Below, in pieces: positions 1 to 33,675 of a stretch of DNA of 33,675 nucleotides. How positions within the stretch are numbered: position 1 is the first letter of the stretch; each line of letters begins with the position of its first letter. The stretch is from Silvibacterium sp. (GTDB lineage: Bacteria; Acidobacteriota; Terriglobia; Terriglobales; Acidobacteriaceae). The notes beneath the pieces were generated by a model, which saw only the letters and a program-made list of their open reading frames with translations, was not told the DNA's origin and made no database searches. Location: NCBI GenBank assembly GCA_030037215.1, contig JASHRS010000104.1, forward strand, positions 1 to 33,675, read 5' to 3'. Made by a program: the position numbers and the translations under genes.

Positions 1-1
1 C

Positions 2-1030
2 GTTGCGCTGCTGCTGGCTTTTCTTGCGATCTATCTGGCGACGGGTACTTTCGACTTTATCGAGCTTGCGCAAACGGCGCGGAGCGGGCAACTCGCTGCA
101 GAACTGGCCCAGAAGCTGCAGTGGGGCCACTGGACAGCAGCATATATCACGGATTGCATTTTCTGGGCCGTGTTTCTCGGCTTCGCCGTGAAGATTCCGA
201 TTATGCCGTTTCATACCTGGCTGCCATCGGCTTATGCCGAGGCTCCGTCGGGAACGACGATGCTGCTGACGGGCGCAATGTCGAAGATGGGGCTTTATGG
301 ATTGCTGCGGATCCTGGTTCCGATCTTTCCCGAACAGATGCAGCAGGCGCTGACGTTGCTGCTGTGGCTGGCAGTGGCTAGCGTGGTCGTATCGGCATTT
401 GTAGCGTGGGCGCAGACGGATTTGAAGCGCATCTTTGCATATTCGTCAGTGAATCACCTGGGATATTGCGTGCTTGGCGTGCTGGTTGCGCTCAAGTGGA
501 CAGGCGGCACTCTGAGCGCGGATCGGGCGGCGGCGCTTGACGGCGTGTTTCTGCAGATGTTCAACCACGCGCTGATCGCGGCGGCGCTGTTCTGGTTTGT
601 CGCGATGCTTGAAAAGCGCAGCGGCGGGCTGCGAGGACTGACTGACTTTGGCGGATTGCGCAAGGTCGCGCCCGTATTTTGCGGGCTGATGGGCATTGCG
701 GTTTTCTCGTCGCTCGGTTTGCCGGGATTGAATGGCTTTCCGGGGGAGTTCCTGATCTTCAAGGGAGCCTTTCCGTTGGCGACATGGGCCACAGCGCTGT
801 CTGTGATAGGGCTGCTGATTACCGCAGTCTTTCTGCTGGTGGTTCTTGAGCGGGTTTTCTATGGCCCGGTGAACGAGCGGTGGTGCGCGCTGCGCGATTT
901 GAGCACAAGCGAACGGCTGGCGCTGGTTCCAGTGATGGCTTTGATGTTTGTGCTTGGCTTTTATCCGCAGCTCATTGTGGACCATATGAACGGCACAGTG
1001 ATGCAGATGGTATCGAACCTGAGGTTTTAG
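2..1030 (+). CDS. nuoM: NADH-quinone oxidoreductase subunit M, first copy (5' end outside window)
   Basis: Membrane proton-pumping antiporter-like subunit of respiratory complex I. The reading frame is open from base 2, so the true start lies upstream. The visible part carries the NuoM/Mrp core FAVKIPIMPFHTWLP, with the TM7 lysine codon at 191-193, followed by the TM8 lysine in the SKMG motif (codon 284-286), the FAYSSVNHLG motif, QMFNHALIAAALF and the late LPGLNGFPGEF stretch with its conserved glutamate. The sequence is a chain of hydrophobic helices to the end. It stops three bases before a second NuoM gene, with which it must be co-transcribed. NuoL was considered, but the helix spacing and the HTWLP/EAP signature fit NuoM better. 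The family call is firm; the paralogue number within the operon is inferred from order. Confidence 0.93.
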   Translation, partial: VALLLAFLAIYLATGTFDFIELAQTARSGQLAAELAQKLQWGHWTAAYITDCIFWAVFLGFAVKIPIMPFHTWLPSAYAEAPSGTTMLLTGAMSKMGLYGLLRILVPIFPEQMQQALTLLLWLAVASVVVSAFVAWAQTDLKRIFAYSSVNHLGYCVLGVLVALKWTGGTLSADRAAALDGVFLQMFNHALIAAALFWFVAMLEKRSGGLRGLTDFGGLRKVAPVFCGLMGIAVFSSLGLPGLNGFPGEFLIFKGAFPLATWATALSVIGLLITAVFLLVVLERVFYGPVNERWCALRDLSTSERLALVPVMALMFVLGFYPQLIVDHMNGTVMQMVSNLRF

Positions 1031-1033
1031 CGA

Positions 1034-2539
1034 ATGCTCGCGTGGACGATCTACATTTCGTTTCTCGGCGCAGCGGCTCAGATGCTGCTACCGAGGGCGA
1101 ATGCGCGCGCCGCGCGGCTGACTGCGCTACTGACGACAGTCGCGGGGTTTGCAATTGCTCTGGCCGCATGGTGGCGATTCAAGCCGGGCGAGATTCTCAC
1201 TGTAACCCGGGTTCCGTGGGTTCCGTCGCTGGGCATCGAGTATCACCTTGCGGCGGATGGGATCGGTCTGACACTAGTGCTGCTGACCGGACTTGTCGCG
1301 ATTGCAGGCGTACTGTTCTCGTGGAATGTGGAGCTTAGGCCGACTGAATTTTTCACGTTTTATCTCGTGCTGATCGGCGCGGTATACGGCGTATTCCTGA
1401 GCTTCGACCTGTTTCTCTTTTTTGTGTTTTACGAAATCGCGATCATCCCGAAGTATTTCCTGATCGCGATCTGGGGCTCGACGCGGCGCGAGTATGCGGC
1501 GATGAAGCTGGCTCTTTATTCCTTTGCCGGAAGCGCGATGGTGCTGATCGGAATTATTGCCGCATATGTGGAGTCCGGCGCGAAGACAATGAGCCTCGCA
1601 GATCTGGCGCAATTTCCCTTCCCGCTGCATTTCCAGATGTGGGTTTTCCCGCTCGTGTTTCTGGGGTTCGCTATTCTTGCGGGCCTGTGGCCTTTCCACA
1701 CATGGGCCCCGACCGGCCATGCTGCCGCGCCGACAGCGGCCTCCATGCTGCTGGCTGGAGTGGTGATGAAACTCGGTGCGTTCGGATGCCTGCGGGTGGC
1801 GATGATGCTCTTCCCGCGTGGCATGGGGCCGTGGGAATTCCATGTCGCAGGATTCGGGTCGTGGCGGGGATTGTTTGCCGTGCTTGCGCTGATTGGGATT
1901 GTTTATGGCGCCAGCGTCGCTCTGGTCCAGAAGGATTTCAAGTTCGTCATCGGCTACTCCAGCGTGAGCCATATGGGATTTGTGCTGCTGGGCCTGATGA
2001 CGCTGAGCCAAATTGGCCTGGATGGAGCTGTCGTACAGATGTTTTCGCATGGCATCATCGCGGGCCTGCTGTTCGCTGTTGTCGGGCGCATGGTGTACGA
2101 CCGGACGCATACGCGCGTGTTAAGCGAGCTTGGCCCGATGCACCTCGCGCGGGCGATCCCTTTTGCGGCTTTTACTTTTGTGGTCGCGTCGATGGCGTCG
2201 ATCGGGTTGCCGGGCTTCAGCGGATTTGTGGCCGAGCTTGAAATCCTGATCGGCACATGGCGCGCTTATCCTTTGCTGGCGGCGCTTGCAGGAGTGGGTA
2301 TTCTTATCGGCATCGCGTTTACCTGGCGCGCGCTCGACAAGGCTTTCCTGGGCGATCCTGCCATTGCGGGAGCATCTGGCTCTCCGCTTCCTCCGATCAC
2401 AGCAGCGGAGCGGGTCGGCGCGGGAATTCTGATGGTCTCAACAGTAGCTGTGGGCTTGTATCCGAGGCTGCTGCTCGATCTGATTCTTCCCGCATTCCAA
2501 TCGCCGCTGTTTGACGGGCTGAGGAGGATGTGGCGATGA
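1034..2539 (+). CDS. nuoM: NADH-quinone oxidoreductase subunit M, second copy
   Basis: Second NuoM-like subunit of complex I, 501 residues, starting three bases after the first copy ends. TM5 glutamate is E134 in FFVFYEIAIIP, the TM8 lysine is K246 in VVMKLG, the GYSSVSHMG motif is at about 307-315 and the late glutamate is E401 in GFVAEL. The TM7 motif reads FAILAGLWPFHTWAP (212-226): the lysine normally found in the FAVK pattern is leucine L215 and the following proline is glycine, whereas the upstream copy keeps both. The full-length frame, about 14 predicted membrane helices and operon position make this a functional-looking gene, not a decayed duplicate. It overlaps the start of nuoN by four bases (ATGA). 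Confidence 0.93.
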   Translation: MLAWTIYISFLGAAAQMLLPRANARAARLTALLTTVAGFAIALAAWWRFKPGEILTVTRVPWVPSLGIEYHLAADGIGLTLVLLTGLVAIAGVLFSWNVELRPTEFFTFYLVLIGAVYGVFLSFDLFLFFVFYEIAIIPKYFLIAIWGSTRREYAAMKLALYSFAGSAMVLIGIIAAYVESGAKTMSLADLAQFPFPLHFQMWVFPLVFLGFAILAGLWPFHTWAPTGHAAAPTAASMLLAGVVMKLGAFGCLRVAMMLFPRGMGPWEFHVAGFGSWRGLFAVLALIGIVYGASVALVQKDFKFVIGYSSVSHMGFVLLGLMTLSQIGLDGAVVQMFSHGIIAGLLFAVVGRMVYDRTHTRVLSELGPMHLARAIPFAAFTFVVASMASIGLPGFSGFVAELEILIGTWRAYPLLAALAGVGILIGIAFTWRALDKAFLGDPAIAGASGSPLPPITAAERVGAGILMVSTVAVGLYPRLLLDLILPAFQSPLFDGLRRMWR

Positions 2540-4017
2540 CTCCGTTGAGCTATTTTGAGCTGTTGCGGCTTACGCTGCCGGAAATCATTGTCGCGTTCGC
2601 CGGCTTGGTCGCGTTGACGATCGACTTGATGCTGCGACAAAGGCCGGCTGCGATTCGATGGAGGGCAGGCGCACTGGCTGCCTGCGCCGGTTGCGCAGCC
2701 GCGATCGTTCTTATTGTTCTGCGGCCAGAGGCAGCGAACCTTTATGACAGCATGCTGGTGGTAACTCCGCTGACACAGCTTGCGCAGACAGTTCTCGCAG
2801 CTTTTACGATCCTGGCGGTGCTGCTCTCGGTTGATTCTGACTTCACGGCGCATGTGGGTGAATACCTGGGGCTAGTTCTGTTTGCCACCGCGGCGATGAT
2901 GGTTCTGGTGAGCACGCAGAATCTGCTGGTGATTTTTGCGTCGCTGGAGCTGCTGAGCCTTTCACTCTATGTTTTGACAGCATTCAACAAACGCAGCCGC
3001 CAGTCGGCAGAGGCAGGGCTGAAGTATTTTCTATTTGGCAGCATGGCGGCGGCGCTTTTTCTATTCGGGATTAGCTTGCTCTATGGGTTGTCGGGCTCGA
3101 TTGAATTAGATGGGATTGCTGCGGCGATTCATCTTCAACCGCTGTCTCCATTGCTCGCGGTTGCCATTGTGATGATTGTTGCCGGGCTGGGCTTCAAAAT
3201 AGCCGCGGCACCGTTTCACTTGTGGGCTCCCGATGCTTATCAAGGTGCGCCTGCTCCCAGCGCGGCGCTGATTGCCTCGAGCTCGAAGATTGCGAGCTTT
3301 GTTGTCCTGGCTGTGGTGATGCTTGTCGGGCTGGCGGGCGAAGAGGGCAGCGGAGCGTGGCGCTCGTACATGGCCGGATGGGTTCCGCTGATCGCTGTGG
3401 TTGCTGTGCTGTCGATGATACTTGGCAATCTGGCGGCGATTGTGCAGAGTAGCGTGCGGCGGCTGCTCGCGTATTCAGCGATCGGCCACGCAGGATATAT
3501 GCTGCTGGGGATTTTGTCGGACAGCACGCAGGGCCTCAGCGCGCTGTTGTATTACGTCATTACTTATGCGCTGGCAACGATAGGAGCATTCGGCATTCTG
3601 GCGGCGCTCGACAAATACAAGGTCGATCGAGCAGTGGATTTTGCAGGGTTCTCGCGTCGTGCTCCGTGGCTTTCTTTCTGCATGCTGATTTTCATGCTTT
3701 CTCTGGCCGGGATTCCTCCGCTCGCGGGCTTTTTCGGCAAGTTTTACATCTTCTCTACCGCGCTCCTGACCGGCAGCGGCCTGCTTTGGCTGGTGATACT
3801 GGCAATTGCGATGAGCGCGGTTTCGCTCTACTACTACCTCAGGGTCCTGAAGGTCATGTATGTTCGTGGCTCCGTTGACGGCTCCGGGCAAATCAAGACT
3901 TCTTTGCTCATGAATGCCACCGTCGGGCTGATTGCGTTGCTTGTAGTTTTACTCGGGTGCTTCCCCGCTCCTTTGCTTCACTGGATTGACGGCGCGTTGC
4001 GGTCGATGCCGCATTGA
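2536..4017 (+). CDS. nuoN: NADH-quinone oxidoreductase subunit N
   Basis: Third antiporter-like membrane subunit of complex I, 493 residues from the start chosen here. I prefer the ATG at 2536, which overlaps the upstream stop as ATGA and sits eight bases after GAGGAGG (2521-2527), over the GTG at 2530. Family signs are the TM5 glutamate E138 (SLELLS), the TM7 lysine K221 in GFKIAAAPFHLWAPDAYQG, the second lysine K251 in SSSKIAS and the late LAGIPPLAGFFGKFY motif. Ordinary NuoN lengths are similar. It ends the nuo operon: the next gene begins 101 bases downstream and is unrelated. No rho-independent terminator is evident after it. Confidence 0.94.
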   Translation: MTPLSYFELLRLTLPEIIVAFAGLVALTIDLMLRQRPAAIRWRAGALAACAGCAAAIVLIVLRPEAANLYDSMLVVTPLTQLAQTVLAAFTILAVLLSVDSDFTAHVGEYLGLVLFATAAMMVLVSTQNLLVIFASLELLSLSLYVLTAFNKRSRQSAEAGLKYFLFGSMAAALFLFGISLLYGLSGSIELDGIAAAIHLQPLSPLLAVAIVMIVAGLGFKIAAAPFHLWAPDAYQGAPAPSAALIASSSKIASFVVLAVVMLVGLAGEEGSGAWRSYMAGWVPLIAVVAVLSMILGNLAAIVQSSVRRLLAYSAIGHAGYMLLGILSDSTQGLSALLYYVITYALATIGAFGILAALDKYKVDRAVDFAGFSRRAPWLSFCMLIFMLSLAGIPPLAGFFGKFYIFSTALLTGSGLLWLVILAIAMSAVSLYYYLRVLKVMYVRGSVDGSGQIKTSLLMNATVGLIALLVVLLGCFPAPLLHWIDGALRSMPH

Positions 4018-4118
4018 CGGATGCGACCTAGTCATTTCGGCCGGGCATTTTATTTTTGCAGCCGCCCTTTCAATAGGGTAGTTTTAGAACATTCCAGCAA
4101 CAAAAGAGAGGCCTCCGC

Positions 4119-6128
4119 TTGCCCGTTGCTCCTGTCTCCTCTTGCCGTTTCCGTTCCGGGCTTTTGCCGCTGGCCTTGTGTCTGATTTCCGTTGCAGGCG
4201 CGCAGACGCAGAGTGCAGGAGACACGACTTCTGCCTATGATCCGAGAGTTACGTTTGCCCCGCTCACGCTGCCGACTCCTGTAAACGCATACCGGTCGAG
4301 CAATGGCGCGCCCGGGCCGGCGTACTGGCAAAACGAGGCCGATTATGAGCTGCACGCAACCCTCGACACTAAAGACAAACAACTGAGCGCAATGGAGACC
4401 ATTACTTACACCAACAACAGCCCGGATGTGCTCCCGAGCGTGTGGGTGCAAATGGAGCAGAACATCTACAAAAAGGATGCGCGCGGGCAGATTATCATGG
4501 GCGCGCTCATGCGGCGCATGATGGCGCGACAGGGCATGATGCCAGGCAGCATGACAACGGATGGATTTGTGCTGGATTCTGTTGCAGTAGAGATGAGCGG
4601 CAGAACAAGCAAAGCCGAGTATCTGGTAACTGATACGCGGATGCAAATTAGGCTGCCGGAGCCGCTGAAGGGGCACGGAAGCCAGCTGAAAATACGCATT
4701 CAGTATCACTACACAATTCCCGGCGTGTGGGGCGGAAGGACTTCATGGGGCATGTCCGACAAGGGTGAGATTTACGACATGGCGCAGTGGTATCCGCGCA
4801 TGGCGGTGTACGACGATTTGCGTGGCTGGGACACGCTGCCCTATATCGGCAGCGAGTTTTACCTAGAGTACGGGAATTTCGATTATTACGTCACCGTGCC
4901 CGCAAACATGATTGTCGCCGGCTCAGGTGAACTGGTGAATCCAAAGGATGTGTTAACGAATGCAGAAATAGCACGGATGACGCAGGCGCGCAGCAGCGAT
5001 AAGACGATCTACATCCGGACGCCAGAAGAAGCGAGCGACGGCGCGGGCAGGCCGAAGCAGAGCGGCACGCTCACGTGGCATTTCCATATGGACCGCACGC
5101 GGGATGTTTCCTGGAGCGCGTCGCCGGTGTTTGTATGGGACGCGGCGCGGATCAATCTTCCTGAAGGCAAAAGCGCGCTGGCGATGAGCTTTTATCCGCC
5201 TGAGAGCGTTGGCCCGGATGCGTGGACGAACTCGACGGCGTATGTGAAGGACACGGTGGAGCGATTTTCAAAGCAGTGGTACCCGTATCCATGGCCCGCA
5301 GCGATCAATGTGGCGGGATTTTCAACCGGGATGGAGTATCCGGGTATTGTGTTCGACGGTGTTCGTGATAAGGACCCTTTTCTGTTTTGGGTAACGGCAC
5401 ACGAGATTGGGCATAGCTGGTTCCCGATGATCGTGGGATCGAATGAGCGGCGTCATGCGTTCATGGACGAGGGCTTCAACACGTTTATCGATATTGATGA
5501 GTCGGCGGAGTACGCGGGCGGCAAGTTCGGGCCGAAACGCGACTCGGAATACTCCGCGGGCGGCGAACCTCCGGATATGATTCTGAAGGTGCTGGATAAC
5601 CCGAAGGCTCCAACGCTGATGGCGCTCGCGGATACATATAGCTTGGCGCTGGATCATCCGGTCAGCTACTTCAAAGGCGCGTACGGAATGGTGCTGCTGA
5701 GGGAGCAGATTCTGGGCCCGGAGCGGTTTGACTGGGCATTTCGAAAGTACATTCACGACTGGGCATACAAGCATCCCTCGCCGTCGGACTTTTTTCGTGA
5801 GATGCAGAGCGAGGGCGGCGAAGACCTGAGCTGGTTCTGGCGGGGATGGTATCTGAACAACTGGAAATACGATGTTGCTGTGGACAAAATCGATGGCGAC
5901 TCGGTTACGCTGAGCAACCGTGGGCAGCTTGTGCTGCCAACCACAGTAGAGGCTACTTTCAAGGACGGTTCAAAGACACGCATCAAGCTGCCGGTAGAGA
6001 CATGGATATCACAGGGGACGTATGTCTGGACCCCGAATAGCAAGTCGCCCATTGCTTCGGTGATAGTTGACCCCGACCATGTATTGCCAGACGACGATCG
6101 CACCAATAACACGATGAAAGCTCCATAA
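4119..6128 (+). CDS. secreted M1-family zinc metallopeptidase (aminopeptidase-like)
   Basis: Probable zinc aminopeptidase acting outside the cytoplasm, 669 residues. The chosen start is TTG 4119, preceded by an AGAGAGG ribosome site (4105-4111); no ATG precedes the signal peptide. Residues 11-28 form a hydrophobic signal segment ending in VAGA before Q29. The catalytic site is complete: HEIGH at 428-432, the third zinc ligand E451 in MDEGFN, and an exopeptidase-type GMEYPG (404-409) in place of the textbook GAMEN. The C-terminal third has no recognisable extra domain. Substrate is not predictable; known relatives release N-terminal residues from peptides. A second, only distantly similar M1 gene lies at 12677. 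The gene stands alone between nuoN and the GH13 gene. Confidence 0.87.
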   Translation: MPVAPVSSCRFRSGLLPLALCLISVAGAQTQSAGDTTSAYDPRVTFAPLTLPTPVNAYRSSNGAPGPAYWQNEADYELHATLDTKDKQLSAMETITYTNNSPDVLPSVWVQMEQNIYKKDARGQIIMGALMRRMMARQGMMPGSMTTDGFVLDSVAVEMSGRTSKAEYLVTDTRMQIRLPEPLKGHGSQLKIRIQYHYTIPGVWGGRTSWGMSDKGEIYDMAQWYPRMAVYDDLRGWDTLPYIGSEFYLEYGNFDYYVTVPANMIVAGSGELVNPKDVLTNAEIARMTQARSSDKTIYIRTPEEASDGAGRPKQSGTLTWHFHMDRTRDVSWSASPVFVWDAARINLPEGKSALAMSFYPPESVGPDAWTNSTAYVKDTVERFSKQWYPYPWPAAINVAGFSTGMEYPGIVFDGVRDKDPFLFWVTAHEIGHSWFPMIVGSNERRHAFMDEGFNTFIDIDESAEYAGGKFGPKRDSEYSAGGEPPDMILKVLDNPKAPTLMALADTYSLALDHPVSYFKGAYGMVLLREQILGPERFDWAFRKYIHDWAYKHPSPSDFFREMQSEGGEDLSWFWRGWYLNNWKYDVAVDKIDGDSVTLSNRGQLVLPTTVEATFKDGSKTRIKLPVETWISQGTYVWTPNSKSPIASVIVDPDHVLPDDDRTNNTMKAP

Positions 6129-6216
6129 GTACACGAGTCGCGGAGCATCGCCGGTCGGGTATACGATTTCATCGCACGGCTGCACTTGATCTGCACATGG
6201 TATAGAGGCACATCGC

Positions 6217-9200
6217 ATGGAATTTCACATCCACCGTACTCTCCGGGATCAGCTGAATCTCGATGGCCTCCTGTTCAGTTACACCGGAAATGTGATTTTC
6301 GCAAATTTGGCTTCGAGCCGACGGTTTGCGAAAGAATTGAACGAGTTGCGTGGCACTGAACCGGAGAAAACCGTTCATGCAAGCGCATTATTCGCGATGG
6401 GGCTGATCGATGAGCTGAATCATGCTCTGGTAGCCCGATATCGAAAGCAGATTGATCCAGCAGTACTTGCTGAAGCTATACGATGGTTCGCAACGCAGAC
6501 GAAACCAGAAGAACTGGACCGGCTGCTGCTAGCGTTTACAGAGGAGTTCCCGAATATAGCGGTCTATCGTGGAGAACTGACGGCTGCCGAGTGGTTGAAG
6601 GGCATAACAGACGGAATGCCGAACCGCGAAGCTGCACTGGAAGAGCTTCTACTGCTCTGGTTGGCCAACATCAATCCCGCATTTGCACGATTTCGTGAGT
6701 TATTTGAAGATACCGGCCTGAAGCAACAGACAATCTATCAAAGTGTTACCAGGACATTTCCGGACTACTTCAAGACACGGCCGCCGCTTGCTCCCGAGGT
6801 AGGCAGCCTGCTCGACGTGCTGCGGGCGCCGATGCTGGCTTCGCCCGAGTCGCTGACAGGCCAGCTGGAGTTTATTCGCGAGCACTGGTCGAAGCATCTT
6901 GGCGATGACCTGCGCCGCGTACTTCTGGCAATCGATGTTATTCGTGAAGAAGATCTGGCCATCTGGCTGCGGTTCCATCCGCCGGGCCCGGACTGGCATC
7001 GCCACGGCGAGCCTGGATGGGGCATGGCCGGGTTCGTCGGGGATGAGTTTATCGGCTTTGAGGAGGAATTTGGGAAAAAACGCTACGCCCACGACTATCA
7101 GGCGCCGCTTCAGGAATATGAGGCGTTCAGCTCGGACCAGGCATGGATGCCGAATGTAGTGATGATTGCAAAGAGCACGTTTGTGTGGCTTGAGCAATTG
7201 TCGAAGAAATACCAGCGGCATATTCACCGCCTCGATCAGATTCCTGATGAGGAGCTGCAGCTGCTCGCGAATCGCGGTATCACGGCGCTATGGCTGATTG
7301 GGCTATGGGAACGCAGCACCGCATCGAGAACGATCAAGCGTCTGCGCGGCAGCTATGACGCCGTGGCCTCGGCATACTCGCTCAAAGGGTATGACATTGC
7401 GCAAGACCTGGGGGGGCAGGAAGCGTTCGATAACCTGAAACATCGCGCTGCTGGATTTGGTCTTCGGATGGCCAGCGATATGGTGCCCAACCACATGGGC
7501 ATCGATTCGGACTGGGTTATCGAGCACCCGGACTGGTTTCTCTATCGCTGGGACAATCCGTTCCCCTCATACAACTTTAACGGCCCTGATCTTTCAAGCG
7601 ACAGTCGCGTCGAGATCAAGATTGAAGACCACTACTACGATCAATCGGATGCTGCCGTCGTCTTTAGGCTGCGTCACCACTATGACGGCACAACGCGCTA
7701 TATTTACCACGGCAATGATGGAACAAGCTTCGCATGGAATGACACAGCGCAGCTCGACTACTCAAAGGCTCATGTCCGTGAGCATGTGATCCAGACAATT
7801 CTTCACGTGGCGCGATTGTCGCCGATCATACGGTTTGACGCGGCGATGGTCCTGGCAAAACGGCATGTGCAGCGGCTGTGGTTTCCTCTGCCGGGAGCCG
7901 GTGGCTCAATTCCTTCGCGCGCCGAGAACGCTATGTCGCAGGAAGAGTTCGATGCGCTGATGCCGAACGAGTTCTGGCGCGAGCTAGTAGACCGTGTAGC
8001 GGCGGAGGTTCCCGGGACATTGCTGCTAGCTGAAGCGTTCTGGCTGCTCGAAGGATACTTCGTTCGCACGTTGGGTATGCATCGCGTATACAACAGTGCG
8101 TTTATGAATATGTTGCGCGACGAAGAGAACGCAAAGTATCGCTCGTATCTGAAGAAAACAATTGAATTCGATCCTGATATTTTGAAGCGCTATGTGAATT
8201 TCATGAGCAATCCGGATGAACGGACGGCGATTGACCAGTTCGGCACAGGCGACAAATATTTTGGGGTTGCAACTATGCTGGCGACACTGCCTGGGTTGCC
8301 GATGTTCGCCCATGGGCAGGTTGAGGGATTTACCGAGCGCTACGGAATGGAATTCAAGCAGGCGCGAATGGATGAGTATCCCAATGAAGAGTTGATTGCG
8401 CGACACCAGCGCGATATTGCTCCTTTATTGAAGAGGAGATCGCTGTTTGCGGAGAGCACAAATTTTGTTCTATATGATTTCTGGGCGGCACATGGAACCG
8501 TGGATGAAAATGTATTTGCATATTCAAACTGGCTTGGGGATCAACGAGCTTTAATTCTGTACAACAACAGCTATGGCATGACATCTGGCACAATCCATTT
8601 ATCGGCTGCCGCAATGGATAAAACTAGCGGCAAACTGCGGCAGACGCGACTGTGCGAGGGGCTCGGGCTTTCAGGTTACGACACGATTGTGGCGTATCGG
8701 GACACCGCTAACGGGCTGGAGTATCTAAGACGGACAGTCGATTTTCATTATCACGGCCTGACTCTGGGCTTGCGTGGCTATCAGCATGTCGTGCTGCTGG
8801 ACTGGCGCGAGCTTCACCCCTCTGCAGATTGCCCGTGGGACAGGCTGTGCGATGCCCTTCACGGCGAAGGCGTGCATAGTGTGAACACGGCCTTGTCCAT
8901 GCTTCGCCTGCGTCCGTTGCACGATGCGTTGCGGCAGGCGCTGAGTACAAAAACTATTCGAGAATTCACCCAGGCCGCTGGAAAAGTAGAAGAAGAGCAG
9001 AAGGGCCACGCCGCGTTTGTGCATGCATCAAATGTGCCAGCATGCCTTGCGACATTTGTAGACGAGTGCCGGCAGTTTCTAGAAATGGCAATAACTAGCC
9101 TTCTCGTGGAACGCAAGGATCTTGCGGAGCAATTGTCGTCATTCATGATTTCTGACACTTTGACGCAAAGTTATCGCGAGAGCTGCGAAAAGATGACTTC

Positions 9201-9789
9201 TGCGTCAATATGCCTGCCTCTTCTTGGGGAAGATTTCGCAGCAGACTGGCCCGTTGTTGCCCGTTTGCTTCCGCAGACGGATGCTGACTGGGCGCTAATT
9301 GTAGCCTGGATCATGCTCGGCAGCCTTCCTTGCCTGGGTAAACGAACAGCAACGTTTGACGCGCTGCGTCTTCGCATCGCGCTAGCGGAGGTTTTCTCAT
9401 CTTTCGGGATGGAGGGAGAAAATGCATGGCGGGCGGCGGCCAAGTTGCGTGTACTGCTTCTGCAGGCTGACGGATTGGGGCCCCATGCATTCTGGAGTGA
9501 CGGCGATGTACGCTGGCTTTCGGGCGTAAACGAGGCGGGCGGCGTTACCTATGTCAAAAAAGAGTTATTTGAAGAATTGGTTGAGTGGCTGCGGCTACCC
9601 GCACTGCTTGAGATTGCAGAACACGATTCAGATGCGTTGGAGGCGGTTGTTGAGATAGAGGCAGCGGTTGAGCATGAACGGGAAGCAGTCACGGCTGCAA
9701 GTTATAAGCTGGATTTGTATCTTGATTCCAGTTTCGAATCGGAAGGGATAGAAGAAGACGGGACGCCGTTGTCGGATCAGAGTGTGTGA
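6217..9789 (+). CDS. very large GH13 (alpha-amylase superfamily) protein with flanking domains
   Basis: Cytosolic alpha-glucan or trehalose-type glycosidase or transglycosidase; 1190 residues, without a signal peptide. ATG 6217 follows AGAGG by eight bases. Residues 1 to about 340 are a mostly helical extension I do not recognise. The TIM-barrel begins near 342: region I is DMVPNH (D421, N425, H426), region II RFDAA has the nucleophile D541, region III LAEAFW has the acid/base E606, and region IV is NPDER (N665-P666-D667) where nearly all GH13 enzymes have an NHD triad. Residues from about 830 to 1190 are another long, helix-rich, acidic extension. The essential acids are present, so activity is plausible, but the missing region IV histidine suggests altered substrate geometry. 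It overlaps the convergent membrane-protein gene by 13 bases. Subfamily is not assignable by eye. Confidence 0.82.
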   Translation: MEFHIHRTLRDQLNLDGLLFSYTGNVIFANLASSRRFAKELNELRGTEPEKTVHASALFAMGLIDELNHALVARYRKQIDPAVLAEAIRWFATQTKPEELDRLLLAFTEEFPNIAVYRGELTAAEWLKGITDGMPNREAALEELLLLWLANINPAFARFRELFEDTGLKQQTIYQSVTRTFPDYFKTRPPLAPEVGSLLDVLRAPMLASPESLTGQLEFIREHWSKHLGDDLRRVLLAIDVIREEDLAIWLRFHPPGPDWHRHGEPGWGMAGFVGDEFIGFEEEFGKKRYAHDYQAPLQEYEAFSSDQAWMPNVVMIAKSTFVWLEQLSKKYQRHIHRLDQIPDEELQLLANRGITALWLIGLWERSTASRTIKRLRGSYDAVASAYSLKGYDIAQDLGGQEAFDNLKHRAAGFGLRMASDMVPNHMGIDSDWVIEHPDWFLYRWDNPFPSYNFNGPDLSSDSRVEIKIEDHYYDQSDAAVVFRLRHHYDGTTRYIYHGNDGTSFAWNDTAQLDYSKAHVREHVIQTILHVARLSPIIRFDAAMVLAKRHVQRLWFPLPGAGGSIPSRAENAMSQEEFDALMPNEFWRELVDRVAAEVPGTLLLAEAFWLLEGYFVRTLGMHRVYNSAFMNMLRDEENAKYRSYLKKTIEFDPDILKRYVNFMSNPDERTAIDQFGTGDKYFGVATMLATLPGLPMFAHGQVEGFTERYGMEFKQARMDEYPNEELIARHQRDIAPLLKRRSLFAESTNFVLYDFWAAHGTVDENVFAYSNWLGDQRALILYNNSYGMTSGTIHLSAAAMDKTSGKLRQTRLCEGLGLSGYDTIVAYRDTANGLEYLRRTVDFHYHGLTLGLRGYQHVVLLDWRELHPSADCPWDRLCDALHGEGVHSVNTALSMLRLRPLHDALRQALSTKTIREFTQAAGKVEEEQKGHAAFVHASNVPACLATFVDECRQFLEMAITSLLVERKDLAEQLSSFMISDTLTQSYRESCEKMTSASICLPLLGEDFAADWPVVARLLPQTDADWALIVAWIMLGSLPCLGKRTATFDALRLRIALAEVFSSFGMEGENAWRAAAKLRVLLLQADGLGPHAFWSDGDVRWLSGVNEAGGVTYVKKELFEELVEWLRLPALLEIAEHDSDALEAVVEIEAAVEHEREAVTAASYKLDLYLDSSFESEGIEEDGTPLSDQSV

Positions 9790-10226
9790 TGAAAGTTGAA
9801 ATGTAAATACTCTTCGATTCCGATGAGGACCAGTGCCGCGAGTGAAAGTACCCATTGCAGCCGCTCCATTCTTACTTCGTGATTCGTAAGTGCCCTGCGC
9901 CGCCACTGCGCGGCGGGCCGATTGCGCAGTCGTCTTACATGAATGAGGATTGCGATATTCACGAACGAGCCAAGAAGAGCGAGGCTAATCATCGGGACGC
10001 GAATCCAATTGTCATGGAAACGGGCCATTGCCGCTCCGGCGCCGGAGGTAAAAACCAGGGCGCCGATTCCAATTGCAATACGGAACCCATTTATTGCTAC
10101 AGCAGCACCACAGATGCTTTGTAAAACAGCGAAGATAAAGCTGGAAAAGGCGAGCACCCCGCGGGTGCGTGTAGCTTCTGGTACATGATGAATTGAGCTG
10201 ACTTGTTCGGCAGGAGTGGCAGACAT
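9777..10226 (-). CDS. small membrane protein, four predicted helices, in the sigma/anti-sigma operon
   Basis: Unrecognised 149-residue membrane protein. I start it at ATG 10226 (AAGGAG lies twelve bases upstream), because a longer frame would run back through the anti-sigma gene and translates there to a Ser/Arg-rich shadow. Hydrophobic segments are at about 25-45, 50-68, 75-95 and 125-142, the last followed by a His-rich end (EEYLHFNFHH). It is the third gene behind the ECF sigma factor and its anti-sigma factor, with a gap of 73 bases, so it may be co-transcribed. The neighbouring anti-sigma protein has no membrane helix of its own, so a membrane role in signal sensing is possible but purely inferred from position. 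Its last 13 bases overlap the convergent GH13 gene. Confidence 0.7.
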   Translation of the reverse strand: MSATPAEQVSSIHHVPEATRTRGVLAFSSFIFAVLQSICGAAVAINGFRIAIGIGALVFTSGAGAAMARFHDNWIRVPMISLALLGSFVNIAILIHVRRLRNRPAAQWRRRALTNHEVRMERLQWVLSLAALVLIGIEEYLHFNFHHTL

Positions 10227-10299
10227 CTGAATGACACGCTCCTTGAGACGCCTTTCTGGTAGTGTAGGTGAAATTTTATCTGAATCCGAAGACAGACGC

Positions 10300-10554
10300 T
10301 TAACCGTCTTCAGATGCCATGCGGCTGATCTCGGCATCAAGCCGCGCGTGTAACCGCCCACTGTAGCCGAGCGGAAGCTCAAAAACGCGCTCGTCTGCAG
10401 TAAGGATGAGGATATTTCTCGTCGCGTCCAAGATCGCCGAGCAAATCTCGCAATGCTCGAGGTGTTTCTGTACCTGATCCAGGACTTCTGGCGCGAGGTC
10501 ATTGTCGAGATAGCCGGAGATATGATTCCAGACATGCTTGCAGTCTATAACCAT
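10300..10554 (-). CDS. zinc-finger anti-sigma factor (ZAS/zf-HC2 type)
   Basis: Short 84-residue putative anti-sigma factor. Start ATG 10554 overlaps the end of the sigma gene by ten bases and follows a GGGGGTGG stretch. The N-terminal domain has the ZAS pattern: an early C5/H7, a helix with GYLDNDL, then H31-x3-C35-x2-C38 in HLEHCEIC. Known members of this family bind and inhibit the ECF sigma factor encoded just upstream, and metal or thiol chemistry can release it. Unlike many such proteins it has no transmembrane segment after the finger, so it should be soluble. Translational coupling to the sigma gene supports a stoichiometric pair. The longer frame starting at 10686 is rejected since it lies inside the sigma gene. 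Confidence 0.85.
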   Translation of the reverse strand: MVIDCKHVWNHISGYLDNDLAPEVLDQVQKHLEHCEICSAILDATRNILILTADERVFELPLGYSGRLHARLDAEISRMASEDG

Positions 10555-11171
10555 GAGAACCACCCCCGTTTCGGACTGATCTGCTTGAATTGCGGCGCCA
10601 ATTTCTTTTGCAGCATCATGCGCGCGCGATGAAGCCGTACCTTTACAGTGGCTTCTGTGATGTCGAGAACCTGGGCCGATTCGCAAATAGTCAGATCTTG
10701 GACATCGCGCAACATCAGCACTTCACGATAGATCTGCGGGAGGGTGCTGATTGCCTGCTGCAGCATTCTGCGGACTTCGAGCCGCTCCAACGTCTGCAAT
10801 GGAATTTCGCGCCAGTCACGCAAAAGCGCCGGTGTAAAATGCTCTTGTTCGTCAGGCAGTGCATCAAGCGACTCGACCCTTAGGGTGTTCTTGTGCCGCA
10901 GTCGATTTCGTGCCTCATTCAGCGTGATGCTGAATAGCCAGGTACTGAACTTTGACTCGGCGCGAAAGCTGTGAAGGCTGCGAAAAGCCTTTAGAAAGGC
11001 CTCTTGGGCCACATCCTCTGCATCGGCTTCGTTCTTAAGCATGGACAGGGCCATGACATAGATGCCGCGTTCATAGGGACGAATGAGATCATGAAACTCA
11101 TGTGTGTTGCCGGCAAGAATCGAGGCGATTGTCTGCGCCTCGTTTCTTTCTCCGGGGATAACAGTCTTCAT
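10545..11171 (-). CDS. RpoE-like ECF sigma factor
   Basis: Extracytoplasmic-function sigma factor, 208 residues from ATG 11171. GTG 11174 or TTG 11183 are possible earlier starts; GAGG lies ten bases before the GTG. Region 2 covers about 27-95, with the core-binding and -10-recognition stretch around EADAEDVAQEAFLKAF and FSTWLFSITLNEARNRLR; region 4 is about 135-190, ending in the HTH that includes ITEATVKVRLHRAR. It directs RNA polymerase to its own stress regulon and is followed in an overlapping unit by its zinc-finger anti-sigma factor. The 297-base divergent gap upstream has GGAACC motifs on both strands that may mark ECF promoters. The inducing signal cannot be read from the sequence. 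Confidence 0.93.
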   Translation of the reverse strand: MKTVIPGERNEAQTIASILAGNTHEFHDLIRPYERGIYVMALSMLKNEADAEDVAQEAFLKAFRSLHSFRAESKFSTWLFSITLNEARNRLRHKNTLRVESLDALPDEQEHFTPALLRDWREIPLQTLERLEVRRMLQQAISTLPQIYREVLMLRDVQDLTICESAQVLDITEATVKVRLHRARMMLQKKLAPQFKQISPKRGWFSWL

Positions 11172-11183
11172 CACCCCGACCAA

Positions 11184-11480
11184 TCCTCACTGAAAGCCAT
11201 TTGTCACAGCCAATGACAAGTTGGAACCATTAGCCCTGGCAAAGGTTACAAAAGTTCTCAATCGGGCTAGATGGCAGGTATCGGTTCCTAGTCGGAGTGG
11301 GAGGCGGATTCAGCTGAACTAAAAAGTTAGCTCTTGCCCTGTCATTTTCATCCACATTTAGCGACTTGGTAAACAAAAGCAACAGTTAGCGAGTCTAAAT
11401 CATCAATACTGTGTTTAAGCGGAGATGAGCGCACCCATGCGCCGTTTGCAAGAAAACAACCGAAAAAGGAGCTTTCCTCT
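11184..11480. promoter_or_regulatory. divergent intergenic region between the ECF operon and the beta-barrel gene
   Basis: Non-coding interval that must hold both divergent promoters. On the plus strand GGAACC occurs at 11223-11228, and on the minus strand the same hexamer is at 11288-11283; GGAAC is the usual -35 core of RpoE-type sigma factors. Neither copy is followed at the proper distance by a convincing -10 element, so assignment to the neighbouring sigma factor is tentative. Nothing else is recognised here. Confidence 0.3.
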
Positions 11481-12338
11481 ATGGTCTCCCTTTGCTTTCC
11501 TTCGCGGGCTTTCTTGAACCGCATAGCCATTGCCGCCTCAACAATCGCATTTTTTGCGCTGCCCTTCACCGTGCAGGCACAGACAGAAACTGTCTCGGAA
11601 GGCGGCCAACAATATTCGAGTTCTGCCGATTGGAGGGCATATCTCACTGACTACGATTTCGACGGTGCACCGGGAGCCAGTGCATCGCCGCAGTACGGTC
11701 AGAACAGCAATCGTTATCCCGAGTACAACAGCCGATGGAGCCATATGGCTTTTGAAGGAGGGGTCGGATTTACCGCGCCGGTAGGCAACACCACACATGG
11801 ATGGGAAACCTACGGGTACAACATACGGGTAGGCGGCGGTTGGAACTTTACCAAACGCATCGGCGCATTGATCGAATATCAGTGGAATAAAGATAAGATC
11901 CCGGGCAGCACGCTGACTCAACTGGCGATTGCAAGCGGCTCTAACGTACCATTCGGCGGCAATGTGAACACGTGGTCGTTCACGGTCGATCCAATCATCT
12001 ATCAACCTTTCACGAAAACCTTCGGTGGATACGTGACCGGGGGTGGCGGGTTCTACCGCAAAGTAACGAACTTCACTGCGCCAGTGCTTGGAGAGAGTTG
12101 CTATTACTACTGCTATATCGGCTATTTCCCGACGACTATCGCTCATTCATCCAGCAATCAGGGCGGTTTGAATTTTGGTGTCGGGTTTTACTGGAAGGCC
12201 TTTGGCGAAGACAGCAACGCCAAATTCTATACCGAGGCGCGCTATGTCTGGGTAGATTCGCCGGTGGCAAGCCCCAAGGACCCGTATGGTTCAGGAACGC
12301 AGGGTACAATCCCGGCGACCTTTGGAATCCGTTTCTAG
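11481..12338 (+). CDS. outer-membrane beta-barrel protein
   Basis: Secreted 285-residue protein, probably an outer-membrane barrel. ATG 11481 is preceded by AAAAAGGAG with nine-base spacing. Residues 12-33 form a signal peptide ending VQA before Q34. The mature part alternates glycine and aromatic residues in short amphipathic strands (for example GWNFTKRIGALIEYQWN and FGVGFYWKAFG) and ends with TFGIRF, a terminal phenylalanine typical of barrels recognised by the BAM machinery. A CYYYCY stretch near 200 may be a loop disulphide. It is followed by a clear hairpin terminator and lies divergently from the ECF sigma operon, so it is a candidate regulon member. The precise function is unknown. 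Confidence 0.75.
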   Translation: MVSLCFPSRAFLNRIAIAASTIAFFALPFTVQAQTETVSEGGQQYSSSADWRAYLTDYDFDGAPGASASPQYGQNSNRYPEYNSRWSHMAFEGGVGFTAPVGNTTHGWETYGYNIRVGGGWNFTKRIGALIEYQWNKDKIPGSTLTQLAIASGSNVPFGGNVNTWSFTVDPIIYQPFTKTFGGYVTGGGGFYRKVTNFTAPVLGESCYYYCYIGYFPTTIAHSSSNQGGLNFGVGFYWKAFGEDSNAKFYTEARYVWVDSPVASPKDPYGSGTQGTIPATFGIRF

Positions 12339-12360
12339 ACCGACTAAAGGCAACGACATC

Positions 12361-12390
12361 AGGGCGGACAAGAAATGTCCGCCCTTTCGT
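12361..12390 (+). terminator. rho-independent-type terminator of the beta-barrel gene
   Basis: A perfect nine-base stem AGGGCGGAC / GTCCGCCCT with a seven-base loop, followed by a short T-rich tail (TTCGTT), lies 22 bases after the stop codon at 12338. The tail is weaker than the classical T-run, but the stem is strong. Confidence 0.75.
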
Positions 12391-12676
12391 TAAACGAAAA
12401 ATCCACAAAACATCTTTTTACCTGAGTCTTTTTGCCTGCCTCATTCGTCATCCCCATAGAGCTGCAGTGCTGGTAGTCGTGGAGGCAACTCTGCCGGGAA
12501 ACGGTGCGCCTGGATTGCTGTGCCTTTGCTCTCATAATCTGACACACCGTTTTCCTTCTTGATCGTGCCTCGGTCTAGGTTTGCTCTACGCGGCTGATTC
12601 TCTCGGTTACGCGTTTGGGCCGAAAGTACGCGCAATCTTCGCAACATTCGGGCAAAGCACGATAGGCTATAAAGTC
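12391..12676. other. gene-free interval before the second M1 peptidase
   Basis: I see no coding region here. Short frames on either strand lack a ribosome site and a protein-like composition. Sequence resembling a -10 element (CATAAT, TATAAA) occurs, but without a matching -35 box, so no promoter is called. Confidence 0.4.
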
Positions 12677-14329
12677 ATGGCCAGGCGTCTTTTTGTTTTG
12701 CCCGTTCTGTTCCTTGCTCTTCTGACCGAGGTCTGCCGACTTCCTGCACAGACAAAACACGTAACTGCGACCCCGAATCTTCCGAGTCGCGCCGACATAC
12801 TGCGCGGCGCCTACGGGCCGTACCGCGCGAATAATGATCTTCTTTATTACCACCTCGACGTCCGGATCGACCCCGATAAGCAATGGGTCAGCGGAAAGAA
12901 CACGATTCGTTTCAAGATGCTCAAAGATGGCAACCGCATCCAGCTTGATCTGAGCCAGGCACTCAATATCGACAAGATTCTTTATGGAGCGGTACCGCTC
13001 AAATATGAGCGCGATACTGGCGCGGTCTTCGTCGATTTTCCGCAGATGCTGAATGCGGGACGCGTTTACTCCATCGACTTCTACTATTCAGGCCATCCGC
13101 TTACTATTGGACGCTTCGGTGGCATGGTTTTTGGCAAGGACCCCTCGGGCCATCCCTGGATTTACACATCCTGCGAAGACGATGGCGCCAGTATCTGGTG
13201 GCCGAACAAAGACCAGTGGCGCGACGAGGTTCAGAACATGGATATCAGCGTCACGATCCCGAATAACCTTGTTGATGTTTCCAATGGACGCCTTGAAGGT
13301 AAGACGGATTTAGGTAACGGCTATACGCGTTGGGACTGGTCGGTTCATTACCCCATCAACAATTACGACGTAGCCTTGAACATTGGCAACTATGTCCACT
13401 TTGGCGGACATTACGGCGCGCTCACTCTTGATTATTATGTATTGCCCGAAGACCTGGAAAAGGCCAAAAAGCAGTTCACGCAGGTAAATGGAATGCTTGA
13501 TGCCTTCACGCATTACTTCGGCCCTTATCCTTTTGTGAAGGACGGTTACAAACTCGTTGAAGTTCCCTACGCAGGCATGGAGCACCAGAGTGCAGTCGCC
13601 TATGGCAACCACTTTGCTAATGGCTATCTCAACCGCGACTGGACTGGAGTGGGTATCAGTCCGCGTTTTGACTTCATCATCATTCACGAGAGCGGGCACG
13701 AATGGTTTGGCAACAGCATTACTGCCGCCGACCGCTCGGATATGTGGATTCACGAGGGTTGGACCACCTATCTGGAGGGGCTTTATGTTGAGTACCGTTG
13801 GGGACATGCAGATGCACTCAAGTACCTCAACGGACTCAAGCCGAAAATAGAGAATGGCGAACCGATTGTTGCCGAACGCGGCGTGAATGCAACTCCTCCA
13901 GAGGACCAGTACTTCAAAGGCGCGCTGATGCTGAACACTCTGCGAAGCATCGTGAACAACGATGCGAAGTGGTTTGCACTGATTCATGGCTTTTACCAGC
14001 AATTCAAGTATCAGAACATCATGACGGAGGACGTGATTCGTTACTTTAATCAGCAGACGGGCATGAACCTGACGCCTGTCTTTCGCCAATATTTATTCCA
14101 TGCGCAGGTTCCAGTGTTGGAACTTCTGTTTGATCCGACAGAACATGCCGTCTCCTATAAGTGGCAGGCAGAAGAGCCTGATTTTGCCATGCCGGTTGAA
14201 GCTGGCGATCCCGACCATTGGCAGATTCTCCACCCAACTTTGGAATGGCAGACGATGACGACCCCTCTAACCAAGGATCAATTTCAGGTGGCCACCGACA
14301 AGTACTACATTTATGTGGACAAACAATAG
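12677..14329 (+). CDS. M1-family zinc metallopeptidase with signal peptide
   Basis: Second M1-type peptidase, 550 residues from ATG 12677; an earlier in-frame start at 12581 would add a 32-residue leader without ribosome site. Residues 1-24 (basic MARR, then a hydrophobic run ending near LPAQ) make a signal peptide. The exopeptidase motif is GMEHQ (300-304), the zinc site HESGH is at 337-341 and the third ligand is E360 in WIHEGWTTY. The N-terminal beta domain typical of the family spans roughly 40-230; the C-terminal helical domain is short. It most resembles bacterial M1 aminopeptidases that act on peptides in the periplasm or medium. The gene lies 63 bases upstream of the hut operon, so peptide hydrolysis could feed histidine catabolism, which is an inference from position only. 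Confidence 0.86.
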   Translation: MARRLFVLPVLFLALLTEVCRLPAQTKHVTATPNLPSRADILRGAYGPYRANNDLLYYHLDVRIDPDKQWVSGKNTIRFKMLKDGNRIQLDLSQALNIDKILYGAVPLKYERDTGAVFVDFPQMLNAGRVYSIDFYYSGHPLTIGRFGGMVFGKDPSGHPWIYTSCEDDGASIWWPNKDQWRDEVQNMDISVTIPNNLVDVSNGRLEGKTDLGNGYTRWDWSVHYPINNYDVALNIGNYVHFGGHYGALTLDYYVLPEDLEKAKKQFTQVNGMLDAFTHYFGPYPFVKDGYKLVEVPYAGMEHQSAVAYGNHFANGYLNRDWTGVGISPRFDFIIIHESGHEWFGNSITAADRSDMWIHEGWTTYLEGLYVEYRWGHADALKYLNGLKPKIENGEPIVAERGVNATPPEDQYFKGALMLNTLRSIVNNDAKWFALIHGFYQQFKYQNIMTEDVIRYFNQQTGMNLTPVFRQYLFHAQVPVLELLFDPTEHAVSYKWQAEEPDFAMPVEAGDPDHWQILHPTLEWQTMTTPLTKDQFQVATDKYYIYVDKQ

Positions 14330-14392
14330 ACGCGTCAAATAGCGTCATTCCCAAAACTCATGCAGACACGCCGAAATTGAGGAGACAGATGG

Positions 14393-16057
14393 ATGATCCC
14401 ACCGCATTCTCCAATTCGTGCATCGCGCGGTAATACGAAAACGGCCAAGGGTTGGATTCAGGAAGCCGCAAAAAGAATGCTGATGAACAACCTTGATCCT
14501 GAGGTTGCCGAGAAGCCTGAGGAGCTCATTGTTTATGGCGGACGAGGCAAGGCAGCACGCAATTGGGATTGCTACCGCACGATCGTCGAAACTCTTGACC
14601 GGCTCGAAAACGACCAGACATTGCTCGTGCAATCGGGCAAGGCAATCGCTGTGCTCAATACGCACAGGCTGGCTCCCAGAGTCCTGATTGCAAATTCCAA
14701 TCTTGTGCCTCGATGGGCTACATGGGAAGAGTTCGACAAGCTGGATGCTGCAGGACTGATGATGTACGGTCAGATGACTGCGGGATCATGGATTTACATC
14801 GGTACACAAGGAATTCTCCAAGGCACATATGAGACGTTTCGTGCAGCGGCGAAAAAGCACTTTGGGGATACTCTTGCCGGCACAATTACGGTGACTGCGG
14901 GTCTTGGGGGCATGGGAGGCGCTCAACCGCTTGCAATCAAGCTTGCGGGCGGAGCCGGCATTTGCATCGAAATCGACCCGAAGCGAATAGAGCGGCGCCT
15001 GCAAACGCGTTATCTCGATACAGTAGCGATTTCGCTGGAGGACGCAATCCGTCAGGCGTTAACTGCGAAACGGGAACGCAGAGCGGTCTCCATCGGGCTT
15101 ATGGGTAACGCGGCGGATATCCTTCCGGAAATGGTGCGGCTGGGATTCATTCCTGACCTGGTCACAGACCAGACAAGCGCGCACGACCCTTTGTGGGGAT
15201 ATATTCCGTGCGCAAAACCCGATGAGGACCTTACAGTCCTGCGCTCACTTCATCCGGAGGAATATGCCAGCCGCGTAAAGTCGTCGATTGCACAGCATGT
15301 GCAGGCGATTCTGGCGATGCAACGTCGCGGAGCGGTTGCGTTTGACTATGGCAACAATTTGCGGACACAAGCACAAATTGCCGGCGTAACAGATGCGTTT
15401 GCCTATCCGGGCTTTGTTCCTGCGTTCATCCGCGATTCTTTCTGTGAAGGCCGTGGGCCCTTTCGCTGGGTTGCGCTATCCGGCGACCCGTCAGACATTG
15501 CAGCCACAGACCAGGCTCTCCTGCAGCTCTTCCCCGAAGATAGCCGCCTGCAGCAATGGCTAAGCTTCGCTGCAACGCAAATTGCGTTTCAGGGGCTCCC
15601 TGCCCGCATTTGCTGGCTTGGTTATCGCGAACGTGATCGCGCTGGATTGTTGTTCAATCAGATGGTGCACGACGGCCGTATCAAAGCTCCGATCGTGATC
15701 GGACGCGACCATCTCGACGCAGGCTCGGTCGCGAGCCCTTTTCGCGAGACCGAAGCCATGCTTGACGGCTCGGATGCAGTCTCCGATTGGCCTTTACTCA
15801 ATTTTGCTACTGGAATCGCGAGCGGCGCCGCGTGGATGAGCTTCCATCACGGGGGAGGCGTAGGTATGGGATACAGTCAACATGCCGGCCTTGTTGCTGT
15901 CGCTGACGGCAGCGAGGAGGCCGAAGAACGTCTGCGGATGTGTTTGACCAATGATCCGGCGATGGGAGTGGTTCGCCACGCTGATGCCGGATATGAGCGC
16001 GCCAGGATCGTCGCCAGGCAGCGTGGCTTGGACATGCCGAGCCTGAACCTGCCATGA
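14393..16057 (+). CDS. hutU: urocanate hydratase
   Basis: Converts urocanate to 4-imidazolone-5-propionate, second step of histidine breakdown; cytosolic and dependent on tightly bound NAD+. 554 residues, the normal length. ATG 14393 sits eight bases after GAGGAG. Family marks include [11 protein letters not shown] near the start, [14 protein letters not shown], the dinucleotide-binding [12 protein letters not shown], the catalytic-cysteine region [15 protein letters not shown] and the signature [17 protein letters not shown]. It leads a four-gene unit in which every junction is an ATGA overlap, beginning with hutI at 16054. The first pathway enzyme, histidine ammonia-lyase (hutH), and a hut regulator are not in the window. 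Confidence 0.97.
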
Positions 16058-17280
16058 AGCAAGATCTGCTCATCACGGGTATCTCACAGCTTGTGACTGC
16101 TGAGGGACCCGGCTCGAAACGTGGCCGGTCCATGCATGAGCTGAAGATTATCGCTGAGGCAGCGATCGCTGTATGTTCCGGTTTCATAACCTGGGTGGGA
16201 AAAGAGAGTGACTGGACAGGAGAACCTGCAACAACGGTTGATGTCGGCGGCCGTGCTGTAGTACCGGGGTTGGTTGATCCTCACACCCACGCGGTATGGG
16301 CCGGAGATCGCTTGAATGATTTTGAAGCTCGAACTTCCGGCGCGACTTACGAATCCATACTTGCAGCGGGCGGCGGTATTCGAAGTACGATTCGTGCTAC
16401 GGCAACGAAATCCTTAGATGATCTCGTCGCAGATGCCAGTCCGCGCCTCAAATCTCTGATCGGTTCTGGAGCAACGACGATCGAAGTCAAGTCTGGTTAT
16501 GGATTTACGCCTGTCGCTGAATGCAACATCCTGGAAGCGATCCTGGCTGTCGCAGCGCAATTGCCCGCGCAGATTCTGCCGACACTGCTTATCCATGTAC
16601 CTCCTGCGAATAACGGAGAACGCGCGAACTATCTGACTACAGTATGTGAAGAGTTGATACCGGACGTAGCACGACGCAAGCTGGCACGCGCGGTTGACGT
16701 GTTTATCGAGAAGGAAGCGTGGACGGTGGCTGAGGCGGAACTTATGTTGCGAGTGGCCAGAAAGCATGGCTTTGCGACAAAACTGCATAGCGACCAATTT
16801 CATTGCATCGGCGGAGTAGAGCTTGGAATACGCGCTGGCGCACTAAGTGTTGATCATCTTGAAGCCTCAGGCGCAGAGCAAATTGCTCAACTTGCAGCTA
16901 ACAGCACGATCGCAACGATCCTCCCGGGTGTTTCTTTGCATTTAGGAATACGAGCGGCGCCTGGACGCAGGCTGATCGATGCCGGCGTTGCCGTTGCTAT
17001 CGGGACAGACCTGAATCCGGGCTCTAGCCCCTTATTCTCAACCTCGGCTGCATTGGCGCTGGCGGTTAGACTCAATGGGTTGACCGCCCACGAGGCGCTT
17101 GTGGCGGGCACCGTGAATGCAGCTTGTGCATTGGGGCTTACAGATACTGGCCGCATCGAAGCCGGATGTCGAGCGGATTTTCTTGTCCTGCACGGGAAGG
17201 ATTGGCGTGAACTTATTTACACACTAGGAGCAAATCCTGTATGTGAAGTTTGGATCGGCGGACGGAGGGTCCAGCGATGA
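16054..17280 (+). CDS. hutI: imidazolonepropionase
   Basis: Hydrolyses 4-imidazolone-5-propionate to N-formimino-L-glutamate, third step of histidine catabolism. 408 residues of the amidohydrolase superfamily. The metal-binding [16 protein letters not shown] has H77 and H79; later come the GGGI loop, the KSGYG segment, HSDQFH and GTDLNPGS with the catalytic aspartate. The start ATG 16054 overlaps the hutU stop as ATGA, and the stop overlaps the hutF start the same way, so translation is coupled. Residues 20-35 are a slightly long N-terminal loop. There is no sign of damage. Confidence 0.96.
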
Positions 17281-18668
17281 ATACGCTTTATCGTCCGGAA
17301 CTGCTCTATTCAGATGGCCGGTTAATGTCCAACGGTGAACTGCTGGTTAGCGAAACCGGCAAGATCCTCGAGATATCTGAAAAAACGAATGACTCTTCAA
17401 CGCGGGTTGTCGATTTGCCGGGAAAGGCATTGCTCCCTGGCTTTGTGAACGCTCATTCTCATTCTTTTCAGCGGCTCATTCGTGGCAAGTCGGAGTCGCG
17501 ACTCGCGAGTGGAAGTGACTTCTGGTCCTGGCGAGGAACGATGTATCACGCCGCCAACCGGCTCGACCCGCAGGATGTATATGACGTAGCGCGCATGGCC
17601 TTCCTCGAAATGGTTCTCACCGGCACAACAACAGTCGGTGAGTTTCACTACCTCCACAATGCTCCAGACGGCAAACCGTATGAAGACCCAAATCTCCTGG
17701 CGAAGCAAGTACTTGCTGCCGCGCGATCTGTTGGGATATGCATTGTGCTTTTGCGGACGGCATACCTGCGATCGGGATTTAATTTGCCACGTGACTCGGG
17801 GCAGATCCGGTTTTTTGAATCCCGCTCCGCGTTTCTCGAGAATATGGACGCGCTTATACAAGAATTCCGAAATGTCTTTGAGGTCAGCTTCGGTGTTGCC
17901 CCTCACAGTGTTCGTGCTGTGCCTCTTAGCGATCTAAAAGAAATTGTCGGGTGGAATCGTGCCCTCAATCTTCCGCTTCACATGCATATCTCCGAACAGG
18001 TTGCAGAAAATGCCGCATGCGTTCGCGAATATGGGCTTGCCCCAGTAGCGCTTCTCAACCGCGAGCGGATTCTCGATGCTAATTTCACTGGAGTTCATGC
18101 GATCCATATAGACCCCAATGAAATTGATATGCTCGCGGAAGCGAACGCAACAATATGTGCATGTCCAACCACTGAACGTAACCTCGGAGACGGTATATTC
18201 CCCGCCGACTGTGTTTTGAATGCCGGTATTCGTGTTGCGCTTGGCTCAGATAGCCAGGCGCAGATCGAACCTCTGGAAGATGCACGGCAGCTTGATTATC
18301 ATTTGCGGCTTCAACGGCAAAAGCGCACCATACTCGATCAGATTGCGGCGAAGCCGCTGGCTACAACCCTGTTTGAATGTGCAACGATTCATGGGGCCCG
18401 CTCGCTCGGTTTGCATTGTGGAGAATTGAAACCTGGGGCGAATGCCGATTTCTTTACAGTGGACTTGAGCGACCCATCCATTGCCGGCAATTCCGCCGAT
18501 GACCTGCTCTCCATTCTCGTGTTTTCACTTAATCGCTCGGCCGTACATGACGTAGTCGTCAACGGAAGGATCATTCTTCAAGACCGACGACATCCGCTTC
18601 ACGATGAGATTGTCGCCAGATATCAAGAGGTTCACCATAAGGTTTGGCGAACAGAGCGCCTCCTATGA
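17277..18668 (+). CDS. hutF: formimidoylglutamate deiminase
   Basis: Amidohydrolase expected to convert N-formimino-L-glutamate to N-formyl-L-glutamate and ammonia; 463 residues. The start ATG 17277 overlaps the hutI stop and follows GGAGGG; the earlier frame start at 17250 would lie inside hutI. Metal ligands are H60 and H62 in NAHSHSFQRLIRG; further on are TTTVGEFHYLHN, the HMHISEQ motif and ALGSDSQ, all typical of HutF and not of guanine deaminases. Its presence commits the cell to the five-step pathway through formylglutamate, which requires a formylglutamate amidohydrolase (HutG). No hutG-like gene follows; an M20 enzyme does. Confidence 0.94.
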   Translation: MNTLYRPELLYSDGRLMSNGELLVSETGKILEISEKTNDSSTRVVDLPGKALLPGFVNAHSHSFQRLIRGKSESRLASGSDFWSWRGTMYHAANRLDPQDVYDVARMAFLEMVLTGTTTVGEFHYLHNAPDGKPYEDPNLLAKQVLAAARSVGICIVLLRTAYLRSGFNLPRDSGQIRFFESRSAFLENMDALIQEFRNVFEVSFGVAPHSVRAVPLSDLKEIVGWNRALNLPLHMHISEQVAENAACVREYGLAPVALLNRERILDANFTGVHAIHIDPNEIDMLAEANATICACPTTERNLGDGIFPADCVLNAGIRVALGSDSQAQIEPLEDARQLDYHLRLQRQKRTILDQIAAKPLATTLFECATIHGARSLGLHCGELKPGANADFFTVDLSDPSIAGNSADDLLSILVFSLNRSAVHDVVVNGRIILQDRRHPLHDEIVARYQEVHHKVWRTERLL

Positions 18669-19795
18669 GCGATGTCATCGAACATCTTAAAAACTTGATC
18701 AGGATACCTTCTGTTTCATCATTATCGAATCGACCGATTATTGACTATGCACTTGGCGTGTTGCGAGAGGCACAGTGGCAGACTCGCATGATCACCTACA
18801 AGGATTCGGCAGGCATCGAGAAAGTCAATTTGATCGCAGCACCACAAAGCCATGACGCGAATGATCCTGCAACAGAATTGGCCTTTGTTTGCCATACCGA
18901 TACTGTTCCCTACCTGCCGGACTGGATCAAGGCAACCGACCCATACGTAAGCAACGGGATGCTGCACGGCTGCGGAGCCTGTGACGTAAAGGGGTTTCTC
19001 GCGTGCCTCTTAACCGTAATCAGTGAGACAGCTCCGTCGAAGACTGCTCGGAATCTACGCGTGGTGCTGACTGCTGATGAAGAGGTGGGCTGCGTTGGCA
19101 TGAGCCATTTGATCGCCGGCGGGCTGCTCCACCCCCGTAGAGTTGTCGTCGGCGAACCTACATCATTGCGCCCTGCGCGAGCCGGAAAGGGGTACTGCCT
19201 GGCAGAGATCACAGTGTTCGGGGAAGAAGCCCATAGTGCATTACCGGAAATGGGTAAATCAGCAATTTACAGGGCGGCTCGTCTGGTGAACGGAATCGAA
19301 GAACTTGCCCTGGAGCTTGCCAAAGAGAGACACGCATTCTTCTCGCCGGAGTTTACAACCCTCAATATTGGCACCATTCAAGGAGGCACGGCCAAAAATA
19401 TCATCCCGGGCCGGTGCTGCTTTCAGCTTGAGTGGAGACCGATTCCCAGTCAGCCGATAGATACCGTGCCGACGGCTGTATCGAGAGTTGCGGAGAAGCT
19501 CCGAGAATGTGATCCCACGTTTCTCTGGAATATGAATATCGCGCGGCAACAAGGGGGCTTTGAGACGGATGCGAACTGCGAGCTAGTGCGCTCGATGGAG
19601 GCGCTCACGCGGAGGAAAGCAACTTCGATTCCATTTGGATCGGAAGCAAGTCTTCTCGCTAATGCAGCAGCAGATGAAATTGTGGTGTTTGGCCCTGGCA
19701 ATATGCAATTCGCACACAGTAGCCGTGAGCGCGTGCCGCTCAATGAATTGAAAGAGGCAATCGTGATTTTGAAATCGCTAATTGCTTGTGGCTGA
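18665..19795 (+). CDS. M20-family deacylase (ArgE-like), candidate N-formylglutamate hydrolase
   Basis: Zinc-dependent M20 amidohydrolase of the acetylornithine deacetylase branch, 376 residues. ATG 18665 overlaps the hutF stop (ATGA). The metal centre is intact: H77-x-D79 in CHTDT, D107 in CDVKG, the general base pair E139-E140 in ADEEVG, a GEPTS motif and H351 in FAHSSRERVP. The AHSALPEMG segment marks the dimerisation domain. Overall it resembles ArgE, but nothing else of arginine biosynthesis is nearby. Being the last, translationally coupled gene after hutF, its likely substrate is the hutF product N-formyl-L-glutamate, taking the place of HutG. E. coli ArgE is known to accept several N-acyl and N-formyl amino acids, so the chemistry is compatible. 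The family is sure; the substrate is inferred. Confidence 0.85.
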   Translation: MSDVIEHLKNLIRIPSVSSLSNRPIIDYALGVLREAQWQTRMITYKDSAGIEKVNLIAAPQSHDANDPATELAFVCHTDTVPYLPDWIKATDPYVSNGMLHGCGACDVKGFLACLLTVISETAPSKTARNLRVVLTADEEVGCVGMSHLIAGGLLHPRRVVVGEPTSLRPARAGKGYCLAEITVFGEEAHSALPEMGKSAIYRAARLVNGIEELALELAKERHAFFSPEFTTLNIGTIQGGTAKNIIPGRCCFQLEWRPIPSQPIDTVPTAVSRVAEKLRECDPTFLWNMNIARQQGGFETDANCELVRSMEALTRRKATSIPFGSEASLLANAAADEIVVFGPGNMQFAHSSRERVPLNELKEAIVILKSLIACG

Positions 19796-19841
19796 ACGAA
19801 GACATCTCGCTGAGCGTTTTCGCGCAGTGACCGCAAAGAAA
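19796..19841. terminator. short convergent interval with weak hairpin
   Basis: Between the converging M20 and VWA genes a CTGaGCG-TTTT-CGCgCAG stem (19810-19827, one mismatch) could act on both strands. There is no T-run, so terminator function is doubtful. Confidence 0.25.
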
Positions 19842-20930
19842 TTACTGGTGATCAGGTTGCGACGCTGGTGCAGCAGGAGGCTCAGAGGATACTGCCGCCT
19901 GCTGTAGTAGGCGGTAGCCGTCTCGAGTTCGCACGCGATACTTTGCAAGATCTTTACCTACCAGCTTCACACTTATGGAACGCCAACCTCGATTACTGTT
20001 AACTTTGGGGTAATAGGTGATCGTGTAGAGGTGTGCCAGATCATCGCGAATGGAGCCAAATGCGAGCTTTTCGTCCTGCCAGTCTTTCGCGAAGTATGCT
20101 TTGCCACCAGTGGCCTTGCTCATTCGTTCGAACACGGCGGTTGACATCGGGTCTTCCTCAGCCGCCCGGGTGCTGATGATGTAAATGATCGTTCCGGTTG
20201 ATTGGGCCAGTTCTTCCACATCTTCTGGAGGAATGGAACTAGCATCGTCCGGACCATTCGAGAACACGACGATCGCCTTTCGCCCACGGAGCTGGGCTGC
20301 GTCTCTAACGGTGAGCAGCAAGCAGTTATAGAGAGCAGCTTCGTCTCCCGCAACCGTGTTGCGTACGCCTCGAAGGACAACGGAACGGTCGGAGGTTAGT
20401 GGCGTGGATCGGGATAAATCTCGACTGTAGGAATAGAAAGCAATTTTGTCTGCGTCCTGCATGGAACGGATGAAGCCCACAATGGCATCCTGGGCATAGA
20501 CAAATCCCCGGTACATGTAGTCGCTGGTATCAAACAAGATAAAGACGCTGGCTCCGGCAAGATGTGAAGCCAACGGCTGCGCCTGTGCCTCAATGGCGTT
20601 ATCCCCCTCAGAGGAAGCCGGCTTGACATCTGGGGTCGCTGCTTGCTGGCTGGACTGTATGGTGTTTGCTGCTCCGCTAATGATTTCGCCGCCCTCCTCA
20701 AAGGAGGAGATTGTTTCTGGAATCTTATCCTCTGTAATTGCAAAGTTGTCCGGACGAAGCCCTGTGACGTAATGCCCTTTCTTGTCAGTTACCGCGACAT
20801 TCAGTTGCACTAGAACAACATTGACAAGAATGCGCGAGTGATCTTCCTGCGCTGCTGGTTGACGGTTGCCATCGGCATGAAAGAACAGAACCAGACATAA
20901 TCCTGTGCTGATAATAGATCTCGTTGCCAT
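19842..20930 (-). CDS. secreted VWA-domain protein, acidobacterial type
   Basis: 362-residue protein resembling the VWFA-related family (TIGR03436) expanded in acidobacteria. An N-terminal hydrophobic segment (about 5-20) looks like a signal peptide. Residues 35-75 form a short beta domain with NVAVTDKKGHYVTGL and DNFAITEDK, typical of that family, followed by a low-complexity linker (85-125) and the VWA domain (about 127-300). The metal-site motif is D134-T-S136-D-Y138, lacking the final serine of the canonical DxSxS, so cation binding may be weak. The tail is Ala/Pro/Gln-rich. The start ATG 20930 lies 28 bases after the large secreted protein gene ends, on the same strand, so the two very likely share a transcript. 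Function unknown; VWA domains usually mediate protein binding. Confidence 0.85.
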   Translation of the reverse strand: MATRSIISTGLCLVLFFHADGNRQPAAQEDHSRILVNVVLVQLNVAVTDKKGHYVTGLRPDNFAITEDKIPETISSFEEGGEIISGAANTIQSSQQAATPDVKPASSEGDNAIEAQAQPLASHLAGASVFILFDTSDYMYRGFVYAQDAIVGFIRSMQDADKIAFYSYSRDLSRSTPLTSDRSVVLRGVRNTVAGDEAALYNCLLLTVRDAAQLRGRKAIVVFSNGPDDASSIPPEDVEELAQSTGTIIYIISTRAAEEDPMSTAVFERMSKATGGKAYFAKDWQDEKLAFGSIRDDLAHLYTITYYPKVNSNRGWRSISVKLVGKDLAKYRVRTRDGYRLLQQAAVSSEPPAAPASQPDHQ

Positions 20931-20958
20931 AATGTCCCTATGTCCTACTCATCCTGTT

Positions 20959-23900
20959 CTAGTGTTGAATCGTAACTCCAGGTGTTGCAACCGCAATTTG
21001 GCCCTCTCGAAACTCCTGTCCGGTTTGTTCCATTGCACGCAATAATGCGGGCCAGTCTTCCAGATCAGTGGCAAAGATATTTGCGATCATACGCCGGGTC
21101 AGAACAGGCACTAACAAGTTCAGTGCCGTCGGAGAATATCCCATTTCATCGGCAAGCCGGGCCCAGTAAAGATTTGTCGACTCCCAGGACTCGCCCAGCA
21201 AACGGTACCCATACCCCGCAAAAGCAGGAAAGGGTTTTACTGCCAGAATTCCACATGCATTAGTTTGCGCAAGGGTTGGATGCGGAACACCGAAGTCTAT
21301 CGAGAGGCGCTCCGGATTGGTTTCCGACGAATCGCTCCGCACAAGGTTGTCCAGCTCCTGGCCAGCCGGTCCCGAGGAAACGGCATCTGCTGGAAACTCT
21401 TTTCTAAACTCGACAGCCAGATAGAACTTTTCGACCGGTGTGATTTGTGGAATCAGCGCAGTCGCATCATCTTGATTTGTTAGGGAGCGTTCGGTGAATT
21501 CCAGCCGTTTCGGCTCCATTAAATCCGAGAGGATAGCGATGATTCGTCCACGCAATTGTGCGTTTTGCGCTGAATCAATTAACAACTCCTCTCCAACCCG
21601 CTGATACAGCGCTACGGCGTGTAGTTCCTTCGGGTCAATTCCCCACCAGCGTGGCTGCACTGCACTCACGAGAAGTGCAGGTACCACCGCTTTCCATATC
21701 AGTGCCTGGACATGATCAGGAGCAATGAAGTCTTCTTCCGTCGATGCCAGTGCATATGGTAAATCGGCCAGCGAGCCAATCAGATAGGCCCCTCCACCAG
21801 CTGTTACGCCAACACCGATCAGATCCGGAGAGTCCCAGATCGTGTCATAGCCTTGAATTGAAACTCCTGTAAAGTCGTGCGACCGTACAAATAGGGGGTT
21901 GTGATGTAATGCCTGGGATCCGGGTGGCTCGTAATAGGCATAGTTCAAACCCACCAGCGTATCCCTTAGAAAGGGCGCAAGCTGTCCGCGCGCTGCCTCA
22001 AGTTGCGCTCCCGAGGCTGGCCTTTGGATCACCTTGGTGAGATCAGTACGGACCTGTAATTCGGCGTGCCGACTGGTATAAATTCCTGGCGCCCATGAAA
22101 TCTTCTCGCTCTCAGTAAAAATTGGGCGCGGCATCTCGAAATCGCGTAGAGTTCCAGCAAGCTGAACCAGTTGATCGCGCATCGATGCCCCATGCGCCAT
22201 CTCATCTAGGCCGTCATAGAGGCCGAATAGCGTGTCGAGAGAAGCGAGTCGCTGATCGTCCAACACGGTGCGTATTCGTTCCGCTAACTCCATATGGACG
22301 CGCTGCCCATCCTCACTGGTCTGGGGAGGGCCTGCGAGCAGATCGATAATCTGATCCTGGGACAGGTCAGCAGTGCCTTTCACATTGATTAAGAGAGACC
22401 TGAGTGAGCTGCGGCTTGCGTTGAAGAGCTGCATGGATGAGGAGGCCGCAGTAAAGGGCTGAACCACCTCCTGCCAGGATTGATTAATTTTGTCGCTGGG
22501 AATCTCCCGCTGGCGGGCGAGGATTTGCCAGAGGCCTACATTTGCCTGGAAAGCCCCCATTGCATTTGCGCGAAGCGGAGCAGGTTCGATTTTACTTACT
22601 GCGTCAGCAGCATTGATGAACAGCGTAATGGATGAATCGTTCAGCGCCGGAAATTCCGAAAAGATCGGGTACCAGTCATGGAATTGGAAGAAATTACCGT
22701 CAATGAGACGAATTGTTTTTTCTGACAGGTGTTCTTGCCCGGCGCGGGAAAGGTCGATTGCACTGAGGGCAAGGTAGAGCTGCAATGGACCGGTATCTGT
22801 TTCAAAGCGGGAACAGGCAACGAGAGTCAAGAGAACCTGATCCGGAGTATCCCATGTATTCGCATGCTTCACCCAGCCTCGAATCAGTTCGGGGGTTGAA
22901 TCCTGCGAGAGAATTTCGCGCCAGACCGTTAGACTGCCCGGAATATAAGGCTGGCCGTTCGGTTGCCACTGCAGGCGCGTGAATAGAACCATAAGATCAG
23001 CATTTCTTGGGAATACGCCTCTCGTCGAACCGCCTCCGGAATCCGGCCTGCGATAAACATCATAGAGGAGCTTTAGACGCGGTTCCTGCGTAAGGTGGAA
23101 TTGTTGCTCGCGGCTTACATGAGCCATTGCATCGAAATAGGCCGCAAGCCAGCCGTGATCCTTTGCTAAAAGATGAAGCACAAAACTGACTGGCGATGTC
23201 GGACTCGCTCCTGCGATATCTTCCCAGCTGCGCTCGGCAGCTTGCCCGCCGGGTACAAGAACGTGTCCCGAATGAACAGATATCTGACTTCCGTAGAAAT
23301 CCAGCGCTGGCGCAACAGGGAGCAGCGCTCTTAGCGCTCGTCTCAGTGCGATCTGCGTCTCCTGATCGTTCTTTGATAATGCCCAGTACAAGCGATCAAC
23401 GCTCTCATCATGTAGCAACACATCGACCAAACCGACGTCATTTTTGTGTCTCGTAGAACTAATATCAGTCCAGTCCTTTTCACTGAACAGAACTGGAACC
23501 CGAGTGTCGGGAAATGAATAAGTAAAGGGAGTTTGTTCCTGAAGCGAGTCCTCGAGCCGCGTTAATGGAAAGCCTGAATCGAGAGTCAGAAATGCCCGCT
23601 CGGCATTTACAGCCCTGAGATATGCATTTTTCTGACCGCAGGTTTGCTCGAACTCGTAGCCGAGAACCTGGATTAGCTTCACCGCATCGTCGCAACCAGC
23701 AACCCGAATGGTGCCGTCGTTGCCGGCAAGCTGCCGGAGTTCTCGCGCATATTGAACATAGCGGTTCAACAGAAGCAGGAATTCCGTTTCCTGACCGTTC
23801 TCATATCCGCGCAGATAGACATTGCGAGCTAGCAGAGGCAAGACATCCTCAGGAGAAATTTCCTGACTGATCCCTGCCATGCGCAGGAAAGATCGAAGCT

Positions 23901-24060
23901 GACCTGGGATCACCACACTCTCGGAGACATCCGAGTGTGTTTCCTCAGCATGAGCTACAGATTGCGTCTGCGCGAGATGACCACTAGCGACAGCATAGCA
24001 AGTGCCCAGGCAGAGAAAGCCAGATGTGAGTATGCCGAGCGAACGAAGAGGAAGTTTCAT
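20959..24060 (-). CDS. large secreted protein of unknown function
   Basis: 1033 residues that I cannot assign to a family. Residues 1-27 (MKLPLR, then a hydrophobic run to AVASG) are a signal peptide. The remainder is soluble, rich in amphipathic helices, with no transmembrane segment and no obvious catalytic signature. Visible landmarks are GYENGQETEFLLLLNRY (about 110), a Gly-rich DSGGGSTRG near 350 and GVGVTAGGGAYLIGSL near 790. Two cysteines occur close together at about 125-145. It is the first gene of a two-gene unit with the VWA protein, 28 bases apart, and is read away from the long 24061-24663 gap. GAGAGG lies twelve bases upstream of the ATG, a rather long spacing. A scaffold, binding protein or unrecognised hydrolase are all possible. 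Confidence 0.8.
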   Translation of the reverse strand: MKLPLRSLGILTSGFLCLGTCYAVASGHLAQTQSVAHAEETHSDVSESVVIPGQLRSFLRMAGISQEISPEDVLPLLARNVYLRGYENGQETEFLLLLNRYVQYARELRQLAGNDGTIRVAGCDDAVKLIQVLGYEFEQTCGQKNAYLRAVNAERAFLTLDSGFPLTRLEDSLQEQTPFTYSFPDTRVPVLFSEKDWTDISSTRHKNDVGLVDVLLHDESVDRLYWALSKNDQETQIALRRALRALLPVAPALDFYGSQISVHSGHVLVPGGQAAERSWEDIAGASPTSPVSFVLHLLAKDHGWLAAYFDAMAHVSREQQFHLTQEPRLKLLYDVYRRPDSGGGSTRGVFPRNADLMVLFTRLQWQPNGQPYIPGSLTVWREILSQDSTPELIRGWVKHANTWDTPDQVLLTLVACSRFETDTGPLQLYLALSAIDLSRAGQEHLSEKTIRLIDGNFFQFHDWYPIFSEFPALNDSSITLFINAADAVSKIEPAPLRANAMGAFQANVGLWQILARQREIPSDKINQSWQEVVQPFTAASSSMQLFNASRSSLRSLLINVKGTADLSQDQIIDLLAGPPQTSEDGQRVHMELAERIRTVLDDQRLASLDTLFGLYDGLDEMAHGASMRDQLVQLAGTLRDFEMPRPIFTESEKISWAPGIYTSRHAELQVRTDLTKVIQRPASGAQLEAARGQLAPFLRDTLVGLNYAYYEPPGSQALHHNPLFVRSHDFTGVSIQGYDTIWDSPDLIGVGVTAGGGAYLIGSLADLPYALASTEEDFIAPDHVQALIWKAVVPALLVSAVQPRWWGIDPKELHAVALYQRVGEELLIDSAQNAQLRGRIIAILSDLMEPKRLEFTERSLTNQDDATALIPQITPVEKFYLAVEFRKEFPADAVSSGPAGQELDNLVRSDSSETNPERLSIDFGVPHPTLAQTNACGILAVKPFPAFAGYGYRLLGESWESTNLYWARLADEMGYSPTALNLLVPVLTRRMIANIFATDLEDWPALLRAMEQTGQEFREGQIAVATPGVTIQH

Positions 24061-24663
24061 AAGCCGAATGCACCTCTCGAATCCTCAAGCTTTGTCTTAG
24101 GAGAACGACACCATTATGTGTCGCGAACAAAGCAAATCAGAACAATCTGGAGTGACGGCTGACCTAGCCCCTCAGAGGCTCAGATTTGCCTCAAGATTGA
24201 CGCTGGCCATTCTACCTGCTCATACGTGCGTCGTACGTAAGACTTGATCGGGGGACTTGCTTAACTGGCGAACCATTGTCGCAAATTTTGGCTCTCTTGC
24301 GCGAAATTTTGGTGAAGTAGTGGAATAAAGGCGGATGGCCCCGATCACGGGGAGTTCGATGATTCGGTGAATGCGATACCCCGTCGCGCTAACTTCAGGC
24401 AATTTTGTTGACCTCGCTCAATATATGTGGCACGAGGCCAGCGCCAAGGCCGACTCTACCTATGTGATTTATTTTGTGTTGGTTAAATAAGATCCAACTG
24501 TATTCATATTGAACGCAGGATGCGTGGTGACTGCTTTTATCAAGGATATTGCAACCAGCTTACGAACCCTGCCCGCACCCGTTTACCGCACTAATGATGG
24601 TGAACCCTGCAGGAACACGATAGACTCCGAATTTGTAATAACCCGCTTTATCGGAACTCAAAC
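24061..24663. promoter_or_regulatory. 600-base divergent intergenic region
   Basis: Contains the promoters of the large secreted protein (minus) and the SulP gene (plus). Visible elements are an inverted repeat CGACAC-N6-GTGTCG (24106-24123) whose minus-strand spacer includes a CATAAT -10-like box; two direct copies of AAATTTTGG (24283-24291 and 24304-24312) exactly 21 bases apart; and a CCCCG-ATCA-CGGGG hairpin (24339-24352). I see no convincing gene; a 60-codon minus-strand frame at 24220-24402 has no ribosome site. The size leaves room for an undetected RNA or long leader. Confidence 0.4.
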
Positions 24664-26334
24664 TTGCTGAAACTCTTTCAGGGTGCCAGACCGTTGAAGC
24701 GCGCGTCTGCGCTGCGTGATTCCTTCGCCGGAATCACGCTTGCGGCTATGAACATTCCACAGGCCATTGGCTACACCACGATCGCAGGCATGCCTGTGGT
24801 CACGGGCCTATATTCGCTGCTATTACCACTTGTTGCATTCGCGACCTTCGGTTCTTCCCGTTTTCTGGTGGTCTCCGCTGACTCTGCTACTGCGGCCATC
24901 TTTGCCGGAGGTGTTTCCGGCATGGCGCCCATGGCCAGCCCGCGGTATGTGGCGCTGGCAGGCGCGGTTGCGTTGCTTACATCCGGATTTTTACTCTTGG
25001 CTCGATTGTTCAAGCTGGGCTTCATCGCCGATTTTCTTCCTCAAACCGTACTCGCAGGCTTTCTCACTGGAGTTGGGTTTCAGGTCGGAATTGCGGTGTT
25101 GGGACAGATGCTTGGTTTGCAGATACTTGCCCACCGGACAATTTGGCAATTCACCGAAGTTGTTCAGAAATTGCCGGAAGTTCATATACCAACTCTGTTA
25201 ATTGCTGTCACAGCAGTCGTAGGCCTGCTACTACTCGAACGTTTTGGACGAAGAGCACCGGGAGCGATCATCGCGGTTGTCGGAGCAATCGTTGCGAGCC
25301 GAATCTGGAACTTTGCGGGACATGGCATCGCTGTCATCGGTCCAGTGGCAGGGGGACTTCCACATTTTGGCTTCCCTGCTGTTGGCTGGCGGGATATCTC
25401 TCCGCTGATTCCAGTAGCCTTATCATGCTGCATCATGATCATCACGCAGAGTGCGGCGACTGCCCGCTTCTATGCGACGCGCCATCAGCAGCAGTTAGAC
25501 GAAAACATGGATCTTACCGGTATTGCCGCAGCGAATGCAGTGGCCGGTCTGAGCGGGACCTTTGTTGTCAATGGAAGCCCCACGCAAACAGCGATGGTGG
25601 AAAGCGCCGGTGCTCAGAGCCAGGTGGCACAGCTTGCAACAGCGGTAACCGTGGCACTCGTATTGCTCTTCCTGACCAAGCCTCTTCAATATCTTCCGCA
25701 ATGCGTGCTCGGCGCGCTGGTCTTTGTTATTGCGATCCGGCTTTTGAGGTTTCAGTCTCTCGCGGCAATTCGCCGAGAGAGCCCTGGTGAATTCGCGCTG
25801 GCCATGTTGACTGCCGCTGTTGTTGTCACTGCCGGTGTTGAACAAGGAATATTGCTGGCGATGATCCTCTCGTTATTCCGTGTCGTCAGACACAGCTATC
25901 ACCCCCATACTGGCGTGATGATTCCAAACAAGGATGGATCGTGGAACCTCCAGTCGGTCTCTCCCGACACAATGACAGAGCCAGGATTGGTGATGTATCG
26001 GTTTGGAGCAACGCTGTTCTATGCCAATGCCAATAGGTTCGCCGAAGAGGTTAATACCCTTGTAGGAAATGAGTCGCCCTCGCCGGTTCGCTGGCTGATC
26101 GTCGATGCGGAAGCTATCACACACCTGGATTATTCAGCAGCGAGGGTTGTCCAGAAGTTGCAGATGAACTTGACGAACCGAGGCGTTCAATTTGGTTTCG
26201 CCAGAATGCCATGGGGCTTGAAGGCGGATTTTGCGCGCCATCACCTAGCTGAAACAACCGACTCATCGCGAATTTTCAACCGGCTTCACGACGCACTCTC
26301 TGCTTTTGATAACTGGCAGCGCCAGAGCCAGTGA
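24664..26334 (+). CDS. SulP-family anion transporter with STAS domain
   Basis: Inner-membrane SulP (SLC26) carrier, 556 residues. The start is TTG 24664; no ATG or GTG precedes the first conserved helix, and an ATG at codon 29 would cut into it. The SulP signature is at 20-55 (SFAGITLAAMNIPQAIGYTT, then AGMPVVTGLY). The transport domain runs to about 410, with the conserved NGSPTQTA near 303-310 in the GLSGTF region. The cytoplasmic STAS domain spans about 442-550, with D489-Y-S491 in the loop that in anti-sigma-factor antagonists is phosphorylated. Relatives carry sulfate, bicarbonate or dicarboxylates; the substrate is not readable here. It stands alone between a long upstream gap and a tRNA on the other strand. 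Confidence 0.91.
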   Translation: MLKLFQGARPLKRASALRDSFAGITLAAMNIPQAIGYTTIAGMPVVTGLYSLLLPLVAFATFGSSRFLVVSADSATAAIFAGGVSGMAPMASPRYVALAGAVALLTSGFLLLARLFKLGFIADFLPQTVLAGFLTGVGFQVGIAVLGQMLGLQILAHRTIWQFTEVVQKLPEVHIPTLLIAVTAVVGLLLLERFGRRAPGAIIAVVGAIVASRIWNFAGHGIAVIGPVAGGLPHFGFPAVGWRDISPLIPVALSCCIMIITQSAATARFYATRHQQQLDENMDLTGIAAANAVAGLSGTFVVNGSPTQTAMVESAGAQSQVAQLATAVTVALVLLFLTKPLQYLPQCVLGALVFVIAIRLLRFQSLAAIRRESPGEFALAMLTAAVVVTAGVEQGILLAMILSLFRVVRHSYHPHTGVMIPNKDGSWNLQSVSPDTMTEPGLVMYRFGATLFYANANRFAEEVNTLVGNESPSPVRWLIVDAEAITHLDYSAARVVQKLQMNLTNRGVQFGFARMPWGLKADFARHHLAETTDSSRIFNRLHDALSAFDNWQRQSQ

Positions 26335-26376
26335 AGGTTGCAGAAGCTCTCTGTGAAGCGATCCAAGCCATTTTTC

Positions 26377-26452
26377 TGGAGCACCGGGCGGGAATTGAAC
26401 CCGCGAGTACTGGTTTTGCAGACCAGCGCGTTAGCCACTTCGCCACCGGTGC
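26377..26452 (-). tRNA. tRNA-Cys (anticodon GCA), first copy, CCA encoded
   Basis: Complete cloverleaf on the minus strand. Acceptor stem GCACCGG/CCGGTGC, T8, three-base-pair D stem GCG/CGC, anticodon stem CTGGT/ACCAG around the loop CTGCAAA (anticodon GCA), T stem GCGGG/CCCGC with TTCAATT loop, discriminator T73 and encoded CCA. U73 with GCA is the expected cysteine identity set. It lies between the SulP gene (convergent) and the end of the peroxiredoxin gene (same strand). Confidence 0.95.
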
Positions 26453-26457
26453 TCACG

Positions 26458-26496
26458 TCCGCCGCGCCTGACGCCTGAGTAGCGCGACGCGGCGGA
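26458..26496. repeat. long inverted repeat between peroxiredoxin gene and tRNA-Cys
   Basis: Perfect nine-base arms TCCGCCGCG (26458-26466) and CGCGGCGGA (26488-26496) flank a 21-base loop. It begins 25 bases after the peroxiredoxin stop on the minus strand and ends five bases before the tRNA. No T-run follows, so it may be an RNA-processing or transcript-stabilising hairpin and not a classical terminator. Confidence 0.55.
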
Positions 26497-26521
26497 AATC
26501 TGGATACAACGATAACAGCGT

Positions 26522-27178
26522 TTACCGTGGCTGGGCAGCGGTGCGCAGGTAGGGTTTGACGGTCTTGTAGCCCGGGAAGACTTTGTCGGCCTCCTCATTG
26601 GAAACAGCCCCGCTGATGATGATGTCCTCACCCTGCTTCCAGTTCGCCGGGGTTGAGACCTTGTGCCTGGTCGTGAGCTGAATCGAGTCCAGCACGCGGA
26701 TGATCTCATCGAAGTTACGACCCGTGGACATGGGATAGGTGAGGGTCAGCTTGATGCGCTTGTCGGGGCCAATGACAAAAACGGTGCGCACAGGAGCGTT
26801 GAGCGCCGGCGTGCGGCCTTCAGAGCTGTCGCCTGCATCGGCGGCCAGCATGTCATAGAGCTTGGCGATCTTCAGCTCGGGGTCGCCGATAATGGGGTAG
26901 TTCACATCGTACCCGCCTACGTCCTTGATGTCCTGCGCCCACTTGCTATGGTCGCTCACGCGGTCGACGCTGAGTCCGATGACTTTGGCGCCACGGGCGG
27001 CGAACTCTTTTTCCAGAGCGGCCACCGCTCCCAGCTCGGTGGTGCAAACGGGAGTGAAGTCTTTAGGGTGCGAGAAGAATACTGCCCAGTTGTCGCCAAT
27101 CCACTCATGAAAACGGATGGTTCCCTGGGTTGTCTCTGCGGTGAAATCAGGCGCTACATCGTTAATACGGAGTGACAT
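26522..27178 (-). CDS. 1-Cys peroxiredoxin (Prx6 type)
   Basis: Thiol peroxidase that reduces hydrogen peroxide and organic peroxides in the cytosol; 218 residues. The peroxidatic cysteine is C45 in DFTPVCTTELG, with the supporting proline and threonine in place. There is no resolving cysteine later in the chain and the long C-terminal domain (about 165-218, with NWKQGEDIIISG) is that of the Prx6 subfamily. ATG 27178 follows AGAGG by nine bases. A strong hairpin terminator lies about 50 bases upstream on the same strand, so the gene either has its own promoter below it or is controlled by readthrough. An external thiol must regenerate it; the partner is not in the window. Confidence 0.93.
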   Translation of the reverse strand: MSLRINDVAPDFTAETTQGTIRFHEWIGDNWAVFFSHPKDFTPVCTTELGAVAALEKEFAARGAKVIGLSVDRVSDHSKWAQDIKDVGGYDVNYPIIGDPELKIAKLYDMLAADAGDSSEGRTPALNAPVRTVFVIGPDKRIKLTLTYPMSTGRNFDEIIRVLDSIQLTTRHKVSTPANWKQGEDIIISGAVSNEEADKVFPGYKTVKPYLRTAAQPR

Positions 27179-27228
27179 GTCGATTTGCCTCTTTCGAATT
27201 CCTGCTGAGTAAAAACAGTTGTGAAACT

Positions 27229-27259
27229 AAAAAACCCCCGGCATCTTCTGTGCGGGGGG
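27229..27259 (-). terminator. rho-independent terminator upstream of the peroxiredoxin gene
   Basis: Minus-strand hairpin CCCCC-C-GCA / TGC-C-GGGGG (one C-C mismatch, seven-base loop) immediately followed by six T residues (27234-27229). It would stop transcripts coming from the S10 peptidase gene or from the promoter at 27402-27374, before the peroxiredoxin gene. Confidence 0.8.
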
Positions 27260-27370
27260 TCTAGCGCGTTTGGTATCTTGATTTCGCTCTAGGGACACAC
27301 CCGCATGAGGCCACTGTAACAGCAGCAGCACTGACATATGCAGGTTGGAGCGAGCCGTTTCATTCCAACT
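27229..27370 (-). ncRNA. candidate small RNA (or peroxiredoxin leader) with own promoter and terminator
   Basis: About 140 bases on the minus strand without a credible reading frame. It begins a few bases below a strong promoter (27402-27374) and ends in a T6 terminator. Predicted folds are a 5' hairpin GTTGGA/TCCAAC (27369-27364 with 27349-27344, 14-base loop), a second stem CTAGAGCG/CGCGCTAG with one mismatch just before the terminator, and the terminator hairpin itself. It lies in the gap between the S10 peptidase and peroxiredoxin genes. It could be a free-standing regulatory RNA or a terminated leader upstream of the peroxiredoxin gene. I do not recognise it as 6S, SRP RNA, tmRNA or RNase P. 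Confidence 0.45.
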
Positions 27371-27373
27371 TTG

Positions 27374-27402
27374 AGCATAGAACGGCGCCAGGCCTGTGTC
27401 AA
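27374..27402 (-). promoter_or_regulatory. sigma-70-type promoter for the candidate small RNA
   Basis: Minus strand: perfect -35 TTGACA (27402-27397), a 17-base spacer and -10 TATGCT (27379-27374, four of six matches). This is the closest match to the housekeeping consensus I found outside the tRNA region. The predicted start is near 27370-27367. Confidence 0.6.
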
Positions 27403-27461
27403 TTCGCTTGATCATGGTGTCGAAACTCATATCCCCAAGCATGACTAGGCTACCAAAGCCC

Positions 27462-29006
27462 TCAATGCAGGTTGTACATCTCCATTACATCTTTGCGTAA
27501 CGCCTCGCGACTCGATTCGCGGGTGTAAAACATATGGCCACCGGGATATTCGTGGACCTGGACCCGAGTGGGGTCGCCCATGATGGGCATTTGATTGACT
27601 GTAAGAACCGATCCCATAAATGGGCAGGAGAGATCGTTCCATCCATGAACGATGAGAACGCGAAGTTTGGGATCGGCTGCAACTGCTTGCCTGAGTTGCT
27701 CAACGGAACCCTTACGAAGATCGTCGTCGCGATTCCAGAGTTGATTCACTTCGTAAGAGAGGGCATTATAGCGCGCATCGATCTTCCAGCCAACCGTCTG
27801 GGTTACGAAATTCACCATGGCAGTTGTGGTTGGCGCGATGATGCTGGCGAGAATCGGATCGCTAGCTTCCTGGTTGAATGCATATGGAAAGGGATCGAAG
27901 GAGGTCACATTTGAGTCGTAGATCGAACCTAGCTTACCTTCTTCACGATAAACCTCACGCAGGTAGGCTCTGGTTTCGAGGCGTCCGCCAGAGTATTTGA
28001 CAAATTCGGGATCGAGGCCAGTCATCTCCGTAACTTTTTTGATCATCGCTTGGACGGCGGCAGGATCGGAGTTGCCCTTGAGCAGCGTCGTGGCGTAGTC
28101 GCCAAGGGTATAGGAAATGACATCCGCCATCGCCTGAGAGGTGAGCTGGTGCTCGCGCTCAAGATGAGCGGCGGTGATGGAAGGCAGAGTGACCATCCAG
28201 GGGATGGGTGAGAGGTTGCCGTTCTGCTCCAGCGTGGGATTGAGGTAAGGAGAGACAAGGACAACTCCGTTCATAGCCACGCCGAGCTGCGACTGCAGAT
28301 AGTACGTGATGCGTGGACCGCGGAAACCTCCGTAGCTTTCACCCACAAGATATTTACGCGAGGTCAGGCGATCGTTCTTGACGAGCCAGTCGTAGATGAT
28401 GCGCGAGAGGTATTCGATATCGGGCGTTGTGCTGTAGAAATCCTTCCTGGCCTCGTCATCGGGAACAAGGGAGCGGCTGAAGCCGGTGCCGATGGGGTCG
28501 ATGAAGACGAGGTCGGTGAAATCGAGCCAGGTTCCTGGATTGTCAGCAAGGACGGGTGGGTCGGATGGACTCTCACCCTCGTTCCCGACCTGGAGATGCT
28601 TAGGGCCAATGGCTCCAAAGTTGAGGAAGACGGAGGATGCTCCGGGCCCCCCATTGACAGCAAAAGTTACCGGGCGATCTGGAGCATCAACAGTGTAAGA
28701 CGTGTAGACGACCTGGCCGATTTCGTGACCATCGCTATTGCGCACGGGCAGCGTACCAACGGTGACGGTGTAATGCAGCGTTTTGCCGTTCAGTGCCATA
28801 CTTTGCTCGACGTGGGTGTCAGGCGGCAGTGGCGGCAACTGCATTTTGTCTGGAGTCTTCTCCGGAGCTTTTTCCGCAGGCTTGGCGTTATCAGATTGAG
28901 CGCGGAGGGGTAGAGCCGGAAGGGCAAGAAAAACCGAGCTGATGAGAAGAGCACAACATCTGCGAGAACGCGCAACCTGCATATAAGTCATGGAAATACC
29001 ATACAT
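27462..29006 (-). CDS. secreted S10-family serine carboxypeptidase-like protein
   Basis: Alpha/beta-hydrolase peptidase of the S10 type, 514 residues from the start chosen. ATG 29006 keeps the gene clear of the divergent PhzF gene; ATG 28991 or 28982 are equally possible, since none has a good ribosome site, and the frame extends to 29102. A signal peptide precedes LRA at 34-36, then comes a Lys/Pro-rich linker. The oxyanion motif is NGGPGASS (118-125), the nucleophile is S224 in GESYGG, the aspartate D458 in GWNDLSCP and the histidine H491 in GGHMFYTRES, so the triad is complete. Such bacterial enzymes remove C-terminal residues from peptides in the periplasm or outside. With the two M1 genes it supports peptide use. 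Confidence 0.9.
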   Translation of the reverse strand: MYGISMTYMQVARSRRCCALLISSVFLALPALPLRAQSDNAKPAEKAPEKTPDKMQLPPLPPDTHVEQSMALNGKTLHYTVTVGTLPVRNSDGHEIGQVVYTSYTVDAPDRPVTFAVNGGPGASSVFLNFGAIGPKHLQVGNEGESPSDPPVLADNPGTWLDFTDLVFIDPIGTGFSRSLVPDDEARKDFYSTTPDIEYLSRIIYDWLVKNDRLTSRKYLVGESYGGFRGPRITYYLQSQLGVAMNGVVLVSPYLNPTLEQNGNLSPIPWMVTLPSITAAHLEREHQLTSQAMADVISYTLGDYATTLLKGNSDPAAVQAMIKKVTEMTGLDPEFVKYSGGRLETRAYLREVYREEGKLGSIYDSNVTSFDPFPYAFNQEASDPILASIIAPTTTAMVNFVTQTVGWKIDARYNALSYEVNQLWNRDDDLRKGSVEQLRQAVAADPKLRVLIVHGWNDLSCPFMGSVLTVNQMPIMGDPTRVQVHEYPGGHMFYTRESSREALRKDVMEMYNLH

Positions 29007-29064
29007 GCTGACCGACGGTTGAGAACAGTGATTCGACCGCAGCGTTCTCTGAGAAACTATCGCC

Positions 29065-29958
29065 ATGAGGGCATTCGAATACCATCTGTGCGACGTATTC
29101 ACTTCCAGGCCGCTCGAGGGGAATCAACTTGCGGTTTTCCCGGACGCGGCGTCTCTAACCGATAGCGAGATGCAAGCCATTGCACGCGAGATGAACTTGT
29201 CTGAAACGACGTTCGTGCACCGCCGCGAAACAGAAGTCGAGCAAACGCGGGGCATTCGAGTGCGCATTTTCACGACGCAGGAAGAACTGCCGTTTGCCGG
29301 ACATCCAACGTTGGGGACAGCGGCGACGATAAGACGAATATTTTCGGAGTACGCAGGCGCTGAGAAAATTATGCTTGATCTGAATGCAGGTCAGATTGAA
29401 GTCGCGTTTCGTGCAAACGGCGAAGCTGAGGGTAGTGCTGCGTTTGGTCAGATGAAGCAGCTTGATCCCGTGTTTGGCTCTACTCACAATCCAGCAGCTA
29501 TTGCCGGGGTTCTGGGCCTGCGTGCGGAAGATATAGCTGGGCCGGCTCCACAGACTGTTTCCACTGGCATGGCGTTCTGTATCACGGTACTACGATCGGT
29601 AGAGGCCCTGGGGCGTTTGAAGCTGGATACTGCGAGAAGCGTGTCATATGCCGCAGGTTCGGATGCGAAGTTCTTCTACACGCTCGCGCCTGAAGATTCC
29701 GGAGTATGGCGCGCCCGGATGCAGTTCTATAACGGAGAAGATCCAGCAACCGGATCGGCCGCTGGATGCGCGATTTCCTACCTGGTTCGACATGGACTTT
29801 GCGCCTCGGGAGAGCGTCTGCACCTTCGACAGGGCATCGAGATTGGACGCCCGAGCGATCTTTACTTATCCGCAGTCTTCCGAAACGGGGAAGTGAGCGA
29901 AGTTCGTGTGGGCGGCAGCACAGTTCCTGTGGCAAAGGGACACATTTTCCTTGAATAA
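29065..29958 (+). CDS. PhzF-family isomerase-like protein
   Basis: 297-residue protein of the PhzF/diaminopimelate-epimerase fold, made of two similar halves. The general base E47 lies in MNLSETTF, followed by PFAGHPTLG (77-84) in the first half and GEDPATGSAAG in the second, all hallmark motifs. Known members isomerise a phenazine precursor, but most bacterial homologues have no assigned substrate and no phenazine genes are present here. ATG 29065 lies 58 bases from the divergent S10 gene; the ribosome site is weak. The PhzF call is a family assignment only. Confidence 0.9.
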   Translation: MRAFEYHLCDVFTSRPLEGNQLAVFPDAASLTDSEMQAIAREMNLSETTFVHRRETEVEQTRGIRVRIFTTQEELPFAGHPTLGTAATIRRIFSEYAGAEKIMLDLNAGQIEVAFRANGEAEGSAAFGQMKQLDPVFGSTHNPAAIAGVLGLRAEDIAGPAPQTVSTGMAFCITVLRSVEALGRLKLDTARSVSYAAGSDAKFFYTLAPEDSGVWRARMQFYNGEDPATGSAAGCAISYLVRHGLCASGERLHLRQGIEIGRPSDLYLSAVFRNGEVSEVRVGGSTVPVAKGHIFLE

Positions 29959-30481
29959 TGCACATGGTTTCAACAGTGCTGCTGAATGAAATCCTCAGTA
30001 TTTACGGACATTGCGCACAAAACGGTGGAAGCACGAGCACAAATTTTTTCACTTTTTCGCCAGATATTCCCTATTTACAGCCCGCTCCACTGTTCGTACT
30101 CTTGGCAAACGTTCAGGAAGTTTGAACGTACTTTCGCCGATTGAAAAGCACAATTTGAGTTTGAGCAAGAAGCATCCGCTACGTGCGCTTGCTGCTGCCT
30201 GTCACACTTCGGGAGACACACTGGAGGGATATGGAAAGCGGCTGACGCGCAGGCAACCGTGGCGGCCTTCTCTGCTCTCCGCATCCTGGTTCGAGCCGGA
30301 TCGCGGCACCGCGTATATCAGGCGCGCATTCTCAGCCGCCGATTGCGCGGAAGAAGCCGTATTCCCTTTCGGGACCGTGCCGGGCCAGGATGCGGCCAAC
30401 AAGAACCCTTGCAGGGCGCATAAATGATGTATGCGCTCGCGCAGATTCGCTTTGTCCGTGTCGCGAAGCTGTAAGGAAGTC
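29959..30481. promoter_or_regulatory. 523-base gap before the response regulator, with an inverted repeat
   Basis: No credible gene. A 138-codon frame at 30011-30427 has a basic, shuffled composition and no ribosome site. The one clear element is ACGTTCA-N7-TGAACGT (30109-30115 and 30123-30129), a 21-base palindrome of the size of a dimeric repressor site, but no good promoter overlaps it. Confidence 0.35.
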
Positions 30482-30934
30482 ATGAGACCGAAAAAAACCA
30501 TCCTTTGCGTTGACGATAATGAACAGGCGCTTGGGGTCCGGAAGTTTCTTCTGGAGACGCGTGGCTATCGAGTGGTGACGACAGTCTCGGCTCATGAGGC
30601 AATCGAGATCCTCCGCAGCGGCGGAGTGGACCTGGTGTTGAGCGACCTGATTATGCCTCAAATGGACGGCAATGAGATGGTCTATCGCATGAAGGAGATC
30701 ACTCCGGAGATTCCGATGATGCTGCTGAGCGGAACGGTGAAGGCATTTGACCGGGCCTGCCACGCCGATGCCTTTCTGCCGAAAGGCGCTTGCTCACCAG
30801 TGGAGCTGCTTGAACGCATTCGTGTGATGATCGCGCGCAAGCGCGGGCCGAAGAAGATAGTTCCGCGGCCTCAATTCGAGCCCTCTTACAATGCACCGTA
30901 TTCGAACGCACCGCACCCGGCTGTCGCGTCTTAG
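30482..30934 (+). CDS. stand-alone response-regulator receiver protein
   Basis: 150 residues with a single CheY-like receiver domain (about 5-122) and no output domain. The acidic pair is D11-D12, the phosphorylation site is D55 in VLSDLIMPQMDG, the switch residue is S83 or T85 in LLSGT and the conserved lysine is K101 in LPKGA. A flexible Pro/Asn-rich tail of about 28 residues follows. ATG 30482 follows TAAGGA by six bases; the longer frame from 30431 is rejected. Such proteins relay phosphate or act by protein contact. No histidine kinase is in the window, so the partner is unknown. Confidence 0.9.
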   Translation: MRPKKTILCVDDNEQALGVRKFLLETRGYRVVTTVSAHEAIEILRSGGVDLVLSDLIMPQMDGNEMVYRMKEITPEIPMMLLSGTVKAFDRACHADAFLPKGACSPVELLERIRVMIARKRGPKKIVPRPQFEPSYNAPYSNAPHPAVAS

Positions 30935-30966
30935 GACTTGCGCTTTTCGCCAGTTACAATAAGCCA

Positions 30967-31680
30967 GTGCAGCCTATTATTTGTGCCGAACATCTCGGCA
31001 AGACTTACCGCAGCGGCAAGATTGAAGTGCCGGCTCTACGCGATGTGACTTTTTCAGTAGAGCCAGGCCAGTTTGTGAGTATCGTCGGGCCTTCGGGCAG
31101 CGGGAAATCGACCCTTTTTTACCTTCTTGGCGGATTGACACGCGCCACCTCAGGCAAGATTGTGATCGACGGCGTGGACTTTGCCTCGCTCAACGATGCA
31201 GAGCGGACAAAGATGCGGAAATCCAAGATCGGCTTCATCTTCCAGAAGTTCAACCTGCTGCCGACCCTTTCTGCAGGAGCGAACATCGAGATAGCGTACG
31301 AGATTTCAGGACAGTCCGGGCCGTTAGATAAGGCATACCTGAACCATCTTGTCGAAATACTTGGCATCTCCGGCCGCCTTGACCACCGGCCTTCGGAGCT
31401 TTCCGGCGGCGAGCAACAGCGCGTGGCCATCGCGCGCGCGCTGATCACGCGCCCCTCCATTGTGCTTGCAGACGAACCCACTGGGAACCTTGATACATAC
31501 AATTCGGATGCAGTGCTGGAGATGCTGCAACGCTCGAATCGCGAGTTCAAGCAAACGGTGCTGATGATCACGCACAATCCGGAAGCAGCAACGATTGCGG
31601 ACCGCATTCTGCATATGCGCGACGGCGGAATCACCGGCATTGAAGAGGGCAAAGGCGCAATTGCAGCGCACAGTTGGTAG
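30967..31680 (+). CDS. ABC transporter ATPase, LolD/MacB-like
   Basis: 237-residue ATP-binding subunit of the LolD/MacB/FtsE group. Walker A is GPSGSGKST (41-49), the Q-loop lies in IFQKFNLLPT (91-100), the signature is LSGGEQQ (145-151), Walker B IVLADEP (165-171) and the switch histidine H203. The loop before the signature and the absence of extra domains fit the group that drives lipoprotein release or efflux through a MacB-type permease. No permease gene follows; tRNA genes do, so the partner must be encoded elsewhere. The GTG start at 30967 has no ribosome site but lies seven bases after a TACAAT -10-like box (30955-30960), which suggests a leaderless transcript. Confidence 0.92.
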   Translation: MQPIICAEHLGKTYRSGKIEVPALRDVTFSVEPGQFVSIVGPSGSGKSTLFYLLGGLTRATSGKIVIDGVDFASLNDAERTKMRKSKIGFIFQKFNLLPTLSAGANIEIAYEISGQSGPLDKAYLNHLVEILGISGRLDHRPSELSGGEQQRVAIARALITRPSIVLADEPTGNLDTYNSDAVLEMLQRSNREFKQTVLMITHNPEAATIADRILHMRDGGITGIEEGKGAIAAHSW

Positions 31681-31692
31681 CCTGCCGCTTCG

Positions 31693-31722
31693 TTGACCGT
31701 GCGCGCAGCCAGCCGATATACT
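31693..31722 (+). promoter_or_regulatory. sigma-70-type promoter of the tRNA-Gly gene
   Basis: TTGACC (31693-31698), 18-base spacer, TATACT (31717-31722). The predicted start is near 31729, giving a seven-base leader before the tRNA. It begins 13 bases after the ABC ATPase stop codon. Confidence 0.7.
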
Positions 31723-31735
31723 CAATAAGTACCAA

Positions 31736-31810
31736 GCGGGAGTAGCTCAGTGGTAGAGCATCGCCTTGCCAAGGCGAGGGTCGCGGGTTCAAGTCCCGTC
31801 TCCCGCTCCA
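31736..31810 (+). tRNA. tRNA-Gly (anticodon GCC), CCA encoded
   Basis: Acceptor GCGGGAG/CTCCCGC, D arm with GCTC/GAGC, anticodon stem TCGCC/GGCGA around TTGCCAA (anticodon GCC), T arm with GTTCAAG loop, discriminator T and encoded CCA. Its own promoter precedes it. Confidence 0.97.
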
Positions 31811-31812
31811 GT

Positions 31813-31855
31813 CAGCCAAAATTGATCGCCTACTTGATTGCGCTGGCTGGTTTTT
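31813..31855 (+). terminator. possible terminator after tRNA-Gly
   Basis: Six-base stem CAGCCA/TGGCTG (31813-31818 and 31844-31849) with a 25-base loop, followed by GTTTTT (31850-31855). The position directly after the tRNA supports it; the long loop weakens it. Confidence 0.45.
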
Positions 31856-31888
31856 CCATCCCTGCCTGAATTAAGATGACCTGTTCAA

Positions 31889-31963
31889 GGCGCGGTACCC
31901 AAGCGGTAAGGGAGAGGTCTGCAAAACCTTTATGCGTCGGTTCGATTCCGACCCGCGCCTCCA
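31889..31963 (+). tRNA. tRNA-Cys (anticodon GCA), second copy, CCA encoded
   Basis: Acceptor GGCGCGG/CCGCGCC, T8, D stem CCC/GGG, anticodon stem GAGGT/ACCTT around CTGCAAA (anticodon GCA), T stem GTCGG/CCGAC with TTCGATT loop, discriminator T73 and CCA. All parts are well formed. Apart from the anticodon loop and identity bases, the body differs almost throughout from the tRNA-Cys at 26377-26452. Confidence 0.95.
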
Positions 31964-32596
31964 AATTTTTCAACAATTTGCGAGCCCCAGCAATAGAGGC
32001 GAATGACCCACTGTAGCGGGATTTGTAGCGGATGCCGTGCTTTTCTGCCCTCTCGGCACAGCTTGGCTCGTCTCGGAGGGTAGAATCGCTCGCATGGAAC
32101 CTGCGGCCTAAAAAGCTTATGTGAAGCACTACAAAGTCGTTCGCGCTGGCGACGGATCGCACAACGACTACCTGTTCAATTTCCTCTATCGATTCGGCAA
32201 TGGTATGGTCCGCACGGCAGGACGCGGAAGATCATTGCTTTGACATCAACAACAGTGGAGGCATTAAAATCTCACTTGGCCATCGCACCGGGATTGTATC
32301 CAACCTTCAGGTGAAAGAGTTGGCGAGCGGGGGATTTGTTATCTGCGGGGATTACAGGCTGCTAGGGCAATAGAAAAGCTGAGGTGCCAGTGCCCCAGCG
32401 CCGGCGATCTTCTTGATCCATTGGATTGAATTTTCTTTTGAGTCGGTGGTCCCCAAAAAAGAGAGCCTAGCCGGACCCCGCGCCCCCGGGGTGAGCGCGC
32501 GCAAGCGGGCCGGGAGGATGCAGGAGCGGAGGCGAAAATAGCAGGCGCTGCGGCCCGGGGTTCGCCGGCCCTGGTTCGATGCAGCGCGCGAGTTGC
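31964..32596. other. gene-poor interval after the tRNA pair, with GC-rich inverted repeats
   Basis: No dependable gene. Two short plus-strand frames abut in different phases: 32121-32240 (GTG start, about 40 codons) and 32200-32373 (57 codons, ending GGDYRLLGQ-like); the second reads protein-like but lacks a ribosome site, so this may be a frameshifted remnant. A direct repeat of TGTAGCGG occurs near 32014 and 32026. At 32461-32575 there is GC-rich sequence with CCCCG-N6-CGGGG (32476-32491) and an A6 run at 32455-32460, which on the minus strand could be a loose terminator for the DUF3617-like gene. Confidence 0.3.
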
Positions 32597-33103
32597 TCAA
32601 TTGCTCGAAGGCGGCGTGGGCGGCGTCGCCGGCGTGCTCGACGGCATCGGCGGAGGCTTGACGCTGCCGCAGTCGGGGCCCTTGTAGACGTACGTCGAGT
32701 CCATGGTCGTATTCATGGTCTGGCCGTTCGGAGTCGTCATGGTCATCTGCACCGTGGTTTTGACGGTGTTGGCATCCACAAACGTGCTGTGGACCTTTCC
32801 GGTCATATTCATTCTTCCGGTGCAGGTCACAGTCGCGGTCATGCTGGTTGGCGTGGTCACGACGTTCGTCGTTTGGCACCCCGCCTGCGTGTTGCTGTAG
32901 CCGCCGCCATACTTATCGATCATGGCTTGCGTCACGCATACCTGCGAGGTGCGCGGGGGCATCGGCGGCGCACCCGCCATGCCCATGTCCATCTGCATGG
33001 TCACATCATAGAGACCAGGTTTCTGCTTCATCTGGCTCTGCGCGGTTGCTGCTTGGGCAATGAAACAACATCCCAACATCGTCCAAATCAGGGTTTTGTT
33101 CAC
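32597..33103 (-). CDS. secreted DUF3617-like protein
   Basis: 168 residues from GTG 33103, which follows the strong ribosome site GAGGAGG by four bases; the frame extending to 33181 lacks one. Residues 1-22 form a signal peptide ending ATA before Q. The mature part begins KPGLYDVTMQMDM, the usual opening of DUF3617 domains, and continues with paired cysteines (VCVTQ, AGCQTT, VTCTGRM) and a Thr/Met-rich beta region. The tail is Pro/Ser-rich. Function of the family is not established. The gene is divergent from the GH16 gene. Confidence 0.82.
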   Translation of the reverse strand: MNKTLIWTMLGCCFIAQAATAQSQMKQKPGLYDVTMQMDMGMAGAPPMPPRTSQVCVTQAMIDKYGGGYSNTQAGCQTTNVVTTPTSMTATVTCTGRMNMTGKVHSTFVDANTVKTTVQMTMTTPNGQTMNTTMDSTYVYKGPDCGSVKPPPMPSSTPATPPTPPSSN

Positions 33104-33279
33104 AAATCCTCCTCGTCGCGCAGGAAGGGGAAGCGCGTTCTTAAGTCGGAATTTCCGTTTTGCCTTGTGGCTGCGAACCAATATACCCCACTTGCCTCCA
33201 CGGCGATCATTTCTGCATTCGTTGTGCTCAAGGGCACAACCAGCTCTTCAGCTGGTACTATGCCTCCGGCGGTGTACTG
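33104..33279. promoter_or_regulatory. divergent promoter region with two adjacent hairpins
   Basis: Holds the promoters of the DUF3617-like gene (minus) and the GH16 gene (plus). Two perfect seven-base inverted repeats lie back to back: GTTGTGC-N6-GCACAAC (33221-33240) and ACCAGCT-CTTC-AGCTGGT (33239-33256), sharing two bases and ending 23 bases before the ATG at 33280. They may be an operator or a structured leader. Confidence 0.45.
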
Positions 33280-33675
33280 ATGAAAAAGGTATTTCTGCTC
33301 CTTCTTCTAACCCCATGCTCTGTGTTTGCACAAAGTGGTTCTGGCTATTCCAACCCCCAAAGCGTGACCACACCGGCGGGTAACACCTGGTATGTGCTGA
33401 ACCGCGCTGGAGATTATTCAAACAACGAAGTGGAATGCTACAACCAGAGCCAAGTCAGCTTTGCTGCGAATGCTCTGACGATTACAACAGCGACAGGAGC
33501 CTATTCCTGCGGCGATTACGACCACACCCCGTCGAACCACAACGTTCTTTCGGGCATGGTGCAGACAGCCACAAAGAATTTCACTTTTGGAGACTTTCAG
33601 GCAAAGATCGAGTTTCCTTCCGGCTGGCCAGCCTTCTGGATGCTCGGCGCGAATTGCCAGCCATCGAACTCCGTT
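33280..33675 (+). CDS. secreted GH16-like glycosidase (3' end outside window)
   Basis: First 132 codons of a gene cut by the window edge. Residues 1-18 (MKK, a leucine run, SVFAQ) are a signal peptide. Residues 30-115 carry beta-strands of a concanavalin-like fold, and the stretch FGDFQAKIEFPSGWPAFWML matches the strand leading toward the GH16 active site; the catalytic ExDxxE motif would lie beyond the end. Family members hydrolyse beta-1,3/1,4-glucans, agar or carrageenan; the substrate is unknown. The start ATG 33280 has only a weak GGCGG upstream, with paired hairpins before it. Confidence 0.78.
   Translation, partial: MKKVFLLLLLTPCSVFAQSGSGYSNPQSVTTPAGNTWYVLNRAGDYSNNEVECYNQSQVSFAANALTITTATGAYSCGDYDHTPSNHNVLSGMVQTATKNFTFGDFQAKIEFPSGWPAFWMLGANCQPSNSV

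Follow-up and report, generated by a model that had tools for sequence, protein, structure and literature searches.

An ArgE-like M20 hydrolase encoded next to hutF is a candidate N-formylglutamate deformylase of histidine degradation

The deiminase route of histidine degradation passes through HutF, whose product is N-formyl-L-glutamate, and HutG, which converts N-formyl-L-glutamate to L-glutamate and formate. Which enzyme completes the route when a hut operon holds hutF and no hutG? This question is raised by a stretch of 33,675 nucleotides from a Silvibacterium sp. draft genome (positions 1 to 33,675 of contig JASHRS010000104.1, called the window here), in which the gene after hutF encodes a hydrolase of the M20 family:

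14393..16057, + strand: hutU, urocanate hydratase (TIGR01228, 926.8 bits, cut-off 375)
16054-16057: hutU/hutI ATGA overlap
16054..17280, + strand: hutI, imidazolonepropionase (TIGR01224, 414.9 bits, cut-off 298.15)
17277-17280: hutI/hutF ATGA overlap
17277..18668, + strand: hutF, formimidoylglutamate deiminase (TIGR02022, 471.9 bits, cut-off 413.05)
18665-18668: hutF/M20 ATGA overlap
18665..19795, + strand: ArgE-like M20 hydrolase of 376 amino acids, proposed N-formylglutamate deformylase (Pfam Peptidase_M20 and M20_dimer)

The four genes follow one another on the forward strand as hutU, hutI, hutF and M20, each an open reading frame from ATG to a single TGA stop. A sequence-only reading of the locus had described them as linked by ATGA overlaps, and all three junctions indeed overlap by four bases. 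The window's HutF aligned with 3mdu, the N-formimino-L-glutamate iminohydrolase of P. aeruginosa, at 251.9 bits. The hutH gene is absent from the window and was found on another contig. A gene for an M1 peptidase adjoins the hut genes in the window.

The same reading had seen no hutG-like gene, and this holds for the draft assembly as a whole (3.67 Mb, 314 contigs, 89% complete), where a PF05013 (FGase) search gave no match; the M20 protein itself has only M20 domains in Pfam and no PF05013. As a positive control, the search matched in Caulobacter, among 14 control genomes. We surveyed two draws of genomes, 151 from the class and 297 from the phylum. Nine genomes of the class draw have hutF; in eight of these the M20 gene adjoins hutF and PF05013 is absent, whereas the ninth (G087), from the window's genus, carries a PF05013 HutG inside its hut cluster and lacks this M20. 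At 43% identity or more, the M20 was found in ten genomes of the phylum draw, next to hutF in every one, and PF05013 was found in none of the ten. The association of hutF with this M20 exceeds chance: with both draws pooled and the window included, the M20 (at least 43% identity) occurs in 11 genomes and has hutF as its neighbour in 11 of 11. The survey of linkage and mutual exclusivity that the sequence-only reading had suggested thus agrees with its proposal, the class draw holding eight genomes with the M20 only, one with PF05013 only and none with both.

Six relatives share the gene order hutH-hutU-hutI-hutF-M20, and hutF and the M20 gene overlap by four bases in G135, G095, G060 and G131, by one base in G066 and by a short stretch in G117. 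Neither hutU nor hutI was found near the hutF-M20 pair, within the stretch fetched, in G117 and the f31 genomes G219, G327 and G173. Of the 37 phylum-draw genomes with hutF (the hutF calls in G305 and G251, with loci at contig ends, being ambiguous), 15 show neither PF05013 nor an ArgE-like M20 in the vicinity of hutF and must therefore have other solutions. A scan of genome contigs with the single M20 protein returned two relatives at 29-30% identity, with no hut genes in their flanks. On plasmids, no M20 relative at 60% identity or more was found (best among the matches listed, 32.6%); matches to hutF do occur there.

The nearest curated family of the M20 protein is acetylornithine deacetylase: its best NCBIfam model is TIGR01892, at 293.9 bits just below the cut-off of 297.7, and the best 25 of its 45 NCBIfam matches are ArgE, DapE and related deacylases with ArgE on top, the allantoate/ureidoglycolate amidohydrolase subfamily not being the closest among them. 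In a tree of 55 of the 59 M20 rows (four duplicates, G212, G370, G330 and G363, were dropped; the M20 of G099 is absent from alignment and tree, and M20s of the PRK09133 type were omitted), the protein falls into a clade with support of 100/99, which we call clade A. Six relatives in this clade were scored on TIGR01892 and all exceed its cut-off, with 333.8 bits (G135), 341 (G066), 365.2 (G117), 426 (G219), 409.4 (G327) and 411.1 (G173), leaving only the window's M20 below it; E. coli ArgE scores 579.7 bits. The clade A profile has its best match to a solved structure in E. coli ArgE (7rsf, 239.4 bits) and matches DapE at 120.1 bits.

The HutF proteins of the clade A genomes also form a clade (100/97), and the HutF and M20 trees match in their main groups. 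The HutF clade has one extra member, G229, which has a clade A HutF, yet neither the M20 (at E 1e-25) nor PF05013 was found in it. In six genomes, a diverged HutF is accompanied by an M20 of a second, separate ArgE-like clade (B).

We compared the active sites of ten clade A rows with those of 45 other rows. The catalytic residues of ArgE are retained in 10/10 clade A rows: the zinc ligands H80, D112, E145, E169 and H355 correspond to H77, D107, E140, E164 and H351 in the window's protein, the base E144 to E139, and H195, N251 and R264 are conserved. The side-chain pocket, on the other hand, is replaced relative to E. coli ArgE in all ten (H179G, H182Y, S250K and P300R), at the following codons of the window:

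19184..19195, + strand: G174 to Y177, replacing ArgE H179 and H182 (10/10 clade A rows)
19394..19396, + strand: K244, at ArgE S250 and DapE N244 (10/10 clade A rows, 0/45 others)
19544..19546, + strand: R294, at ArgE P300 (10/10 clade A rows, also 7/45 others)

Outside clade A, the G174 state is seen in 0/45 rows and the Y177 state in 1/45, and none of the 45 rows holds two of the four residues G174, Y177, K244 and R294. R294 lies two residues ahead of ArgE I302, the equivalent of DapE S290. K244 aligns with DapE N244, a residue in contact with the substrate's distal carboxyl (PMC11270798). The same paper proposes H182 and Y330 as marks of ArgE; these have become Y177 and F324 in 10/10 clade A rows, and D198 is changed in the clade as well. 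Tyr and Phe at positions 182 and 330 are not by themselves proof of another substrate, because the ArgE of Myxococcus xanthus, the sole exception to these marks noted there (PMC11270798), has both.

From context and pocket, we consider it likely that the M20 protein, with the ArgE/DapE fold and two zinc ions, is an amidohydrolase that takes over the role of HutG on N-formyl-L-glutamate. The inference of the sequence-only reading, a non-orthologous N-formylglutamate hydrolase, is well supported on comparative grounds: by the hutF linkage in 11 of 11 genomes, the exchange of HutG for M20 among the hutF genomes of the class draw, the joint inheritance of HutF and M20 and the rebuilt pocket, as well as the 4-base overlap that couples the M20 gene to hutF (translational coupling). 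HutF, made from the same transcript, would supply N-formyl-L-glutamate, which the M20 enzyme would hydrolyse to L-glutamate and formate. Following models of ArgE and DapE, Zn1 (H77, D107, E164) and Zn2 (D107, E140, H351) would activate a water molecule, E139 would serve as the general base, H190 would stabilise the tetrahedral intermediate, and N245 and R258 would hold the alpha-carboxylate. K244, perhaps with R294 and Y177, may bind the gamma-carboxylate in the place of the ornithine side chain.

Might the protein instead be a genuine acetylornithine deacetylase, needed for arginine synthesis and only by happenstance the last gene of a hut operon? Its family assignment, the scores of its relatives and the Tyr/Phe pair shared with Myxococcus ArgE (PMC11270798) would suit this, as would the arginine genes of the window's draft, where argC and apparent other arg genes form one cluster but neither ArgJ (PF01960, searched in the 89% complete draft) nor another ArgE-like M20 was found. 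We nevertheless regard it as unlikely. The arg cluster contains no M20, the M20 is tied to hutF in 11 of 11 genomes, and both proposed ArgE marks are changed. Searching ArgJ in the window's own genome and the 151 class genomes, we found it in 7 of the 8 class-draw genomes with the M20, so that no ArgE is called for in those seven, and in 135 of the 143 without it (8 lacking ArgJ); the M20 therefore does not track the loss of ArgJ. Three family members that are 99-100% complete (G018, G054 and G119) lack ArgJ and also such an M20 at E 1e-20. The comparison covered argC in eight genomes and, for G000 and G087, the surroundings of the arg genes, with argC assigned by family scan and argB, argD, argF, argG, argH and argR named from translated starts and synteny; the ArgJ gene of G087 is some 26 kb away from argC, outside the region that it has in common with G000 C185. 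The sequence-only reading had held that its proposal would fail if this gene were the only argE and essential for arginine synthesis. That objection is answered in part: the window's draft shows neither ArgJ nor another ArgE-like M20, so that in this one genome the gene may serve as ArgE, although seven of the eight class-draw carriers have ArgJ.

The substrates of M20 enzymes include a wide range of N-acyl amino acids and dipeptides, and the protein might belong to the hut operon but act on another N-acylated substrate, such as an N-acyl-histidine, a histidine dipeptide or N-acetylglutamate, with formylglutamate removed by an unrecognised enzyme. PRK09133-type M20s, and the M1 peptidase of the window, adjoin hut genes and perhaps serve histidine supply; other solutions exist in the 15 phylum-draw genomes described above; and an assay of a Streptomyces M20 for deformylase was negative (PMC3223725). 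Against this, the M20 pairs with hutF itself, even where hutU and hutI were not found nearby (G117, G219, G327 and G173), and therefore the step after HutF fits better than a supply role; it also fills the sole missing step in genomes without PF05013. We consider such a substrate improbable. That the missing HutG is an artefact of a draft only 89% complete and in 314 contigs, with the M20 gene a dispensable passenger, is hardly credible and was rejected, because PF05013 was likewise not found in seven further M20 carriers of the class draw, all of which are 99% complete and one of which (G135) is a single contig.

For the deformylase that we favour instead, we lean slightly towards a history in which an ArgE-type deacylase acquired its activity through a rebuilt ornithine side-chain pocket (G174, Y177, K244 and R294) and, coupled to HutF in a unit of two genes, spread across several families of the phylum and displaced HutG; clade B may represent a parallel recruitment. 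In some bacteria, then, a relative of an arginine-synthesis enzyme seems to have replaced HutG, and what a database search would name ArgE probably releases glutamate and formate from N-formylglutamate. If true, this would fill the last gap of the deiminase route for hutF genomes without PF05013, correct the annotation of proteins mostly named acetylornithine deacetylase by NCBI's model and offer a compact example of an M20 enzyme whose preference shifts from basic to acidic side chains. A prediction that was assayed and abandoned in Streptomyces would also be revived, though for another lineage of M20 proteins. The open-access literature searched contained no account of an ArgE-like HutG.

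The Streptomyces case presumably concerns an M20 of the allantoate/ureidoglycolate amidohydrolase type, not an ArgE-like one. In PMC3223725 (Table 3, case 20), a COG0624 protein of Streptomyces avermitilis was predicted, as here, to replace HutG in histidine degradation, under the SEED label 'alternative form of N-formylglutamate deformylase' and represented by At5g43600, and no deformylase activity was found. The PRK09133 subfamily (NF006596) is also M20 but separate from the ArgE-like M20s; its members neighbour hut genes in G342, G302, G232 and G251, and occur together with an ArgE-like M20 in G066 (confirmed by NCBIfam), G095, G060, G099 and G131. Because the two coexist in these five genomes, the PRK09133-type protein is unlikely to substitute for HutG there, and we did not adopt it as a general substitute. 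DapE (succinyl-diaminopimelate desuccinylase) shares the fold and has N244 where K244 stands here, but the window's M20 has no dap context. ArgE (E. coli; PDB 7rsf, 8uw6; TIGR01892) has the same M20 di-zinc fold with a dimerisation domain and the same catalytic residues; the relationship is at a level of about 30%, H179, H182, S250, P300, Y330 and D198 are all changed in clade A, and the clade A genes are linked to hutF rather than to arg genes, in carriers that in the class draw mostly have ArgJ. HutG (PF05013) belongs to an unrelated family, yet the M20 enzyme is proposed for the same reaction and the same place in the pathway, and each of the nine class-draw hutF genomes has one or the other.

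The ArgE-like M20 protein (376 residues; hereafter M20) encoded at the 3′ end of the hut operon is probably an N-formylglutamate deformylase, descended from ArgE, co-inherited with HutF and replacing HutG, a reading in which we place considerable confidence. The sequence-only reading had proposed a non-orthologous N-formylglutamate hydrolase, and this is judged the most likely role from the linkage to hutF, the exchange of HutG and M20, co-inheritance and changes in the substrate pocket. It had also joined hutU, hutI, hutF and M20 by ATGA overlaps, and three such junctions are seen in the sequence.

Features of the hut region
12581-14329, + strand, M1-type peptidase, upstream of hutU
14393-16057, + strand, hutU, family model well above cut-off
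16054-17280, + strand, hutI, family model well above cut-off
17277-18668, + strand, hutF, family model (TIGR02022) well above cut-off
18665-19795, + strand, M20 gene, M20 and M20_dimer domains; 293.9 bits against TIGR01892 (acetylornithine deacetylase), slightly below the cut-off of 297.7
19842-20930, TIGR03436 'acidobact_VWFA' gene, in keeping with an acidobacterial origin of the DNA

Six relatives share the order hutH-hutU-hutI-hutF-M20, with HutH directly upstream of hutU, a position taken in the window by the M1-family peptidase, which ends 63 bases before hutU. In this draft genome, which is 89% complete with 3.67 Mb in 314 contigs, hutH lies on another contig (C4:45681-47081; TIGR01225, 670.7 bits), adjoining a sugar-transporter-like gene. 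The window also has a second M1-peptidase-like gene (4119-6128, +), downstream of three antiporter-type (Proton_antipo_M) genes.

By its sequence, the window's HutF is a real HutF: it exceeds the TIGR02022 cut-off, and most of its sequence can be aligned with the Pseudomonas aeruginosa N-formimino-L-glutamate iminohydrolase 3mdu (251.9 bits), with retention of the HSH-FQR, W-WR, EFHY, HS-RAV, EQ and GSDS blocks, which we take to belong to the active site. N-formyl-L-glutamate is thus the expected product, and a hydrolase for it is required.

No hutG-like gene had been noticed in the window, and a search of the whole 89% complete draft for PF05013 (HutG) likewise gave none. In a set of 151 class genomes that includes the window's, M20 occurs at 46% identity or more in eight, the next matches reaching at most 32% (E-value break from 1.7e-96 to 1.2e-39). 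HutF is found in nine, namely these eight and G087, which belongs to the same genus as the window. PF05013 likewise occurs in nine, of which only G087 has hutF. Each of the nine hutF genomes therefore has one or the other enzyme. M20 had no match in G087 at E 1e-20, and its canonical HutG lies in a different hut cluster (hutU-hutG-hutI, hutF and a GntR-type gene, the last named from sequence) with a diverged HutF; this cluster may be a separate acquisition.

Across 297 genomes of the phylum, with thresholds of E 1e-60 for hutF and E 1e-25 for M20, hutF is found in 37 (27 above the TIGR02022 cut-off), PF05013 in 28 and M20 in 31. Ten of the 31, seven from family f1 and three from f31, carry M20 at 43% identity or more; it adjoins hutF in all ten and PF05013 was found in none. 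More distant M20s (31-36%) adjoin hutF in six further genomes (G157, G212, G330, G363, G370 and G400), with hutF beneath the cut-off in five; in G212, PF05013 gives a weak match (80.6 bits) on a different contig from the pair. PF05013 lies within 2 kb of hutF in six genomes (G087, G238, G262, G299, G288 and G322), and none of the 37 combines an ArgE-like M20 beside hutF with PF05013 near it (Fisher test, relatedness ignored: p = 0.023 with all 37 genomes, 0.027 with the 27 above the cut-off).

Neither enzyme was found near hutF in 15 of the 37 (G376, G188, G398, G342, G302, G265, G232, G251, G229, G328, G305, G356, G224, G151 and G346), so substitution by the ArgE-like M20 is not the sole solution in the phylum. 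In G305 and G251 hutF is at a contig end; in G151 and G224 the hutF match is very diverged and adjoins pyruvate kinase, and PF05013 lies elsewhere. A PRK09133-type M20 ('hypothetical protein') lies in the hut region of G342, G302, G232 and G251. Genes of this type lie close to the hut clusters of several lineages, whether or not the ArgE-like M20 is present (L036:17358-18788, L037:994-2544, L038:16658-18103, L039:17136-18581, L040:1430-2947, L090:5542-6774, L094:4561-5934), and are perhaps peptidases supplying histidine. Three genomes of family f39 (loci L085, L086 and L088) have hutF, a GntR/UTRA regulator, hutU, hutH and hutI; neither PF05013 in the genome nor an ArgE-like M20 near hutF was found in them.

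In an M20 tree of 55 rows, the window's protein and its close relatives (clade A, ten aligned members, at least 43% identity) form a single clade (100/99), all hutF-linked; a second ArgE-like clade (clade B, 100/99) has seven members, six hutF-linked. In a 38-row HutF tree, the HutFs of clade A genomes group together (100/97), joined by a single additional protein, that of G229. Groupings of f1 and f31 appear in both trees, and finer branching disagrees in places with lower support. The G229 hutF (L096) is flanked by TauE-like and DUF885 genes; no M20 was found beside it, nor PF05013 in that genome. At six clade B loci (L103, L104, L105, L107, L108 and L168) the M20 adjoins a diverged HutF.

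ArgJ makes ArgE unnecessary, and ArgJ (PF01960) is present in 142 of the 151 class genomes, including G087 and seven of the eight M20 carriers, relatives that hence have no need of ArgE. The eighth carrier is the window draft, where PF01960 was not found. No separate ArgE-like M20 was found in the 89% complete draft either; a role as ArgE is thus conceivable, in the window genome alone. Its argC sits in an apparently complete arg cluster without an M20, and its two other M20 genes are not ArgE-like: PRK07473 (259 bits against 386) is the best model for one and PRK07338 (78.7 against 357) for the other. The six relatives scored on TIGR01892 pass its cut-off (333.8 to 426 bits), which favours ArgE; all scored clade A members fall below the PRK05111 cut-off of 460 (best 291.6; Escherichia coli ArgE, 709.5). 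ArgJ is also absent from eight of the 143 class genomes without the ArgE-like M20, and three nearly complete f1 genomes (G018, G054 and G119) showed neither at the thresholds used.

As a deformylase, M20 would represent a non-orthologous displacement within a known pathway. PMC3223725 lists a COG0624 protein, At5g43600 (subsystem 'Experimental - Histidine Degradation'), that had been predicted as an 'Alternative form of N-formylglutamate deformylase', and places its family among those 'invalidated by us', the Streptomyces avermitilis protein having shown no deformylase activity. The general idea of an M20 as HutG is therefore not new, and one test of that idea was negative. We found no report of an ArgE-like HutG substitute in the mostly open-access literature searched. 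The S. avermitilis protein presumably belongs to a different M20 subfamily from the ArgE-like M20.

We mapped E. coli ArgE active-site residues, as named in PMC11270798, onto ten clade A rows and 45 others (39 plus six from clade B). The zinc ligands H80, D112, E145, E169 and H355 (window H77, D107, E140, E164 and H351), the base E144 (E139), H195 (H190) and the alpha-carboxylate residues N251 and R264 (N245 and R258) are conserved in all ten. The substrate-pocket residues are all altered: in window numbering, H179 becomes G174, H182 Y177, S250 K244 and Y330 F324; D198 is Phe, Tyr, Leu or His in clade A, and P300, two residues before I302, is R294. Outside clade A, Gly179 and Lys250 occur in none of the 45 rows, Tyr182 in one and Arg300 in seven, never two of these four together; Phe330 is common (15 of 39 others, one of six in clade B). 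Clade B retains H179 and H182; it carries Tyr at 198, and its residue 250 is Val or Ile.

The ArgE of Myxococcus xanthus, which we take to be genuine, has two pocket changes in common with clade A. These are Tyr182 and Phe330 (PMC11270798). The DapE residues S181, N244 and S290, which correspond to H182, S250 and I302, bind the substrate's distal carboxyl group (PMC11270798). Where DapE contacts that group through N244, clade A has an invariant lysine (K244), which, because its DapE counterpart meets a distal carboxylate, would fit glutamate rather than ornithine as the substrate.
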